DNA from: Paraurantiacibacter namhicola
Lineage (GTDB): Bacteria > Pseudomonadota > Alphaproteobacteria > Sphingomonadales > Sphingomonadaceae
Length of the DNA: 64,000 nucleotides
NCBI RefSeq assembly: GCF_001687545.1
Contig: NZ_CP016545.1
Span: 496,001 to 560,000, forward strand
Direction of reading: 5' to 3'
In this document: in pieces, positions 1 to 64,000 of the stretch
Numbering within the stretch: the first letter of the stretch is position 1
How the letters are laid out: every line of letters begins with the position of its first letter
The notes under the pieces: generated by a model
Told to the model about the DNA's origin: nothing
Seen by the model: only the letters and a program-made list of their open reading frames with translations
Database searches by the model: none
Translations under genes and position numbers: made by a program

Positions 1-1035
1 GGCTTTCAGGAATTTCTGACCTTCTTCCCAGGTTTCGCCCATGAACATGGGCACGCCGGCAGCCTCGATCAGCGCCTTGGCGGTCTGTTCCTCGGCATTC
101 AGGACCTCGCCCGCTGCCTTGCGCATGAAGATGGCGGCGATCCGTCCGGGATAGGCGCGCACGGCTTCGCCATAGGCGGGTAGGTCACCTTGCGTATCGT
201 CGCCGATCAGGGCGAAGCGCAAGTCCGGATACATCGCCAGTATCTCGCGGATCGCGGCGCTCTTGTGGGCGCCGTGGCCCTTCTTGCCCAGCGTCGCCCG
301 GTCGAAACCCCAGTCGCGCAACTTCAGCGGACCAAGCGGCAGCTTGTTTGCCCGCTGGAAGGCGATGAGGTAGGAATAGAGGTTCCACGGGCTGGACGAA
401 ATGTAGAAGAACGGCCGGTTGGTGGCCGGGATATGCTTGTTGGCAGAGCTTGCCCCGTCCTGCAGCACCGCGCCGCCGCCCAGCGCGCCGTAGAAGGCGT
501 CGGCCCCCGGCACGGCGATCCTGTCCTCCGGCAATTGCGCCACGACGCGGCGCCAGTTGCGCGCGATGGAGCGGAAACCGCCGGTGATGCCGGTCTCTAT
601 GATCGTGTCATCGATGTCGGAGATGACAGCCAGCCGCGCGTTGGCGGCCGGCGCCAGCACGTGGCCTTCCACGCATTGCGGGCCGTCCTCATTGGTCCAG
701 TGAAGCGCCACCACATCCCACATCGTGGCATCCGGCATCGCCAGTTCCGGGTCGAGCGTGACGTCGAAATGCACGAAGCCTTCCGCGTCGGTCACCCGGG
801 TAAAGCTCTCGCTGCGTCCGTCGGCCAGTTCGATTTCCAGCCGGACCTCGACACCTTCTGCCTCGCGCGAGGCGAATTGCGCCAGCATCGTGCGGATGGC
901 CTGCAGCCGGCCGCCGGTCTTGCGGAAGTTGGGGGAGCCCGATTTTAGCGCCCGCGCCGACAGCAGCAGGCGGCCCCGGCTGCGATGGCCGAAATAGGGC
1001 TGAATGCGGACGGGCGCTTTAGGGGAAAATACCAT
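1..1035 (-). CDS. App1-family (DUF2183) phosphatase, C-terminus cut by window edge
   Basis: The minus strand encodes 345 in-frame codons that run off the left edge, so the C-terminus is missing. Near residue 140 it reads AVISDIDDTIIETG, which holds the DxDxT signature of App1-type phosphatidate phosphatases. FFYISSSPWNLY and a late FALIGDDTQGD segment follow, both typical of DUF2183. The N-terminal half is a beta-rich accessory region. The first ATG is at 1035 and begins MVFSPKAPVRIQPYFG. Related yeast App1 dephosphorylates phosphatidate, but the bacterial substrate is not established and lipid phosphatase activity is inferred from the family. No operon partner is evident. Confidence 0.85.
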   Translation of the reverse strand, partial: MVFSPKAPVRIQPYFGHRSRGRLLLSARALKSGSPNFRKTGGRLQAIRTMLAQFASREAEGVEVRLEIELADGRSESFTRVTDAEGFVHFDVTLDPELAMPDATMWDVVALHWTNEDGPQCVEGHVLAPAANARLAVISDIDDTIIETGITGGFRSIARNWRRVVAQLPEDRIAVPGADAFYGALGGGAVLQDGASSANKHIPATNRPFFYISSSPWNLYSYLIAFQRANKLPLGPLKLRDWGFDRATLGKKGHGAHKSAAIREILAMYPDLRFALIGDDTQGDLPAYGEAVRAYPGRIAAIFMRKAAGEVLNAEEQTAKALIEAAGVPMFMGETWEEGQKFLKA

Positions 1036-1121
1036 GCGGCAGGCGCTAGCACTGCCGGGCCGCGGCAATCCAGAGCTTGCGCAAATTTGTCACGCTTCCG
1101 CGGGAAAAGGAATGCGCCGGA

Positions 1122-2897
1122 TCAGCCCGCGATCTTGCGAGCGGCGCGCTCTACCAGCGCGGCATCCTCGGGCACTTCGCCCAGCAATACCACGCGGCCA
1201 TCTTCCAGGCGGCGAACCATCAGCAAGGCAAATTCCTCGCCTTCGCCGTCCAGCGCGTCGAATCCCTGCGGCGGCATGGCGCGCAGCTGTTCGAACAGTG
1301 CTTCGCGTGCCTCGTCCGCGGTGAGGGCGGTTTCGCCGCTCTCTTCGCGGCGCAGGCGACGTTCTGCCTGGACCACGCCCTTCAGGCCGCCATCGGCCTC
1401 GCGCAGGAAATCGGCCAGCTTGCCGCGCGGCATTTCCAGCCGGTGTGCGTGGGAGAGGACAGCGGCATATTCGGTCAGGCGCGTCTTGTCGTAATCCGCG
1501 CCGAACACCAGTTTCACGACCGGCGTCATCGGCGCGCGGTCCTGCACGGCCAGGCCACTATCGGCCACCAGCTCGGCAAAATCTTCCGGTTCTTCGGCAG
1601 CGGCGAGCGAGAAATCGTAGGCCCGACCCACGGCTTCATACAGCGCGCTCCGCGTGCGATCTTCGCTGCTGCGCGCTTCGGCGGCGCATTCGCGAGCGGC
1701 GGCGAGCCAGTCGCCCAGTTCCATGTCGCCTTCGCTGGCAACGGGAAGCTCGATAATGGTCGCGCCCGTCGCGGGTTCATCCGCAGCGCCGGCTTCCGGA
1801 GTGTCGTAAGCGTCTTTGGAAGCGCCTTCGCCGGCACCTTCATCAGCGCTCACATCTGCGCCCAAGTCATTGGGGGCAGTGCCCTCTTCGCTGTCGATCC
1901 AGGCATCTTCACCCGGCTCGTAAGCAGACGGGATGGCAGAGGCTTTCTTCGGCGCATCGGCGCCGCCAGCCGGACGCACCAGCGATGCGAAGCGTCCCAT
2001 GCCGGAATAGCTGTCGCCCTCTTCCTCGTCCTCGAGATCGTCCTCGTCGCCGTCATCGCCGGAACCGGTCAGCCGGCCCAGCGTCGCGCCGAAGCTGGGT
2101 GCGGGCAGGCCGTCATCCTCGGCTTCAGGAGTGGCTGCGGGAACATCGGCGGCGGGCAGGCTGACGCTTTCGTCGAAACCTTCATCGACGGCAGCAATGT
2201 CGTGCTCGCCATCGGCATCGTTCGCGGCATGGTTTGCGACTGGCGCGGCAGGTCCGTCGGCCCAGTCGGTGGAAAGGTCCTCGCCCTTCTTGCGCAGCGG
2301 GCTGTCTTCCAGCGCCTGGTCGATTTCCAGCAGCAGTTCTTCCGACGTCGCTGCGTCGGCGAGTTCCTTCCAGTTGATGACGCCATAGATAAAGTCGATG
2401 GTGTCATCGTCGCTGGAATAGGGCAGCAGGATGCCGCGATACAGGATCGTGGCGCCGCGCTGGTTCACGAATTCGGCCTCGAAGCCGATCGGGGCCTGGT
2501 TGGCCAGGATCTGCATGTAATGGTCGGTGATGCGGCTCAGCAGGCTGCGGCTGGGAACATCGTCCAGCGCGGTCAGGTCGTCGGGATCGACGTCGCATTC
2601 GCTCGCCAGTTCCCTGCCGAGATAGGAGATGCCGGGATTCTCGACCCCGCCGGAGAAATCCAGCAGGACGCTATGCGGCCCGAAATCGTCGAGCGATTCC
2701 GGATCGAGGTCCTCGATCGAGGGAAAGGCGCGATCTTCCAGCAGGCCGGCCCAGTGATTGTAGGCGCGCACCTGCATGCGGCGTTCGTCGGTTCCGATGA
2801 CGGCAGGCGGCGTGGCGTCGACGCGCTCATCCTCGGACGGATCGTAATCCGTGCCGTCCTGGCCGCCCAGTTCGAAATTGCCCCGCAAATTGTCCAT
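1122..2897 (-). CDS. PAS_5-type domain protein with long acidic linker
   Basis: This 591-residue protein starts at the ATG MDNLRGNFELG; upstream in-frame codons read as leader sequence and are less likely. Residues of roughly 30-200 (RMQVRAYNHWAGLLEDRAFP through DFIYGVINWKE) match the PAS_5-like domain common in alphaproteobacteria. A long low-complexity stretch rich in Asp, Glu, Ala and Pro follows. The C-terminal segment of about 170 residues is helical and conserved-looking (ELGDWLAAARECAAEA onward). There are no membrane segments and no output domain that I recognise. It may be a cytoplasmic sensor or a cell-cycle scaffold; the function is unknown. Confidence 0.75.
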   Translation of the reverse strand: MDNLRGNFELGGQDGTDYDPSEDERVDATPPAVIGTDERRMQVRAYNHWAGLLEDRAFPSIEDLDPESLDDFGPHSVLLDFSGGVENPGISYLGRELASECDVDPDDLTALDDVPSRSLLSRITDHYMQILANQAPIGFEAEFVNQRGATILYRGILLPYSSDDDTIDFIYGVINWKELADAATSEELLLEIDQALEDSPLRKKGEDLSTDWADGPAAPVANHAANDADGEHDIAAVDEGFDESVSLPAADVPAATPEAEDDGLPAPSFGATLGRLTGSGDDGDEDDLEDEEEGDSYSGMGRFASLVRPAGGADAPKKASAIPSAYEPGEDAWIDSEEGTAPNDLGADVSADEGAGEGASKDAYDTPEAGAADEPATGATIIELPVASEGDMELGDWLAAARECAAEARSSEDRTRSALYEAVGRAYDFSLAAAEEPEDFAELVADSGLAVQDRAPMTPVVKLVFGADYDKTRLTEYAAVLSHAHRLEMPRGKLADFLREADGGLKGVVQAERRLRREESGETALTADEAREALFEQLRAMPPQGFDALDGEGEEFALLMVRRLEDGRVVLLGEVPEDAALVERAARKIAG

Positions 2898-3027
2898 AAA
2901 AAGGCCACAGCCCCCGTTTCCTGGAGTTCTCCAGTCGGTTGTGACGATGCATGGTAAATTAACCGTTAAACCTTGGCGCATCTTTCGGCGCTGGTTTGCT
3001 GCGTGGCGTCACGGCGACGCGGCAGGG

Positions 3028-3537
3028 TTACAGGAAGTAGCGCACCCGGATCGTCTGGCTGACAGGCTTCTCGCCCACTTCGAAGGCGGCCTTGTGGAAC
3101 TTGGGCGGGCCCATCGACACCTTGGCATCGCGTGAGAAGCCGTAGCCTTCCTTGGGCATCATGCCGAGCGCGGTGTCGATCTTGCCGTTGTCGTTCTCGT
3201 CATGCAGCAGCGAAATGGCGTAGGTTCCGGGCCGGACGTTGCGGAACACCAGCTTGGCCGACTTGCCATCGGCGCTCACCGCCAGTTCCTGCGCCCGGTC
3301 ATCACCGTCGCATTTCGGGAAGGCCTTCGGGTCCGGCGTCAGGCACGCACGCACGCTGCCCTTGGCGGCGCGGATGTCCACCACTGACACGGTGACGTCA
3401 GTGCCTGCAGGCTTGACCGGCGCGGGCGCAGCGCCGCCCAGCGCCAGCGCGCACGCAGCGACCGTCAGCGCCGGGACAGTCCGCGATCCGTGCCGCACAA
3501 CCGGTCCCAGAAACGAAAATACAGTCCGAAGTTGCAT
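3028..3537 (-). CDS. DUF2141 exported protein (copy 1)
   Basis: This 169-residue protein has a hydrophobic signal-like segment (VPALTVAACALALGGAAPAP) and a DUF2141 core: a VRPGTYAISLLHDENDNGKIDT block and a conserved C-terminus ending IRVRYFL. It is probably secreted or periplasmic; the family has no established biochemical role. The ATG at 3537 lies inside the 3' end of the upstream hydroxylase gene, a 73-base overlap in another frame. No ATG, GTG or TTG closer to the signal segment is available, so this start is kept. Co-transcription with the hydroxylase is likely. A second DUF2141 protein lies at 40555-41058. Confidence 0.8.
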   Translation of the reverse strand: MQLRTVFSFLGPVVRHGSRTVPALTVAACALALGGAAPAPVKPAGTDVTVSVVDIRAAKGSVRACLTPDPKAFPKCDGDDRAQELAVSADGKSAKLVFRNVRPGTYAISLLHDENDNGKIDTALGMMPKEGYGFSRDAKVSMGPPKFHKAAFEVGEKPVSQTIRVRYFL

Positions 3538-4184
3538 AGGTACTCATCATGATGACGCTGGTGGTGGCTGGCCGTTATCAGCCAGCTTCCCAACCGGGAA
3601 TGAACGAGCCACCGGGGAAACATGTCCCACCCCATGTGGTTTGTGACGCCCATGATCGTCATGATGGCCAGCACACTGCCCAGCATGGCGACATGGATCG
3701 GAATTACGAATACCAGCAGCGGCACGACAATCGCACCGGTCAGCGCTTCCCACGGGTGGAAGCTCATGGCAGCCCAGGCGGTGGGCGGGCGGCTGGCATG
3801 ATGCACGGCGTGCGCGATCTTGAACCACTTGGGCCGGTGCATGAAGCGGTGGCTCCAGTAAAACCACGTATCGTGCGCAAACATGTAAAGGAAAACGGAC
3901 AGCGGCAGGTACCACAGCGGCATCGCGTCCCACTGGGTGTAGATCTGTGTCCAGCCATGCTGCTGCCAGCCCCAGGCCACGATGCCGGCGGGGATGCCGT
4001 AGATGGCAGCGGAGGCGAGCGACCAGCCGATCTCGCGGCGGATCTGCGGGTTCAGGCCCTGGTAGAGGCCAGGCCGCGCGCGCGAGGTGGCAAAGGCGAA
4101 CAGGCCACTGGTGAGCAGGTAGCGCACGGCCACGATGGCCGTCATCGCGGCCGCAGCAATCGCTATGGCAAGCAGTCCCTCCAT
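3465..4184 (-). CDS. Sterol desaturase / fatty acid hydroxylase family membrane enzyme
   Basis: This 239-residue integral membrane protein carries the histidine clusters of the di-iron hydroxylase superfamily: HDTWFYWSHRFMH, HAVHHAS and HHQRHHDEY. It has hydrophobic helices at the N-terminus and mid-protein. The start ATG at 4184 is preceded by a strong GGAGG. Members hydroxylate lipids, sterols or carotenoids in the membrane. A carotenoid ring hydroxylase such as CrtG is conceivable, because related bacteria make hydroxylated carotenoids, but the substrate cannot be read from sequence. It overlaps and probably co-transcribes with the DUF2141 gene downstream. Confidence 0.85.
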   Translation of the reverse strand: MEGLLAIAIAAAAMTAIVAVRYLLTSGLFAFATSRARPGLYQGLNPQIRREIGWSLASAAIYGIPAGIVAWGWQQHGWTQIYTQWDAMPLWYLPLSVFLYMFAHDTWFYWSHRFMHRPKWFKIAHAVHHASRPPTAWAAMSFHPWEALTGAIVVPLLVFVIPIHVAMLGSVLAIMTIMGVTNHMGWDMFPRWLVHSRLGSWLITASHHQRHHDEYLCNFGLYFRFWDRLCGTDRGLSRR

Positions 4185-4280
4185 CGCCCGCCTCCTAGCA
4201 GGCGCTGCGCATGGCGCGCAATCGGACAGGGCGGGGCGCAGACGTATTCGCGCGCCGCTGTTGCCCGGATGCGATAGGGC

Positions 4281-4817
4281 TCAGCCCGCCTCGTTGCCCC
4301 ACGGCGCGCATTGCGGGTCTGCCTGCACGGCGATCCGGCGCATGGCGACGCGGGCCAGCCGCTCCGCTTCCTTCTTGCGGCGCGCCGCGGCGAGCGGGTG
4401 GCTGGGCGCGGGCCGCACGATCTCCGCATCGTATTCGTCCGCCACGATGATGCCGCAGCACTCGGGCTTGAACCCGGCATCCTCCAGGCAGGCGCGGTCC
4501 AGTTCCGGTGGCAGGCCCCAGTAGAAACGGTCGCAATAATCGAGATAGTCCGGCCACTTGGCATCGCCCATCAGATCGCCGCGCGCCGTCTTGATCTCCA
4601 CGATCACGATGCGGCCCTTGGGATCGATGCCCATCAGGTCCGCCCGCCGCCCGTTGCGCAGCGGCATTTCGGTGAGGCACCAGATGTCGTTGCGCGCAAA
4701 CAGGCGGCAGATCCCCCGCGCCACGGCGGCGGAGCGGTATCCGTCCATCTCCTGCCCGGTCTCGGACTCGGCAGCGGATTGGGGCGGCGATTTGGGGAGT
4801 GTCTGCGATTCCGGCAT
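4281..4817 (-). CDS. mmcB: MmcB-family DNA repair protein
   Basis: This protein of about 178 residues matches the alphaproteobacterial MmcB family (PF06319). After a short Pro/Ser-rich N-terminus it reads YRSAAVARGICRLFARNDI, then ADLMGIDPKGRIVIVEIKT, the Asp-(x)n-Glu-x-Lys core of a PD-(D/E)xK nuclease-like fold, then WPDYLDYCDRFYWGLP. The start is MPESQTLP at 4817; a further 12 upstream codons are open but less likely. In Caulobacter MmcB is an SOS-linked repair factor. Nuclease chemistry here is inferred from the fold and was not demonstrated for this protein. Confidence 0.85.
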   Translation of the reverse strand: MPESQTLPKSPPQSAAESETGQEMDGYRSAAVARGICRLFARNDIWCLTEMPLRNGRRADLMGIDPKGRIVIVEIKTARGDLMGDAKWPDYLDYCDRFYWGLPPELDRACLEDAGFKPECCGIIVADEYDAEIVRPAPSHPLAAARRKKEAERLARVAMRRIAVQADPQCAPWGNEAG

Positions 4818-4889
4818 GGCCCATAAATGGAACGAAACCGGAACGCGATGCAACAGGAAAATTCAGGGCCGGTCCACGCGTCATTGCGC

Positions 4890-5306
4890 TCAGGCCGACC
4901 GGCGCGGGCCCAGGTCACCGGCTGGTGGCAGCAGCGAAAGCAGGCTGGCGCGGGCGGCATTGAACTCGCGCAGCAGGGCCAGCGCCGCGGGCCGGGCGTC
5001 GGCGCCGCGTGCATTCACGCCCAGCAGAGCCGTGATGCCGGGCTGCATCATGGCGGCAAGGTCGGCAATGCCGTCCTCCGCGATCGCCTGGCGCCACGCG
5101 CCGCAATCGCGCACGAGCGCGGGGAAATTGCGGATTTCGGGCGAGGGCCGCTCGGCCTCCAGCCCGGCGAGTGCGGACACGACGCGGGCCGCATCCTGCA
5201 GCGCGGCCCATTGCCGGCTCAGCGCACTGGCCGAGGCATTGGCCAGCCGGGTGCGGCCGCCCGGCTGCGTCATGGAGGTAGGCTGCATGTTCATGCGCAG
5301 GTCCAT
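4890..5306 (-). CDS. Small helical hypothetical protein
   Basis: This is a 138-residue protein starting MDLRMNMQPTSMTQ. It is alanine- and leucine-rich and mostly helical, with no signal peptide, Cys pair or membrane helix. I do not recognise the family. The start was placed at the ATG at 5306 because the upstream open stretch is low-complexity and unconserved in style. It lies just upstream of mmcB on the same strand, with about 70 bases between them, so co-transcription is possible. Confidence 0.6.
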   Translation of the reverse strand: MDLRMNMQPTSMTQPGGRTRLANASASALSRQWAALQDAARVVSALAGLEAERPSPEIRNFPALVRDCGAWRQAIAEDGIADLAAMMQPGITALLGVNARGADARPAALALLREFNAARASLLSLLPPAGDLGPRRSA

Positions 5307-5475
5307 ACAGCGGCTGCCTTGCCAAATTGCTAAGCGGGCCGGGATGCCAGTCACCTGCCGGGCCGGGCTTAGGCCGGGCATCGGGGCGGGCTTAGGTCGG
5401 GCATCGGGGGCGAATAACGCTTGGCGCGCCCCGCCCCGCTTGCTAACCGCGCTCGCACCCAGCCGCCTGGCCAAG

Positions 5476-5552
<77 letters not shown>

Positions 5553-5627
5553 AGGGGGGAGGCCTGCAAATTACCTCGCATCGGCTCCGGCCAAGCCAAG
5601 GCAGCTATCAAACCATGCAGCCCGGCC

Positions 5628-7214
5628 TCAATGGGTAATCGCGGCCCAATCCAGTTCGAACCTGGCGAGGTATTTGCGCAGGCGGTCGGAATCGTTCGTG
5701 GACTTTCGCTGCTCGCGTGAGGCGGCGAACAGGGTGCGTCCTGCCTCCGAGAGGCTGATTGACTGGCGGCAAACCTGCACGACGAAATCCAGCTGGACCC
5801 GATCGAAGGGATCGATGGACCCGAGGCGGTCAGCACCGATTATCCCGACAAGCCTGTCTTCACCTGCGCTGCCCCCTGACCAGAGCCGTGCAAGGCGGCC
5901 GGTTTCGAAATCCACGGCCTCGCGGTCGATCCTGCCGGTGGGGCACAGTGTCGCCATACGGGTTACGCTGGCGGCGAGGTCGCGGAAATTGCCTTGCCAG
6001 CGGGCGGACGAACTCTCGGCAAAGGCGAGAAAGCGGTCCCGGGCCTCCTTGTTGAATGTAACGCGTGTGCCTTCACGTTCGGCAAAGCGTTCAAGCTCGT
6101 AGTCCAAATTGGGTTCGATATCCTCGCGCCGCTCGGCGAGCCCGGGCAATGCAAAGGTCCAGAGGTTGAGCCGTGCGAACAGGTCTTCGCGGAAATTCCC
6201 GGCTGCGACTTCGTCAATCAGGTTGCGGTTGGTCCCGGCGATCAGCTGGAACTCGCTTTTCGCCTCGCTATCTGCGCCAACCGGAAGGAAGCGCCCCTCC
6301 TCGATCGCGCGCAGGATCATCGCCTGCTCGTCAAGCCCCAGTTCGCCAATCTCGTCTAGGAACAGGAGGCCCTTGTCGGCGCCCTTGAGCAGGCCGGGCC
6401 GGTCCTGCACTGCACCGGTGAAGGCACCTTTCTTGTGGCCGAACAGCGCGGACATTGCGCTGTCGCCCTTCAGCGTCGCACAGTTGACCTCCACGAATGG
6501 CCCTTCGACCTGGTGGCGCAGTTTCTTGAGCTCATAGACCTTGCGCGCGAGCTGGCTCTTGCCGGCACCGGTCGGGCCCATCAGCAGGATCGGCGCGCGG
6601 CTGCGCACAGCGACCTGTTCGATCTCCTCGATCATGCGGTTGAAGGCCGCGTTGCGGGTTTCGATCCCGCTCTTGAGAAAGCTGGTGCTTTCCGCGCTCG
6701 CTTCGGCAAAGCGGCTAGCGATGGAATCGTAGCGGGAAAGGTCGAGATCGATCGAGGCCCAGGTGCCTATCGGCTGCGGCCCTCCCTTGTGCGGCTGTGT
6801 TTGGAGCAGTTTTCCCGGAAGATAGCGCGCCTCGGTCAGCAGGAAGAGGCAGATTTGCGCCACATGGGTGCCGGTGGTGATGTGGATCAGGTAATCTTGC
6901 GTGTCCGGATCAAAATCGAACTCACGCGCGAAATCGAGCAGCTTTCCATAAACCTCCTCGAAGTCCCATGCGTCTTCAAAATCCATGACGTGGGGGACGA
7001 CCTCGGTCTCGGGTGAAACGTCGCGGATATCCTGCATTACGAATTCGGCGAGGCGGCGGTGATAGCTGCCGTGGATCAACACAAACCGATCCACCCGCAG
7101 GTCCTCCTGCATGCAGATGCTGACCGTGGGCCGCCACTTGTTCCAGCGTGACGGACCAAACTTCGCGGCATCGAGTGTCGAGCCAAGAAAACCGATGACA
7201 GTGGTGGACTTCAT
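5628..7214 (-). CDS. rtcR: RtcR, sigma-54-dependent activator of RNA repair genes
   Basis: This 528-residue protein begins with a CARF-type ligand-sensing domain (about 1-185; TTVIGFLG at the start, HITTGTHVAQICLFLL near 112-127). An AAA+ sigma-54 activation domain follows with Walker A GPTGAGKS (213-220), the sigma-54 contact loop GAFTGA (263-268) and Walker B LLFLDE (283-288). A C-terminal helix-turn-helix region completes it. RtcR homologues switch on rtcBA after RNA damage. The gene is divergent from rsr, and a sigma-54 promoter for rsr lies in the shared intergenic region, so it most probably controls the whole rsr-rtcA run. Confidence 0.95.
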   Translation of the reverse strand: MKSTTVIGFLGSTLDAAKFGPSRWNKWRPTVSICMQEDLRVDRFVLIHGSYHRRLAEFVMQDIRDVSPETEVVPHVMDFEDAWDFEEVYGKLLDFAREFDFDPDTQDYLIHITTGTHVAQICLFLLTEARYLPGKLLQTQPHKGGPQPIGTWASIDLDLSRYDSIASRFAEASAESTSFLKSGIETRNAAFNRMIEEIEQVAVRSRAPILLMGPTGAGKSQLARKVYELKKLRHQVEGPFVEVNCATLKGDSAMSALFGHKKGAFTGAVQDRPGLLKGADKGLLFLDEIGELGLDEQAMILRAIEEGRFLPVGADSEAKSEFQLIAGTNRNLIDEVAAGNFREDLFARLNLWTFALPGLAERREDIEPNLDYELERFAEREGTRVTFNKEARDRFLAFAESSSARWQGNFRDLAASVTRMATLCPTGRIDREAVDFETGRLARLWSGGSAGEDRLVGIIGADRLGSIDPFDRVQLDFVVQVCRQSISLSEAGRTLFAASREQRKSTNDSDRLRKYLARFELDWAAITH

Positions 7215-7223
7215 GCACGCATC

Positions 7224-7237
7224 GATAAAATTTTATC
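7224..7237. promoter_or_regulatory. Candidate RtcR upstream activating sequence
   Basis: A perfect 14-base palindrome, GATAAAATTTTATC, lies about 120 bases upstream of the sigma-54 promoter and just outside the rtcR start. A similar half-site, CGATAAAAAT, occurs at 7298-7307, and CGATACAA at 7243-7250. The spacing suits an enhancer for a bacterial enhancer-binding protein. That RtcR binds here is inferred from position and symmetry. Confidence 0.5.
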
Positions 7238-7358
7238 ACAAACGATACAAGAGAATAGATTTCTCGCTATTCCGAGCGATGCTGTTGAAAGGGCTTGCGA
7301 TAAAAATACCATTATATTTCATTTCACTAGCAGAAATTTACAGCGCTCGGCGCAAAAC

Positions 7359-7374
7359 TGGCACGCCTCATGCT
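7359..7374 (+). promoter_or_regulatory. Sigma-54 (-24/-12) promoter of the rsr-rtcBA operon
   Basis: TGGCACGCCTCATGCT has GG and GC separated by exactly ten bases, matching the RpoN consensus TGGCAC-N5-TTGCW with one change. The predicted transcription start is near 7385, giving a leader of about 98 bases before rsr. The divergent neighbour encodes a sigma-54 activator, which strongly supports the assignment. Confidence 0.85.
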
Positions 7375-7387
7375 CTATCGTGACCGT

Positions 7388-7448
7388 CGGGTAAGTCGAA
7401 CACCCGGCGAGACGCGGGAGATGGGCGGCCGGAATGGGCCGGCCGCCC
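7388..7448 (+). promoter_or_regulatory. Structured leader of rsr (two hairpins)
   Basis: The predicted 5' leader holds a short hairpin CGGGT...ACCCG (7388-7406) and a very stable one. The second has the 10-bp stem GGGCGGCCGG/CCGGCCGCCC (7423-7448) with a six-base loop. No run of T follows, so it is not an obvious terminator. It may stabilise the transcript or modulate rsr translation; the function is unknown. Confidence 0.5.
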
Positions 7449-7482
7449 AAAGCCCGGTGAAGTTTCATGATGGAGTTGGACT

Positions 7483-9042
7483 ATGGCCAACAAGACGCTT
7501 TTTTCCTCGGCACTCTCTTCCTTTGGGGCGAAGTTCCTGCCGCGCAAGGACACGGTGAACGAGGCAGGCGGCAGCGCCTATGCCTATGGCCCCGAAGCCC
7601 TGCTCGCGCAGCTAGCCGCAACCGGCACGTTGTCGGACGGTTTCTACGCCGATGCGCAGGACCAGCTTGCCAAGGCGCTCGAAGCGGCCTGGGCGGTGGA
7701 CGCCGCATGGGTCGCCAAGTGCGCGATCTATGCTCGCCAGTCGGGCGCGATGAAGGACATGCCGGCATTGCTCACTGCAGTGCTGTCGATGTCCGATCCG
7801 GACCTGATGGTCCCGGTGTTCAAGCGCGTGATCGATAACGGGCGCATGCTGCGCAACTTCGTGCAGATCATGCGTTCGGGCCAGATCGGGCGGACTTCGC
7901 TCGGCTCGCGTCCGAAGCGGCTGGTGCGTGTATGGTTGGAAAATGCCTCGACCCGCCAGCTGATGCAGGCGGCGACGGGCAATGATCCGAGCCTGGCGGA
8001 TATCGTGAAGATGGTTCATCCGGCTCCGGCTTCGGCCGAGCGGCGTGCCTTCTACGGCTGGCTGATTGGCAAGCCCTACGATGTCGCCGCGTTGCCGAAG
8101 GAGATTGCCGATTTCGAAGCATGGAAGGCGGAGCCCTCGCGGCCCCTGCCCGATGTGCCCTTCGAGTGGCTGACCGCCTTCGATCTCGCGGCAAAGCAGT
8201 GGGCTGTGCTGGCAGAACGCATCGGGTGGCAGGCGTTGCGGATGAACCTGAACACGCTGGCGCGTAAGGGAGTGTTCCAGATCGACGGAGTGACCGAGAT
8301 GGTTGCTGCCCGGCTGGCCGATCCCGATGCCATCGCCCGCGTGAGGCCGATGCCCTACCAGTTGATGACGGCGCTAACGCAGGTCGGGGATGGTGTTCCG
8401 CTGGCCGTGCAGGCTGCGCTCGAGAAGGCCCTGGACCTGTCGCTTGCGAAGGTCCCGGTGCTGGAAGGCAATGTCGTGGTGTGTCCGGACGTGTCGGGCT
8501 CGATGGGCTCGCCCGCGACCGGTTACCGCAGGGGTGCGACTTCGGTCGTGCGCTGCATCGATATCGCCGCGCTGGTTTCGGCCGCGATGCTGCGGAGCAA
8601 TCCGCAGACCCGCGTGCTGCCGTTCGCGGTGGACGTGGTGAAGCTCAAGCTCGATCCCAAGGCCCGCGTGGCGGTGAATGCCGCCAAGCTGGCAGGGGTC
8701 GGCGGCGGCGGAACCAATGTCTCGGCCCCGCTTGCCTTGCTGAATCGCGAGAAGGCAAAGGTCGATTGCGTCGTGATCGTTTCGGACAACGAATCCTGGG
8801 TCGACCCTGCCCGCTACGGAGCCACGGCGACGATGAACGAATGGACCAGGCTGAAGGCCCGCAACCCGGGCGCGAAGCTGATCTGCATCGACATCCAGCC
8901 CTATGGCTCGACGCAGGCCAAGGACCGCAAGGACATCATGAATGTCGGTGGTTTCACCGACGCGGTGTTCGGCGCGATGGCGCGCTTCGCCAGTAACGAG
9001 GCGCGCGACTGGGTCGAGATCGTGAACGAAGTAGAATTGTAA
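7483..9042 (+). CDS. rsr: Rsr: Ro60/TROVE-domain RNA-binding protein
   Basis: This 519-residue protein consists of a TROVE HEAT-repeat ring (about 20-320; e.g. AAWVAKCAIYARQSGAMKDMPALLTAVL) followed by a von Willebrand A-like domain. The MIDAS motif D336-x-S338-x-S340 reads PDVSGSMGSP. Bacterial Ro60 orthologues (Rsr) bind Y RNAs and, in Deinococcus, link them to the exonuclease PNPase for structured-RNA decay. GGAG lies seven bases before the ATG. The gene follows a sigma-54 promoter and is followed at once by four Y-RNA-like genes and rtcB, the arrangement described for Salmonella rsr-yrl-rtcBA. Confidence 0.95.
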   Translation: MANKTLFSSALSSFGAKFLPRKDTVNEAGGSAYAYGPEALLAQLAATGTLSDGFYADAQDQLAKALEAAWAVDAAWVAKCAIYARQSGAMKDMPALLTAVLSMSDPDLMVPVFKRVIDNGRMLRNFVQIMRSGQIGRTSLGSRPKRLVRVWLENASTRQLMQAATGNDPSLADIVKMVHPAPASAERRAFYGWLIGKPYDVAALPKEIADFEAWKAEPSRPLPDVPFEWLTAFDLAAKQWAVLAERIGWQALRMNLNTLARKGVFQIDGVTEMVAARLADPDAIARVRPMPYQLMTALTQVGDGVPLAVQAALEKALDLSLAKVPVLEGNVVVCPDVSGSMGSPATGYRRGATSVVRCIDIAALVSAAMLRSNPQTRVLPFAVDVVKLKLDPKARVAVNAAKLAGVGGGGTNVSAPLALLNREKAKVDCVVIVSDNESWVDPARYGATATMNEWTRLKARNPGAKLICIDIQPYGSTQAKDRKDIMNVGGFTDAVFGAMARFASNEARDWVEIVNEVEL

Positions 9043-9053
9043 GAAAGGAGCAC

Positions 9054-9152
9054 AAAGGTCGCGGCGAATGCCGGGAAGGACTACATCCTGTCACGATGGT
9101 GGTCTCTGAAAAGGGGCACCTGTCTTTCCCAAGCCTCGTCGCCGCGACCTTT
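9054..9152 (+). ncRNA. Y-RNA-like unit 1 (minimal, no tRNA-like arm)
   Basis: The ends pair perfectly over 14 bases (AAAGGTCGCGGCGA with TCGCCGCGACCTTT). Inside is the shared 5' block ATGCCGG..GGACTACATC and a second stem, GGGAAGGAC/GTCTTTCCC, with one G-U pair. ATGCC opposite AAGCC-TCG forms the internal loop between stems. The apical part of about 40 bases can form GGTG/CACC but has no T-loop. This long stem, conserved bulge and shorter stem is the architecture of Ro-binding Y RNAs. It starts 12 bases after the rsr stop codon. Confidence 0.8.
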
Positions 9153-9164
9153 GCATAGATTGAT

Positions 9165-9341
9165 TTTGGAAAGGGCCGGGGCAAATGCCGGTGGGACTAC
9201 ATCTCCGACATGAAAGGCCCGACGAGTAAAGCGCCCCATGGGAGCAATCCTGCGGGGAGATGCGGGTTCGAATCCCGCCGCTGGAACGTAGCTTAAGGGC
9301 CGATTGTCTCACCAACACTCGTTGCCCCGGCCTTTTCCAAA
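9165..9341 (+). ncRNA. Y-RNA-like unit 2 (long insert with T arm)
   Basis: The terminal stem is 20 bp (9165-9184 with 9322-9341, one G-U). The conserved ATGCCGG-(T)GGGACTACATC block follows, and the second stem GGTGGGAC/GTCTCACC keeps its pairing through changes relative to unit 1. The 177-base unit carries a perfect T arm, GCGGG-TTCGAAT-CCCGC (9262-9278), and GGCCC/GGGCC pairing around the insert. A partial GTAGCTTA D-arm remnant follows the T arm. The tRNA-like elements are again in permuted order but less complete than in unit 3. Confidence 0.8.
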
Positions 9342-9480
9342 TTCACGGCGAATGCCGGAAGGACTACATCGACTTGTAATCGCCAGGTCGCGGGTTCGAA
9401 TCCCGCCAGGTCCACCAATTATGGGCCTGTAGCTCAGCGGATAGAGCAGGAACGTCTTTCCAGAACCTCGTCGCCGTGAA
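9342..9480 (+). ncRNA. Y-RNA-like unit 3 with complete circularly permuted tRNA mimic
   Basis: The terminal stem is TTCACGGCGA/TCGCCGTGAA and the second stem GGAAGGAC/GTCTTTCC. Between them lie, in order: a CTTGTAA loop closed by CGA/TCG (anticodon-arm-like), the T arm GCGGG-TTCGAAT-CCCGC (9390-9406), acceptor 3' strand CAGGTCC plus ACCA (9407-9417), a five-base loop, acceptor 5' strand GGGCCTG (9423-9429), TA, and the D arm GCTC-AGCGGATA-GAGC (9432-9447). The acceptor strands pair over seven positions with one G-U. The Y stem therefore replaces the anticodon-arm attachment, as expected for YrlA-type tRNA mimics. Confidence 0.88.
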
Positions 9481-9494
9481 CCTGAATACAAATC

Positions 9495-9594
9495 GCTGGC
9501 GAATGCCGGTCGGGACTACATCGGTAACCAGGCGGTTCGAACCCGCCCCTGCATGGCAACATGCGGAGAAGTCTCGCCAAAACTCGTCGCCAGC
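9495..9594 (+). ncRNA. Y-RNA-like unit 4 (T arm plus capped stem, no D arm)
   Basis: The terminal stem is GCTGGCGA/TCGCCAGC. The conserved GAATGCCGG..GGGACTACATC block follows, and the second stem GG(T)CGGGAC/GTCTCGCC has one bulged T and one G-U. The insert has a T arm GGCGG-TTCGAAC-CCGCC. It also has an acceptor-like stem, CC(T)GCATG/CATGCGG, capped by a GCAA tetraloop, with the D arm absent. The unit ends 29 bases before the rtcB start, so it must be processed from, or sit in, the leader of rtcB. Confidence 0.8.
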
Positions 9595-9623
9595 ACCTAT
9601 CAAGAAGCATGGAGGAGGTCGCG

Positions 9624-10850
9624 ATGACCCAGACGACGTATGAATATCAGGACGTGGAAGGCGGGTCGCCGATCAAGATGTGGACCCGCGGCGTTCCCGT
9701 TGACGACAAGGCGCGGGAGCAGCTGACCAAGGCGGCGAAGATGCCGTTCATCTTCAAGCATGTTGCGGCCATGCCCGACGTGCATGTCGGGATCGGCGCG
9801 ACCGTGGGCTCGGTGATCCCGACCAAGGGCGCGGTAATCCCGGCGGCTGTGGGCGTGGACATCGGCTGCGGCATGATGGCGGCGCGGACCTCGCTGATGG
9901 CGAGCGACCTGCCGGACAATCTTGCCGGCATCCGCTCGGCAATCGAAGCCGCCGTACCGCATGGCCGGACAGCCGGCCGCGGCAAGCGCGACAAGGGTTC
10001 GTGGGGCGATCCGCCCCCGGCCGTGGTCGACGCCTGGGTGAAGCTCGCCGAGCGGTTCGGGCGGATCGTCGCCAAGTACCCGCGGCTCAAGAACACGAAC
10101 AACCTCGTGCATCTGGGGACACTGGGAACCGGCAACCACTTCATCGAGCTGTGCCTCGATACCGAGCAGCGGGTGTGGGTCATGCTCCACTCGGGCTCGC
10201 GCGGGGTGGGCAATGCCATCGGCACGTTCTTCATCGAACTGGCCAAGCAGGACATGCGCAAGTGGCATATCAACCTGCCTGACCAGGACCTCGCCTATTT
10301 CCCCGAAGGGACCGATCATTTCGACGATTATGTCGAAGCCGTCGAATGGGCGCAGGACTTTGCGGCGCTCAACCGGCGCGTGATGATGACGCATGTGCTC
10401 GATGCGCTGCGAGGCCAGATCGCCAAGCCTTTCGAGGCGGACTGCGAAGCGGTGAACTGCCATCACAACTATGTGACGCGGGAAAACCACTTCGGCGAAA
10501 ACGTGCTCGTCACCCGGAAGGGTGCGGTGCGGGCGGCGAAGGGTACGATGGGCATCATCCCCGGATCGATGGGGGCGAAGAGCTTCATCGTGCGCGGGCT
10601 GGGCAATGCCGAGAGCTTCGACAGCTGCTCGCACGGCGCGGGGCGCGTAATGTCCCGGACCCAGGCGAAGAAGCTGGTGACGCTCGACGAGCATGTTGCC
10701 GATACCGCCGGTGTCGAATGCCGCAAGGACGAGGGCGTGATCGATGAAACGCCCAAGGCCTACAAGCCGATCGAAGCCGTGATGGCCGCGCAGGCCGATC
10801 TGGTGGAGATCGTCCATACCTTGAAACAGGTGGTGTGCGTGAAGGGTTAG
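9624..10850 (+). CDS. rtcB: RtcB, RNA-splicing ligase (3'-phosphate/5'-OH)
   Basis: This 408-residue protein equals the usual length. Metal and catalytic residues are in place: D79 and C82 in GVDIGCGM, H172 in GTGNHF, H189 in HSGSRG, H281 in NCHHNY, and the guanylylated histidine H337 in SCSHGAGR, the same number as in E. coli. It joins 2',3'-cyclic phosphate or 3'-phosphate RNA ends to 5'-OH ends using GTP and Mn2+. The ATG at 9624 was chosen because GGAGG lies six to ten bases upstream; 21 earlier in-frame codons read through Y-RNA unit 4 and are rejected. Confidence 0.96.
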   Translation: MTQTTYEYQDVEGGSPIKMWTRGVPVDDKAREQLTKAAKMPFIFKHVAAMPDVHVGIGATVGSVIPTKGAVIPAAVGVDIGCGMMAARTSLMASDLPDNLAGIRSAIEAAVPHGRTAGRGKRDKGSWGDPPPAVVDAWVKLAERFGRIVAKYPRLKNTNNLVHLGTLGTGNHFIELCLDTEQRVWVMLHSGSRGVGNAIGTFFIELAKQDMRKWHINLPDQDLAYFPEGTDHFDDYVEAVEWAQDFAALNRRVMMTHVLDALRGQIAKPFEADCEAVNCHHNYVTRENHFGENVLVTRKGAVRAAKGTMGIIPGSMGAKSFIVRGLGNAESFDSCSHGAGRVMSRTQAKKLVTLDEHVADTAGVECRKDEGVIDETPKAYKPIEAVMAAQADLVEIVHTLKQVVCVKG

Positions 10851-10880
10851 CGCCCTTCACGCCGCTACTGGGAGGTCGCC

Positions 10881-11303
10881 ATGAAAGGTAAATTTCATTG
10901 TCAGGGCTGTGACCGTGCCCTGACCGGTGAAATCACCGTTCAATCGCTAAAGGATCCGAGCGTTCAGACCGCCTGTTTGATCGATCAGCGGCCTGTCTGC
11001 GCGAAGGGAAGCGGTTTCAAATCTTACGAACCGCTCCTGCGTTCGCATGACCCGATCAGGCCGGCCGCTTTGGAATTTGTGCCGCAGTATTGGCTCAATC
11101 CAGAAGATTTCGAGGCGACGGGTAAAGTTACCCGCAAGCGTGGCCGCACAAACGGTTGTTGCGGATTGGATGGCTGCGACGGTCCCAACATCGAATGCCG
11201 AGAGTGCGGAACCGAAATTGGGACCAAGCAGTCCGATTGTTGGACGCCGCTCATATTCGTTCCAGACCCGGACAACACCGAATTCCGAAAGACTGAAACA
11301 TGA
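10881..11303 (+). CDS. Unrecognised cysteine-rich protein between rtcB and rtcA
   Basis: This 140-residue protein starts at 10881 after GGGAGGTCGCC, an SD nearly identical to that of rtcB. It has a CxxC at the N-terminus (C7, C10 in HCQGC), single cysteines near 32 and 41, then CCGLDGC and CREC clusters, which is a likely zinc-ribbon layout. It is soluble, with no signal peptide or membrane helix. I do not recognise the family. Its stop overlaps the rtcA ATG (ATGA), so it is translationally coupled to rtcA and probably acts with the RNA repair enzymes, for example in RNA or end recognition (inference). Confidence 0.8.
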   Translation: MKGKFHCQGCDRALTGEITVQSLKDPSVQTACLIDQRPVCAKGSGFKSYEPLLRSHDPIRPAALEFVPQYWLNPEDFEATGKVTRKRGRTNGCCGLDGCDGPNIECRECGTEIGTKQSDCWTPLIFVPDPDNTEFRKTET

Positions 11304-12316
11304 TCACAATTGACGGCTCCGACGGCGAAGGTGGCGGGCAGGTCTTGCGGAATTCCGCAGCCCTGTCGCTGCTGACCGGCGAGCCCTTCACCATCCAGAA
11401 CATTCGCGGTGGGCGGGCCAAGCCCGGCATGATGCGCCAGCACGTCACCTCGCTGGAGGCCGCTTGTGCCATTGGCGGGGCCGAATGCAGCGGGCTGATG
11501 GTCGGTTCTCGCGAGCTGACGTTTCGCCCGGGCCGCGTCATACCCGGAGAATACAGCTTCGCCGTCGGAACGGCGGGAAGCACGGGGCTGGTCTTGCAGG
11601 CCATCCTGGTGCCGCTGATGATGGCCGATGCGCCCTCCAGGATCATGATCGAGGGCGGCACCCATGCAATGGCTGCTCCGCCCTTCGAATTCCTTCAGAA
11701 GACGCTGCTGCCGGTTCTGGAGCGGCTGGGGCCGACACTCTCCATCACCCTCGAGCGCCATGGATTCTACCCGCGCGGCGGGGGCCGCATCGTGGTGGAC
11801 ATCGAGCCCTCGGCACTCCGTACGATCCAGTGCACGCAGCGCGGCGCCTTCCTCGGCGGGAAGGCGGAGGTGCTGCTTGCCGGTATCCCCTTCGATATTG
11901 CCGATCGCGAGTTGACGGCGGCGCGCAAGGTGCTGTCCGAATGGCCGGAAGAAGCCTTCGCGCCGGCCCTGCTGCCCGCGGATTGCGGGCCGGGCAACGC
12001 GTTGTTGCTGGAAGCCTCGTTCGAACATGTGACCGAGGTGGTGTCTGGTTTCGGGAAGCTTGGAGTTCCTGCAGAACGCCTGGCCAAGACGGCGGCAAAG
12101 CGCATGGCGGGCTACCTCGCCTCACAGGCGTTTGCCGGGCCATACCTGCAGGATCAGTTGTTACTGCCGTTTGCCATGGCTGGCGGCGGGGCTTTCACGA
12201 CCGTCAAGCTCAGCCAGCACAGCCGCACGGCGATGGCGCTGATCGAGCGGTTTACAGGACGAGGCTTCCGGGTCTCGGATACGGAGGATGGGGCACATCA
12301 GATAGAGGTGTGCTGA
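11300..12316 (+). CDS. rtcA: RtcA, RNA 3'-terminal phosphate cyclase
   Basis: This 338-residue protein begins MITIDGSDGEGGGQVLRNSAAL, the family's N-terminal signature. It has the RGGRAKPGMM block and ends with VKLSQHSRTAMALIERFTG, which contains the adenylylated histidine (H307). RtcA converts RNA 3'-phosphates to 2',3'-cyclic phosphates through an AMP intermediate, giving ends that RtcB can use. The length is normal. The start overlaps the preceding cysteine-rich ORF by four bases. Confidence 0.96.
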   Translation: MITIDGSDGEGGGQVLRNSAALSLLTGEPFTIQNIRGGRAKPGMMRQHVTSLEAACAIGGAECSGLMVGSRELTFRPGRVIPGEYSFAVGTAGSTGLVLQAILVPLMMADAPSRIMIEGGTHAMAAPPFEFLQKTLLPVLERLGPTLSITLERHGFYPRGGGRIVVDIEPSALRTIQCTQRGAFLGGKAEVLLAGIPFDIADRELTAARKVLSEWPEEAFAPALLPADCGPGNALLLEASFEHVTEVVSGFGKLGVPAERLAKTAAKRMAGYLASQAFAGPYLQDQLLLPFAMAGGGAFTTVKLSQHSRTAMALIERFTGRGFRVSDTEDGAHQIEVC

Positions 12317-12417
12317 TCGGCGCTGCCTAACCTCGCGCGTGTGTCCCATCCCGCCCGGCGCTTGGAACTGTTTCGGGCAATGCGTATATAGTGCCGATTA
12401 CTGGATTGGAGGGCGCC

Positions 12418-13347
12418 ATGGCTGATGACCGGAATTTGCAGATTGCCGCGCAGCAGGTCCGGCAGGCGCTGTCTGACAAGGGCCAGCGCCCATCCATCGC
12501 GGGGTTCTTCGACGAGGCGACCAACACGGTTTCCTATGTCGTGCACGATCCGGCCAGCGGCGAGGCGGCCATCATCGATTCCGTGCTGGATTTCGAGGCC
12601 GCGTCCGGGCGCACGTCGAATGGATCTGCCGACCGGATCGTTGAATATGTCACCTCGAACGACCTGCAGGTCGCCTGGCTGATCGAGACCCATGCCCATG
12701 CCGATCACATCTCGGCCGCGCCCTATTTGCAGGAAAAGCTGGGCGGGAAGCTGGCCATCGGGCGCGGGATCATCCGCGTGCAGGAGGTCTTCGGGAAGCT
12801 GTTCAACGCGGGCACCGATTTCGAGCGCGACGGGTCGCAGTTCGACCGGCTTTTCGATGACGGGGACCGGTTCCACATCGGCGAAATCGAGGCCACCGCG
12901 CTGCATGTGCCCGGCCACACGCCGGCCGACATGGCCTTCATCATCGGCGATGCAGCGTTTATCGGCGATACGATGTTCATGCCGGATTTCGGCACTGCGC
13001 GGGCGGATTTCCCGGGCGGCGATGCGGGCCAGCTCTTCCGCTCGATCCGGCGGCTTCTGGAACTGCCCGAGGAAACGCGCCTGTTCCTGTGCCACGATTA
13101 CAAGGCGCCGGGCCGCGACGAATATGCCTGGGAGACGAGTGTCGGCCAGCAACGCGCCCACAATGTCCATGTCAGGGATGGCGTGAGCGAGGAGGAATTT
13201 GTCGAAATGCGCACGACCCGCGACCGCAAGCTGGCGATGCCGGCCCTGATCATGCCGTCCGTCCAGGTGAATATCCGCGGCGGCCGCCTGCCGGAGCCGG
13301 AGGATAATGGCGTGAGCTACATCAAGATCCCGGTGAACGCGGTATGA
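12418..13347 (+). CDS. MBL-fold hydrolase, persulfide dioxygenase / Blh-like
   Basis: This 309-residue cytoplasmic protein has the metallo-beta-lactamase motif H92-A-H94-A-D96-H97 (THAHADH), a later histidine in HVPGHTPAD, the bridging Asp in IGDTMF and a terminal His in CHDYK. It resembles Blh/ETHE1-like persulfide dioxygenases, which oxidise glutathione persulfide with non-heme iron. The start ATG at 12418 has GGAGGG upstream. It overlaps the following YeeE/YedE gene by four bases. The pairing recalls BigR-regulated sulfide detoxification operons, but no bigR-like repressor is adjacent. Confidence 0.85.
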
Positions 13348-13790
13348 TGCTGCCGGGCTTTCCCGACGCCGCCCCGCTCGACGGGCTGGCGGGCGGCGTG
13401 CTGATCGGCCTGGCCGCAGCGGTCATGCTGCTGGGACTGGGGCGGATCGCCGGCGTGTCTGGCATCGCGGCAAAGGCTGCAGGCCTTGGCGGCAGCGGAA
13501 TGGCGCGCGGTTCGGCGTGGATGTTCTTCATCGGCCTGCCGCTGGGCGCGCTGGCCGTGATGCTTGCCTCTGGCGGGCTGGAAGCGCGCTTTGCAAGCCC
13601 GCTCGTCCTGGCGATCGCGGGCCTGCTGGTGGGCGTGGGAACGCGGCTGGGAAGCGGTTGCACAAGTGGCCACGGCGTATGCGGGATGAGCCGCCTGTCG
13701 GGCCGCTCGATCGTGGCCACCGTGACCTTTATGGCCGCAGGGATTGCCACGGTGGCGATCATGAATGCCCTGGGCTGGGAGGTGCTGTGA
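13344..13790 (+). CDS. YeeE/YedE-family sulfur transport protein, half 1
   Basis: This 148-residue membrane protein has four predicted helices and the conserved cysteine segment [24 protein letters not shown], typical of the YeeE/YedE (DUF395) fold. Relatives import thiosulfate or related sulfur compounds using membrane cysteines. It is one half of a split transporter whose second half follows directly (overlap at 13790). Start and stop overlaps with both neighbours indicate one operon. Confidence 0.85.
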
Positions 13791-14200
13791 TGCGCGCGAA
13801 TGTGACATCGCTCGTCTCGGGCACGCTGTTCGGCGCCGGCCTTGCGCTGGGCGGCATGACCAATCCCGCACGCGTGCGCGGCTTCCTGGACTTATTCGGC
13901 AATTGGGACCCCACGCTTGCCTTCGTCATGGGCGGCGCGCTGGTGGTGATGGCGATAGCCTGGCAAATCGTCCCGCGCATGGCGCGCCCGGTGATGGCGG
14001 AAACCTTCCAGCTGCCATCGAAATCGGACCTGACCCCGCGCCTGATCGGCGGGGCTGCGCTGTTCGGCGTGGGCTGGGGTGTGGCGGGCCTGTGCCCCGG
14101 GCCGGGCATTGCGGCACTGGTGATAGAGCCGGTGTCTGCCGCGATCTTCGTCGTGGCCATGCTGGCAGGCATGGCTCTGGTCCGGCTGACCGAAGGCTGA
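13790..14200 (+). CDS. YeeE/YedE-family sulfur transport protein, half 2 (DUF6691-like)
   Basis: This 136-residue membrane protein begins [34 protein letters not shown], with conserved GLALGGM and the later GVGWGVAGLCPGPGIAAL cysteine segment. The two motifs mirror those of the preceding protein, so the pair likely assembles into one pseudo-symmetric channel. The ATG overlaps the previous stop (TGATG). Confidence 0.85.
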   Translation: MRANVTSLVSGTLFGAGLALGGMTNPARVRGFLDLFGNWDPTLAFVMGGALVVMAIAWQIVPRMARPVMAETFQLPSKSDLTPRLIGGAALFGVGWGVAGLCPGPGIAALVIEPVSAAIFVVAMLAGMALVRLTEG

Positions 14201-14210
14201 GACCTTCCAA

Positions 14211-14244
14211 GAAAAAGGGGCGAGGCCCAAATAGGCCCCGCCCC
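14211..14244 (-). terminator. Rho-independent terminator of the S46 peptidase gene
   Basis: Read on the minus strand, GGGGCGGGGCC...GGCCTCGCCCC forms an 11-bp stem with one G-U pair and is followed by TTTTTC. On the plus strand the same position is an A-C mismatch and no T-run follows, so it acts mainly on the peptidase transcript. It separates two convergent genes. Confidence 0.8.
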
Positions 14245-14267
14245 GTGATTTCCGGCGATCGCGCGGC

Positions 14268-16439
14268 TTAGCGAACGATGTCCATCTCCTCGATCAGCGC
14301 ATCGGCGCCGTCGACCTTTTCCATCACCCACAGCATGTAGCGCGAATCCACGTGGATCGTGCGCGTGGTGCGGGGATCGAAGTCCCAGTCCGAATTGACG
14401 CTTTCGAACGTGCCGTCGAATAGCAGGCCAACCAGCTCGCCGCGGGAATTCAGCGTGGCGGAACCGCTGTTGCCGCCCGTGCTGTCCAGGTCGGTCAGGA
14501 AATTGACCGGCACAGTGCCGAGGCTGTCCAGCGCGTAATCGCCGTAATCGCCGGCCCGGATCCGGGCGAGCAGCTCGGGCGGGGCATTGAACGGATCGAC
14601 GCCGGTATCCTTGTCCACGATGCCTTCCAGCGTCGTGAAGGGCAGATAAGCCATCCCGTCACGCGGGCTGCCACCCATCACCTTGCCAAAGGTGATGCGC
14701 AGCGTGCTGTTGGCATCGGGATAGGTCAGCACACCGCTTTCGCGCTGCCACTGCGTGATCGCCTCCATATAGGCGGGGCGCAGGGCCAGGGCGCGGCCGG
14801 AGCGGATGTCGGACTGCTCCTCCAGCTCGCGGTCATAGGCGTACATGGCCACGGCAAGCTTGATGAAGGGGTCCTCGCTCGCTTCCAGCTCTTCTACGCT
14901 GGCACCCATCAGCGCGATGCGGGTCGCACCGTCGCCAAGGCTGGTTGCGGAATAGAAATTGTCGAGCAGGGCAGGCAGGTCCTCGGCCGTCGTTTCCGCC
15001 GTCAGGCCCAGCGCCGCATCGAACTGCGGCACGCGTTCTTCCATCGGCTGGGCGATGTAGCCGGTCAGGAACAGCAGCCACTCGGCGCGGTCGACCGCGG
15101 GATCGTAACGCCGGTCCAGCGCGGTCAGGCCCTGCTCGAAGAAGCGCATGTCGCGCTCCTGGTAACCGGGCGAGCGTTCCGCATCGGGCAGCATCCGCTC
15201 ATGCGCGAGGCGATAGAGCCGCCGTGCCGTGCCATACAGGGCGGGCCGGGTGGCGTTGTTGTACCAGAAGCCGGTGCGCGATGCCTGCGCGCTTTCTTCC
15301 GAAAGCTCCGACAGTTCGGCGATGGCCTCGCCATATCCGGCGCGGGAAGGATCGGCTGCGATCCATTCGCCCAGCGCAGCTTCGCGGGCACGGCGGCGGT
15401 CCACCAGGCCCACGCGGCGTGCGCCCTCGATCTGGCCGCGCAGGTTCTTGCTGTAATTGTTGAGGCCGGCGAGGCGGCTTTCATACTTCACGCGCGCATC
15501 GCTGCCTGCCGGGGCGGCTTCCTCGATCGTGGCGATCCACTCGTTCAGCAGGCCTTCGAAGACCGGGTAAGCCCAGCCGAAGGTGTTCTCCACTTCGGCC
15601 AGCGGGGCATAGCGGCTGGTGGAGCCAGGATAGCCGGCGGCCATCACGAAATCGCCATCTTCCAGTCCTGCTGCGCTCACTTTCAGGAAGTGATCGGGGC
15701 GGTAAGGGACGTTCTCTTCGCTGTAATCCGCAGCCGAGCCATCGGGCGCGACATAGGCGCGGTAGAAGGCGAAATCGCCGGTGTGGCGCGGCCACTGCCA
15801 ATTATCGATATCGCCGCCGTAATTGCCGATCGAATCCGACGGGGCATAGACCAGCCGCACGTCGCGCACTTCCAGGCTCTTGATCAGCTTGTACTGCGCG
15901 CCGCCATAGAAGCTGGCCACGCGGCAGCGGTAACCGGCGGTGACTTCGCACTGCGCGACGAGGTCCTTGCCGCGCTGTTCGACGGTCTCATACCGCGCCA
16001 GCGGCTCCAGCTGCTCCGTGCCGGCGCGCACTTCGCCGGTCACGTCCGTTACCTCGGTGGTGACATAGATGCGCGAGCCGGGGGCTGCGGGCAGTTCGGC
16101 GGACTTCTCTTTCGCCAGGAAGCCGTTCTCGAGGTAATTGTTCTCCGCGGTGGAATTGTACTGCACCGATCCGCGTGCGCAGTGGTGGTTCGTGACCACC
16201 AGGCCTTCAGGAGAGACGAAGCTGGCCGAACAGCCGCCCAGAGAGACGATCGCGCCCATCGGGAAGGCGGTCAGGTCGGCGAGCGATGCGGGGTCGAGTT
16301 CGAGCCCGGCCTCCTGCAGTTCGCTGGCGATTTCCTGCAGCTGGTCGGGCGTGAACATCCCTTCCTTGGCGGCGGCCGGCGTGGCGAGCATTGCGGCGCC
16401 CGCGAGCAGCGCGGCGGACAGATTGCGGATGGTTGTCAT
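14268..16439 (-). CDS. S46-family dipeptidyl-peptidase (DPP7-like), exported
   Basis: This 723-residue protein has a signal peptide (LSAALLAGAAMLATPAAA). The catalytic elements of family S46 are visible: His in TNHHC (about 85-86), the Asp region GDIDNWQWPRHTGDF, and Ser at about 658 in GGNSGSATLN. S46 enzymes are periplasmic and remove dipeptides from oligopeptides. In the specificity region it has LFDGTF, with Gly rather than Arg after Asp, which fits DPP7-like preference for hydrophobic P1 over DPP11-like acidic P1 (inference from the family). It is divergent from GH97. Confidence 0.9.
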   Translation of the reverse strand: MTTIRNLSAALLAGAAMLATPAAAKEGMFTPDQLQEIASELQEAGLELDPASLADLTAFPMGAIVSLGGCSASFVSPEGLVVTNHHCARGSVQYNSTAENNYLENGFLAKEKSAELPAAPGSRIYVTTEVTDVTGEVRAGTEQLEPLARYETVEQRGKDLVAQCEVTAGYRCRVASFYGGAQYKLIKSLEVRDVRLVYAPSDSIGNYGGDIDNWQWPRHTGDFAFYRAYVAPDGSAADYSEENVPYRPDHFLKVSAAGLEDGDFVMAAGYPGSTSRYAPLAEVENTFGWAYPVFEGLLNEWIATIEEAAPAGSDARVKYESRLAGLNNYSKNLRGQIEGARRVGLVDRRRAREAALGEWIAADPSRAGYGEAIAELSELSEESAQASRTGFWYNNATRPALYGTARRLYRLAHERMLPDAERSPGYQERDMRFFEQGLTALDRRYDPAVDRAEWLLFLTGYIAQPMEERVPQFDAALGLTAETTAEDLPALLDNFYSATSLGDGATRIALMGASVEELEASEDPFIKLAVAMYAYDRELEEQSDIRSGRALALRPAYMEAITQWQRESGVLTYPDANSTLRITFGKVMGGSPRDGMAYLPFTTLEGIVDKDTGVDPFNAPPELLARIRAGDYGDYALDSLGTVPVNFLTDLDSTGGNSGSATLNSRGELVGLLFDGTFESVNSDWDFDPRTTRTIHVDSRYMLWVMEKVDGADALIEEMDIVR

Positions 16440-16640
16440 GCGAAAAGGCCTCTCTTGTCTTGCATGGGCCGCCCGTGCGTGCGGGCTGCTTCATGGCTGT
16501 ATTGCGCTGCGGCTTAATGGCAGATGGTAGGCGGCGCAAACCAAATGCTCACGCCGCGCGCGGCCTCCATCACATTCGTATGCGGTAGTGTCATCGCCTG
16601 CCTGCTCTGCCATCCCTGATGACGGAGCAGGAGAGACAGT

Positions 16641-18737
16641 ATGGCATTCCACGCATTCATCGCGCGCAAGAATCGCGCGCTGGCCGGGGCAGTTGCAGGC
16701 GTATTCGCGCTGGCACTGGCAACGCAGCCCGCCGCCGCGCAGGACGAAAAGCCCGTCGCCACGATCACATCGCCCGATGGCTCGATCGAGGTGCAGGTGA
16801 CCACTGACAACGACCGGCGCGTAACCTGGCAGATGTCGCGCAAGGGCCAGCTGCTGGTCTCGCCTTCCAAGCTGGGCATCCTGCTGACGGACGGCCTGCC
16901 CATGGTGCGCGGCTTCACCATGACCGGCATGGAAGAAGTCACCGAGCATGACGAGACATGGGAGCAGCCCTGGGGCGAGCGCCGCTTCGTGCGCGATCAC
17001 CACCATGAAATGGTCGTGCGCTTCCAGCAGCCGCCCGAAGACGGCGACCGGCAGATGAACCTGCGCTTCCGCGTGTTCGATGACGGTATCGGCTTCCGCT
17101 ACGAATTCCCGGAGCAGGAAAACCTCGTCACGGTGAAAATCGCCGAGGAGCTGACCGAGTTCAACATCGCCTCCGAAGGCACGGCCTGGTGGGTGACGGG
17201 CGGCGATTTCAACCGCTACGAACAGATCTACCAGCAGACGCCGATCGATGCGGTTTCGGTGGCGCACACGCCCATCACCATGAAGCTGGAAGATGGCACG
17301 CACATGTCCTTCCACGAGGCGGCGCTGGTCGATTACTCCGGCTATTGGCTGAAGCGCCAGGATGGCCACAGCTTCCGCACCACGCTGGCACCCGGCACGG
17401 GCGAGAGCGCCAAGGTCATCCGCGACACGCCGTTCCACACGCCCTGGCGCACGATCCGCGTGGGCGACGATGCGGCGGCACTGGTTGAGAGCGACCTTGA
17501 GCTGAACCTCAACGAACCCAACAAGCTGGGCGATGTCAGCTGGTTCAAGCCGCAGAAATACATCGGCATCTGGTGGGGCATGATCGGCGGCATCTGGAGC
17601 TGGGCCGAAGGTCCCAACCACGGCGCAACGACCGAGCGTGCGCTGGAAACGATCGACTACGCTGCGGAGAACGGCTTCTCCGGCGTGCTGATCGAAGGCT
17701 GGAACGAGGGCTGGAACAACAATTGGTTCGGCCATGGCGACGAATACAGCTTCACCAAGGCGGTGCCCGATTTCGACCTCGAACGCGTGGCAGCCTATGG
17801 CCGCGAGCGCGGCGTTGCGATTGTGGGCCACCACGAAACCGGCGGCAACATCATCGTCTATGAAGACCAGCTGGAAGACGCGATGGCGCTTTACAACCGG
17901 CTGGGCGTGGGCGTGGTCAAGACCGGCTATGTCGCCGATGCGGGCGGCATCATCGCCCCTGGCGAAGAGCCGGGCGAGATCGCCATGGCCTGGCATGACG
18001 GGCAGCGGATGGTGAACCACCACCAGAAGGTGATCGAGACGGCCGCGCGCTACCAGATTGCCATCAACCCGCACGAGCCGGTGAAGGCCACCGGCATCCG
18101 CCGTACCTATCCCAACTGGGTGGCGCGCGAAGGTGCGCGGGGCATGGAATACAATGCCTGGGGCGAATATGCGAACCCGGCCGATCACGAGCCGACGCTG
18201 GTCTACACCCGCATGCTGTCGGGCCCGATGGACTTCACGCCGGGCGTCCTCTCGCTCGTCGCGCCGACGGGCAATGCGCTGGCCTCGACTCGCGCAAAGC
18301 AGCTGGGCCTGTACCTTGCCATCTACTCGCCGATCCAGATGGCGGCGGACCTGGTCGACAATCTGAAGCAATATCCCAACGAGATTGCCTTCATCCGGCA
18401 GGTCCCGGCCGACTGGTCGGACAGCCGCCTGATCGCGGGCGAAGTGGGCGATTATGCCATCTTCGCGCGCAAGGATCGCAACAGCGAGGACTGGTATCTG
18501 GGCGGCGTGAATGACGGGACGGCCCGCACACTGACGCTGTCCATGGATTTCCTGGAGCCGGGCAAGACGTACCGCGCCACAATCTATCGCGACGGCCCCG
18601 ACGCCGATTACCGCGATGCCGAGCGGCGGCACGACATTGTCTATGATACCGCGACCTTCACGGCGGGCGACAGCTACGAGCTGTTCCTTGCCCCCGGCGG
18701 CGGCGCGGCCATTCGGTTGGAGCCGGTCACGGACTGA
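16641..18737 (+). CDS. Glycoside hydrolase family 97 alpha-glycosidase, exported
   Basis: This 698-residue protein has a signal peptide ending AAAQDE. An N-terminal beta-sandwich (ITSPDGSIEVQVTTDNDRRVTWQM) is followed by the TIM barrel (KYIGIWWGMIGGIWSWAEGPNHG, GFSGVLIEGWNEGW, INPHEPVKATGIRRTYPNW, ARGMEYNAWGEY) and a C-terminal beta domain, the normal GH97 order. At the position where retaining members carry a nucleophilic Asp it reads VVKTGYVAD, so an inverting alpha-glucosidase-like mechanism is suggested but not certain. Periplasmic oligosaccharide breakdown is likely. GGAGCAGGAGAGACAGT precedes the ATG. Confidence 0.92.
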   Translation: MAFHAFIARKNRALAGAVAGVFALALATQPAAAQDEKPVATITSPDGSIEVQVTTDNDRRVTWQMSRKGQLLVSPSKLGILLTDGLPMVRGFTMTGMEEVTEHDETWEQPWGERRFVRDHHHEMVVRFQQPPEDGDRQMNLRFRVFDDGIGFRYEFPEQENLVTVKIAEELTEFNIASEGTAWWVTGGDFNRYEQIYQQTPIDAVSVAHTPITMKLEDGTHMSFHEAALVDYSGYWLKRQDGHSFRTTLAPGTGESAKVIRDTPFHTPWRTIRVGDDAAALVESDLELNLNEPNKLGDVSWFKPQKYIGIWWGMIGGIWSWAEGPNHGATTERALETIDYAAENGFSGVLIEGWNEGWNNNWFGHGDEYSFTKAVPDFDLERVAAYGRERGVAIVGHHETGGNIIVYEDQLEDAMALYNRLGVGVVKTGYVADAGGIIAPGEEPGEIAMAWHDGQRMVNHHQKVIETAARYQIAINPHEPVKATGIRRTYPNWVAREGARGMEYNAWGEYANPADHEPTLVYTRMLSGPMDFTPGVLSLVAPTGNALASTRAKQLGLYLAIYSPIQMAADLVDNLKQYPNEIAFIRQVPADWSDSRLIAGEVGDYAIFARKDRNSEDWYLGGVNDGTARTLTLSMDFLEPGKTYRATIYRDGPDADYRDAERRHDIVYDTATFTAGDSYELFLAPGGGAAIRLEPVTD

Positions 18738-18764
18738 CGGTCCCCCCTCCCGGGACCGAAGGAG

Positions 18765-18793
18765 GGGCGGGGCTGCGAAGCCTCGCCCTTTTT
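18765..18793 (+). terminator. Rho-independent terminator after GH97
   Basis: GGGCGGGGCT-GCGA-AGCCTCGCCC forms a ten-pair stem with one G-U and a GCGA tetraloop, followed by five T. It lies 28 bases after the GH97 stop codon. Confidence 0.85.
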
Positions 18794-18841
18794 CGTGAGT
18801 TGGAGGATTGGGCGGCTTGGCCTCGCCCTTTTTCGTGAGTT
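18781..18841 (+). repeat. 21-base direct repeat forming a back-up terminator
   Basis: CCTCGCCCTTTTTCGTGAGTT occurs at 18781-18801 and again at 18821-18841, exactly 40 bases apart. The second copy can pair its CGCCC with GGGCG at 18810-18814, giving a weaker second stem plus T-run. It looks like a local duplication of the terminator half. Confidence 0.7.
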
Positions 18842-18883
18842 TCGATGCAAAACCATCCCCCGGATGGTTTTGTCTGATCGAAA
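18840..18883 (-). terminator. Long inverted repeat downstream of tRNA-Leu
   Basis: TTTCGAT..AAAACCATCC-CCC-GGATGGTTTT.....ATCGAAA forms a 10-bp inner and 7-bp outer stem directly after the tRNA 3' end on the minus strand. GGTTTT in the stem may serve as terminator or processing signal for the tRNA transcript. Confidence 0.55.
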
Positions 18884-18884
18884 C

Positions 18885-18970
18885 TGGTGCGGGCGGCGGG
18901 ACTCGAACCCGCACGATCAGGGATCAGGGGATTTTAAGTCCCCGGCGTCTACCAGTTCCGCCACGCCCGC
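18885..18970 (-). tRNA. tRNA-Leu (anticodon TAA)
   Basis: On the minus strand, GCGGGCG pairs with CGCCCGC and ACCA is encoded. The D region reads GTGGCGGAACTGGTAGACGC, the anticodon loop CTTAAAA in stem GGGGA/TCCCC gives TAA, a long class II variable arm follows, and the T arm is GCGGG-TTCGAGT-CCCGC. Confidence 0.97.
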
Positions 18971-19073
18971 ATGACAGCGCCTGCGGGCGTTAGCGTCCGG
19001 CATCGCCGATGGGCAAGCGGGGTGTTGGTTATGGAGTGGTTTCCGGGGCGGACGTGTTGGTTCGACGATGCGC

Positions 19074-19355
19074 TCAATCGTCGTTCAAACGCTCGCGCAT
19101 GTCCTTGCCGGCCTTGAAATAGGGCACACGCTTGGCGGGGACTTCCACCGCTTCGCCGGTGCGCGGGTTGCGTCCGGTGCGCGCATCGCGTGCGCGGGTG
19201 GAAAAGGCACCGAAGCCGCGCAGTTCCACGCGGCCACCTTCGGCCAGGCGCTGGGCGATCTCGTCGAAGAATACGTCCACGACGCCCTCGACTTCCTCGG
19301 GCCTGAGGTCCGGGTTTTCCGAAGCCAGTTCCTGAACAAGTTCCGACCTTATCAT
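19074..19355 (-). CDS. ihfB: Integration host factor subunit beta
   Basis: This 93-residue HU/IHF-fold protein starts [37 protein letters not shown]. It contains [29 protein letters not shown], the beta-arm with the conserved RNPRTG tip, and ends [16 protein letters not shown] beta pairs with IHF alpha to bend DNA for recombination, replication and sigma-54 promoters, which is relevant to the rsr promoter in this window. GGAAGGACC precedes the chosen ATG; the longer upstream reading frame is rejected. Confidence 0.93.
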
Positions 19356-19561
19356 CGGCGGGTCCTTCCGCGGCAAGCGCCGCATTCTCGCGTGAAGCCA
19401 TGACTGCCGGCGGCAGTGCGGCATTTCTTCCTATGCGCGCGACCCAATCCGCCCCTGCCAGAGCAAGACGCGCCGCACAATGACCTACTTAACATTTATC
19501 GGATTGTTCCGGACTTGACCTTGGCGCGGGATTCTGCGGGTTTTGCCGGGAAAACAGATGG

Positions 19562-19900
19562 TCAGACGTCTGCCATGGCCTCGATTTCCAGCCCGAGCCG
19601 CTTCATCCGCGCGCGAATTTCCGGCCATTCTTCCTGCAGGAAGCGCTGGCGTTCGGTCTCCAGCAGCTGCGCCGCAGCGCCCTGCCGCACGAACATGCCG
19701 ACCCCGCGCTGCACGCGAATCAGCCCGTCGGCCTGGAATTGCTGGTAGGCCTTGGCCACGGTGAGCGGGTTCGCCCCCTGCTCTGCGGCAAAGGCGCGCA
19801 CGGAGGGGAGCATGTCCCCTTCGCCGTAGCGCCCGTCGATGATCGCCGCGGCAATCAGGTCTCGCAGGCGAAGGTATACGGGGCGGGTCTCGTCAGCCAT
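19562..19900 (-). CDS. GntR-family regulator, YtrA type
   Basis: This 112-residue protein is an N-terminal winged helix (PVYLRLRDLIAAAIIDGRYGEGDMLPSVRAFAAEQGANPLTVAKAYQQFQADGLIRVQRGVGMFV) plus a short helical tail of about 40 residues. There is no effector domain, as in the YtrA subfamily. Such repressors usually control adjacent transport genes. Here the divergent neighbour is a POT peptide transporter, and a matching operator-like palindrome lies upstream of the serine hydrolase at 26.8 kb. Confidence 0.88.
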   Translation of the reverse strand: MADETRPVYLRLRDLIAAAIIDGRYGEGDMLPSVRAFAAEQGANPLTVAKAYQQFQADGLIRVQRGVGMFVRQGAAAQLLETERQRFLQEEWPEIRARMKRLGLEIEAMADV

Positions 19901-20076
19901 GGTGATGCAGTGCCATAATACAGCATGCCGGGTCAACCCGCCGAGCGAAGTGCGCCGCGCAAGGATATTGGTTTCTCGCGCAACAAAAGCTTCACATGAC
20001 GGAATTGCCCGCTAGTGTGTCCGCCTTCCTGCCGCCATGACAGCAGGACGGGGATTGCAAGGGGAGGCCGCAGGCC

Positions 20077-21738
20077 ATGAACGAATTTATCTTCACCTTC
20101 GGTTCTGCCTACGAAATGTGGGCGTTCTGGATTGCTGTGGTGGCCCTTGCGGCATTCCTTCTGGGCGGTCTTTTCATCGTAACGCGCCCGCAGGCCGAGG
20201 TGATCGGCCATCCCAAGGGCCTGTTCCTCCTGTTCATGGCGGAAATGTGGGAGCGGTTTTCCTATTACGGGATGCGCGCCCTCCTGATCTTCTATCTCGT
20301 ACAGCACTGGCTGTTCACCGATAGCGAAGCCTCGATAATCTACGGCGCTTATACCGCGCTGGTCTATATCGCCCCGGTCGTGGGCGGCTTCCTGGCTGAC
20401 CGTTACCTCGGCCAGCGCAAGGCGGTGCTGTTCGGCGCCGTGCTGCTGACATTCGGCCACTTCTTCATGGCCTTCGAGGGCGATGGCGGACAAGGCTCCG
20501 CCTTCATCAACGTGTTCTGGCTGGCCCTGGCGCTGATCATCGTCGGCTCCGGCTTCCTGAAGGCCAATATCTCCGTGATGGTCGGGCAGCTGTACTCGCG
20601 CACCGACATCCGCCGCGATCCGGCATACACCATCTTCTACATGGGCATTAACGTCGGTGCGGCGACGGCTTCCATCATCTGCGGCTATCTGGGCCAGACG
20701 GTGGGCTGGGAATACGGCTTCGGCCTGGCCGGTATCGGCATGCTGATCGGCCTTATCTTCTTCGTGCTGGGCAAGCCGCTGCTGCTGGGCAAGGGCGAGC
20801 CCAAGGATCCCGAGGCGCTCAAGGGCGGCAAGGAATGGGGCATCTATGGCCTGGGCCTCGGCATGGTCGCGCTGTGCTGGTTCGCAATCCAGTACCAGGA
20901 GCTTGTCGGCTGGGTGCTTGGCATCTTCGGCCTCGGTCTGGTCGCTTATGTCCTTTACATCGCGACTGTCAGGCTATCTTCGGACGAGCGTGATCGCATC
21001 TTTGCGGCCATGTTCCTGATCTTCGTCTCGATCGTGTTCTGGGCGCTGTTCGAGCAGGCCGGTTCCTCGCTTAACCTGTTCACCGATCGCCATGTCGATA
21101 CGCAGGGTGTCAGCGCCTCGATGTTCCAGTCCATCAACGCGATTTACATCGTGCTGCTGGCACCGGTGTTCGCGATGCTGTGGCAGGGCCTGGCGCGCAA
21201 GGGTGCTGAGCCTTCCACGCCGATGAAGTTCGGCCTCGCCGTCATCCAGGTCGGCCTTGGCTTCCTGGTGCTGGTCTGGGGTTCGCAGAGCGTGGGCGTG
21301 AATGTGCCGACCCCGGTCATCTTCATCTTCCTGATCTACCTGCTGCACACGACGGGTGAGCTCTGCCTCAGCCCGGTCGGTCTGTCGGCGATGAACCGCC
21401 TCAGCCCGGGTCACATGGCATCGCTGATCATGGGCACCTGGTTCTTCGCATCGGCCACCGGCAATTTCGCCGCCGGCCTGATCGCCGCCGCCACCGGCGC
21501 GGAAGGTGTGAGCGAGGAAGCGGGCAAGGAGCTGGTCCTGAGCGTCTATTCCACCGTCGGCTGGTACGCCGTGGGTATCGGCGTTGTCGTCATGGTCATC
21601 AGCCCGCTGGTCAAGAAGCTGATGCATCTCGACACGCTGGTGGACGAGACGGTTGATGATGACCTGATGGGCCAGGCCCAGGCAGGCATCGAGCCGCAGG
21701 AAGCGGGCATCCGCCCCGACGTCCGCCCGCAGGGTTGA
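20077..21738 (+). CDS. POT/PTR-family proton-dependent oligopeptide transporter
   Basis: This 553-residue inner-membrane protein has about 14 predicted helices. It contains MAEMWERFSYYGMRALLIFYLVQHW, with the ExxERFxYYG proton-coupling motif, followed by PVVGGFLADRYLGQRKAVL and FYMGINVGAATASIICGYLGQTVGW. These are standard POT signatures for di- and tripeptide uptake. GGGAGG precedes the ATG. Downstream genes encode amidohydrolase-fold proteins, and a periplasmic dipeptidyl-peptidase lies nearby, so a peptide-utilisation role is coherent. Confidence 0.94.
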   Translation: MNEFIFTFGSAYEMWAFWIAVVALAAFLLGGLFIVTRPQAEVIGHPKGLFLLFMAEMWERFSYYGMRALLIFYLVQHWLFTDSEASIIYGAYTALVYIAPVVGGFLADRYLGQRKAVLFGAVLLTFGHFFMAFEGDGGQGSAFINVFWLALALIIVGSGFLKANISVMVGQLYSRTDIRRDPAYTIFYMGINVGAATASIICGYLGQTVGWEYGFGLAGIGMLIGLIFFVLGKPLLLGKGEPKDPEALKGGKEWGIYGLGLGMVALCWFAIQYQELVGWVLGIFGLGLVAYVLYIATVRLSSDERDRIFAAMFLIFVSIVFWALFEQAGSSLNLFTDRHVDTQGVSASMFQSINAIYIVLLAPVFAMLWQGLARKGAEPSTPMKFGLAVIQVGLGFLVLVWGSQSVGVNVPTPVIFIFLIYLLHTTGELCLSPVGLSAMNRLSPGHMASLIMGTWFFASATGNFAAGLIAAATGAEGVSEEAGKELVLSVYSTVGWYAVGIGVVVMVISPLVKKLMHLDTLVDETVDDDLMGQAQAGIEPQEAGIRPDVRPQG

Positions 21739-21760
21739 TCGCATGAAAGAGGGAATGGGT

Positions 21761-23128
21761 ATGCGCCACCTGGTAACCGTACTGGGGGCGCTGGCCCTCT
21801 CCGCTTGTGCCGCCACCGGCGATGGGAGTGACGGGGAGGACGTGGCGTCCGCCCCGGCTCCTGCCGAGTGGGACAATCCCTATCCCTCGACTTACCGCGC
21901 CTATCCCGGCGTGCCGACCGCACTGGTCGGGGCGACGGTGTTCGATGGTGCGGGCGGGCAGATCGACAACGGCACCGTGCTGTTTGCCGATGGCAAGGTG
22001 GTCGGCGTGGGCGGCGCGGATCTCGCCATCCCGGACGGCTATCTGCGGATCGACGGGACGGGCAAATATGTCACGCCCGGCATCATCGATATTCATTCGC
22101 ACCTTGGCGACTATCCAAGCCCGCAGGTCGCGGCGCATTCCGACGGGAACGAGGCGACCAGCCCCACCACGCCGGAAGTCTGGGCCGAACATTCCGTCTG
22201 GCCGCAGGACCCGGGCTTCTCCCGCGCGCTGGCCAATGGCGGCGTCACCAGCCTGCAGATCCTGCCCGGCAGCGCGAACCTGATGGGCGGGCGAGCCGTC
22301 ACGCTGAAGAACGTGCCCAGCCGCACGGTGCAGGGCATGAAATTCCCCGGCGCGCCCTATTCGCTGAAGATGGCCTGCGGTGAGAACCCCAAGCGCGTCT
22401 ATGGCGGGCGCGGGCGCATGCCTTCCACCCGCATGGGCAATTACGCCGTCAACCGGCAGACCTGGATCAAGGCGCGCGATTACGACGGCAAGAAGCGCGA
22501 TCTGGGCATGGAAACGCTGAAGGGCGTGCTGGACGGCGAGATCCTGATCCAGAACCACTGTTACCGCGCGGACGAGATGGCGCAGGTGATGGATATGGCG
22601 GACGAGATGGGATACCGCGTCACGGCCTTCCACCACGCCGTCGAAAGCTACAAGATCGGCGACCTGCTGCGCGAGAAGGACGTGTGCAGCGCGGTCTGGG
22701 CCGACTGGTTCGGCTTCAAGATGGAAGCCTATGACGCCATCCCCGAAAACGCGGCGCTGCTGCACCAGGCGGGGGCCTGCGTCATCATCCATTCCGACGA
22801 TGCCAACGGGATCCAGCGCCTGAACCAGGAAGCGTCCAAGGCGCAGGCCGACGGGCGGCGCATGGGCATCGAGATCACCGACGCGCAGGCGATCGGCTGG
22901 ATCACCCTCAACGCCGCCAAGGGCATGGGCATCGACGCGATGACCGGCAGCCTCGAAACCGGCAAGATGGCCGATGTGGTGCTGTGGAACGGCAACCCGC
23001 TGAGCGTTTATTCGCGCCCCGAAATGGTCTGGGTGGACGGAGCGCTGCTGTACGATGCCAACGATCCCAAGCGCCGGCCGGTGAGCGACTTTGAGCTTGG
23101 CCAGCCCGGTGAAGGAGACGTGAAATGA
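21761..23128 (+). CDS. Amidohydrolase-superfamily lipoprotein (metal site intact)
   Basis: This 455-residue protein starts MRHLVTVLGALALSAC, a lipoprotein signal with LSAC lipobox. The ATG at 21761 has GAGGG eight bases upstream; an earlier ATG at 21743 lacks an SD. The metal motif is TPGIIDIHSHLGDY (HxH near 112-114). Further ligands are plausible in ILIQNHCYRADEM, TAFHHAVESYK and VIIHSDDANG, and the C-terminal MADVVLWNGNPL is typical of the urease-like superfamily. Related secreted enzymes act as dipeptidases or lactamases; the substrate is unknown. It overlaps the next gene by four bases. Confidence 0.85.
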   Translation: MRHLVTVLGALALSACAATGDGSDGEDVASAPAPAEWDNPYPSTYRAYPGVPTALVGATVFDGAGGQIDNGTVLFADGKVVGVGGADLAIPDGYLRIDGTGKYVTPGIIDIHSHLGDYPSPQVAAHSDGNEATSPTTPEVWAEHSVWPQDPGFSRALANGGVTSLQILPGSANLMGGRAVTLKNVPSRTVQGMKFPGAPYSLKMACGENPKRVYGGRGRMPSTRMGNYAVNRQTWIKARDYDGKKRDLGMETLKGVLDGEILIQNHCYRADEMAQVMDMADEMGYRVTAFHHAVESYKIGDLLREKDVCSAVWADWFGFKMEAYDAIPENAALLHQAGACVIIHSDDANGIQRLNQEASKAQADGRRMGIEITDAQAIGWITLNAAKGMGIDAMTGSLETGKMADVVLWNGNPLSVYSRPEMVWVDGALLYDANDPKRRPVSDFELGQPGEGDVK

Positions 23129-24513
23129 TGCGCCGTATCGCACACTCGCTCGCCGCCACCGTGGCCTTGGCCGCCAGCGCATTCGCCGTCCCCGCTCTGG
23201 CGCAGGACGTGACCATCACAAATGCAACCGTTGCCACGGGCGACGGGTCGGAGCCGATCGCGAACGGCACTGTCGTCGTGCGCGGCGGCGCCGTGGTCTA
23301 TGCCGGCCCCGCCGCAGGTGCGCCCGCTGCCGCCGGACAGGCGATCGACGCGCAGGGCGGCTGGGTCACCCCCGGCCTGTTCGCGACGCTGACCGACATC
23401 GGGATCGTCGACGTCTTCGGCGTGTCCAACAGCAATGACACGACCGCGCGCGGCAGCCCGTTCTCCGCCGCCATAGATATCGCGCCTGCCGTCAATCCAG
23501 CGGCGCAGAACGTGGCCATCAGCCGCGCAGGCGGCGTCACGCGCGCTACCGTTGCGCCGGAAGCGACCACCTCGATCTTTGCAGGGCAGGGCGCTGTCAT
23601 CGACCTCGGTGATGACCGCGATGCCGTGATGCGGCCGCGCGCCTTCCAGTATGTGGAGCTGGGCGAAGGCGGTGCGCGCCTGGCAGGCGGGAGCCGCGCT
23701 TCGGCCCATGCCCTGCTGCGCAACGCCCTGCGCGAGGCGACCAATTATGGCGAGGATGCACGCCTGACAGGCGACACCCGCAACGCCCGCGTCACTACCG
23801 GCGACGACCTTCCGCTCGATCCGCGCATGACCGGCCGGGCGGAGCGGGATGGCGACGTGCTGCTGACCCGCTTCGACGCCGCCGCGCTGGTTCCGGTCGT
23901 GACCGGCCAGCAGGTGCTGTATGTCGAGGTCGACCGGGCGCAGGACATCCTCAATGCGCTGGACCTGAAACGCGAATTCCCGAACCTGCGCATGGTGCTG
24001 GTTGGCGCGGCGGAAGGCTGGATGGTGGCGGACCAGATCGCTGCATCGGGCGTGCCGGTGATCACTCACCCGCTGACCGACCTGCCCAGCAGTTTCGAGC
24101 AGCTCGCCGCCACGCAGTCCAACGTGGGCCGCATGGTGGATGCGGGCGTGACGGTCGGCATCGGCCGCTTCAACGACATGAATCACGCGCGCTACGCCCC
24201 GCAGCAGGCTGGCAACCTCGTGGGCCTCGCCCGCGTGCCGGGCGCCACGGGCCTGACCTGGGGCGAGGCCTTTGCCGCCATCACCTCCATCCCCGCCGCG
24301 ATCAGCGGGTATGAGGGCCGGGCCGGCGTGCTGGCGCCCGGTGCCTATGGCGACGTGGTGATCTGGGACGGCGATCCGCTGGAGCTGACCAGTGCGCCGC
24401 TGCGGGTCTGGATCGACGGGGTGGAGCAGCCGCTCGACAACCACCAGAGCCGCCTGCGCGAACGCTACCGCGACCTGGACGAGGATGAGCTGCCCAAGGC
24501 TTACGACTGGTAA
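23125..24513 (+). CDS. Amidohydrolase-fold protein lacking the HxH metal motif
   Basis: This 462-residue protein has a signal peptide ending ALAQD. It has the same fold as its upstream neighbour (TPGL turn, C-terminal GAYGDVVIWDGDPLEL). However, the position after WVTPGL, where HxH should stand, reads FATLTDIG (about 86-93), and no HSH or HxH occurs elsewhere in the N-terminal half. Normal hydrolytic chemistry is therefore doubtful. The ATG overlaps the previous stop, which suggests a complex of an active and an inactive subunit (inference). Confidence 0.85.
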   Translation: MMRRIAHSLAATVALAASAFAVPALAQDVTITNATVATGDGSEPIANGTVVVRGGAVVYAGPAAGAPAAAGQAIDAQGGWVTPGLFATLTDIGIVDVFGVSNSNDTTARGSPFSAAIDIAPAVNPAAQNVAISRAGGVTRATVAPEATTSIFAGQGAVIDLGDDRDAVMRPRAFQYVELGEGGARLAGGSRASAHALLRNALREATNYGEDARLTGDTRNARVTTGDDLPLDPRMTGRAERDGDVLLTRFDAAALVPVVTGQQVLYVEVDRAQDILNALDLKREFPNLRMVLVGAAEGWMVADQIAASGVPVITHPLTDLPSSFEQLAATQSNVGRMVDAGVTVGIGRFNDMNHARYAPQQAGNLVGLARVPGATGLTWGEAFAAITSIPAAISGYEGRAGVLAPGAYGDVVIWDGDPLELTSAPLRVWIDGVEQPLDNHQSRLRERYRDLDEDELPKAYDW

Positions 24514-24555
24514 GTCGCACCTGCGCCCTTTCGGCCCGAATACAGGGAGGCTGGC

Positions 24556-25278
24556 ATGAGCGATCCGATGACGATGTATTCCGGACAGGGGCGCGGGCCG
24601 CTCGACCCGGACATGGTGCAGCTGATTTCCGCCAGCATCGCCTTTGTCGGCACGCATTTTGCCCTGTCGCACCCGCTTCGCGCGCCGCTCGTGCGCGTGC
24701 TGAAGGAGAGCGGCTTCATGCTGGTCTACAGCGTGGTCGCCTTCGTGACGCTGGGCTGGATGGCGCATGCCTTCATGGCTGTGGACGCGCCGGGCCTTGG
24801 CGGCAGCGGGGACGTGGGTTGGGCCATTGCCAGCCTGCTGACCCTGGTCGCGCTGGTCCTGTTCTTCGGCTCTCTGTGGCGCAATCCCGCCCTGCCCGCC
24901 CCGGGAGCGCAAAAGGACGCGGCCGAGCGCGCACCGAGCGGCGCATTTGCCGTTACCCGGCACCCGATGATGTGGGGTTTCGCACTCTGGGCGCTCGCGC
25001 ATATCGCGCTCTGGTGGAGCTGGCGCACCAATGTGGTCGCTCTTGCCATACTGGTTCTCGCGCTGCTCGGCGCGCATCTGCAGGACCGCAAGAAGCGCCG
25101 CCTGATGGGCGAGGCATGGGCCAGCTGGGAAGCGCGCACCAGCTATTGGCCGCGCTGGGCAAAGCTCCTGCGCGCAGGCTGGCTGCTGTGGCTCGTCGCC
25201 ATCATCGCATGGCTCGCCATCACGTACGGCCATATCCACGCAGGCGGGATCCCCGCCGGTCTGTGGCGCTGGAGCTGA
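24556..25278 (+). CDS. NnrU-family membrane protein
   Basis: This 240-residue protein has about six membrane helices and the NnrU features HFALSHPLRAPL near the start and VTRHPMMWGFALWALAHI in the middle. NnrU relatives occur with nitrite/NO respiration or carotenoid isomerisation (Z-ISO), but no such genes lie nearby. GGAGGCTGGC precedes the ATG. It probably belongs to the transport/amidohydrolase transcript. Confidence 0.85.
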   Translation: MSDPMTMYSGQGRGPLDPDMVQLISASIAFVGTHFALSHPLRAPLVRVLKESGFMLVYSVVAFVTLGWMAHAFMAVDAPGLGGSGDVGWAIASLLTLVALVLFFGSLWRNPALPAPGAQKDAAERAPSGAFAVTRHPMMWGFALWALAHIALWWSWRTNVVALAILVLALLGAHLQDRKKRRLMGEAWASWEARTSYWPRWAKLLRAGWLLWLVAIIAWLAITYGHIHAGGIPAGLWRWS

Positions 25279-25284
25279 TCCGCC

Positions 25285-26775
25285 TTACTTGCGAAGCGCG
25301 GCAATCGGGCGCGTGAGCGGCTTTGCGTCGCTGCCCGGGCGTGAGATGGTGACGGCGGCCACCTGCCCGTCATCCCCCAGCTCGAAGGTGAGCAAATTGG
25401 GGTAATCCGTGATGCGGAAAGCCCCGCCGCCCTGGTAATGCATTTCGCTGCTGTCGCGCCCCAGGAACTGGGTGAAGAAGGGCGAGACGACCATCATCCG
25501 TCCGCCCTGCTCTTCGACCGTATAGGGCAGGCCGAGGTCGTAGAGCAGGCCTGTGTAATCACCCATGATCGCGCGGCGCATTTCCGGCTCCAGCGGCACG
25601 CTGGGAAGCGGCTTGCGCTCCGCCCATCGCTGGCTGGCGATGATTTCGCGGCGGGCGGCGGCAAACACCGGATCGGTCGCCGGGTCATCGCCATTGCCCA
25701 TGATGACGAAGCCGTATCCGCCCTCCATCGCGCCATACATGTCCACATTGACGCCGGTGTTGGAGCCGCCGTGCTGGAACCACTCCGTATTGCCGTAGCC
25801 GAAGCCACGGAAGAAGGGCGTCCCCATGCCGCCGACATGGTCAAGCGACCAGATGTCGGTCATCGCGCGGGCCAGCTGCGGGGTGACCGGTCCGGTCGTC
25901 TCGCCACGAAGGCCGCGCTGGATGGCGATGGCATAAAGCGCAAGGTCGCGGGGGGTGGACCACAGGCCCGAGGCGGAAACCTGCGGCGTGATTGGCCGGC
26001 CATCGCGGATCTGCGAGCCATCGGCTGCATGCACCAGCGCGACATCATCCGGGAATCCGGGCTGGCCGGGCTGGATCATGGTGCTGTTTGTCATGCCCAG
26101 CGGGGTGAGGATGCGATCCTGCACCATGGCGTGCAGCGGCTGGCCCATTCGGTCCTCCAGCGCGATCTGGATAATGGTGTAACCGCCGCCGCTGTATTTC
26201 CAGCCCTGTCCCGGCGGGAAGAGGAACTCGATCGGCTTGTCATAACGCGGCAGCCGCCCTTCCACGCTGTCCACCAGCGTGGGCAGCGTGTCGCCCTCGT
26301 AGAAATCGGCAAAGCCGTGCTGCGACGTGCCGCCGGTGTGGCTCAGCAGCTGCCGCCATGTGACACCCGCCGCGCCTTCCACATCGCTTTCGGGCAGCTT
26401 CCAGCGCGTGAGCGAGGCAGCAATCGGCTCGTCGAGGTCCAGCAGGCCTTCTGCTTCCAGGATCAGGCAGAGCATGGCCGTGAAGGGCTTGGCCACGCTG
26501 GCGGTGGAGAAAGCGGTGGTGGTCGCGATCGCCGCGCCGCCGCTGGATTTGGTGCCGAAAGTGGCGGTGCGGATCGATCCGTAATCGTCGAACACCGCCA
26601 CGCTCAAGCCCATCAGCCCGGCCTCGCGGCGCGCGCTTTCCAGCGCGGTCTCCGGCAGCGGGAGCAAGGCCGGCGCCTGTGCTGCCTCGGCGGGGGCGGA
26701 CTGGACTGAGGAGGCGGCACCTTGCGTGCAGCCAAGGGCCGCCAGCGAAAGGGCCCCGATCAGGATGTTGCGCAC
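25285..26775 (-). CDS. Serine hydrolase, beta-lactamase/class C-like, exported
   Basis: This protein of about 496 residues starts at GTG VRNILIGALSLAALGC; GGGGAG lies upstream and the earlier TTG is less likely. The N-terminus is a signal peptide, possibly a lipoprotein. The beta-lactamase-fold motifs are SxxK in STASVAKPF and YSG in KYSGGGYTI, with a C-terminal lipocalin-like extension. Such proteins are esterases or D-amino-peptidases rather than drug-hydrolysing enzymes. An operator-like palindrome sits just upstream of the start. Confidence 0.88.
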   Translation of the reverse strand: MRNILIGALSLAALGCTQGAASSVQSAPAEAAQAPALLPLPETALESARREAGLMGLSVAVFDDYGSIRTATFGTKSSGGAAIATTTAFSTASVAKPFTAMLCLILEAEGLLDLDEPIAASLTRWKLPESDVEGAAGVTWRQLLSHTGGTSQHGFADFYEGDTLPTLVDSVEGRLPRYDKPIEFLFPPGQGWKYSGGGYTIIQIALEDRMGQPLHAMVQDRILTPLGMTNSTMIQPGQPGFPDDVALVHAADGSQIRDGRPITPQVSASGLWSTPRDLALYAIAIQRGLRGETTGPVTPQLARAMTDIWSLDHVGGMGTPFFRGFGYGNTEWFQHGGSNTGVNVDMYGAMEGGYGFVIMGNGDDPATDPVFAAARREIIASQRWAERKPLPSVPLEPEMRRAIMGDYTGLLYDLGLPYTVEEQGGRMMVVSPFFTQFLGRDSSEMHYQGGGAFRITDYPNLLTFELGDDGQVAAVTISRPGSDAKPLTRPIAALRK

Positions 26776-26793
26776 GATGTCTGCTCTCCCCAA

Positions 26794-26808
26794 GTGTATT
26801 ATTTACAC
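26794..26808. promoter_or_regulatory. GntR/YtrA-type operator upstream of the serine hydrolase
   Basis: GTGTA-TTATT-TACAC is a perfect 5+5 inverted repeat 19-33 bases upstream of the GTG start. A wider inverted repeat CCCAAGTGT...ACACTTGGG (26789-26820) surrounds it. GTGTA-Nx-TACAC is the operator style of YtrA-type regulators, and one is encoded at 19562-19900. The link is inferred. Confidence 0.5.
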
Positions 26809-26854
26809 AACACACTTGGGCGGGTGGGCCACGCCTGTCAATCGCGTGGCAATG

Positions 26855-27652
26855 TCACTGGTCGATTAGATTCGCCGCAATCTCACCCTGCACGGCGGGA
26901 TGCACCACAAGGTCATGGCCCCAGCCGGGATAGGTGACCAGCTTCGTACCGGGCCGCGCGGCGGCCAGTGTCCGGGCCTGCTCCAGGCGGATCAGCGTGT
27001 CTTCCTCGCCATGCAGGATCAGGACGGGGATTTCGATGCCGGGCAACTTGCCGACATTGTCGTAGCGGTCACGGATCAGCGTGCGCACGGGCAGCCAGCG
27101 CATGGCGCGGCTCGCGGTCTCCTCCAGGCTGTCGAAGGGGGAGATCAGGACGAGCGCGCGCGCCTCCACTTCGGTTGCGAGATGCGTCGCCACGCCCGAT
27201 CCGATGGAATTGCCGGTCAGCACGATGTCTTGCGGCGCGACGCCCCGTTCTCGCAGGAAGGCATAGGCCGCGCGGCCATCGGCATATAAGCCCTTCTCCG
27301 ACGGGGAGCCGGCATTCCCGGCATAGCCGCGATAGCTGGCCGCCAGCACGCCGTAGCCGAGCGCGGCAAGCCGGTCCGTTACATATGCGGTGGATTGCCA
27401 GCTCGACCCATTGCCGTGGAAGAACAGCAGCGTCGGCATGCCCTCGCGCGCAGGGCGGTAGCCTGCGCCGATCTCCACACCGTCTGCCGCTGTATAGGTG
27501 ATCCGCTCGAATCCGGCGGGCACACCTGCCTGCTCAGGAGGCGCGGGATAGATAAAGCGTTCCTGCAGGCTCCATACCAGCACGAGTGCCGCGAGGTAGA
27601 AAACGGCGAGAAAGGTGAGGAGCCAGGTCACGATGCGCCTTGCCTTTCGCAC
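26855..27652 (-). CDS. Membrane-anchored alpha/beta hydrolase (BEM46-like)
   Basis: This 265-residue protein has an N-terminal membrane helix (VTWLLTFLAVFYLAALVLVW). A serine hydrolase fold follows with oxyanion segment LLFFHGNGSSW, nucleophile elbow GNSIGSG, an Asp in LILHGEEDTLI and a His in PGWGHD. The order resembles BEM46/ABHD13-like hydrolases of unknown substrate. It is likely attached to the inner membrane facing the periplasm. Confidence 0.85.
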   Translation of the reverse strand: MRKARRIVTWLLTFLAVFYLAALVLVWSLQERFIYPAPPEQAGVPAGFERITYTAADGVEIGAGYRPAREGMPTLLFFHGNGSSWQSTAYVTDRLAALGYGVLAASYRGYAGNAGSPSEKGLYADGRAAYAFLRERGVAPQDIVLTGNSIGSGVATHLATEVEARALVLISPFDSLEETASRAMRWLPVRTLIRDRYDNVGKLPGIEIPVLILHGEEDTLIRLEQARTLAAARPGTKLVTYPGWGHDLVVHPAVQGEIAANLIDQ

Positions 27653-27674
27653 AATTCAGAAACCTCGCCGCATC

Positions 27675-27758
27675 GTCACCCCGGCCCCCGAGCCGGGGTC
27701 CCGCTTTTTGAAGCGCAGCGTGACAGGAAGCGGGACCCCGGATCAAGTCCGGGGTGAC
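27675..27758. repeat. REP-like double palindrome
   Basis: GTCACCCCGG...CCGGGGTCCCGCTT, a spacer, then AAGCGGGACCCCGG...CCGGGGTGAC form two hairpins inside one long inverted repeat of 84 bases. This motif style (CACCCCGG-ACTTGAT-CCGGGGTCCCGC) is a common extragenic palindrome in sphingomonads. It lies between convergent-end sequences and supplies the last codons and stop of the next minus-strand gene. Confidence 0.8.
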
Positions 27759-28333
27759 GGGGATTCCTCGGCCGCAGGCAGTTCGGCTTCCGCGTCCAGT
27801 CCGGCAAGCATGACCTTCTTGCGCTCAAGCATGTCCTTCTCGAACTCCGTCAGTTCGATATGGGCATTGACGCCGTCCATGATCTCCGCAGCCGTGCAAT
27901 CATATTGCGAGGTCCACATCCATGCATCGCCGAAAAACTGCCGCGCCTGCGCCCCGTTCATTCGGTAGATCAAACGCCGCAGCGGCTTCTCGATCGGGTA
28001 TTTCGAAGGCTTGTAAAACAGAAAGATTATTCGCCCGTCGAGGATGCGGAAATTCTTGATGGAGCGCAGGGATATGCGTTTGTCCGAATGCGGGCGCAGG
28101 AAAAATGTGTTGTCGGCAATCTGCAATTGCACCCGCCGGTCGAACAGCTTCCTGAGGAAGATTGCCAACGGAATAGCGAATACGGCCGCGCCCACCGCCC
28201 CGGCTAGCCCAACGATGCCAGGCGCATCAATCGCGATGAAAACACAGAAGGCGACCAAGACCGTAGTCAGCGCCACCCAGCCAAGCATCTTTGGCACGGA
28301 ATAGCGCGCCTTGAATGGCTTAGGCGCGGTCAT
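27743..28333 (-). CDS. Two-helix membrane protein of unknown function (STM3941-like)
   Basis: This 196-residue protein has two adjacent membrane helices (about 17-60) followed by a soluble beta-rich domain with IADNTFFLRPHSDKRISLRSIKNFRI and a helical tail. The layout resembles the poorly characterised STM3941-like or PH-like membrane proteins. The final residues SPRT and the TGA stop fall inside the REP element, so the original C-terminus may have been replaced. Confidence 0.65.
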   Translation of the reverse strand: MTAPKPFKARYSVPKMLGWVALTTVLVAFCVFIAIDAPGIVGLAGAVGAAVFAIPLAIFLRKLFDRRVQLQIADNTFFLRPHSDKRISLRSIKNFRILDGRIIFLFYKPSKYPIEKPLRRLIYRMNGAQARQFFGDAWMWTSQYDCTAAEIMDGVNAHIELTEFEKDMLERKKVMLAGLDAEAELPAAEESPSPRT

Positions 28334-28337
28334 GCGA

Positions 28338-30260
28338 TCAGGCCCGCGCTTCCTCCACGCCTGCGCTGTTATGCCGCAGCGCGTTCAGCACCGTGTCGAC
28401 GATCGCATCCGCGTCCAATCCGGCTTCGGCATATTGCTTCTTCGGGTCGTCCTGGTCCTGGAAGGCGTCCGGCAGGCGCATGGTGCGGATTTTCAGGCCG
28501 CCATCGGTCAGGCCCTCGTCGCTGGCCATGGTGAGGACGTGCGCGCCGAGGCCGCCGATGGCGCCTTCCTCCACCGTCACCACCACTTCGTGGGTGGTCA
28601 TCAGGCGGCGGATCAGGTCGGTGTCGAGCGGCTTGGCGAAGCGCAAATCGGCGACGCTGGTGGACAGGCCCTTGGCCTCCAGCTGCTCGGCGGCGTCCAT
28701 GGCTTCGGCGAGGCGCGTGCCGAGGCTCAGAAGCGCGATCTTGCTGCCTTCCTTGACCATGCGGCCCTTGCCGATTTCCAGCTTCTGCGGCGTTTCGGGC
28801 ATCTCCACGCCCACGCCATTGCCGCGCGGATAGCGGAAGGCGATGGGGCCGTCGTCATATTCGGCGGCGGTGTAGGTCATGTGGACCAGCTCCGCCTCGT
28901 CAGCCGCGGCCATGACCACGAAATTGGGCAAGGTGGCGAGATAGGTGATGTCGAAGCTGCCTGCGTGCGTGCTGCCGTCCGCGCCGACAAGGCCGGCGCG
29001 GTCGATTGCGAAGCGTACGGGCAGGTTCTGGATCGCCACGTCATGCACCACCTGGTCGTACGCCCGCTGCAGGAAGGTGGAGTAGATCGCGGCGAAGGGG
29101 CGCATGCCCTGCGCAGCGAGGCCGGCGGCGAATGTCACGCCGTGCTGTTCGGCAATGCCGACGTCGAATGCGCGGTCCGGATGGGCCTGGGCGAACTTGT
29201 CGACGCCCGTGCCGCTGGGCATGGCGGCGGTGATGGCGCAGATGCGGTCGTCCGTATCGGCCAGCTTGGCCAGCGTCTCGCCAAACACGTTCTGGTAAGC
29301 GGGCGCGCCGGGGGCGGACTTCGCTTTCTCGCCGGTGACCACGTCGAACTTGGGCACGCCGTGATATTTGTCGGCGCTTTCCTCGGCCGGCTGGTAACCC
29401 TTGCCCTTGGTGGTGACGACATGGATCAGGACGGGGCCCTGCTCGCTGTCGCGCACGTTTTCCAGTACCGGGATCAGGTGGTCGAGATTGTGCCCGTCGA
29501 TCGGGCCGACGTAATAGAAGCCCAGCTCCTCGAACATCGTGCCGCCGGTGACCATGCCGCGGGCATATTCCTCGGCCTTTTCCAGCCCGCCCCAGACGCG
29601 GCGGCCCAGCTTCTTGGCGATCTTGGACGCCATGGAGCGCAGGCCGAGATATTCGCTGCTGCTGACCATGCGCGCGAGGTATGCCGAAAGGCCGCCCACG
29701 GGCGGGGCGATCGACATGTCGTTATCGTTCAGGATCACGATCAGGCGGTTGCCGGCCTGTTCGGCATTGTTCATCGCCTCATAGGCCATCCCTGCGCTCA
29801 TCGCGCCGTCGCCGATGACGGCGATGGCCTTGCCCGGCTGGCCCTTCAGCTTGTTGGCGATGGCGAAGCCCAGGCCTGCGCTGATCGAGGTGGAGGAGTG
29901 GGCCGCGCCGAAGGGGTCGTATTCGCTTTCGCTGCGCTTGGTGAAGCCGGACAGGCCGCCGCCCTGGCGCAGGGTGCGGATGCGGTCGCGCCGCCCGGTC
30001 AGGATCTTGTGGGGATAGCACTGGTGCCCGACGTCGAAGACCAGCTTGTCGTCCGGCGTGTTGAACACATAGTGGATCGCGGTGGTCAGTTCGACCACGC
30101 CGAGGCCGGAACCCAGGTGTCCGCCACTGGTGCTGACCGCGTCGATCATCTCGGCGCGAAGCTCGTCGGAAAGCTGGCGAAGCTGCGACTGATCGAGCTT
30201 GCGGAGGTCTGCGGGCGTGTCGACGGTGTCGAGCAGTGGAGTGTCTGGCCGTGTTGTCAT
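28338..30260 (-). CDS. dxs: 1-deoxy-D-xylulose-5-phosphate synthase
   Basis: This 640-residue enzyme is of normal length. It has [15 protein letters not shown], the TPP motif [17 protein letters not shown]...ILNDNDMSI, and the transketolase pyrimidine domain with [19 protein letters not shown] condenses pyruvate and glyceraldehyde 3-phosphate, the first step of the MEP isoprenoid pathway, feeding carotenoid and quinone synthesis. It lies four bases from the membrane-protein gene downstream. Confidence 0.97.
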
Positions 30261-30374
30261 GGCAGAGTGGTTACAACGGAAATTGTGGCGCGTCCATGAA
30301 CGGTTTGTCGATGCACAGGAACGCTTCGTCGCAGCCCGGGCGGGATCAGCTCGCGCATTCCTCGCCCCGCGCGG

Positions 30375-30836
30375 TCATTCCGCGCAATCCTGACAAAGCC
30401 CGCGCAGTTCCACCACCGGGCGCACGTCGGCAAAGCCATTGCGGCCGCCTGCCTCGCGCAGCGCGTCGGTCACGCGGTGGTCGTCAACGTGGATCGCCTT
30501 CCCGCAATCGTCGCAGATCAGGAAGATGCAATCGTGCCGGCAACCGGGATGGGTGTTGGCGAGATAGGCGTTGGCGCTCTCGATCCGGTTGGCGAGGTTG
30601 GTACGCACGAACAGGTCGAGGATGCGATAGACGCTGTTGGCGGCCACGCGCTTGCCGCGCAGCTTCCCCACATCATCGGCAATGTCATAGGCGCTGGCAG
30701 GCTTGTCGTAAGCGGCGAGCGCGCGGAAGGTGTCTCCCCGCAGGCCGGTCCACTGCTCGCCGGAATTGGTCAGGACGCGCTCGGCCTCGGAAACCAGGCT
30801 GTCGCCGCTAAGTTCGGTATGGGTATGTCCGCTCAT
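30375..30836 (-). CDS. Fur-family regulator, Zur-like
   Basis: This 153-residue protein starts MSGHTHTELSGDS. The winged helix reads FRALAAYDKPASAYDIADDVG...RVAANSVYRILDLFV. The metal-binding domain has ICDDCGK and a terminal LCQDCAE, the two CxxC of the structural zinc site, plus HPGCRHD and HVDDHR. The overall layout resembles Zur more than Fur, so zinc sensing is likely but not certain. The gene is 36 bases downstream of msrA. Confidence 0.88.
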   Translation of the reverse strand: MSGHTHTELSGDSLVSEAERVLTNSGEQWTGLRGDTFRALAAYDKPASAYDIADDVGKLRGKRVAANSVYRILDLFVRTNLANRIESANAYLANTHPGCRHDCIFLICDDCGKAIHVDDHRVTDALREAGGRNGFADVRPVVELRGLCQDCAE

Positions 30837-30872
30837 GCCACCCGATATAGGGTGCGCGCGGCGGGCGGGCAA

Positions 30873-31541
30873 TCAGCCGGTGACGAAGCCGCTGCGGTAC
30901 AGCCCCGGATACATCCGCTTGAAGGCAGCGACCTTGGGCGCGTCCCAGCGGCGGATGTAGGGGTGGCGCGGGTTCTTCTTGGCGAAATCCTGGTGGTAGG
31001 TCTCTGCCGGATAGAACGTCTTGTACGCCTCGATCCCCGTCACGATGGGGCGGCTCCACTTCCCGCTCTTCTTCATCTGGGCAAGGTAGGACCGGGCCAC
31101 GGCGGCCTGTTCCTTGCTCACCGGGATCAGCGCGGCGCGGTAATGGCGGCCAACGTCGGGACCCTGCCGGTTCTTCAGCGTGGGATCGGCGACGACGGAG
31201 AAGAAGACCTGCAGCAGCTGGTCATACCGCACGACGCGCGGATCGTAGGTGACCTTCACCACTTCTGCGTGGTCGGTCATCCCGCCCGAGACGAGGTCGT
31301 AAGTCGCCTGCCGCTTCGTGCCGCCGTGATAGCCGGAAATGGCGCTCTTCACGCCCTTGGTATGGCTGAACACCGCCTCGACGCCCCAGAAACAGCCGCC
31401 GGCGAAGATCGCCGTCTTCAGGCCGCTTTCCTTGGCCACGCGCTGCGCGGCGGGGGCGTTCACGTAATTCTCCGCCGACGCGCCGGTGGCGGGCATGCAG
31501 GCCGCAAGCGCGGCTGCCAGCAGGAGGACGGGTGTTCGCAT
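30873..31541 (-). CDS. msrA: Peptide-methionine (S)-S-oxide reductase, exported
   Basis: This 222-residue protein begins with a lipoprotein-like signal (LLLAAALAAC). The MsrA catalytic motif GGCFWG is followed by FSHTKGVKSAISGYHGG and the C-terminal YHQDFAKKNPRHPYIRRWDAPK. It repairs methionine S-sulfoxides in envelope proteins. The R-specific partner MsrB at 47.8 kb is also exported, so the pair probably serves the periplasm. Confidence 0.93.
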   Translation of the reverse strand: MRTPVLLLAAALAACMPATGASAENYVNAPAAQRVAKESGLKTAIFAGGCFWGVEAVFSHTKGVKSAISGYHGGTKRQATYDLVSGGMTDHAEVVKVTYDPRVVRYDQLLQVFFSVVADPTLKNRQGPDVGRHYRAALIPVSKEQAAVARSYLAQMKKSGKWSRPIVTGIEAYKTFYPAETYHQDFAKKNPRHPYIRRWDAPKVAAFKRMYPGLYRSGFVTG

Positions 31542-31549
31542 CGTGCGGC

Positions 31550-31648
31550 TTATACCAGCTGCGGCACGATATTGGCAGCCAGCACCAGCGCGGTCAGGCC
31601 AAAGCCGATGGCGAAGTTGCGGAAGAGGTCTGCGGTGAAGAGTTCCAT
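31550..31648 (-). CDS. 32-residue single-helix membrane peptide
   Basis: ATG at 31648 opens a 32-residue reading frame, MELFTADLFRNFAIGFGLTA followed by LVLAANIVPQLV. It is one hydrophobic helix preceded by a short amphipathic segment and a weak AAAGA. It ends nine bases before the msrA start, suggesting one transcript. I do not recognise a family. It could be a small regulatory or stabilising membrane peptide. Confidence 0.55.
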   Translation of the reverse strand: MELFTADLFRNFAIGFGLTALVLAANIVPQLV

Positions 31649-31802
31649 GGTCTGTCTTTCGAACGGAATGCGTGAAAGGTTACATCTAGCGCAGGAGTGC
31701 TTTCTGAAAGATTGAACCGGCTTGCAGCATCCGTTCAGGCGACCTGACGCAGGCCGGGAGCCGTATCTGGGCGTGAACGTTGGCCTTTCAAGGAGAGAGA
31801 CG

Positions 31803-32972
31803 ATGCGTGGAGCCTGTTTGGCGATTTCCGTTCTGGCACTGGCCGCCTGCAATGCGGGGGCGGGGCCGGTGGCCGATGCTGGCACCTCCAGCGAATCACT
31901 TGGCGATATGGCCGCGACCACCGTTCCGATGGGCGAGGCTGCGCTGGCGCAGATCGATCCTTTGGGCGGCACGTGGATCGTGCGCAGCGTGGGTATGCGG
32001 GATTTTCCGGGCGACTGGGGCAGGGTCAATTTCAGCGGCGGCGGCTTTTTTACGCATGAAGCGGGCTGCGGCGGCGGCCATCCTGCCTTCTACCAGGCGA
32101 GGGCCGATGGCACGCTGGAGGTGCGGCGGCGCGAAGCGGTCCGCATTGGCAAATGCGAAGGCGATTGGGCGCCGGATTTCGAGAGGCGGCTCGCGGCGTT
32201 TTTCGACAAGGCTGCCACCTGGTCGCGCGATGGCGATGTCCTCCGGCTCACCGACAGCGACGGCCAGGTCGCCGTGCTCGAGCGCCCGGCCGACCCCGTT
32301 CCGGCACTAGCGGGACGGTGGCAAATTGTTACCATCGGCGGGCAGGTATGGACCGGTTCTGTCACGCCTACTGTCCAGTTCCAGCCGGGCTGGATGAGCG
32401 GCAGCGCAGGCTGCAATACCGGCGGCGCGCAATGGAGCGCGCCCGCACCGGGCCGCATCGCGGTCGGCAGCTTCGCCGCGACGCAGATGGGTTGTTCGCA
32501 GGAGTTGCTAGAATCGGACAGCCGCCTGTTCGGCGCTCTTGCAGGTGTCACGGGTTACGAGGCCGGCGCGGAAGGCCGCATGGTCCTGACCGGGCGGCAG
32601 GAGATTGTGCTGGAACGCCCGCCGGCGCCGAGTGCGCGGCTGAAGGGCCGCTACAGGGGCTGCGGCAACACCATAATCGGCCTGTATGGCGGCGAGCTGA
32701 CGATGGACTTCGCCAGCGACACGGCGACCGACCAGGCCGGATGCCGCGCCAGCTACTCGGTGGACGGGACCGCGCTCTCGCTTGATTTCGACGACAGCCC
32801 GGCCTGTTCGACCCCGCGGATAGACCGTTGGGACGAAGGGCGCGATTATGCGGGGCGCGAGGTCTCGACGCTGGCACTGCTGCGCCCGGATGCGCTGGCT
32901 TTCGACGAGACCGGCCAGCTGGTCATGCGCGCCGCCGATGGCCGCACGCTGACGCTCTGCCGCGCGGACTGA
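31803..32972 (+). CDS. META/HslJ-domain lipoprotein
   Basis: This 389-residue protein starts after AAGGAGAG with MRGACLAISVLALAACNAGAG, a lipoprotein signal with LAAC lipobox. It contains META-type units: IDPLGGTWIVRSV...., LAGRWQIVTIGGQVWTGSVTPTVQF with SGSAGCNTGGA, and LKGRYRGCGNTIIGLYGGELTMDF. META domains are found in envelope stress lipoproteins such as HslJ, though the function is unknown. Its stop codon abuts the purH stop codon (convergent). Confidence 0.82.
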   Translation: MRGACLAISVLALAACNAGAGPVADAGTSSESLGDMAATTVPMGEAALAQIDPLGGTWIVRSVGMRDFPGDWGRVNFSGGGFFTHEAGCGGGHPAFYQARADGTLEVRRREAVRIGKCEGDWAPDFERRLAAFFDKAATWSRDGDVLRLTDSDGQVAVLERPADPVPALAGRWQIVTIGGQVWTGSVTPTVQFQPGWMSGSAGCNTGGAQWSAPAPGRIAVGSFAATQMGCSQELLESDSRLFGALAGVTGYEAGAEGRMVLTGRQEIVLERPPAPSARLKGRYRGCGNTIIGLYGGELTMDFASDTATDQAGCRASYSVDGTALSLDFDDSPACSTPRIDRWDEGRDYAGREVSTLALLRPDALAFDETGQLVMRAADGRTLTLCRAD

Positions 32973-34562
32973 TCAGTGACGAAAGTGGCGCATCCCGGTG
33001 AAAACCATGGCGAGGCCCGCCTCGTTCGCCGCGTCGATCACTTCAGCATCGCGCATGGAGCCGCCCGGCTGGATCACCGCTGTCGCGCCTGCCTCGGCGG
33101 CTGACAGCAATCCGTCCGCGAAGGGGAAGAAAGCGTCGGAGGCGACCGCGCTGCCGACGGTCTTCGGCTGGTCCCAGCCATATTTCTCCGCCGCTTCGGC
33201 TGCCTTCATGGCGGCAATGCGCGCCGAATCGCGCCGGTTCATCTGGCCTGCGCCGATGCCTGCCGTCGCGCCGTCCTTGGCATAGACGATGGCGTTGGAT
33301 TTGACGTGGCGCGCCACCGTCCAGGCGAAAAGGCAATCTTTCACTTCCTGCTCGGTCGGCTCGCGATCGGTCACGATCTTCAGGTCATCGCGCGTGATGG
33401 CGGCGGCGTCGCGGTCCTGCGCGAGCAGTCCGCCTGCGATCACCACCTGCATGGTGCCCGGGCGGCGCGGATCGGGCAGGTCGGGCACGATCAGCAGGCG
33501 CAGGTTCTTCTTCTTCGCAAAGGCCGCGCGCGCCGCATCGTCGGCGCCCGGCGCTACCACGACTTCGGTGAAGATCTCGCAGATCGCCTCTGCCGTCGGA
33601 CCGTCCAGCGGCACATTCAGCGCCACGATGCCACCGAATGCGCTCACATCGTCGCAGGCCAGCGCGGCTTTCCAAGCCTCCAGCGCACTGCCCGCCTGCG
33701 CGACACCGCAGGGGTTGGCGTGTTTCACGATCACCACGGCGGGCTGCTGCCCCTTGAATTCGGCGACCAGTTCCAGCGCGGCATTGGCGTCGTTGTAATT
33801 GTTGTAGCTCAGCTCCTTGCCCTGCACCTGCTCGGCCTGCGGCAGGCCAACGGCATGCGGGCCTTCGGGCACGTAGAGCGCGGCATTCTGGTGCGGGTTC
33901 TCGCCATAGCGGAGCGTGGTGACGAGGCGGCTCGCCATGGCGCGGCGTGCGGGGAAGCGCTTGCCCTGGTCGGCATAGGCGAACCACTGGCTGATCGCGG
34001 CATCATAGGCGGCGGTGGCGGCAAAGGCCTTGGCCGCCATGCGATTGCGGAAGTCCTGCGAGGTCGCGCCGCCCTTCTCGCCCATCTCCGCCAGCATGGC
34101 GTCGTAATCGGCAGGGTCGGTCAGGATGGTGACGTAGCGATGGTTCTTGGCTGCGCTGCGCACCATGCTCGGCCCGCCGATATCGATGTTCTCAATAATT
34201 TCGTCGCGCCCTGCACCCTTCGCCACGGTCTGCTGGAAGGGGTAGAGATTGACCACGACGAGGTCGATCGCGCCGATGCCGTGTTCTTCCATTGCGGCGG
34301 CATGGGCGGCGTCGTCGCGCACCGCCAGCAAGCCGCCATGGACCTTTGGGTGCAGCGTCTTCACGCGCCCGTCCATCATTTCGGGGAAGCCAGTGAGGTC
34401 GGAGACGTCCTTCACCTCAAGACCCGCATCGCGTAGCGCCTTGGCCGTGCCGCCGGTCGAAACCAGCTCCACGCCCGCTTCCGCCAGGCCCTTGCCCAGT
34501 TCCACCAAACCGCTCTTGTCGGACACCGAAAGCAGTGCCCGCTTGATCGCTACATCAGACAT
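32973..34562 (-). CDS. purH: Bifunctional AICAR formyltransferase / IMP cyclohydrolase
   Basis: This 529-residue protein is of normal length. The N-terminal MGS-like cyclohydrolase domain reads [34 protein letters not shown]. The transformylase domain contains [14 protein letters not shown] and [12 protein letters not shown], with the C-terminal [29 protein letters not shown]. It carries out the last two steps of IMP synthesis in the cytoplasm. Confidence 0.97.
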
Positions 34563-34568
34563 TCAAAA

Positions 34569-36467
34569 TCAGCCCATTTTCTTGAGCAGCCAGGAGAAAT
34601 TCCCCCCGCCGCGAGAGACCATGCCCTCTATCACCAATTGCTGCACCGGGCGCGGACGGCCATCGCCATCGACCCACAGGCTTTCTTCCAGCTGCACGTC
34701 GCCCGCGCCGCTGACGAATTGCCAATATGTGCCATCGGGCAGGGCCAGGCCCGCATTGCGCCCGCCATCGCCGATCTTGACCTCGATATCGGGGCCGAGG
34801 TGGAAGCGGATGGCGAAGGGGACCTTGCCGCGCTTGCCCTTCTTGCCGCGCGGGACCAGCAGGTCCTCGCCGCGCAGTTCCGTGCCGTCGTCGCGCAGGA
34901 TGCAGATGCGCTGGTGGACCAGGCCGAAGCGGTTGACGTAGCCGTCATGGCTCGCCTCCAGCCGGGTCGCGCCGCCATCTTTCAGGTCGATGGCGCGGCG
35001 GTCAACTTCGACCTCGTCCACGCCCGCGCCGAGTTTTCCGCGGATCAGCACGGCGGTGGAATTCGAATCCCCCAGAACCAGCGTGGAGTGGGCAGCAGTC
35101 GCGCGCAGGCCCTGCTCGATGCGGACTGGAACCTGCCCTCCGGCGGCATGCGCGCCGCCGCAATTGACGAAGATGCGCCGCCCGTCGCGGCTGAATTCCA
35201 GCGCCAGTGTGGAGGCGCAGCCATGGCGCGTATGGCGCGCCAGCGGCGGGGGAGCGGCATCCATCTGCAGCACGGAGCTGCCGCCGGTCACGCGCTGGTA
35301 TCCCCAGCGGCGCGATTCCTTCATCGGGCGGGTGCGCACGCCGCTCGCCTCCACCAGTGCGGCGATCCGGTCGGCCGAAACGGGCGTCGCGCCCTGCCAG
35401 CTGCCCAGCGATCCATCGGCATGCAGCAGCGCCAGCAGCGGCGGGACCAGCATGTTCAGCATGGCACCTATGGCATCGGGCACGTCGCGGCGCACGGCCT
35501 GGTAACAGGCGGCCACGTCCACCAGCAGGGCAACGGCGTCCATCTGGTCGATCGGGCTGCGCGACAGAACGCCGCCATCCTCGCCCACCAGCTCGCCCAG
35601 CGCGCGGACCAGGCCGGCTTCGCCGAACAGGCGGCGCGGCTTGCCATCGGGCAGCAGCAGTCCGGCGGCCACGATACCGCACCAGCCCGCAGTCTCCGCC
35701 AGCCGGTCATCTGCGCGGCTGATGTTGCGGTCCAACCAGCGAGCCGTCTCGTCGATTGCGCCCAGCACGCGGCCACGCATCGCCTTGTCCTGCGTGCCCA
35801 GCGTCAGCGGGGCGTGCACAAGCCAGTTCAGCAGGCGGTGCCCGGCATTGCCGACATTCCATGCCGCGCCCTTGCCCGGCTTGGTGTTCGCGTCCAGCCA
35901 GGCGGTCATCACGCGGTTCGCGGTGTTGAGGCATTGCGGACGCGGCGCGCAGCCATGCAGGTCACGCAGCCAAGTGAAGCCATGCACCACCCGCTCGAAG
36001 GGCGGGGTCAGGCGCGCGCCGGGCTTGAAATCGACCTGCGCGACCGGGGCCTTCACCCCGTGGATCAGGAAATGCCCGGCCCGCAGCGCCATGCCGCCCA
36101 CGCGTTCGCCCGCCAGCGGGCTTTCCACGGTTGCCAGCAGGCGCAGCTTGCCCTTCTTGCCGAAGGGCGCGGACAGCGTGCTGCCCGGCACGCCCAGCCG
36201 GTACGCCATGCGCACCAGCCGCTCGCCTGCGGAAATGCTGGGCGGGGCAAAATCGGTCAGGGCGAGCGCCTTGCCAGGGGCCAGCGGAGCGGGGGCGTGC
36301 TGGGCGTGAACATCCTCGCGCGCCATGACATGCGCGTCGTCGGCCGAACCGCCAGTGCCCAGCGGGATGGCGCTTTGCGTGCCGTCTGCTTCCGCAATGT
36401 CACTATCACCACCAGACATACTGCCTTCGTCGAAAACGAGGCGGCCCTGGGTGGCGTAATCGACCAT
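34569..36467 (-). CDS. Heparinase II/III-family protein
   Basis: This 632-residue protein has an N-terminal disordered acidic region of about 80 residues, an alpha-helical toroid (FTWLRDLHGCAPRPQCLNTANRVMTAWLDANT) and a C-terminal beta-sheet domain beginning RRIFVNCGGAH. The latter is typical of heparinase II/III-like polysaccharide lyases. No signal peptide is seen. In alphaproteobacteria this gene is usually followed by purH, as here, and its substrate is unknown. The ATG overlaps the rpe stop (TGATG). Confidence 0.88.
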   Translation of the reverse strand: MVDYATQGRLVFDEGSMSGGDSDIAEADGTQSAIPLGTGGSADDAHVMAREDVHAQHAPAPLAPGKALALTDFAPPSISAGERLVRMAYRLGVPGSTLSAPFGKKGKLRLLATVESPLAGERVGGMALRAGHFLIHGVKAPVAQVDFKPGARLTPPFERVVHGFTWLRDLHGCAPRPQCLNTANRVMTAWLDANTKPGKGAAWNVGNAGHRLLNWLVHAPLTLGTQDKAMRGRVLGAIDETARWLDRNISRADDRLAETAGWCGIVAAGLLLPDGKPRRLFGEAGLVRALGELVGEDGGVLSRSPIDQMDAVALLVDVAACYQAVRRDVPDAIGAMLNMLVPPLLALLHADGSLGSWQGATPVSADRIAALVEASGVRTRPMKESRRWGYQRVTGGSSVLQMDAAPPPLARHTRHGCASTLALEFSRDGRRIFVNCGGAHAAGGQVPVRIEQGLRATAAHSTLVLGDSNSTAVLIRGKLGAGVDEVEVDRRAIDLKDGGATRLEASHDGYVNRFGLVHQRICILRDDGTELRGEDLLVPRGKKGKRGKVPFAIRFHLGPDIEVKIGDGGRNAGLALPDGTYWQFVSGAGDVQLEESLWVDGDGRPRPVQQLVIEGMVSRGGGNFSWLLKKMG

Positions 36468-37129
36468 CACCCCTGCCCCTTAAGGGCCGCGATGTTGGCG
36501 GCATAGCAATCGGGGCCGCCCTTGAAAGTGGCAGAGCCTGCCACAAGCACGTCTGCTCCCGCTTCGAGACACTTTTTGGCCGTGTCCGGATTGACGCCGC
36601 CGTCCACCTCCAGGTGGATTTCGCGGCCCGTCTTGTCGATCATGCGGCGCACCGCCTCGATCTTCTTCAGCTGCGAATGGATGAAGCTCTGCCCGCCGAA
36701 GCCGGGATTGACGCTCATCACCAGCACCAGGTCGATATCGTCGATCAGGTAATCGAGCATCTTGGCCGGCGTGCCGGGATTGAGCGAGATGCCCGCCTTG
36801 CAGCCCAGCGCCTTGATGGCCTGCACCGTGCGGTGGACATGCGGGCCGGCCTCGGGGTGGACGGTGATGATGTCCGCGCCTGCCTCCGCGAATTCCTCCA
36901 GATAGCCATCTACCGGTGAAATCATCAGGTGGACGTCGAAGGGTTTTTTCGTATGCGGGCGCAGGGCCTTCACGACTGCGGGGCCAATCGTGATATTGGG
37001 GACATAATGCCCGTCCATCACATCGACATGGATCCAGTCCGCCCCCGCCGCATCGATGGCGCGCACTTCCTCTCCGAGTGCGGCGAAGTCCGCAGACAGG
37101 ATGGAGGGCGAGATGAGTGGCGGGGCCAT
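36467..37129 (-). CDS. rpe: Ribulose-phosphate 3-epimerase
   Basis: This 220-residue TIM barrel starts [50 protein letters not shown], with conserved metal ligands in [12 protein letters not shown]-type and [15 protein letters not shown] motifs, and ends with [29 protein letters not shown]. It interconverts ribulose 5-phosphate and xylulose 5-phosphate, which also feeds DXS upstream metabolism. GGAGG precedes the ATG at 37129. Confidence 0.96.
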
Positions 37130-37209
37130 ATGTGCCTCCTGCGCGTAAACCTCGCGACTCGTGCTCACAAGCGGGGTCGCGGCGCTTTTCCACATGGGAC
37201 GGCCGCAAA

Positions 37210-38034
37210 ATGAGCCCGGCGGAGGCGGAAATGCGGCTTGAGGCGGCGATGCGGCGTACAGGCGGCGCGGTCGCCGCCTTGCCGGAAGGGCAGCTCTGGC
37301 AGCTCGACCCTCCCGCCTTCCGCATGCGCGTGCAGCCCGACAGCATGCTGGGGTATGCGCAGGGCGAAGGCATAATCGTGGACCGGGGCGAGCAGACCCA
37401 CGCGCAGGAGATCGACCTGTTCTGCGAAGGTACGATGGCCGCTGCCGTGACTGCGCTGAACGGCCTGTATCCCTTCCACGCCAGCACGGTTCTGGGCCCG
37501 CGGGGCGCAGTGATGCTGGCGGGTACGAGCGGCGCGGGCAAATCGACCCTTGCGGCGGCCCTCGCCCTGTCCGGCTGGCCGCTGCTGGCGGACGATCTTT
37601 CGATCCTGCTGCCGCATGAGGGACGCCAGCACGTCCTGCCTTGGCGAAAGCGGCTGAAACTGTGGCCCGATATCATCGAAGCGCTCGGGCTTGCGGCGGG
37701 ACCGATGGTGTCGCCCGAATATCCCAAGCATTTCGTCGATGTACCGCGTGCCGACACGGCCGCACCGCTATCGGCCCTGGTCATCCTGGCGGACGGCTTG
37801 GCAGGGCTTTGCGCAGCCAGCGCAGGCGAGGCCATGGCTGCCTGGACGCAGGAGCATTATTCCAGCGCCCTGCTAGCGGCAGCGCGCGGCTGGACGGCGG
37901 CGGACAGGTTCAAGGATGCCGCCGAGAAGGTTGCGGCGTGCCCGGCTTTCGTCTTCACCCGCCCGGTGGAGCACACTGGTCCGCAAGAGGCGGCGGCGAT
38001 GCTGCGTATGGGGCTGGAGGAGGCGGTTCGATGA
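37210..38034 (+). CDS. HPr-kinase-like lasso precursor kinase (K)
   Basis: This 274-residue cytoplasmic protein has Walker [10 protein letters not shown] (from residue 105) followed by [20 protein letters not shown], the HprK C-domain style, but no N-terminal HprK domain and no HPr system nearby. Homologues in paeninodin-type lasso clusters phosphorylate the C-terminal serine of the precursor. Here the precursor encoded 360 bases downstream ends in Ser, which supports that role. The stop overlaps the PqqD-like ORF start (ATGA). Confidence 0.82.
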
Positions 38035-38297
38035 GCGAGATCCTGAAAAAGACGCCGGGGGCCACGATCGAGACGCGCGTGGAAGGCGATATCGTCGTAA
38101 TGCGGCTGTCCGATGGCGATTTTTTCGAGATGACCGGCACAGCGCGCACGATTTGGGCCATGCTGGACGGTACGCGCAGCCGCGACGCCCTGCTGGAAGC
38201 CCTGCGCGAACGTTATGGCGATGTGCCGGAAATGGAGCGCGAGACCGACGCCTTCCTGGAACGCCTGCATGCGGCAGGCCTGCTGGAAGCGGGATAG
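38031..38297 (+). CDS. PqqD-like RiPP recognition element (lasso B1)
   Basis: This 88-residue protein has the PqqD fold: two beta strands (TIETRVEGDIVVMRL, GDFFEMTGTARTIWAMLDG) and three helices ending LLEALRERYGDVPEMERETDAFLERLHAAGLLE. Stand-alone PqqD domains bind RiPP leader peptides and hand them to the leader protease and cyclase. It is translationally coupled to the kinase and lies 94 bases before the precursor gene. Confidence 0.9.
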   Translation: MSEILKKTPGATIETRVEGDIVVMRLSDGDFFEMTGTARTIWAMLDGTRSRDALLEALRERYGDVPEMERETDAFLERLHAAGLLEAG

Positions 38298-38391
38298 GGC
38301 GTGGCGCATTCAGGACGCATCAAGGCCCGCGCGCGTATCTGCGGCACTCCCATAATTGCAAAATGGCGGATTTCCGCGTATTTGAGGTCCC

Positions 38392-38547
38392 ATGTCGAAG
38401 AAGAGCCATCTGCCGAATGAGCGCGCCGAGCGATCCGATCGCTGGACGACGCCGCGCCTTGTGCGCGCAGGCGGCGTGCGCGACATTGCAGGCTCCGGCA
38501 CTGCTCGCGACCAGGGCAACGGCAAGAACCAGACTAACCGCAGCTAA
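38392..38547 (+). CDS. Paeninodin-like lasso peptide precursor (A), 51 residues
   Basis: GAGG lies four bases before the ATG. The leader carries W18-x-x-P21-x-L23 and G27, matching the lasso leader motif YxxPxL...G, with Trp for Tyr. Aligned to the paeninodin leader, the core would be AGSGTARDQGNGKNQTNRS (33-51). Ala1 and Asp8 would form an eight-residue ring; a seven-residue ring from Gly34 to the same Asp40 is the alternative. The usual Thr at leader position -2 is Asp31 (or Ile32). The final residue is Ser, the site used by paeninodin-type kinases. Processing is inferred. Confidence 0.78.
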   Translation: MSKKSHLPNERAERSDRWTTPRLVRAGGVRDIAGSGTARDQGNGKNQTNRS

Positions 38548-38571
38548 GGCTGCTGCGCCGGCTGGCCCGGC

Positions 38572-40491
38572 ATGATTGCGCTCGCCCTCCGGATTTCCGA
38601 AACAAGCAGCTGGCTACGGCCCGATCACATTGCCGCATCGCTTGGCGTGTTCGCAGGCGGGCCTGCCGACCAGATTGCCGTGGAGGGGGGTATCGCCGCC
38701 CAGCTTCGCGGCCCGCGCCAGCCGGCGCGCCGCGGCTGGACGCCCGCGATCTCGCCTGATGGCACTCTGTGCCTGCTCGAAGGCTGGTTGGACAACAGGG
38801 CGGAACTCGCTCGCTTGCTGGAATGCGCGGCGGATACGCCCGATGCGCTACTGTTTGCGCACGCGGTGGAACACTTCGGCGAGGGCGCAGACAGGGTGGC
38901 GGTCGGTTCCTACGCCGCGATCTGCCGCCTGCCGGACGCTACGCTGCGCCTCTCGCGCAGCCCCTGGGGCGGGCCATCGCTGTTCTGGGCAGGTGATGAC
39001 AGCGCCGTCGCCGCCGCATCGCTCCCGCGCATCCTGTTTGCGGCAGGCCATCGCCGCGTGCCGAAGCGCGACCAGCTGGCCGACGCCTTGCTGGGCATTT
39101 TCGACGATGAAGGCGGCTATTGGTACGAGGGTGTGGAGCGCGTGCCGCAGGGAACAATCGTCACGCTGCGCCCGGGCGAAGCTGCAATTTCACACACATG
39201 GTACGATCCGCATGCGCTGCCTGAGACAAGGCTACCGACGGATCAGGATTACCAGCGCCGGGCCGATAAATTGCTGCACGAGGCGGCGGAGGCGGCGCTG
39301 GCACGGTCAGCGAGGCCCGGGCTGATGCTGTCCGGCGGTCTCGACAGCGCGCTGGTGGCCGATGCGCTGCTGGGCGCCATGCCGGACGAGGGCAGGCTGC
39401 GAAGCTATACCTTCGTGCCCGCAGCCAATGTATTGTCCGACCGCCGTCCCGGCATGGTGCTGGACGAGCGGGAGGCTGTGGAGGCCTTTGCCGCCATGCA
39501 TCCCCGCCTTGATCCGCGCTTCGTGGAGGATACAGGCGGCGGTTTCGATGCCCGGGCGGAGGCGTTCTTTGCCGCGACCGATACCGGCCCTGCGGCGCGC
39601 ATGGCGTCCACCGCCTATCACGGCTGCTACCGCACGGCTGCGGAGGATGGCTGCGACTGGGTGCTGGACGCGGCCTGCGGCAATGACACGATCAGCCAAG
39701 ATGCGCGCTGGGCGCATGTGGAACTGCTGAAATCCGGCAAATGGGGTGAACTGGCCGCCTTGACGCGCAACCCTCCTGCGGACGATGCGCGCAGTTTCGC
39801 CCGCCGCCTTGCCGCCCGCTCCCTGCTGCCGCTGCTGCCGCGCGCCCTTCGCCGCATGGCCCGCCAGCTGGTGCACGGATCGCCCGATTACATCGCGCGC
39901 GGAGGCAGCCTGATGACGCGTGCTGCCTTTGCCGCCCATGGCGCGCGGGCGCAGCGCGTGGGCGATCTTCAGACGGGTGAATGGCCCGCCTCGCGCCGCG
40001 AGTGGCTGGAGCGGTTCTGGCTCGGCATGGATATGGGCACGGAGCAACACCACGGGTTCGAACAGGTCTTCGGCATCCGCCAGCGCGACGTGTTGGCATA
40101 TCGCCCGCTGATAGAATTCTGCGCAGGCCTCCCCACCAGCCAGTTCGTTCGCGGAGGGCAGACGCGGTTCCTGGCACGGCAGCTGGCCAAGGGACGCATG
40201 CCGGAAAGCCAGCGGCTGGAGCGCCGGATCGGCCTGCACAATGCCGGGCGCTTTGCCGGGCTTTCAGCGCGGCGCACGGAGATCGAAGCGGCAATCGCTG
40301 ATATCGAGTCGCACCCCCAATTGTCGGCGCTGGTCGATACGGCGCGGGCGCGCACCCTGCTGCGCCAGTGGCCGCAGCATGCCCCGGCGGACCCGCGCGT
40401 CGCGGCGCAGCTGCTCCATGCCCTGCCGGGGGCGGTCATGGTGAGCCGGTTTGCACGCTGGGTGGAGGGTCGCAACGATGCGGCGGCCTGA
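38572..40491 (+). CDS. Asparagine-synthetase-like lasso cyclase (C)
   Basis: This 639-residue protein has an N-terminal glutaminase-like domain that starts MIALALRIS, lacking the catalytic Cys2, and an ATP-binding domain with the PP-loop LMLSGGLDSALVADAL (SGGxDS). Lasso cyclases of this type adenylate the ring Asp or Glu and form the macrolactam. It starts 24 bases after the precursor stop. No transglutaminase-like B2 protease follows; the next gene is a DUF2141 protein. Confidence 0.9.
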   Translation: MIALALRISETSSWLRPDHIAASLGVFAGGPADQIAVEGGIAAQLRGPRQPARRGWTPAISPDGTLCLLEGWLDNRAELARLLECAADTPDALLFAHAVEHFGEGADRVAVGSYAAICRLPDATLRLSRSPWGGPSLFWAGDDSAVAAASLPRILFAAGHRRVPKRDQLADALLGIFDDEGGYWYEGVERVPQGTIVTLRPGEAAISHTWYDPHALPETRLPTDQDYQRRADKLLHEAAEAALARSARPGLMLSGGLDSALVADALLGAMPDEGRLRSYTFVPAANVLSDRRPGMVLDEREAVEAFAAMHPRLDPRFVEDTGGGFDARAEAFFAATDTGPAARMASTAYHGCYRTAAEDGCDWVLDAACGNDTISQDARWAHVELLKSGKWGELAALTRNPPADDARSFARRLAARSLLPLLPRALRRMARQLVHGSPDYIARGGSLMTRAAFAAHGARAQRVGDLQTGEWPASRREWLERFWLGMDMGTEQHHGFEQVFGIRQRDVLAYRPLIEFCAGLPTSQFVRGGQTRFLARQLAKGRMPESQRLERRIGLHNAGRFAGLSARRTEIEAAIADIESHPQLSALVDTARARTLLRQWPQHAPADPRVAAQLLHALPGAVMVSRFARWVEGRNDAAA

Positions 40492-40554
40492 GCCAATTCA
40501 GCGCATATTCAGTGCGTTTGCCGCATACGGCAGTCCAACACAGGGAAATTTTGT

Positions 40555-41058
40555 ATGACGACTCACACTCTCTCCAAGGGCGCGATCGCGCTTGCCGCAG
40601 CCGCAGCGATGGCTGCCGGGGCGGCGATCCCGGCTGCTGCTGCGCCGACCGCCTATGGCCAGACGATCTCCAACTCCATGTCGAAATGCAACTCCGGCAC
40701 CGCCGTGCGCGTGACGGTTACGGGCGTGAAGAGCTCCACCGGCAAGGTGCGCCTGCAGCTGTACAACGGTACGAAGGCGGACTGGCTGGTTAAGGGCCGC
40801 TGGATCAACCGGATCGAAGTTCCGGCCAGCCGCGGCACGATGAGTTTCTGCATGCCGACCCCGGGCGCCGGTGTTTACGGGATCGCCGTGCGCCACGACG
40901 CCAATGGCAATGGCAAGACCGACATTTCCGAGGATGGCGGCGCGATGTCGAACAACCCCAGCATCAACATCTTCAACCTTGGCAAGCCGAGCTACAAGAA
41001 GACGCGGTTCACGGTCGACGGCGTGGAAAGCATCACCATCAAGATGCGGTATATGTGA
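40555..41058 (+). CDS. DUF2141 exported protein (copy 2)
   Basis: This 167-residue protein has a signal peptide ending AAAAPTAYG. Its DUF2141 core reads VRVTVTGVKSSTGKVRLQLYNGTK, GVYGIAVRHDANGNGKTDI and a terminal ITIKMRYM. It aligns in layout with the copy at 3028-3537 (HDxNxNGKxD and RYxx end). Function is unknown and periplasmic or secreted location is likely. Whether it belongs to the lasso locus is unclear. Confidence 0.82.
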   Translation: MTTHTLSKGAIALAAAAAMAAGAAIPAAAAPTAYGQTISNSMSKCNSGTAVRVTVTGVKSSTGKVRLQLYNGTKADWLVKGRWINRIEVPASRGTMSFCMPTPGAGVYGIAVRHDANGNGKTDISEDGGAMSNNPSINIFNLGKPSYKKTRFTVDGVESITIKMRYM

Positions 41059-41077
41059 CCGCGCGATGTAAGCGCGC

Positions 41078-41980
41078 TTAGGCGTCTTCGGACGCCGCGC
41101 GGGTGCGCTTCTTTCGCCAGTATTCCAGCGCCGCGCCGGGTGCCGCCAATATCGGGTGGCGCTCGCGGAAGGGCGTCATCTCCAGCGCGATGCCGCTGTG
41201 GCGCTCCAGCTTCCACGCACCGTAGCGCGCAGCCCCTTCGAAGGTGGTCGTCGCTTTCGCGAGCCGCAGCAGGTTGATCGGCTTGCCCAGCCGCTGGCGC
41301 TTCTTCCACCAGGCCAGCACTTCGGCCCTTCGCTTCTCCGCCATGGTGACATGCAGCATATCGCCTTCCTGTGAAACGGGTACGCCCGCACGTTCCAGCG
41401 CGGGGGCGAGCAGTCCGTCAAAATGGCTGGCATTGACGTCAAGGATCTGCGCCTCGCGTCCCGGTGCCTCGACCCGCAGTTCTGCCTTGTATGTGGCGCG
41501 AAACAGGCCCTTCCAATAAGCGCGCTCCGGCGCGGATGGCGGGCCGAGCGCCGCCGCAAGCAGCGCGGCAGTCTGCGCGGCGTCATCCAGCGCTGCCTCC
41601 AGCTTCCGGGCGGCCGCGTCATCGCGCGTCCAGATCGCAGCGCAAGGCTGGACGAACCGGCTCCAGATAGTGGTGTCGCGCGATGTACCGCTGGCGGCAT
41701 GGGCGAAGGTCGCCATGTTCATCGTGGCAATCTTTGCCCGCAGCCTGGTGCCATCGGCCTGGTCAAACTCGCGGTAGGACACGCGCGGCCAGATGCCTTT
41801 CTCGCGCGCGCCGCCGGTCAGGACATAGAAGTCCAACACGCCTTCGAGCGATCCGGTGCGCAGGTTCGATCCGTAGAACAGCACGGCAAGCGCATTGGCT
41901 TCGCGCGCCAGTGTCCCGGCAATATCGCGCACCTCGGGCTGGATGCCGCGGGAAGGCGCCGCGCCGTGCGGCCCCGTCAT
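41078..41980 (-). CDS. Nucleotidyltransferase-like protein (Tam41-like)
   Basis: This 300-residue soluble protein has the nucleotidyltransferase pattern FYGSNLRTGSLEGVLDFYVL (YGS followed by D-F-Y) near residues 36-55. This recalls Tam41-type phosphatidate cytidylyltransferases, which have YGS then an acidic pair. The rest is helical and Arg-rich. The ATG overlaps the stop of the diacylglycerol-kinase-family gene (ATGA). A kinase that makes a lipid phosphate coupled to a cytidylyltransferase is a coherent pair, but the substrate is inferred. Confidence 0.65.
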   Translation of the reverse strand: MTGPHGAAPSRGIQPEVRDIAGTLAREANALAVLFYGSNLRTGSLEGVLDFYVLTGGAREKGIWPRVSYREFDQADGTRLRAKIATMNMATFAHAASGTSRDTTIWSRFVQPCAAIWTRDDAAARKLEAALDDAAQTAALLAAALGPPSAPERAYWKGLFRATYKAELRVEAPGREAQILDVNASHFDGLLAPALERAGVPVSQEGDMLHVTMAEKRRAEVLAWWKKRQRLGKPINLLRLAKATTTFEGAARYGAWKLERHSGIALEMTPFRERHPILAAPGAALEYWRKKRTRAASEDA

Positions 41981-43017
41981 GGGACCACGAAATGCAGGGT
42001 CAGGCCGGTATCAACCTCGTAATCGCCTGCCGGGAAGGCTTCCCCGTCGAGGATGAAGGGCTTCTCACAGGAAAAGGCGAAGCCGTCCGCGCCCACGATG
42101 TGGATGCCGTTTTCCTGCGCCCGGTCCGACTGGCCGCCGCGCAGCATCTTCAGGATCAGCGGCATCAGGCGCGCGGTCATCCGGTCGATCGCCGCCAGGC
42201 CGATGGGGCCGGAGACATGGTCGAAGGGCGCGATGCCCGATGGCAGGTGCTTGAGCGAGGAGGCGAACATCAGGAAACGCGTCGCGGTATCGCCGTCATT
42301 CTTGTCCTCCTCGCGGTGCGGCAGGGGCTGGCCGTCTTCCACCACGATTCGCATGCCGACGGGCTGGCGCCAACGGTTCTCCGCCCGGCCGAATACGATC
42401 TGCAGCGCGCTCCACACAGTGGTCATGCCCACGGCGAAGGCGTTGAAGGCCCCCATGCCGTGCACGCGCTGGCCCAGTTCGATCATGTTGGTGAACACGC
42501 CCGCACCGATCACGAAGCCCACCACGCGCGCGGCGGCATTCTGCGCATCGGCCACGACCAGCGGCTTGCGCTGCGACGTCTTGCCGCCCTGCAGCGCACG
42601 GATCGCATCGGGCAGCGCCCAGTTGCGCGCCAGGCCCAGGTCGCAGGCCAGCGCATTGGTCTTGCCATATGGCAGCAGGATGATGGGCGGCCAGTCATGC
42701 CCGAACACGGCCATGCCGCTGGTCAGCACATCGCGCACGGTCCCGTCACCGCCGGAAATGGCGATGGCATCGACATGCCGGTCGGCAAAGCTTTGCAGCA
42801 CGCCGTGCAGCAGCTCGCGCCGGTCGGGCACCTGCGAGATCACGTCCGCGCCCAGGCCTTCTACCGGCAGCGGACCGCCTTCCAGATGGCTGCGGGTGTT
42901 GCGTATCAGGCCGATCAGCGGCCTTTCGCGCGCCGGCTCGCCAGCCCGCGCCGCGGCAGGGGCGGAGCCGGATTTCATTTCCGGCAAGCTGTCGAAAGTG
43001 TGGACGCGGCCGCTCAT
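41977..43017 (-). CDS. Diacylglycerol/sphingoid-base kinase family protein
   Basis: This 346-residue protein has a kinase catalytic domain with AIAISGGDGTVRDVLTSGM (GGDGT nucleotide motif), the ILLPYGKTNALACDLGL segment (usual P.GT.N pattern) and GPIGLAAID near the C-terminal half. The family phosphorylates diacylglycerol, sphingoid bases or related lipids at the membrane. It is coupled to the Tam41-like gene downstream. Confidence 0.82.
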   Translation of the reverse strand: MSGRVHTFDSLPEMKSGSAPAAARAGEPARERPLIGLIRNTRSHLEGGPLPVEGLGADVISQVPDRRELLHGVLQSFADRHVDAIAISGGDGTVRDVLTSGMAVFGHDWPPIILLPYGKTNALACDLGLARNWALPDAIRALQGGKTSQRKPLVVADAQNAAARVVGFVIGAGVFTNMIELGQRVHGMGAFNAFAVGMTTVWSALQIVFGRAENRWRQPVGMRIVVEDGQPLPHREEDKNDGDTATRFLMFASSLKHLPSGIAPFDHVSGPIGLAAIDRMTARLMPLILKMLRGGQSDRAQENGIHIVGADGFAFSCEKPFILDGEAFPAGDYEVDTGLTLHFVVP

Positions 43018-43199
43018 GCTTACAGCCGCTTAGCGGCTCCATGCCCCTTTTGCCCATCCCGCGGCGCGAAATATTTACGATGCTGCGGGGCAGGCGGCGG
43101 GCAGCGCGCAGCCAACCACGGGCAAATCCCTAATTGCGGTTAGGGCTGTTTGTAAGGCCTCTGCGGGCAATCGATGGATATTCGCAGCAGGATGCCACC

Positions 43200-43853
43200 A
43201 TGGCCCAGACAGGGAACCACACGTCCATGGCAAGTATGCCGACCGGTTTTGACAGTCATCAGGAGATGTCCGCCTCCGTGGACCAGCGGGGGGCGGAACG
43301 CTTTACGCCCATGATGCGCACTGCCAAGCTGGTGGCGCGCCGGGGCGAGATGCTGTGCGTCGTGCGCGACATTTCGGACACGGGCGTGGCGGTTAAGCTG
43401 TTCCACCCGCTGCCGGACCAGAAGGCGCTGGCGCTGGAAATGGCCGATGGCACGCGCCATGGCCTGCTGCCCGTGTGGCAGAGCGGTGAGCGTGCCGGTT
43501 TCCGCTTTGCCGGCGAAGTGGACCTGGCCGAACTGATCGCAGGCGTCGGCAACATGCCGCGCCGCCCGCTGCGCCTGAACATCCGCTTCGGCGTGGAACT
43601 GGTGGACTGCCAGGGCAAGCACATGGCGGAAATCCGCAACATATCGCAGCAGGGCGCCAGCGTGGTCACATCGTACCGCCTGTCGATCGACCAGCGCCTG
43701 CGGGTACAGGCCGAGACGCTGCCGGAACTGGAAGCCAATGTGCGCTGGCGGCACGAGGACACATATGGCCTGGTGTTCGATGACGTGCTGACCTTTGCGC
43801 AGCTGGCCCGCCTTGCCGCGCAGGTGCAGGCCTTCCCGCTGGAATTCCGATAA
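43200..43853 (+). CDS. Tandem PilZ-domain protein
   Basis: This protein of about 217 residues carries two PilZ domains. The first has R-G-A-E-R and VRDISDTGVAVKL; the second has R-R-P-L-R and IRNISQQGASVV. Both therefore keep the RxxxR and (D/N)xSxxG c-di-GMP-binding motifs. There is no enzyme or membrane domain, so it probably works as an adaptor that senses c-di-GMP. The start was placed at MAQTGNHTS; upstream codons look untranslated. Confidence 0.85.
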   Translation: MAQTGNHTSMASMPTGFDSHQEMSASVDQRGAERFTPMMRTAKLVARRGEMLCVVRDISDTGVAVKLFHPLPDQKALALEMADGTRHGLLPVWQSGERAGFRFAGEVDLAELIAGVGNMPRRPLRLNIRFGVELVDCQGKHMAEIRNISQQGASVVTSYRLSIDQRLRVQAETLPELEANVRWRHEDTYGLVFDDVLTFAQLARLAAQVQAFPLEFR

Positions 43854-43936
43854 GGCCGCCGCAGGCCGCGCGGACTTAACCATCTCCTAACCAATTTCCT
43901 TCACTCCCGGACAAGACACGCGACCAGGGGTGAAGA

Positions 43937-45559
43937 ATGGCTTTCGAACAGGCGGATATCGGCGGCACGGCAGGGGGCGAGCGCCGCGCGGATGTGGCGA
44001 TCATCGGCGCAGGACCTGCGGGCCTGACGGCGGGTTACCTGCTGGCCAAGGCTGGAAAGTCCGTCGTCATCATCGAGCAGGACGAGACCTATGTCGGCGG
44101 CATCAGCCGCACGGTGGAGCACGAAGGCTATCGCTTCGATATCGGCGGCCACCGCTTCTTTTCCAAGAGCGCGGCTGTCGTGGACCTGTGGAACGAGATC
44201 CTGCCCGACGATTTCATCGAACGCCCGCGCATGAGCCGCATCTATTACGAGGGCAAGTTCTACAGCTACCCGCTGCGCGCCTTCGAGGCGCTGCGTAATC
44301 TGGGCCTGCTGCGCTCGGCGCACTGCATGGCGAGTTATGCCTGGTTCAAGCTGTTCCCGAAGAAGGATGTGAAGAGCTTCGAGGACTGGACGATCAACCA
44401 GTTCGGGCAGAAGCTCTATTCCATCTTCTTCAAGACCTACACGGAAAAGGTGTGGGGCATGCCGTGTAACGAGATGAGCGCGGACTGGGCCGCCCAGCGC
44501 ATCAAGGGCCTCTCGCTCTGGAGCGCGGTGGTGGACGGGCTGAAGCGTTCGCTTGGCCTGAACAAGAAACCCAATGACGGCATGCAGGCCAAGACGCTGC
44601 TGGAAAACTTCCGCTACCCGCGCCTTGGCCCGGGCATGATGTGGGAAGCCGCGCGCGACAAGATCGAGGCAATGGGCGGCACCGTATTGATGGGCCATTC
44701 GCTGAAGCAGCTGTCCGCCGATGGCCGTGGCGGGTGGCGCATGAGTGCGACCACAGCTGACGGCGAGGTGGTGATTGCGGCAGACCACGCCATCAGCTCC
44801 GCCCCCATGCGCGAGCTGGGCCGCCGCCTGCACCCGCTGCCGGACACAGGATTGAATGCGGCCGAGCTTAATTACCGCGATTTCCTGACCGTCGCGCTGA
44901 TGGTGGAAGGCGAAGACCTGTTCCCCGACAACTGGATCTACATCCACGATTCCAAGGTCCAGGTCGGCCGCGTGCAGAACTTCCGCAGCTGGTCGCCCGA
45001 ACTAATTCCGGACGAAGACATGGCCTGCATCGGCCTGGAGTATTTCTGCTTCGAGGGTGACGGCCTGTGGGACATGGAAGACGCGGCCCTGGTCGATCTC
45101 GCCACAGTGGAGATGAAGACGCTCGGCCTGCTCGATCCTGCCCGCGTGAAGGGCGGGGTCGTCGTGCGCCAGCCCAAGGCATACCCCGTTTATGACGAGG
45201 ATTACGCCGCCAATGTGGAGGCAATGCGCCGCGAGCTGGAACACAGGCACCCCACGCTGCACCTTGTGGGCCGCAACGGAATGCACCGCTACAACAACCA
45301 GGACCACGCGATGATGACCGCCATGCTGACGGTGGAGAATATCCTCGCCGGCGAGCGGGTCTATGACACCTGGTGCGTCAATGAAGATGCCGAATACCAT
45401 GAAGCCGGGGACGAGGGCGCCGAGCGTGCGCTGCCGCGCCGCGAAGTGTCCGAAGACCAGGCCGCCGCGCTTGCCTCCCTGCGCGATGTGCCGGAGCGGG
45501 TGAAGCCTGCTGCCGAAACGAATGTTGCGGCGGGCGCGGATACGCGCAAGGTCGCCTGA
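43937..45559 (+). CDS. FAD-dependent oxidoreductase of the UDP-galactopyranose-mutase/amine-oxidase type
   Basis: This 540-residue protein has the FAD-binding motif [21 protein letters not shown] (GxGxxG) near residue 17 and the [13 protein letters not shown] segment. The C-terminal [29 protein letters not shown] is found in Glf-like and protoporphyrinogen-oxidase-like enzymes. The length exceeds Glf (about 370). It heads a run with GtrA and a GT-C protein, so it may act on a polyprenyl-linked sugar or lipid (inference). Confidence 0.8.
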
Positions 45560-45570
45560 GGAGGCGCGCG

Positions 45571-45987
45571 GTGAGCCTCACCAGCATCGGATCGCTTGCC
45601 TCGCGCATGGGCGATATCCGCTTCGTGCGATACGTGCTCGCCAGCGCGGGCGCACTGGCGGTCGATTTCGGCAGCTTCCTCGCCATGCTGCAGGTCGGTG
45701 TGGCGGCAACGCCCGCTGCGGCCGGTGGCTATTCCCTCGGCATGGCAGCGCACTGGCTGCTGTCCAGCCGCGCGGTGTTCGCGGACAATGCCGCGGAGCG
45801 CGGCTCTCGCAGGCACCGGCAGAAGGCGCTGTTTGTTATGTCGGCGCTGGTCGGCCTTGGCCTGACCACGCTGATCGTGGCCGCAGGGCAGGCGGGCGGC
45901 TGGGACCCCCGGCTGGCCAAGGTGCTGGCCGTGGGGGTGAGTTTCTGCACGACATACTGGCTGCGCAAGCAAATCGTGTTCCGGTGA
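45571..45987 (+). CDS. GtrA-family membrane protein
   Basis: This 138-residue protein starts at GTG with AGGAGG ten bases upstream. It has four membrane helices with FVRYVLASAGALAVDFGSFL and the terminal TTYWLRKQIVFR, typical of GtrA. GtrA proteins are thought to flip or bind polyprenyl-phosphate-linked glucose during envelope glycosylation. It lies between the FAD oxidoreductase and a GT-C-like protein. Confidence 0.88.
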   Translation: MSLTSIGSLASRMGDIRFVRYVLASAGALAVDFGSFLAMLQVGVAATPAAAGGYSLGMAAHWLLSSRAVFADNAAERGSRRHRQKALFVMSALVGLGLTTLIVAAGQAGGWDPRLAKVLAVGVSFCTTYWLRKQIVFR

Positions 45988-45997
45988 GGGGCGGGCA

Positions 45998-47791
45998 GTG
46001 GCAAGCGATCGGCAAGGACGCGGGCTCCGGCTGCCTCTCCTCCTCATTTGGCTGGGGCTGTCTGCGCTGCTGGTGCTGGGCGCGCTGGCGAATATCCGGC
46101 TGGGCCGCTTTCCCGATCCCGACGATACGCTGCGCCTGATCCAGGTGCGCGACCTGCTGGCAGGCCAGGGCTGGTTCGATCTCACCCAATACCGCATCGC
46201 CCCGCCGGAGGGGACGCCGATGCACTGGTCCCGCCTTGTCGACGCGCCCCTTGCTGTGCTGATAGCCATGCTGACACCACTGCTGGGGCAGGCCGGGGCG
46301 GAGATGGCGGCCGCCCTCATCGTGCCGCTGCTGCTGCTGGGGGTGACCATTGCCTCCGTCGGAGTGGCCACGCGGCGGATGTTCGGGCGGCAGGCGGCGA
46401 TCCTTGCCGCGCTGTTCACCGGCTTCATGCCGATGATCGTGTTCCAGCTGCAACCGCTGCGGATAGATCACCATGGCTGGCAGATTGCGCTGGTGGCGCT
46501 GGCCATGGCGGCCTCAAGCATGCGCTCGGCGCGGATGGGCGGCGCGCTGGCCGGCCTGTCGATGGCCGCCGGGCTGCTCGTGTCCATCGAGCTCCTGCCG
46601 CTCGCCGCCGCATTTGGTCTGGTTTTCCTGCTGCGCGGCTTGCGGAGTGGCGAAGGCCGCCGCTGGCTGACGTCTTACCTGTCCGGACTGGCCATCTCGA
46701 TGATCGGGCTGTTCCTGGCCTTGCGCGGTCCGGGAGACCTGGTGGTTTATTGCGATGCGATTTCGCTTCCGCACATCGCATTCTTCGCGATCACGGCGTT
46801 GGCTGCGGGCTTGTCCCGCTCGGCATCGAAATTCGTCTGGCTTGGCGTGCTGTCCGTGGGCGGCGCTGCGGGACTCGCCGTGTTTGCCATGCAAGCGCCC
46901 GAATGCGTGGGCTCACCCTTCGGATCGCTCGACCCGCTGGTGCAGCGATATTGGTACGCGAACATCGCGGAGGGCATGCCCGCCTGGCGTCAGGACTGGA
47001 CGGAGGCGCTGCCCGCACTGGCGCAGCTGGCCGTCGCACTGGCGGTGGGCGCCGTGCTGGCCGCGAGATCTCGCGGCCCCGCGCGCAGTGCCATCGTGGA
47101 CCATGTGCTGCTGCTCGCCCTGGCTGTGCTTGCCGCGCTGCTCACCTGGCGTTCGGTCGCTTTTGCGCAGCTCCTCGCGCTGCCTATCCTCGGCATGCTG
47201 GCGGCCGGACTGCTGGAGCGGATATCTGCTGCTACGCGTGCCATTTCCAAGCTATCTCTCGCGGCGCTTCTCACATTGGTATTTCTGCCTGCAGCGCCAT
47301 TCCTGATTGCCGAGCGCATTGGCTCGGGCGGCAAGGATGCCCCGGTTGGCGATCCAGCACCGGGAGAAAGAGCTGCGCCCATCCTCAGCCTGGCACACTC
47401 GGCCTGCGACGTGACGGGCAGCGCACGGAAGCTGGACAGCCTGCCGACCGGAACGGTGTTTGCGCCGCTCGATCTCGGGCCTGCAATCCTGCTGGGATCT
47501 TCGCACAGCGTCGTGGCGACCAGCCATCACCGCGCGAATGACGCCATGGCCGACGTGATCGGCGCCTTTACACAGTCACCTGAAGAGGCGCGAAAGACAA
47601 TCGCGGCGCGCGGGGCCGATTATGTCGCCTTGTGCAGCGATGTTGCGGAACCGGAGATATACCGGACGGCGAACGGACGGGGCTTCGCTGCGATGCTGTT
47701 GCGGGGCAGCACGCCGGAATGGCTGGAGCCGGTCGATATCGGCGCGCCGCCGCAATTCCGCGTCTGGCGCGTCAGGAATGGGCGGGATTAA
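45998..47791 (+). CDS. GT-C-fold membrane glycosyltransferase-like protein
   Basis: This 597-residue protein starts at GTG and has a dozen or so membrane helices. The first external loop holds FPDPDDTLRLIQVRDLL, with an acidic D-x-D pair after helix 1. Later it reads QPLRIDHHGWQIAL, resembling the DHH region of STT3/AglB oligosaccharyltransferases. The C-terminal soluble part ends FRVWRVRNGRD. It may transfer sugar from a polyprenyl donor in the periplasm; the family assignment is by layout. Confidence 0.7.
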   Translation: MASDRQGRGLRLPLLLIWLGLSALLVLGALANIRLGRFPDPDDTLRLIQVRDLLAGQGWFDLTQYRIAPPEGTPMHWSRLVDAPLAVLIAMLTPLLGQAGAEMAAALIVPLLLLGVTIASVGVATRRMFGRQAAILAALFTGFMPMIVFQLQPLRIDHHGWQIALVALAMAASSMRSARMGGALAGLSMAAGLLVSIELLPLAAAFGLVFLLRGLRSGEGRRWLTSYLSGLAISMIGLFLALRGPGDLVVYCDAISLPHIAFFAITALAAGLSRSASKFVWLGVLSVGGAAGLAVFAMQAPECVGSPFGSLDPLVQRYWYANIAEGMPAWRQDWTEALPALAQLAVALAVGAVLAARSRGPARSAIVDHVLLLALAVLAALLTWRSVAFAQLLALPILGMLAAGLLERISAATRAISKLSLAALLTLVFLPAAPFLIAERIGSGGKDAPVGDPAPGERAAPILSLAHSACDVTGSARKLDSLPTGTVFAPLDLGPAILLGSSHSVVATSHHRANDAMADVIGAFTQSPEEARKTIAARGADYVALCSDVAEPEIYRTANGRGFAAMLLRGSTPEWLEPVDIGAPPQFRVWRVRNGRD

Positions 47792-47817
47792 GCCGGCTTG
47801 GAATCCCCCGCCGGCTT
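47790..47817. terminator. Hairpin spanning both convergent stop codons
   Basis: AAGCCGGC...GCCGGCTT forms an 8-bp stem with a 12-base loop. The stem overlaps the TAA of the GT-C gene (47789-47791) and the TAA of msrB on the other strand (47818-47816). No T-run follows, so termination strength is uncertain. Confidence 0.55.
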
Positions 47818-48313
47818 ATGCCGGCTTGAAATCCATCGCGACGCCATTGATGCAATGGCGCTGGCCGGTCGGCTTGGGTCCATCATCGAAGATATGGCCC
47901 AGGTGTCCGCCGCAATCGGCGCAGTGCACTTCGGTGCGGGGATAGCCGATCTTGTAATCCGTGCTGGTCCCCACCGCGCCCTTGTCGATGGCGGCGTAGA
48001 AGCTGGGCCAGCCCGTGCCGCTCTCGAACTTCGTCCTGGAGGAATAGAGCCGGTTGCCGCAGCCTGCGCAGACGTAGGTCCCGGCGCGCTTTTCCTTGTT
48101 GAGGGGGGAGGTGTAGGGCCGCTCCGTCCCCGCTTCGCGCAGGACGTAGAATTCCTGCTTCGTCAGCTTCTTGCGCCACTGGGCAGCGGTCAGCTTGACG
48201 GGGAAATTCTTGGCCTCGGCGGGGGAGCCTCCGCAGGCGGCGAGCACGGTGAAGGCGCTGCCGGCTCCGAGCCAGCCCAGCACACCGCGGCGATTGATCT
48301 GTTTTTGGGTCAT
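47816..48313 (-). CDS. msrB: Peptide-methionine (R)-S-oxide reductase, Tat-exported
   Basis: This 165-residue protein starts MTQKQINRRGVLGWLGAGSAFTVLAAC, a twin-arginine signal with a lipobox-like LAAC. The MsrB domain has two zinc CxxC (CAGCG and CADCG), FESGTGWPSFYAAI and the catalytic GQRHCINGVAMDF. It reduces methionine R-sulfoxides in the envelope. The lone signal peptide sets it apart from cytosolic MsrB. Confidence 0.95.
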   Translation of the reverse strand: MTQKQINRRGVLGWLGAGSAFTVLAACGGSPAEAKNFPVKLTAAQWRKKLTKQEFYVLREAGTERPYTSPLNKEKRAGTYVCAGCGNRLYSSRTKFESGTGWPSFYAAIDKGAVGTSTDYKIGYPRTEVHCADCGGHLGHIFDDGPKPTGQRHCINGVAMDFKPA

Positions 48314-48323
48314 CACACGGGAT

Positions 48324-49613
48324 TTACCCGCCGGCACGCGAACCGTTCCTGAACGGCGCGGCAAGCAGGGCGAGCATGCCCTTGCCGCCCTTCTCCTTCA
48401 CGGCGGGCCCGCTTTGCATGACGCGCCGCCGGAACAGGCCGGATCCCAGCCTCACGGCGATCAACACCCACATGGCCTGCCAGGCCAGCGCCAGCGCGTG
48501 CAGCCAATACCCTTCCTGCGTGGCGGCCTGCGCCAGCATCGCAAAGGGGCTGGAGAGCGGGAAGGCAATGGCGATCCACTCCACCATCGTGCCCTGCTCG
48601 GCCAGGGCGTAATTGGCGAAGAAGAACAGCAGAACCTGCGCCATGGTCACGGGCATGGACAGCGTCTGCACCTCGCGCACCGTTGTCGCGAGCGAGCCGA
48701 TGGCCAGGAACAGCGATCCCAGCAGGAGGTAGCCCATGCCGAAATAGGCAACGCCCAGCAGGATGAAGGCAGGCCAGCCCACGCCGGGCTGCGGCAGGTC
48801 CGGGATGGCGGCACCCGCGAAATAGACGATGGGCGCACCCACCGCGACCCAGACGGCGACCCCCACCAGAGACACGCCCAGCATGGCGAACAGCTTGCCC
48901 AGGAACAGTGCGTCCAGCGGGATGGCGGCGGCCAGGATCTCGATGATCTTGTTGCCCTTCTCCTCGACCAAATTGGACAGCACCATGCCCGCCAGCAGCA
49001 TGATCAGCAGGAACAATACGGTCTGGCCCGCAATGGCTGTGGCGCGCTGCGCATCCTGCTGGTTTGCACCGCTGCCCGCGGCGGCCTGCAGCGAGACGGG
49101 CGGGAAATCCGCAGGGCCTTTGCCCGACGCGATGGAGGCGACCAGCGCCACCGTGCCGCGGTAACGCTGCAGCCGTTCCGGCGTGGCGGTGAGCACGGGA
49201 GCCTGCGGGCTGCCGGAGATGACGGCGGCAAGATTGCCCTCGCTGGATTCAAGCAGCGCGATGGTGTCCGACTGGCTGGCCATCAGGTCCGGCCGCACCA
49301 CGAAATCGGGCAGGCGGTCCGGTCCCATCTGGCGCTTGAGGGCGTCATAACCCTCCATCATCGCCGCCGCATCGCCAGGCGCCATGACTACCGCAACCTG
49401 CGGTGCGCCCGCGCTGTCGCGGATCGTGCTGCCGATTCCGCCGGCAAGCAAGCCCACCACCAGCGGGAACAGCGGGCCGAGGAGGAAGAAAAAGAAACTC
49501 TTGGAAAACAGGATCGCCAAGAAATCGCGCCGGGCGATAACCCATGCCGCCTGCAGCAGTGACAGCCGCGCCTTTGGCTTATTGCCGCTGGCATCGATGA
49601 AGGGATCGCTCAT
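48324..49613 (-). CDS. ABC-2-type exporter permease (NatB-like)
   Basis: This 429-residue protein has one N-terminal helix, a large extracytoplasmic domain and a cluster of C-terminal helices (TVLFLLIMLLAGMVLSNLVEEKGNKIIEILAAAI). The NLVEEKGNKIIEIL motif is typical of NatB/ABC-2 permeases. The ATG overlaps the stop of the ATPase gene. Substrate is unknown; sodium or drug-like molecules are usual for the family. Confidence 0.88.
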   Translation of the reverse strand: MSDPFIDASGNKPKARLSLLQAAWVIARRDFLAILFSKSFFFFLLGPLFPLVVGLLAGGIGSTIRDSAGAPQVAVVMAPGDAAAMMEGYDALKRQMGPDRLPDFVVRPDLMASQSDTIALLESSEGNLAAVISGSPQAPVLTATPERLQRYRGTVALVASIASGKGPADFPPVSLQAAAGSGANQQDAQRATAIAGQTVLFLLIMLLAGMVLSNLVEEKGNKIIEILAAAIPLDALFLGKLFAMLGVSLVGVAVWVAVGAPIVYFAGAAIPDLPQPGVGWPAFILLGVAYFGMGYLLLGSLFLAIGSLATTVREVQTLSMPVTMAQVLLFFFANYALAEQGTMVEWIAIAFPLSSPFAMLAQAATQEGYWLHALALAWQAMWVLIAVRLGSGLFRRRVMQSGPAVKEKGGKGMLALLAAPFRNGSRAGG

Positions 49614-50599
49614 GCCGCCACTCCTGCTGCCTGGTCGGCTTCCAGCTGCCGCGCGGCTGCCTCGCCCGCGATGGCAACGAAGGCATCGTGCAGCCCGGCC
49701 CGCTCGATGGAGAGCGACAATATGCCCGCATCCCCTTCGATCAGGGCGCGCAGCAGCGGCTCCACCCCGTCATCGGGCAGGGAAAACATGAAGAAGTCGC
49801 CTTCGCGCCGGTAATCGCTCGGCAGGGCCTTGCGCCATTCGCCCTCGCGCTGCGCCACTTCCAGCCGGACCTGCGCCGGGATGCGGTCGCGCGCCTCGTC
49901 GACGTCGCCGGCATAGGGCACCTTGCCGCCCGCGATGATGGCGATCTGCTCGCACAATCGCTCCGCATGGGCGATGACGTGGGTGGAGAAGATCACCGTC
50001 GTGCCCTTGGCGGCGAGGTCGCGGATGAGACCTTCCAGCTTGCCCTGGTTGATGGCGTCCAGCCCGCTGAAGGGCTCGTCCAGCACCACCAGTCGCGGCT
50101 CATGCACCAGCGTGCCCAGCAATTGTACGGTCTGCGCCATGCCCTTGGACAGCTGGCGGATCTGGCGATCCACCGCGTGGCCGAGGCCGTACTCTTCCAT
50201 CATGGCGATGCCGCGCTTGCGCCCTTCGGCCAAGGGCAGGCCGCGCAGCGCGCCCATGAAGGCGATGGCGTCGGGCGCTTTCATCGCGGGGTACAGGCCG
50301 CGCTCTTCGGGCAGGTAACCCACCGCGCCGGCGATTTCCTGCGGGCGCGCATGGCCCAGCAGGAAACGCTCTCCCTCGTCCGGGTCGATAATGCCCAGGA
50401 GCATGCGCAGCGTGGTCGTCTTGCCCGCGCCATTGGGGCCCAGGATGCCGTAGATCGCGCCTTCGGGCACGGACAGGTCCACCCCGTCCACGGCCAGCGT
50501 GCCGCCGAAGCGTTTGACCAGCCCGCGTGCCTCTATGGCAAGGCGCGGGGTGGCTGGTGTGTTGTGAGATGCGGCCCGTTGGCCTAGCGCTGCGTCCAT
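49610..50599 (-). CDS. ABC exporter ATPase (NatA-like)
   Basis: This 329-residue ATPase has Walker [10 protein letters not shown], signature segment [13 protein letters not shown] (degenerate LSGGQ), Walker [13 protein letters not shown] and a C-terminal extension. It energises the NatB-like permease encoded just downstream, with a 4-base overlap. Confidence 0.92.
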
Positions 50600-50643
50600 G
50601 CAACACGCCTACACAGCGCGGGGCCGGAGGGGCAAGGCGTAAG

Positions 50644-51702
50644 ATGGCGCGAAATCAGCCTATTGCCGCCCTGCAGGAAGCCTTGCGGGAGAAGGCGCGT
50701 GAACTGGGCTTCGTAGCGGTCGGTTTCACCCATGCGGCCGACGATCCGGAGCGTGCGCGCCGCCTGCATGAATGGCTGGAGGCGGGCCATCACGGCGATA
50801 TGGCGTGGATGGAAGACCGCGCCGATGTGCGGCAGGGCCCCGCCAGCATGTGGCCCGAGGCAAAGAGCGTCATTGCGCTGGGCATGGCCTATACGCCCGA
50901 TGCCGACCCGCTGGCGCTGGAGGGAGACGGGGCAAAGGCCCGCATCTCCGTCTATGCGCAAGGGCGCGATTATCATGACACAGTGAAGAAGGCGCTGAAG
51001 GCGCTCGCCCGCTGGCTGGTGGAACAGGCGCCCGAAACGCAGCTGAAGGTCTTCGTGGACACCGCCCCGGTGATGGAAAAGCCGCTGGGGCAGGCGGCTG
51101 GCATCGGCTGGCAGGGCAAGCATAGCAACCTCGTCAGCCGGGAGCATGGCAGCTGGCTGTTCCTGGGCGCGATCTACACGACGCTTGCCTTCGAGCCGGA
51201 CGCGGCGGAGGCCGACCATTGCGGATCGTGCACCGCCTGCCACCAGGCCTGCCCGACGGACGCCTTCCCGCAGCCCTATGTGGTCGATGCGCGGCGCTGC
51301 ATCTCCTACCTGACCATCGAGCTGAAGGGCCCCATCCCGCACGAATTCCGCGAGGCAATGGGCAACCGCATCTATGGCTGCGACGATTGCCTGGCCGTGT
51401 GCCCGTGGAACAAGTTTGCCGACAGCGCGGCGCGCCACAAAGCCTTCGTGCCGCGAGAGGAGCTGGTGGCACCCGACCTCGCCGCGCTGCTGGCGCTTGA
51501 CGATGCGGGCTTCCGGCAGAAATTCTCCGGCAGCCCGATCAAGCGTATCGGGCGGGACCGCTTCGTGAGGAATTGCCTGGTCGCGGCTGGCAACAGCGGC
51601 AATGGCGCGCTGCTGGCCATGGTGGAGACCCTGCGGGATGATCCCGACCCGGTGGTGGCGGAAGCGGCGGATTGGGCAGCTGCACGCCTCAGTGAGGCCT
51701 AG
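50644..51702 (+). CDS. queG: Epoxyqueuosine reductase
   Basis: This 352-residue protein starts [14 protein letters not shown]. It has two ferredoxin-type cluster motifs, [16 protein letters not shown] and [13 protein letters not shown], the RR-like [15 protein letters not shown] and a C-terminal HEAT-like repeat. QueG is cobalamin-dependent and completes queuosine synthesis at tRNA position 34. It is divergent from the ABC ATPase. Confidence 0.95.
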
Positions 51703-52922
51703 CGCAATTCCTTAAGGCTTTCAGCCTCCACGATCTGTTCGGCTGTGGCGCTCACACGCTCTGCCACCAGCTTGCTGCCCGCGACATAATCCTTCACCCG
51801 GTTCACGCAGTCGAGTGCGATCACGCGCCCTTCGCGCAGGTAAGTGACGCTGAAGCTGCGTTCTTCCATGCTGCCGCGCAGCACGGTCTCGTCATGGCCG
51901 AAGGAGAGGCCGCAGGTCTGCAATTTCAGATCGTACTGATTTGACCAGAACCACGGCAGCGCGTCGTAAGGCAGCGGGTCACCGGTGATGTGCCGGGCCA
52001 CGGTCTTGGCCATGTCATGCGCGTTCTGCACGCTTTCCAGCCGGATGACCTCGCCCGCGGCATAGGGATTGGCGTGCGCCGCGCAGTCGCCCACGGCATA
52101 GATGTGCGGCAGGCTGGTGCGGCAATGTTCGTCCACGTCCACGCCGTTCGCCCCGGCAGCCCCGGCCGCGATCAGCGGGCCTACGGCAGGGACGATGCCA
52201 ATGCCGGCGACCACGAAATCGCACGGGATGGTCTCGCCCGCATCGGTCACCACGCCGGTGACGCGGGTATCGTCGCCGTCCAGCTTCTCGACCCAGGTCG
52301 ACAGGCGGATATCGACGCCCTGCCTGCGGTGCTCTTCCAGGTAAAACCCCGACAGCTCATCCCCGGCGACGCGGGCCAGCAGGCGGTCCTGCATCTCCAG
52401 CAGGGTTACCTCGCAGCCAGACTTGCGCAGCACGGCGGCTGCTTCCAGCCCGATATATCCACCGCCGATCACGACGACGCGCCTGCGCCCTGCGTCCAGC
52501 TCGCTGCGCAGCAGGTCCGCATGTGCCTTGTCGCGCACGCAGTGCACGCCTTCCAGCTCCGCGCCGGGAATGGGCAGCCGCCGCGCATCGCCGCCGCCGG
52601 CCCAGATCAGCTTGTCGAAGCCGATCTCCTCGCCAGTGCCCAGCTCCGCACGCCGCTTGCGCGCGTCGATCTTGCGCACCGCGCTGCCCAGGTGGAGGCG
52701 AATGTCCTTTTCCGCCCAGAAGCTTTCGGGCCGGACCATGATTCGCTCGAAAGGCTTGTCGCCGGCGAGGTATTCCTTGCTCAGCGGCGGGCGCTCATAC
52801 GGCATGGCAAGATCGCGCCCGACCATTCGGATGGAGCCCTTGAAGCCAAGCTGGCGGAGCATGATCGCAGCCTGCGCACCGCCGTGGCCGGTGCCGACTA
52901 TCAGGACATCGCATGTTCTCAT
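51699..52922 (-). CDS. FAD-dependent ferredoxin-reductase-type oxidoreductase
   Basis: This 407-residue protein begins [19 protein letters not shown] (FAD GxGxxG), has a second dinucleotide motif [17 protein letters not shown] for NAD(P), and ends in a small reductase C-domain. Related proteins feed electrons to ferredoxins of cytochrome P450 or Rieske systems, but no such partner is adjacent. The stop overlaps queG by four bases on the other strand. Confidence 0.88.
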
Positions 52923-52982
52923 GTCTGCAAGTGGTTGCCGCGCATCGCCCTTGCGTCAAGCCCGGCGATGCGCGGCGTGCCC

Positions 52983-55900
52983 TTATCGCTGCAGGAGGTT
53001 GCGCGCCTGGCTGGCGATCTGGGCCAGCATGGCCGGGGCAAGCGGGCTGGCCGCCTGCGCCCGTCCGATCAATGCGCGGAACTGCTTGATGGGGATGGCG
53101 TATTTTTCCGCCCAGCTGGCAATGGCGCCTTCCATGTCGTCCTTCCCGGCCTTGCGACGAGCGAGGCTGGAGAGAAACTCGAAACGCATCTGCTGGAAAT
53201 CGCGCGCAAGGCCCGCCACCAGCAGCCGCTCCCACGGGTCGGACGGGTTCATCACCGCGGCCCGCGATTGCGCCCAGTCCAGGCCCAGCCGCTCGCCCAG
53301 GTCGATGAAGGCGCGCGTCAGCAGCGTGGGCGCCAGCTCCGTCTTCACCGCCAGTTGCGCCAGGCCGATGGCCCCGTCGATGGCGTAGAGATTGGCGACC
53401 GAATGCGCCTGCTTGCGCGGTGCACCGATCTCTTCCAGCTCCTGCACGATGGCAGAGGCATGATCGCGCGCCTGCGGGGCGAGCAGATCGTCCACCTGCT
53501 CGTTCAGCTTGCCGATGGATGTGCCCAGCGTGCCGATCACGTCGCCTGGCTGGATGGTGCCGGAAATGCGCAGCAGGTCCGCCATGTGCCCGCGCAGGCT
53601 GCGGGCGGCCCGGTCGAACAGCGCGAGGCGCGCATCTTCGGGCATCTTTGCCGTATCCAGTTCGGCCCAGATTTGGTCCATGCCCAGCAGCTGGCTGGCG
53701 GTGACGAAAGCTGCGCAGATCTGGTCCAGGCCGGCGCCTTCTTCCTCGGCCAATTCGAAGGGATGGACCAGGCCCATGCGGTTGATTACGCGGTTGGCGA
53801 TCACCGTGGCGATGATTTCCTTGCGCAGCTGGTGGTTCTCCAGCTGCCGGGCGAATTCGCTGCGCAGCGGCTCGGGGAAGTCGCCGACGAGGTAAGGCAC
53901 CATCGCCTCGTCATCGGCCAGGTCGGATTGCTCGACCGCGTCCTGCAGCACCAGCTTGCTGCTCGACAGCAGCACGGCGAGTTCGGGCCGTGTCAGGCCC
54001 ACGCCCTCGCTTGCCCGGCGGGCCAGCCCCTCGGCGTGGTCCAGTCCTTCGGTCTGCCGGTCCAGCCCGCCGATTTCTTCCAGCGTCTCGATCAGGCGGA
54101 TCTGGCTGGCGACCGCGCCCGCGCCGCCCTGCTGGGCGATGGAAAGCGCCAGCGCCTGCAGGCGGTTATCCTCCAGCACCAGCTCGGCGACCTCTTCGGT
54201 CATATCCTGCAGCAGCGTATTGCGCCGCTCCTCGGACAGGCGCCCGGCCTTGCGCGCCGCGGTCAGCGCGATCTTGATGTTCACCTCGTTATCAGAGCAG
54301 TCCACGCCGGCCGAATTGTCGATGAAATCGGTGTTTATGCGCCCGCCCTGCAGCGCGAATTCGATACGTCCGGCCTGCGTCGCGCCAAGGTTGGCGCCTT
54401 CGCCCACGACCTTCACGCGCAGCTCCTCGCCCGTCACGCGCACGCCGTCATTGGCCGGATCGCCCACCTGCGCATCGCTCTCGCGCTCGGCGCGGATGTA
54501 AGTGCCGATGCCGCCGAACCACAGCAGGTCCACCGGCGCCTTCAGGATGGTGGAGATCAGCGTTTCGGGGTCGAATTCGCGCTGGTCCGTGCCCAAAGCA
54601 TCGGCCGCCTGCTTGCTGATCTTGATGGATTTTGCGTGGCGCGGATAAATGCCGCCGCCCTTGCTCATCACGTCCTTGGAATAATCTTCCCAGCTGGAGC
54701 GACCCATTTCGAACAGGCGCTTGCGCTCCTTCCAGCTGGCTGCGGGATCGGGATCGGGGTCGATGAAGATATGTCGGTGGTCGAAAGCGCCCACCAGCTT
54801 CAGCGTCTTGGACAGCAGCATGCCGTTGCCGAACACGTCACCCGACATGTCGCCGCAGCCTACCACGGTGGTCTCGTCAGTCTGCACGTCCACGCCCATT
54901 TCCAGGAAGTGACGCTGGACGGAAAGCCACGCGCCGCGCGCGGTGATGCCCATCACCTTGTGGTCATATCCGTTGGAGCCGCCGCTGGCGAAGGCGTCGC
55001 CCAGCCAGAAGTCGCGCTCCTCGGCAATGGCATTGGCCACGTCGGAGAAGCTGGCCGTGCCCTTGTCGGCGGCGACCACGAAATAGGGATCGTCCCCGTC
55101 GCGGATTACCACGCGGTCCGGATGCACCACCTTGTCGTCCACGATATTGTCGGTGACGGACAGCAGCGTGCGGATGAAGATGCGGTAAGCTTCCTTGCCT
55201 TCCTCGAACCAGGCATCGCGGTCTTCGGCCGGGTTGGGCAGCTGCTTGGGATAGAAGCCGCCCTTCGCGCCGGTTGGCACGATGACGGCATTCTTCACGC
55301 GCTGCGCCTTCATCAGGCCCAGGATTTCGGTGCGGTAATCGTCGCGCCGGTCGGACCAGCGCAGGCCCCCGCGCGCCACCGCGCCCGCACGAAGGTGGAT
55401 GCCTTCGAGCCGCCGCGAATAGACGAAGATTTCGCGCCAAGGCACGGGCTTGGGCAGGTTGGGCACCAGCGTGGAATCGAACTTGAAAGCCAGCGCTTCC
55501 TCGGCAGCAGGCGCAAAGGCATTGGTCCTCAGCACCGCGCTGATGGTGGACCAGTAGAGGCGCAGCAAGCGGTCCTCGTTGATGGCGGAAACCTTTGCCA
55601 GGCCCGATCGGATCTCGTCCTCGCAGCCCGCAGCGGATTCTTCGCGGTCGCCATCGAAATCGGGATCGTGATGTGTGGCGAACAGGCACACCAGATTACG
55701 CGTGACATGCGGGCTGGCCATCAGCGCATCGACCACGGTGTAAATCGTGAAGGCCATGCGGCCCTGCCTGAGGTAGCGATAGATCGCGCGCAGCCAGTCC
55801 GCATCGCAGCTGGTTAGCTCCGCGCCGATCACCAGCTTGTTGAAGACGTCGTCTTCCGCCCGGCCGTTCAGGACCGCCACGATGGCCTGTTCGATCACGT

Positions 55901-57695
55901 CGGCGCGGGCGAGCGCGTCCCGCGCGCCGGCGCAGCTGGGCAGGCCCAGCGTGAAATCGTGGATCGTCCCGCTTTCCCCGCCGCGCAGGGTGGTGGGGAT
56001 TTCCTTCAATACACTAAGGCCGAAATTCTCCAGCGCCGGGACGGCATCGGACAGGGCCATCGTGCCATCGCGCTGGTAGATCTTCAGGCGCAGCTGGTCT
56101 TCGGGGTCACCGTCGAGGTGGTAGAGGCGCGCATCGCGGCCTTCTGCCAAGTCGTCGCGGCCTGCGATCGTGTGCAGCCGTTCGATGTCGCGAGCAGCCT
56201 CCTCTGCGCCGTAGACTTCGCGGTAACTGCCGGGAAAGGCGTTGGCGAAGCGGCTGGCGAGAGCGGCGGCACGGCCAGGTTCCTCATGCTCGCGCAGGGC
56301 TTGTTCTACCGCATCGCCCCAGCCGCGCAGCAATTCCTGCAACTTGCGGTCCAGCGCATCGTCGTCGGGCACGGAGCCGGCATCGCGGATGTCGAGCACG
56401 AAGCGCAGCATGGCCAGGCTGCCGCCTTCGACCACCAGGTTCCACTCCAGCGTCTCGCCGCCTGCACCGTCTTCCAGCAGGCTCTGGATCTGCTGGCGGC
56501 GCGCCGTGGAGACCAGATCGCGCGGCAGCCAGACGAAGGCGAAAAGGTGGCGCTGCAGCGGCGCGGTCACCAGGGCGAGGCGCGGCCTGGGCCGGTCGCC
56601 GACGCCGATCATCGCAGTGGCGACGCGGCTGACATCGTCTTCGGTGAAGCCGATCACCAAGTCGTGCGGGAGCACGGTCAGCGCATGGAGCAGGGCCTTG
56701 GCATCATGGCTTTTGGGCGCGAAATCGAACCGGTCCATGATGTTTTCGACCTGCCGTCGCAGCACCGGCACTTCTTCGGGCGGGGTGTTAAGCGCGGCGC
56801 TGGTCCAGAGGCCGGCATGGACCGAAAGGGCGGTGACCTTCCCGTCTTCCACCACCGGCACGATGAAGATGTCCAGCGGGCTGCGGCGGTGCACATTGCT
56901 CAGCCGGTTGGCCTTGATGATCAGCGGCGCGCGGCCGTGACCGCCCTCGTGCTCCTCGAACCAGGCAAAGGCGCGTTCGTAGGTTTCCTCGGCCAGCAGG
57001 TCGCGCGCACTCTTGCGGCAGATGCCCAGCAGTCCGGAGCGCTTGCCCTCGCGGTTGCGGGTCATGTGGCCAAGCTGCGTCAGCATGCCGCTGCCCAGCC
57101 AGCGCAGCAGCGCGGCACCTTCGCCATCGGCCACGCGGTCGGCATCTTCCAGCATGGCTTCGCGCAGGCGGGGCCAGTCTTCCACGGCGGCGTTCACATC
57201 GCCCATGGTGGTGGCCAGCGCCTGCTCCAGGGCGCGTCGTTCTTTCGCGTCCACGCGGGCGGTCTCGATATAGATCAGCGATTCGGTCTTCTCGCCCTTC
57301 TCTTCCGGGCCGGGCAGGGCGGTGAGGGTGCCCTTCTTGTCGCGCCGGACGGAAACCATGGGGTGCACCAGCATGTCGATGGCCAGCCCCTGGTCGGCGA
57401 TCGTCATGGCGATGGAATCGACCAGGAAGGGCATGTCGTCATTGACGATGGCGATGCGCATGAAGCGGCGTGCTGCCTCGGTGCCGGCCGCCGTATCGAC
57501 ATGGATCACGGCGTCTTCGGACTCGCGCTTTTCGGCAGCGGCGAACAGGAACTGCGCCGCCGCGTCCAGGTTCGCACCTTCGGGCACGGGCTCCCCGGGC
57601 AGCAGCGATTCGCCGATCCGGCCGCGCAATTCCCTGGCCAGGCCCTCCAGTTCGGATGTTGCCGTATCGCTCTTTGCCGATTTGCCAGCCGCCAT
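52983..57695 (-). CDS. NAD-glutamate dehydrogenase, large (GDH-180) type
   Basis: This protein of about 1570 residues matches the large NAD-GDH family. It has long N-terminal ACT-like regions, then the catalytic dehydrogenase part with RAGAVARGGLRWSDRRDDYRTEILGLMKAQRVKNAVIVPTGAKGGF, and a helical C-terminal region. It oxidises glutamate to 2-oxoglutarate and ammonia, a catabolic role. The ATG at 57695 is chosen because GGGAGG lies eight bases upstream; two earlier ATGs are open. Confidence 0.93.
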   Translation of the reverse strand: MAAGKSAKSDTATSELEGLARELRGRIGESLLPGEPVPEGANLDAAAQFLFAAAEKRESEDAVIHVDTAAGTEAARRFMRIAIVNDDMPFLVDSIAMTIADQGLAIDMLVHPMVSVRRDKKGTLTALPGPEEKGEKTESLIYIETARVDAKERRALEQALATTMGDVNAAVEDWPRLREAMLEDADRVADGEGAALLRWLGSGMLTQLGHMTRNREGKRSGLLGICRKSARDLLAEETYERAFAWFEEHEGGHGRAPLIIKANRLSNVHRRSPLDIFIVPVVEDGKVTALSVHAGLWTSAALNTPPEEVPVLRRQVENIMDRFDFAPKSHDAKALLHALTVLPHDLVIGFTEDDVSRVATAMIGVGDRPRPRLALVTAPLQRHLFAFVWLPRDLVSTARRQQIQSLLEDGAGGETLEWNLVVEGGSLAMLRFVLDIRDAGSVPDDDALDRKLQELLRGWGDAVEQALREHEEPGRAAALASRFANAFPGSYREVYGAEEAARDIERLHTIAGRDDLAEGRDARLYHLDGDPEDQLRLKIYQRDGTMALSDAVPALENFGLSVLKEIPTTLRGGESGTIHDFTLGLPSCAGARDALARADVIEQAIVAVLNGRAEDDVFNKLVIGAELTSCDADWLRAIYRYLRQGRMAFTIYTVVDALMASPHVTRNLVCLFATHHDPDFDGDREESAAGCEDEIRSGLAKVSAINEDRLLRLYWSTISAVLRTNAFAPAAEEALAFKFDSTLVPNLPKPVPWREIFVYSRRLEGIHLRAGAVARGGLRWSDRRDDYRTEILGLMKAQRVKNAVIVPTGAKGGFYPKQLPNPAEDRDAWFEEGKEAYRIFIRTLLSVTDNIVDDKVVHPDRVVIRDGDDPYFVVAADKGTASFSDVANAIAEERDFWLGDAFASGGSNGYDHKVMGITARGAWLSVQRHFLEMGVDVQTDETTVVGCGDMSGDVFGNGMLLSKTLKLVGAFDHRHIFIDPDPDPAASWKERKRLFEMGRSSWEDYSKDVMSKGGGIYPRHAKSIKISKQAADALGTDQREFDPETLISTILKAPVDLLWFGGIGTYIRAERESDAQVGDPANDGVRVTGEELRVKVVGEGANLGATQAGRIEFALQGGRINTDFIDNSAGVDCSDNEVNIKIALTAARKAGRLSEERRNTLLQDMTEEVAELVLEDNRLQALALSIAQQGGAGAVASQIRLIETLEEIGGLDRQTEGLDHAEGLARRASEGVGLTRPELAVLLSSSKLVLQDAVEQSDLADDEAMVPYLVGDFPEPLRSEFARQLENHQLRKEIIATVIANRVINRMGLVHPFELAEEEGAGLDQICAAFVTASQLLGMDQIWAELDTAKMPEDARLALFDRAARSLRGHMADLLRISGTIQPGDVIGTLGTSIGKLNEQVDDLLAPQARDHASAIVQELEEIGAPRKQAHSVANLYAIDGAIGLAQLAVKTELAPTLLTRAFIDLGERLGLDWAQSRAAVMNPSDPWERLLVAGLARDFQQMRFEFLSSLARRKAGKDDMEGAIASWAEKYAIPIKQFRALIGRAQAASPLAPAMLAQIASQARNLLQR

Positions 57696-57845
57696 GGCCC
57701 AGCCTCCCATGTTGCGGTGCAACATTCGCTCACCGCGATAGAATTATCGTGCGCCCCTAGGCAATTTTCACCTGCGCCAACAGCCCCTTTTCGCCCGACA
57801 GGCAAAACCGGCACGTTGCCTTGGTCATAGTGGAGGGCCCCCCGA

Positions 57846-58613
57846 TCAAGGCGCCCCGTCCAGCTGCGCCAGATATTGCGCGGCGGTTTCGGCCTGCTGC
57901 GATCCGGGAGCCAGCTGCCGCGCGGCGGCCCAGTATTCGCGGGCGCGCTCGTCATTGCCCAGCAGCGCATCGATCAGTCCGGCCTCCAGCAGGATGTCCG
58001 GATTGCGCGGGTCCAGCGCCAGCGCGGTGCCGATCCATCCCGAGGCGCGGGCCAGGTCGTCCTGCCGCCGCGCCAGTGTTGCGGACAGCAGCCAGGCCTC
58101 GGGATTTTGCGGAGCATTGCGCCGTGCGTCGAGCAATGCGGCTGCGGCGTCGACGGGGCGGCCAAGCGCCACGAGGACGCGGCCCCGGTCCACCTCGATC
58201 CCGCCCAGCATCACGGCATCACCCCACGTCATGGCATCGCCGCGCGCCTGGTCGAGCGCGACCAGCGCCGCTTCGGCGTCGCCGCTTGCGAGCAAGGCAT
58301 TGCCCGCCATGGCCCCAAGCCGAGCCCGCGCATCGAAAGAGCTGGCGAGCCGGGCGTCGCGCGCAGCGATGAAGCTCTGTGCCGCCGCATCCCAGCGCAG
58401 CAGGAAGACCAGCGCCTGACCTTGGCACTGCAGCGCGTAGCTGCGTTCCGTCCCGACGGTCCCTTCCTGCCATTCGGCGGCCTCGACCAGCGCGGTGGTG
58501 GCATCGACAGCCGCGGTCTGCAGGCAGCTTTCCAGCCGCGCCTGCGCCGGTGTGAGGATAGGCTGCGGCAGCGGTGCAGCCTGCGCCAAAGCGAGAAGCA
58601 CCGCGCCGATCAT
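57846..58613 (-). CDS. TPR-repeat periplasmic protein
   Basis: This 255-residue protein has a short hydrophobic N-terminus (VLLALAQAAPLPQP) that may be a signal. Tetratricopeptide-like repeats follow (for example GNALLASGDAEAALVALDQARGDA and AWLLSATLARRQDDLARASGWIGTALALDP). It probably mediates protein-protein contacts. Its start overlaps the preceding hydrolase stop by four bases. Specific role unknown. Confidence 0.78.
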   Translation of the reverse strand: MIGAVLLALAQAAPLPQPILTPAQARLESCLQTAAVDATTALVEAAEWQEGTVGTERSYALQCQGQALVFLLRWDAAAQSFIAARDARLASSFDARARLGAMAGNALLASGDAEAALVALDQARGDAMTWGDAVMLGGIEVDRGRVLVALGRPVDAAAALLDARRNAPQNPEAWLLSATLARRQDDLARASGWIGTALALDPRNPDILLEAGLIDALLGNDERAREYWAAARQLAPGSQQAETAAQYLAQLDGAP

Positions 58614-59344
58614 GCCAGCCGCTCCAGCGTGGAGAGGAGCAGGGCAATGTCCTGCTGGCGCGAGAGGCGGTGATCGCCGTCCTTGACCAGTGTTACTTCG
58701 ACATCCTCGGAAGAGAGCTTGTCCGCCAGCGCCAGGGATATGCCGTGCGGCACATCCGTATCGCGCTGCCCGTGCAGCAGGCGCACCGGGCAGGTGAGCG
58801 CGATGGGCGCGGCGAGCTGGCGCTGCGCCTGCCCGTCCTGCCAGAAAGCGGCATGCGTCGGCGTCGGCTCGGGCCCGTAGGGATTGTCTTCGAAGATCGT
58901 CTCGCCCTGCGCCAGCGCATCTTTCTGCGCTGCGTCATATCCCCATTCGGTGAAGTCCGGCGCGGCAGCGATGCCGAGCATCGCCTGCAGCCTGTCGCCA
59001 AGGGCCTGCGCGACCAGCAGCATCAGCCAGCCCCCCATGGAGGACCCGACGAGGATGACGGGCCCTGACACATGCGCCTCGACCAGGGCGATGACTTCGT
59101 CCCGCCAGCGCGACAGCGTGCCATCTGCGAAGTCGCCATCGCTGCGCCCGCACCCGGAATAGTCGATCAGCAGGCACTCGCGGCCCTGGGCCTGTGCCCA
59201 GCCATGGATCTCGGTCGCTTTCGATCCGTCCATGTCGGACATGTAGCCGGGCAGGAAGACCACGGCCGGGCCGCTGCCTGCGGCGTGGCGGAAGGCGATC
59301 TTGCGCCCGTCCGGCATGGCGTGGAACTGGACCTGATCGTTCAT
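58610..59344 (-). CDS. Alpha/beta hydrolase
   Basis: This 244-residue protein starts MNDQVQFHAMPDGRKIAFRH. The catalytic elements are VVFLPGYMSDM (oxyanion region), VGSSMGGWLML (nucleophile Ser), a later Asp in RLLHGQRDTDVPHG and His in KDGDHRLS. It may be a carboxylesterase or palmitoyl-thioesterase-like hydrolase. It is translationally coupled to the TPR gene. Confidence 0.85.
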   Translation of the reverse strand: MNDQVQFHAMPDGRKIAFRHAAGSGPAVVFLPGYMSDMDGSKATEIHGWAQAQGRECLLIDYSGCGRSDGDFADGTLSRWRDEVIALVEAHVSGPVILVGSSMGGWLMLLVAQALGDRLQAMLGIAAAPDFTEWGYDAAQKDALAQGETIFEDNPYGPEPTPTHAAFWQDGQAQRQLAAPIALTCPVRLLHGQRDTDVPHGISLALADKLSSEDVEVTLVKDGDHRLSRQQDIALLLSTLERLA

Positions 59345-59385
59345 GGCAGGATGATGGACCTGCGCGCCGCCTGCATCAACAGGCA

Positions 59386-60795
59386 TCAGAAGGCGCGGTG
59401 ATGCACCAGCACGCGGGCGGTGGACAGCAGGATCCCGATATCGCGCCAGATCGTCCAGCCGCGCAGGTATTCCAGGTCAGCCTTCAATCGGTCGGACAGG
59501 TCCGATTCCTTGTGCGTCGCGCCGCGAAACCCGCGGATCTGGGCAAGGCCGGTCAGGCCAGGGCGCAGCGAGTGGCGCAGCCAGTACTGGTCGTCCACTT
59601 CCCAGAACAGCTTGGTGCCGGCCTGCGAGCCGATCGCATGTGGGCGCGGCCCCACCAGCGACATGTCGCCAGTGAGGACGTTTATCAGCTGCGGCAGCTC
59701 GTCGATCGAGGTCTTGCGCAGGAAGCCGCCGATCCGGGTCACGCGCGCATCGCTGCGCCCGGCGGTGGAGACGGTACCGTGCGCATCGCAGGCATCCTGC
59801 CGCATCGTGCGCAGCTTCCAGATGCCGAACAGCCTGTTGGCGCGGCCGATGCGGTCCTGCCGGAAGAACACCGGCCCGCCATCCTCCAGCTTGATGAGCG
59901 AGGCGGCGAGCGCAATGATCGGGGACAGCAGCACCAGCGCGAGCCCGCCCACCGCCAGGTCCAGCCCGCGCTTCAGCAAGCGGCTGCGAAAGCCCAGAGG
60001 GCCGGCGGACACCAGCAGGGTCGACAGGTCGCCCTCGTGGTTCACGACGCCCAGCGCGCCGATATCGCGAACGCTTTTGGTCACGATCTCGCCATGCATG
60101 CCGCTCGCCTTCAGCATGGTGGACCACATCTTGCGATGCTCGCTGTCGGAACTGACGATCACCTCGTCCATGTTGCGCAGGTACTTGCCCAGCCGGTCGA
60201 ACAGGTGGGGATCGTCCAGCGAGGCGGTCAGTCCGTGCTCCGCCGCATCGACGCGGTAGGCATCACGGATTTTCACCTTCGGCCCACCCGCCTGGATGAT
60301 CAGCACGTTCTTCGGATTGGGTCCCCAGCGGTTCTTCACCACCCGGGCAACCGCCACGCGGTACGCCAGCATCAGCGCGGCAGCCAGCACCATGCCGCCC
60401 ACGAAGGCGAGGCGCGAGAATGTCTCGTTCAGCTTCACGAAGAAGGCCATGAAGTTCAGCAGCACGCCGGACAGGACCAGCGCGGAAATTGCGCGGAATG
60501 CGCCCTTTTTCCAATCCGCCAGCGTGGCGATGGAATAGGTCGCGTTGTGAAAAGCGATGGTCAGGAAGATCGGCAGGGCCAGCATGCCGATCAGCCAGGG
60601 CGATCCGCGCAGATATTCGCCGTGAACGAGGTAGCCGACCAGCGCGAAGCAGCACAGCACCAGCAGCGAATCCAGCACCACTTCCAGCAGGTACATCTGG
60701 ATGCGCTTGCGCTCCAGCGACGGGGCAAAGCCAGCCGAGGGCGCGGAAAGCACCCGGCCGCCGGCAGGCCTGCCATTGGTCGACTGGTAATTCAT
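59386..60795 (-). CDS. Polyprenyl-phosphate sugar transferase (WbaP/exopolysaccharide type)
   Basis: This 469-residue protein has an N-terminal group of four membrane helices, a cytoplasmic NAD-like domain and a C-terminal bacterial sugar transferase domain. That domain carries KRGLDLAVGGLALVLLSPI, DGGPVFFRQDRIG, TSIDELPQLINVLTGDMSLVGPRP and GLTGLAQIRG. It initiates exopolysaccharide repeat-unit synthesis on undecaprenyl phosphate. No other polysaccharide genes lie in this window. Confidence 0.93.
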   Translation of the reverse strand: MNYQSTNGRPAGGRVLSAPSAGFAPSLERKRIQMYLLEVVLDSLLVLCCFALVGYLVHGEYLRGSPWLIGMLALPIFLTIAFHNATYSIATLADWKKGAFRAISALVLSGVLLNFMAFFVKLNETFSRLAFVGGMVLAAALMLAYRVAVARVVKNRWGPNPKNVLIIQAGGPKVKIRDAYRVDAAEHGLTASLDDPHLFDRLGKYLRNMDEVIVSSDSEHRKMWSTMLKASGMHGEIVTKSVRDIGALGVVNHEGDLSTLLVSAGPLGFRSRLLKRGLDLAVGGLALVLLSPIIALAASLIKLEDGGPVFFRQDRIGRANRLFGIWKLRTMRQDACDAHGTVSTAGRSDARVTRIGGFLRKTSIDELPQLINVLTGDMSLVGPRPHAIGSQAGTKLFWEVDDQYWLRHSLRPGLTGLAQIRGFRGATHKESDLSDRLKADLEYLRGWTIWRDIGILLSTARVLVHHRAF

Positions 60796-60895
60796 GTTAA
60801 CCCCAAATGCGAAGCTGGCCCTATACTCTTGGGGCGGCAAAATGCCAAAGCCTGAAACGATGATGTGCCGCGCCGGGCCGATAAACGCAGCGAAT

Positions 60896-61942
60896 TCAGC
60901 GTTTTCTTGCGGCGAAACGGGCGATCTGGGTCAATTCTTGCGCCAGCAGCAGTTCGGCGGCCTGGCTGTTTGTCAGCAGCTGGCGGTGCAGCGCGGTCAG
61001 CCGGTCCACCAGCCGTTCCAGATTGCGGCCGCGCCAGCGTTCCAGCTGCTGGGCCAGTGCGCGCTGGTCCTTGAAGAAGATGCGGCGCGCCTGCTTCTCC
61101 TCGTTCATGAAGGCCTGCACGTCGGGCCTGCGGCCGAGCCTGCCGGCCAGACCTGCCAGTTGCGCCGCGCGGCGTTCCATGGCCAGCAGCAGGCCGACGG
61201 GGTTCAACGAGAGTTCGCGCATGCGGGCTATCTCTGCCGGCAGCCTGCGAACCTGCCCGCCCAGCACCGCATCGACCACCGGCTGGAAACCGTCTTCCTC
61301 GGTCACCGCGCCGATTTCCTCCAGCGCCTCCACGCTCGCCTGCTTGGGCGATTGCGGATCCGCGCCGAGGTAAAGCGCCAGCTTGGTGACCTCGGACTGG
61401 GCCAGCCGCGCATCCAGTCCGCAGCCGCGGGCGATGCGTTCGGCGATGTCGCCGCTCAGCGTCAGGCCCGCAGCGCCCGCCATCTGGCGCACCTCGCGCG
61501 CCATGTCGCGCAGGTCGGGCGGATAGAACATCGCCACCAGCGCATCCTTTCGCCCGGCCAGCAGCTTGGCGGTGCGGCTCTTGTCCGTGGCGGAGGTCGC
61601 ATGGACCAGCACGGGGCAGGCGCCGTCGCCTTCGCCCATGTCGATGGCTGCGGTGAGCAGTTTCAGCCCCTCATGCGCTTCCTCGCCCGAGGCGCGGATG
61701 AAGAGGTGGCGCTTGTCCCCGAACAGCGAGGAACTGCGCGCCTCGTCCACCAGCCGCACGGGATCGCTGCGCATATCCGCGCCGGAAAATTCCACCCGCT
61801 CGCCCGGGTCCTCGATCAGCCCGGCAATGGCATTGGCGGCGGCGCTGGCGCCTGCCTCGTCCGGCCCGCAGAAGAAGAAGATGCGGCATTCCGACGCCGC
61901 GCGCGCTGCACCTTGGCGGAAGTCGCGCTGGGTCAGCTTCAT
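60896..61942 (-). CDS. holA: DNA polymerase III subunit delta
   Basis: This 348-residue protein starts MKLTQRDFRQGAARAASECRIFFFCGPDE and has the HolA N-terminal layout FGDKRHLFIRASGEE, the LAQSEVTKLALYL segment and the helical C-terminal collar region. It opens the beta clamp in the clamp loader. It lies eight bases downstream of lptE, in the same operon as leuS. Confidence 0.93.
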   Translation of the reverse strand: MKLTQRDFRQGAARAASECRIFFFCGPDEAGASAAANAIAGLIEDPGERVEFSGADMRSDPVRLVDEARSSSLFGDKRHLFIRASGEEAHEGLKLLTAAIDMGEGDGACPVLVHATSATDKSRTAKLLAGRKDALVAMFYPPDLRDMAREVRQMAGAAGLTLSGDIAERIARGCGLDARLAQSEVTKLALYLGADPQSPKQASVEALEEIGAVTEEDGFQPVVDAVLGGQVRRLPAEIARMRELSLNPVGLLLAMERRAAQLAGLAGRLGRRPDVQAFMNEEKQARRIFFKDQRALAQQLERWRGRNLERLVDRLTALHRQLLTNSQAAELLLAQELTQIARFAARKR

Positions 61943-61949
61943 CGCTGCA

Positions 61950-62441
61950 TTACCGCGTTTCGCCCAAAAACAGGGCGACGCGTGCGGTGATCTGGTCCGC
62001 CACTTCCAGCGCCAGGTTTTCCAGCGCGCGTTCCTCCGCCGCGATGGTGGCATATTCGCTGGAGACGACGTCGATCCCGGCATCCGAGCCTGCAGTGGCG
62101 TCCAGCACGATCTCGCCCGTCTCCAGGTCCACCAGCTGGTAGCGCGCCCGCAGCGTGCGGCGTTCGCGGCCGATGGTGTCATCGGTCAGCAGGCCAAGGC
62201 CTTCCAGCTTGTCATCCAGCAGCACGTCGAGCCGATAGCGCGGGGTAGGATTGCTGCCGGCCGGGTCCAGCCGGTCGGTCAGCGCATTGCGCACCAGCCA
62301 GCCGGCACGCCCCGCGATGGCAGGCACCTCCACTGCGGCAAGGCCCTGCGCCACCTGCCCCTGAGCCCCGCCGGAATAGACCGGGCGCAGGCCGCACGCC
62401 GCCAGCGTGCCGAGCAGGAGGAGGGCGGCGAGCAGCCTCAT
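61950..62441 (-). CDS. lptE: LPS-assembly lipoprotein LptE
   Basis: This 163-residue lipoprotein starts [25 protein letters not shown] (lipobox LAAC). An LptE-type beta/alpha core follows with [17 protein letters not shown] and a helical C-terminal [10 protein letters not shown]. With LptD it inserts LPS into the outer membrane. It lies between leuS and holA, the usual alphaproteobacterial order, and its ATG overlaps the leuS stop. Confidence 0.92.
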
Positions 62442-64000
62442 GCGACGATGTTTACCAGCCTGTCGGGCACCACGATCACCTTGCGAATTTCCGCGCCATC
62501 GATGGAACGCTGGACCTTCTCGCTGGCGAGCGCAAGCGCTTCGAGGTCTTCCTTGGAGGCGCCCTTGGGTGCGGTTACCGTGTCGCGCAGCTTGCCCATG
62601 TGCTGGACGGCGATGGTCACCTCGTCCTCGACCAGCAGGCTCTCGTCCACCTGCGGCCAATGGCCCGCCGCGACCAGTTCCCCGCCGCCGAAGAACTCCG
62701 CATTCGCCTCCTCGGCAAGATGCGGCATCATCGGGCTGGCCATTACCAGCATGGCGCGGATCGCCTCGCTGCGGCTGGCCGAGGGCGCAGCCTTCTCGGT
62801 CGCGCTGGCCAGTTCATAGAGGCGGGCGACGGCCTTGTTGAAGGCCAGCGCCTCGATATCCTCGGCTACGGCGGCGATGGTCTGGTGCGTCTTGCGGGCA
62901 AGCGGCTTGTCCTCGCCGGTGGCTTCCGCCTCGAACTGGCCGAATAGGCGCCACAGCCGGTTCACGAAGCGCGAACAGCCCTCGATGCCGGCTTCCGACC
63001 AGGGCAGGTCGCGCTCGGGCGGGCTGTCGCTGAGCATGAACCAGCGAACCGCGTCCGCGCCGTATTGCGCGATGATGGTGTCCGGATCGACGACGTTCTT
63101 TTTCGACTTGGACATCTTGATGACGCGGCCGATTTCGACAGGTCGTTTGCCGACCTTATCGACGACAACTCCGTCGCGCGCTTCCACCTCGTCAGGAGCG
63201 AGCCATGCTTTCACAGTCTTTACTACCTTGCCGTCGACGACGACATCGACTGGAAGTTGGTAGGTCTCATGCGTCACCATTCCCTGCGTGAACAGGCTGG
63301 CGAAAGGCTCCTTCACGTCGATCATGCCGACATGGGCGAGCGCGCGGGTCCAGAAACGGGCGTAGAGCAGGTGCAGGATCGCGTGCTCGATACCCCCGAT
63401 ATATTGCTCCACCGGCAGCCACTTGGCGACTTCGGCAGGATCGAAGGGGCGGTCCGCCGGCTGGCTGGCGAAGCGCAGGAAATACCAGCTGGAATCGACG
63501 AAAGTGTCGAGCGTGTCGGTCTCCCGCTCCGCCTTGCCGCCGCATTTGGGGCAGTCGACATGCTTCCATGTCGCATGGCGCAGCAGCGGATTGCCCGGCG
63601 TCTGGAAATCGACGTCCTCGGGCAGGGTGATCGGGAGGCTATCCAGCGGCGCAGGCACCACGCCGCAATCCGAGCAGTGGATGAAGGGGATGGGTGTGCC
63701 CCAATACCGCTGGCGCGATACGCCCCAGTCGCGCAGGCGCCACACGGTCTTGCCCTGGCCCGCGCCCTGCTCCTCGATGCGGGCGATGATTTCGCGCTTG
63801 GCGGCCTCGACCTCCATACCGTCGAGGAAGTCGGAATTGACGAGCACGCCTTCACCCGCTTCGGCCTCGCCATCGAACGGTTTGGCCGCTTCTTCCACCG
63901 AAGGCGCTACAACGCGCGGGATCGGCAGGCCGTATTTCGTGGCGAAGTCGAAGTCGCGCTGGTCGTGGCCCGGCACGGCCATGATGGCGCCGGTGCCGTA
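62438..64000 (-). CDS. leuS: Leucyl-tRNA synthetase, N-terminus cut by window edge
   Basis: About 520 residues of the C-terminal part are present; roughly the first 340 lie beyond 64000. The first in-window residues read [16 protein letters not shown], part of the editing domain. The [12 protein letters not shown] catalytic motif follows, then the anticodon-binding domain and a short terminal VNIVA. It charges tRNA-Leu, including the tRNA-Leu(TAA) in this window. The stop overlaps the lptE ATG (ATGA). Confidence 0.96.

Follow-up and report, generated by a model that had tools for sequence, protein, structure and literature searches.

Four predicted Rsr-type Y RNAs with tRNA parts in changed order in an RNA repair operon of Paraurantiacibacter namhicola

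We report that the gap between rsr and rtcB in Paraurantiacibacter namhicola (contig NZ_CP016545.1, positions 496,001 to 560,000; this 64,000-nucleotide stretch is referred to as the window and positions are numbered within it) probably holds an operon-borne set of four Rsr-associated Y RNAs that have a common Y stem and carry different tRNA-part modules (Table 1). The anatomy is the part of which we are most confident: judged from the nucleotide sequence and its relatives, the units very probably consist of the same two-part Y stem, each with a different module made mostly of tRNA parts in changed order. We also lean, with less assurance, towards regarding the units as "Rsr-tethered tRNA mimics".

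Table 1. Predicted genes, sites and RNA elements of the locus.
Feature	Position	Strand	Details
rtcR, sigma-54 activator of RNA repair operon	5628..7214	-	Pfam RtcR 3.6e-81; NCBIfam RNA_repair_RtcR 812 bits, cut-off 650
sigma-54 (-24/-12) promoter-like site preceding rsr	7359..7373	+	TGGCACGCCTCATGC; 1 mismatch vs TGGCACN5TTGC
rsr, bacterial Ro60 orthologue	7483..9042	+	phmmer to D. radiodurans Rsr 2NVO, E 2.5e-17, residues 19-506
Y RNA unit 1	9053..9153	+	outer stem 9053-9067/9139-9153; inner stem 9073-9081/9122-9130
Unit 1 anticodon-like hairpin	9084-9098	+	CATC-CTGTCAC-GATG; then second hairpin; no T-arm
Y RNA unit 2	9165..9341	+	outer stem 9165-9184/9322-9341; inner stem 9190-9197/9306-9313
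Unit 2 pseudoknot helix	9204-9207/9282-9285	+	4 bp, one wobble
Unit 2 D-loop helix	9216-9220/9297-9301	+
Unit 2 D-stem	9229-9232/9291-9294	+
Unit 2 closed hairpin	9234-9257	+
Unit 2 T-arm	9262-9278	+
Y RNA unit 3	9342..9480	+	outer stem 9342-9351/9471-9480; inner stem 9357-9364/9454-9461
Unit 3 anticodon hairpin	9370-9382	+	loop CTTGTAA 9373-9379; anticodon UGU
Unit 3 remaining anticodon stem	9383-9384/9449-9450	+
Unit 3 T-arm	9390-9406	+
Unit 3 acceptor	9407-9413/9423-9429	+	7 bp
Unit 3 ACCA	9414-9417	+
Unit 3 D-arm	9432-9447	+
Y RNA unit 4	9495..9594	+	outer stem 9495-9502/9587-9594; inner stem 9511-9516/9571-9576
Unit 4 unpaired CGGT	9522-9525	+
Unit 4 T-arm	9531-9547	+
Unit 4 GCAA-capped acceptor-like hairpin	9549-9566	+
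rtcB RNA ligase	9624..10850	+	start codon inferred (begins about 9624); Pfam RtcB 2.4e-128
rtcA RNA 3'-terminal phosphate cyclase	11300..12316	+	Pfam RTC 3.5e-72; NCBIfam RNA_3prim_cycl 355 bits, cut-off 250

The locus has every element by which we recognise an RtcR-controlled RNA repair operon (divergent rtcR, sigma-54 site, rtcB and rtcA), and the order is divergent rtcR, sigma-54-like site, rsr, the four units, rtcB, an ORF of 140 aa and rtcA. The rsr product matches Pfam vWA_Ro60 (1e-14) and scores 75 bits against the NCBIfam Rsr model, which is under that model's 900-bit cut-off. Using a looser pattern, a sigma-54-type site was found in 85 of 94 rtcR-rsr gaps (not de-duplicated and including the window's own), compared to 0.1% of the shuffles. 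A scan of the whole window allowing up to 2 mismatches gave 78 sites with 91.65 expected, i.e., chance level, and the claim for the site preceding rsr therefore rests on its position and conservation. Of 397 genomes sampled from the family, 20 yielded an Rsr, and the locus is thus patchy in its distribution. An AlphaFold2 model of Rsr predicted from the single sequence was poor (pLDDT 44.7) and we place no weight on it.

All four units have the 5' block ATGCCGG..GGACTACATC and the 3' motif CTCGTYGCC, just as the original prediction described, and each is rsr-adjacent with an outer stem, AUGC loop, inner stem and ACUAC, which is the YrlA layout. The outer stems are 15, 20, 10 and 8 bp in units 1 to 4, while the inner stems comprise 9, 8, 8 and 6 bp with one G-U in each. 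Terminal stems of 14, 20, 10 and 8 bp, all perfectly paired, had been proposed; the two shorter ones stand, the first is extended by a C-G pair (9053/9153) and the 20-bp stem has one G-U. With a strict unit rule (at least 12 of 14 pairs plus at least 3 of 5 motif letters) exactly these four units were identified on the plus strand of the whole window and none on its minus strand; of the 325 units located in 80 rsr-rtcB gaps, 320 satisfy the rule, with 0.0 per set for dinucleotide shuffles and 0 for the reverse strand. The folding energy of each unit is better than that of all 200 shuffles (z-scores of -5.85, -4.88, -3.98 and -3.22 for units 1 to 4). Moreover, a covariance model, R1, which was built from 37 sequences of another unit class and from which the window sequence was absent, ranked the units as its top four matches in the window (unit 3, 5.8e-11; unit 2, 1.9e-10; unit 4, 4.6e-10; unit 1, 2.6e-6), the fifth being a match with an E-value of 0.015 that overlaps a tRNA-Arg gene. 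The proposal of four distinct Rsr-type Y RNA units in an rtcR/rsr/rtcB/rtcA locus is borne out. Covariation in the stems had also been claimed, and in aligned relatives of all four units the stems are retained and compensatory changes are present; stem loss was looked for in the same alignments and not seen. On account of the compensatory stem changes a coding role for the array was set aside.

The Rfam YrlA model (RF02553; cut-off 69 bits), against which a check had been recommended, scored unit 3 just under the cut-off (68.5 bits) and units 4 and 2 lower (33.5 and 30.0 bits, respectively), with no score for unit 1. Hence, in the Rfam scan of the array no unit attains the gathering score, and since the curated cut-off is not reached we do not file the units as strict Rfam YrlA members; the counterparts of unit 3 in loci L012 and L014 exceed it (71.9 and 73.5 bits). 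Such units are easily overlooked at this cut-off: it reports 9 matches in 20 loci that according to our unit finder hold 88 units, a sum in which five loci were counted via a locus with an identical gap.

Our sample of rsr loci consisted of the best 80 of 83 loci found by an Rsr search plus further loci from genomes of the family; rsr and rtcB could both be placed in 90 loci (window included), corresponding to 80 distinct gaps, and all 80, the window's among them, carry an array. The number of units is 2 (6 arrays), 3 (15), 4 (30), 5 (26) or 6 (3), where the finder can err by one (unit 4 of L033 spans two units). Four units in a row had been regarded as unusual, and with 2-6 units in 80 distinct gaps four is instead the mode. 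The loci are mostly from Sphingomonadales; others are in records titled Acidobacteriia, Planctomycetota and Gemmatimonadaceae, as well as Agitococcus, Lysobacter and Paracidovorax, and beyond the family, arrays with 3 to 7 units occur in eight genomes of the class and phylum. A search of the phylum with R1 listed 221 of 398 genomes at E ≤0.001 with a rough calibration; we take the weak matches for tRNAs and chance, and used the strong ones and loci with both rsr and arrays. A small pattern check of 6 genomes matched only the window itself and has no further bearing on this.

The arrays of close relatives, L012, L030, L031 and L032 among them, are one unit longer than the window's. In L012 the additional, fifth unit is located between units 3 and 4, and the spacer 3' of unit 3 does not differ by a single letter between L012 and the window, which indicates that the window lacks exactly one unit together with its spacer. 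The missing unit was probably lost by recombination between adjacent 5' blocks. Such clean loss of one unit bears on whether the array could be a structured leader only, which controls rtcB translation or transcript stability and gives no separate RNAs. The array is located inside one operon, a promoter scan found no internal sigma-70 promoter in it and its one terminator-like site is within the shuffle range (mean 0.4, sd 0.7), all as expected for a leader. However, the units are self-contained with long closing stems, their number varies, one can be lost cleanly and in Salmonella known Y RNAs occupy the same slot (rsr-yrlBA-rtcBA), and we consider a leader extremely improbable.

The part inside the inner stem, here called the module, was searched automatically for a T-arm and a D-arm in 325 units. 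A T-arm was detected in 292 modules (126 of 1625 shuffled); the D-arm follows the T-arm in 111 modules (shuffled, 5 of 1625) and is split around it in 105 (shuffled, 10 of 1625), while 76 have a T-arm only and 33 no T-arm. These classes were set by our own rules and some D-stem picks are wrong, e.g. GCTT/AGGC, including that of the window's unit 2. Both permutation orders are present in 63 of the 80 arrays. A hairpin is located 3' of the T-arm in 219 of 232 units examined, with GNRA as the commonest single loop kind (97/232), and many acceptors end in tetraloop caps. The rearranged-tRNA nature of the modules, including the complete permuted tRNA described below, was missed by the original prediction. 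Loops of 7 nt with U33 and a purine at 37 occur in 48 of the 111 T-then-D units and in 22 of the 33 units without a T-arm; an initial idea of "elbow-only" mimics, in which no unit would have an anticodon loop, was dropped because of these loops and the evidence for complete tRNAs.

Five class alignments were generated: A1, the short D-loop-opened class (37 distinct of 40 sequences; 99.2% of the cells pair; 17 of 32 pairs changed on both sides); A2, the long D-loop-opened form (57 of 57 found by a pattern; 23 of 38 pairs); A3, complete-tRNA units (22 rows; 98.3%; 20 of 35 pairs); A4, the unit 1 type (9 loci, 8 distinct sequences, window included; 97.9%; 7 of 36 pairs); and A5, the unit 4 class (32 of 48 listed; 14 of 27 pairs). 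The rows in A3 are the 44 units introduced below minus 13 of a CATC-stem subtype, 3 with repeat insertions and 7 others (in L017, L024, L073, L088, L096, L099 and L105), with L089, the loop of which is without T33, added. The pairing percentage and the covariation score of each alignment were reached by 0 of 500 shuffles and are above all slid controls; since the sequences are related these shuffle tests overstate independence.

These data also bear on an alternative in which ordinary YrlA function accounts for everything, i.e., all units tether Rsr to PNPase and gate the decay of structured RNA, with the module differences representing drift among redundant copies. YrlA together with Rsr is known to tether PNPase (the YrlA-PNPase-Rsr assembly; PMC8394870), the stem is common to all units, and close relatives differ by one unit that is cleanly missing in the window. 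On the other hand, distinct module classes recur across genera, most arrays have both permutation orders, each class keeps its own covariation and drift poorly explains the nearly fixed U33 and A37 that flank a fast-changing triplet in the complete-tRNA units (see below), and we therefore find this alternative somewhat doubtful.

Our comparison shows that unit 3 has the predicted fold of a whole circularly permuted tRNA with its anticodon stem interrupted by the Y stem and its acceptor ends joined by a short loop. Following the inner stem it reads CGA-CTTGTAA-TCG, CC, AGGTC, T-arm, CAGGTCC-ACCA, five bases, GGGCCTG, TA, D-arm, A and GG. This GG, just before the return into the Y stem, pairs with the CC after the hairpin, so that the Y stem interrupts an anticodon stem of 5 bp at nt 28/29. 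The cloverleaf is complete (5 bp each in the anticodon and T stems, 4 bp in the D-stem and 7 bp in the acceptor) with the 3' half before the 5' half, as in a circularly permuted tRNA gene, and its order of T-arm, acceptor and D-arm is the YrlA module order.

To assess the complete-tRNA type we used 44 units, which are the 48 hairpin-bearing T-then-D units minus 4 with a 6-bp hairpin and the loop ATAATGT, and some of which are near-copies of one another. The units were chosen for T-arm, D-arm and hairpin, and only the acceptor pairing and the completion of the anticodon stem are therefore independent of the selection: after un-permuting, 7 of 7 acceptor pairs form in 42 of the 44, and in 43 of the 44 the strands on either side of the Y insertion pair to bring the anticodon stem to 5 bp (20 of 132 for shifted controls). 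ARAGORN called 43 of the 44 as tRNA when they had been un-permuted by script (shuffles, 0/880) compared to 0 of 44 modules in native order, and the anticodon that it reported is the loop triplet in 43 of 43, with 16 different anticodons overall. The energy model is less favourable. When the tRNA-like fold is imposed, the energy penalty is 2.2-7.9 kcal/mol for 21 of 22 sequences, the window being the worst of these (7.9), and 21.5 kcal/mol for the one further, misaligned row; the anticodon pairs are within the minimum-energy fold of only 2 of 22 sequences, and that of the window's unit 3 has an alternative hairpin in which GACUUG pairs with CAGGUC. As the energy model disfavours it, the support for the anticodon hairpin of unit 3 is comparative only.

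Could unit 3 be a permuted tRNA gene, with a pre-tRNA that is excised from the Y stem, closed into a circle by RtcB and processed by RNase P into a working tRNA? It resembles the permuted tRNA genes of algae and one archaeon, Thermofilum pendens, in having the 3' half first and the acceptor ends joined by a short intervening sequence (5 nt), the layout described in PMC3978253; moreover, ACCA is encoded, the un-permuted body is accepted by ARAGORN and a ligase gene is adjacent. In contrast to those genes, the ends of unit 3 lie in a long stem of the Rsr type that is set into the anticodon stem, and the CCA is often lost: a 4-nt acceptor tail ending in CCA is present in only 24 of the 44 units, many acceptors are tetraloop-capped and three orthologues carry a repeat in the cap loop (described at the end). 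At the junction, inspected by eye, the linkers are UACAU and AAC and no 4-bp helix between 3-nt bulges, i.e., no bulge-helix-bulge, was seen. The host carries its own Thr(UGU) tRNA, and a tRNA body with a swapped anticodon would be expected to mistranslate. The host tRNA nearest to the unit 3 body has the anticodon CAT (alignment score 61; lengths 76 and 77) and is not a Thr tRNA, although the anticodon of unit 3 is UGU. Taken together, a gene for a working tRNA seems highly improbable.

In the 22 aligned complete-tRNA units U33 is retained in 21 and A37 in all 22, and of the three most variable columns with few gaps two are positions 34 and 35. In the 93 pairs (not independent of one another) with an identity of 80% or more, the rate of difference is 0.51 for the triplet vs 0.146 for the other unpaired columns (3.5x); e.g. 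L076 and L102 are 95.5% identical, yet have the triplets CCA and GTA. The closest relatives of the window retain TGT. Exact identity with host tRNA loops was found for 9 of 44 distinct loops, vs 2% under a loose null, which is weak support, and many triplets match by chance in the C32/A37/A38 background, so we put no weight on single anticodon identities.

Unit 1 was likewise shown, by comparison with its relatives, to keep a predicted anticodon-like hairpin, the loop of which (CTGTCAC) is identical to that of the host tRNA-Asp. It has no T-arm and hence not the YrlA module order, nor a good Rfam match; with YrlB (RF02565), the only model to score it (17.1 bits vs a cut-off of 97), it has the Y stem in common and differs by its 7-nt anticodon-like loop. 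To our knowledge YrlB is without a T-arm. In the alignment 5 of the 15 outer stem pairs changed on both sides, whereas the anticodon-like stem is invariant across the 8 distinct sequences and thus without covariation signal, and by one of the five measures, the count of pair types, the alignment is no better than shuffles (425/500 as high).

Unit 2 does not follow the YrlA module order; its arrangement shows instead what we interpret as a tRNA body that is open within the D-loop and has a pseudoknot to lock it. A short D-loop-opened class, present in relatives and absent from the window, has the order D-arm 3' half, small hairpin, T-arm, capped acceptor and D-arm 5' half; its D-stem never varies and thus has sequence support only. 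In the longer form, of which unit 2 is a member, the start of the module pairs with a strand 3' of the T-arm and crosses the D-stem, i.e., a pseudoknot. Cognate strands of the pseudoknot helix score 10.0 vs 7.3 for swapped strands (51 distinct combinations; 0/5000 permutations), and on the MAFFT columns the helix is paired in only 60% of the cells.

Unit 4, which has the T-arm only and thus not the YrlA module order, is shown by the same kind of comparison to combine a putative T-arm and capped acceptor with a loose GG, forming what would be a minimal tRNA elbow. An unpaired GG at module nt 3-6 is present in 58 of 62 short T-only modules, compared to 40 of 111 and 5 of 33 modules from other classes, and this enrichment suggests that the GG may make the G18-G19 contact of the tRNA elbow.

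With respect to function, RtcR in Salmonella binds 5' tRNA halves with a cyclic phosphate, whereupon rsr-yrlBA-rtcBA is turned on (PMC7790460). In our preferred reading of the array as a set of Rsr-associated Y RNAs, tRNA halves with cyclic-phosphate ends would likewise wake RtcR, which would turn on the operon from the sigma-54 site; the long transcript would be cut into separate Y RNAs, and Rsr would bind their common Y stem. The modules may then dock on tRNA-handling proteins such as PNPase, modification enzymes and tRNA nucleases, and one array would thereby offer several tRNA shapes simultaneously, made while tRNAs are being cut.

Alternatively, units 1 and 3 might act as re-sealable bait, i.e., as substrates or competitive inhibitors of anticodon nucleases, with anticodons that change with the nucleases; the Y stem would hold both pieces after a cut in the loop, so that RtcB and RtcA could reseal them. 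The completeness of the tRNA body, in which U33, A37 and an anticodon stem of 5 bp are present, is consistent with this, as are the 16 different anticodons, the elevated triplet rate in close pairs and the position of the array next to rtcB and rtcA under an activator that senses cut tRNAs; PMC7790460 itself proposes that YrlA might inhibit the nuclease. Yet the same source states that YrlA fragments were not detected in Salmonella after tRNA cleavage, and according to PMC8394870 the tRNA-like domain of YrlA, which is modified by DusA and TruB, resembles the D, T and acceptor arms only. Many array units also lack an anticodon loop: of 103 D-loop-opened units, 1 has a 7-nt T33 loop in its best hairpin 3' of the D-stem, and in a loose scan of the module start a 7-nt anticodon-type loop was seen for 10 of 105, including unit 2 of the window. 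In addition, TGT is kept in very close relatives of the window and the 93 pairs are not independent, and we judge bait to be unlikely. A bolder version, which we regard as an improbable speculation from the sequences, is that Ro60 operons may hold sets of permuted tRNAs with diversifying anticodons, the unit 3 type serving as re-sealable anticodon-nuclease bait on Rsr and the D-loop-opened and minimal units as bait for elbow-binding enzymes; if true, the Y stem would keep cut halves together and the neighbouring RtcB and RtcA could mend them.

Parts of this picture are already known, namely Y RNAs, the tRNA mimicry of YrlA and its circular permutation relative to tRNA (PMC11472068, in the part covered). 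YrlA of Salmonella has the same operon slot and the same two-part stem with AUGC and ACUAC as the window units, and resembles unit 3 in the circular permutation of its T-arm, closed acceptor and D-arm; compared to the Rfam YrlA consensus unit 3 has an extra 15-nt insert, which is the anticodon stem-loop. Units 2 and 4 have other orders or pieces, and there are four units here and two in Salmonella. Permuted (two-piece) tmRNA (RF04321) has a permuted T-arm/acceptor stretch to which unit 3 is a weak match (32.6 bits; cut-off 47), while unit 3 differs in having the Y stem. The Rsr of Deinococcus radiodurans, which works with a Y RNA, is homologous to the window's; we know of no array-bearing rtcBA operon around rsr in that species.

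Relative to the literature covered, outside which the founding YrlA papers lie, three aspects are provisionally new: arrays of up to 6 or 7 units, forms that are D-loop-opened and pseudoknotted, and complete tRNA bodies in which the anticodon changes. The predicted complete permuted tRNA bodies are thereby placed in Bacteria, for which a review from 2014, in the part covered, listed no permuted tRNA (PMC4033280). Several tRNA shapes beside a ligase and a sensor of cut tRNA also open the way for direct tests of binding, cutting and mending.

Finally, a repeat is inserted in the acceptor cap loop of three unit 3 orthologues and other copies of it are present in spacers; from its position in the cap loops the capped acceptor end seems to tolerate insertion. 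Matches to the core of the repeat numbered 31, 22, 15, 15, 9 and 3 in genomes G016, G283, G401, G255, G387 and G000, with 5, 1, 5, 10, 3 and 1, respectively, for the reversed control.

The Rfam tRNA model gave weak matches inside the Y RNA arrays of four rsr loci from other genomes, and in L153 and L017 these matches straddle two adjacent units, combining the D-arm of one unit with the T-arm of the next. Annotation pipelines could report false tRNAs within Y RNA arrays. D-loop-opened modules, i.e. permuted tRNA bodies with the break in the D-loop, are also present in the arrays of L150, L151 and L155, where we read them as similar to Leu-type tRNAs (long variable arm), together with D-arms that we interpret as Pro-type.

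A REP-like repeat with the core CTCACGCAGCGAAGC(G) is present both in array spacers and in the cap loop that joins the acceptor ends of unit 3, the complete circularly permuted tRNA; it is absent from the window's own Y RNA array.

Features of the Y RNA arrays and of the rtcBA region
Feature	Locus	Coordinates	Strand	Placement
Weak Rfam tRNA match	L153	1699-1833		inside array
Weak Rfam tRNA match	L017	3292-3438		inside array
Weak Rfam tRNA match	L024	999-1127		inside array
Weak Rfam tRNA match	L156	1730-1804		inside array
REP-like repeat	L012, L027-L031, L035, L072, L089			array spacers
REP-like repeat	L031, L035, L036			unit 3 acceptor cap loop
Cysteine-rich 140-aa ORF	window	10881-11303	+	between rtcB and rtcA
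Metallo-beta-lactamase-fold gene, then ORFs	window	12391-14200	+	directly 3' of rtcA

Searches of Pfam and NCBIfam with the 140-aa ORF returned no match. Some relatives likewise carry a homologue between rtcB and rtcA (L028, 87%; L030, 86%; L031, 62%; L041, 49%), and tblastn found none in many others. Judged by eye, the ORFs following the metallo-beta-lactamase-fold gene have the appearance of small membrane proteins. Upstream of rsr, the rtcR-rsr gap contains a tRNA gene in several relatives (L019, L020, L021, L022 and L025).
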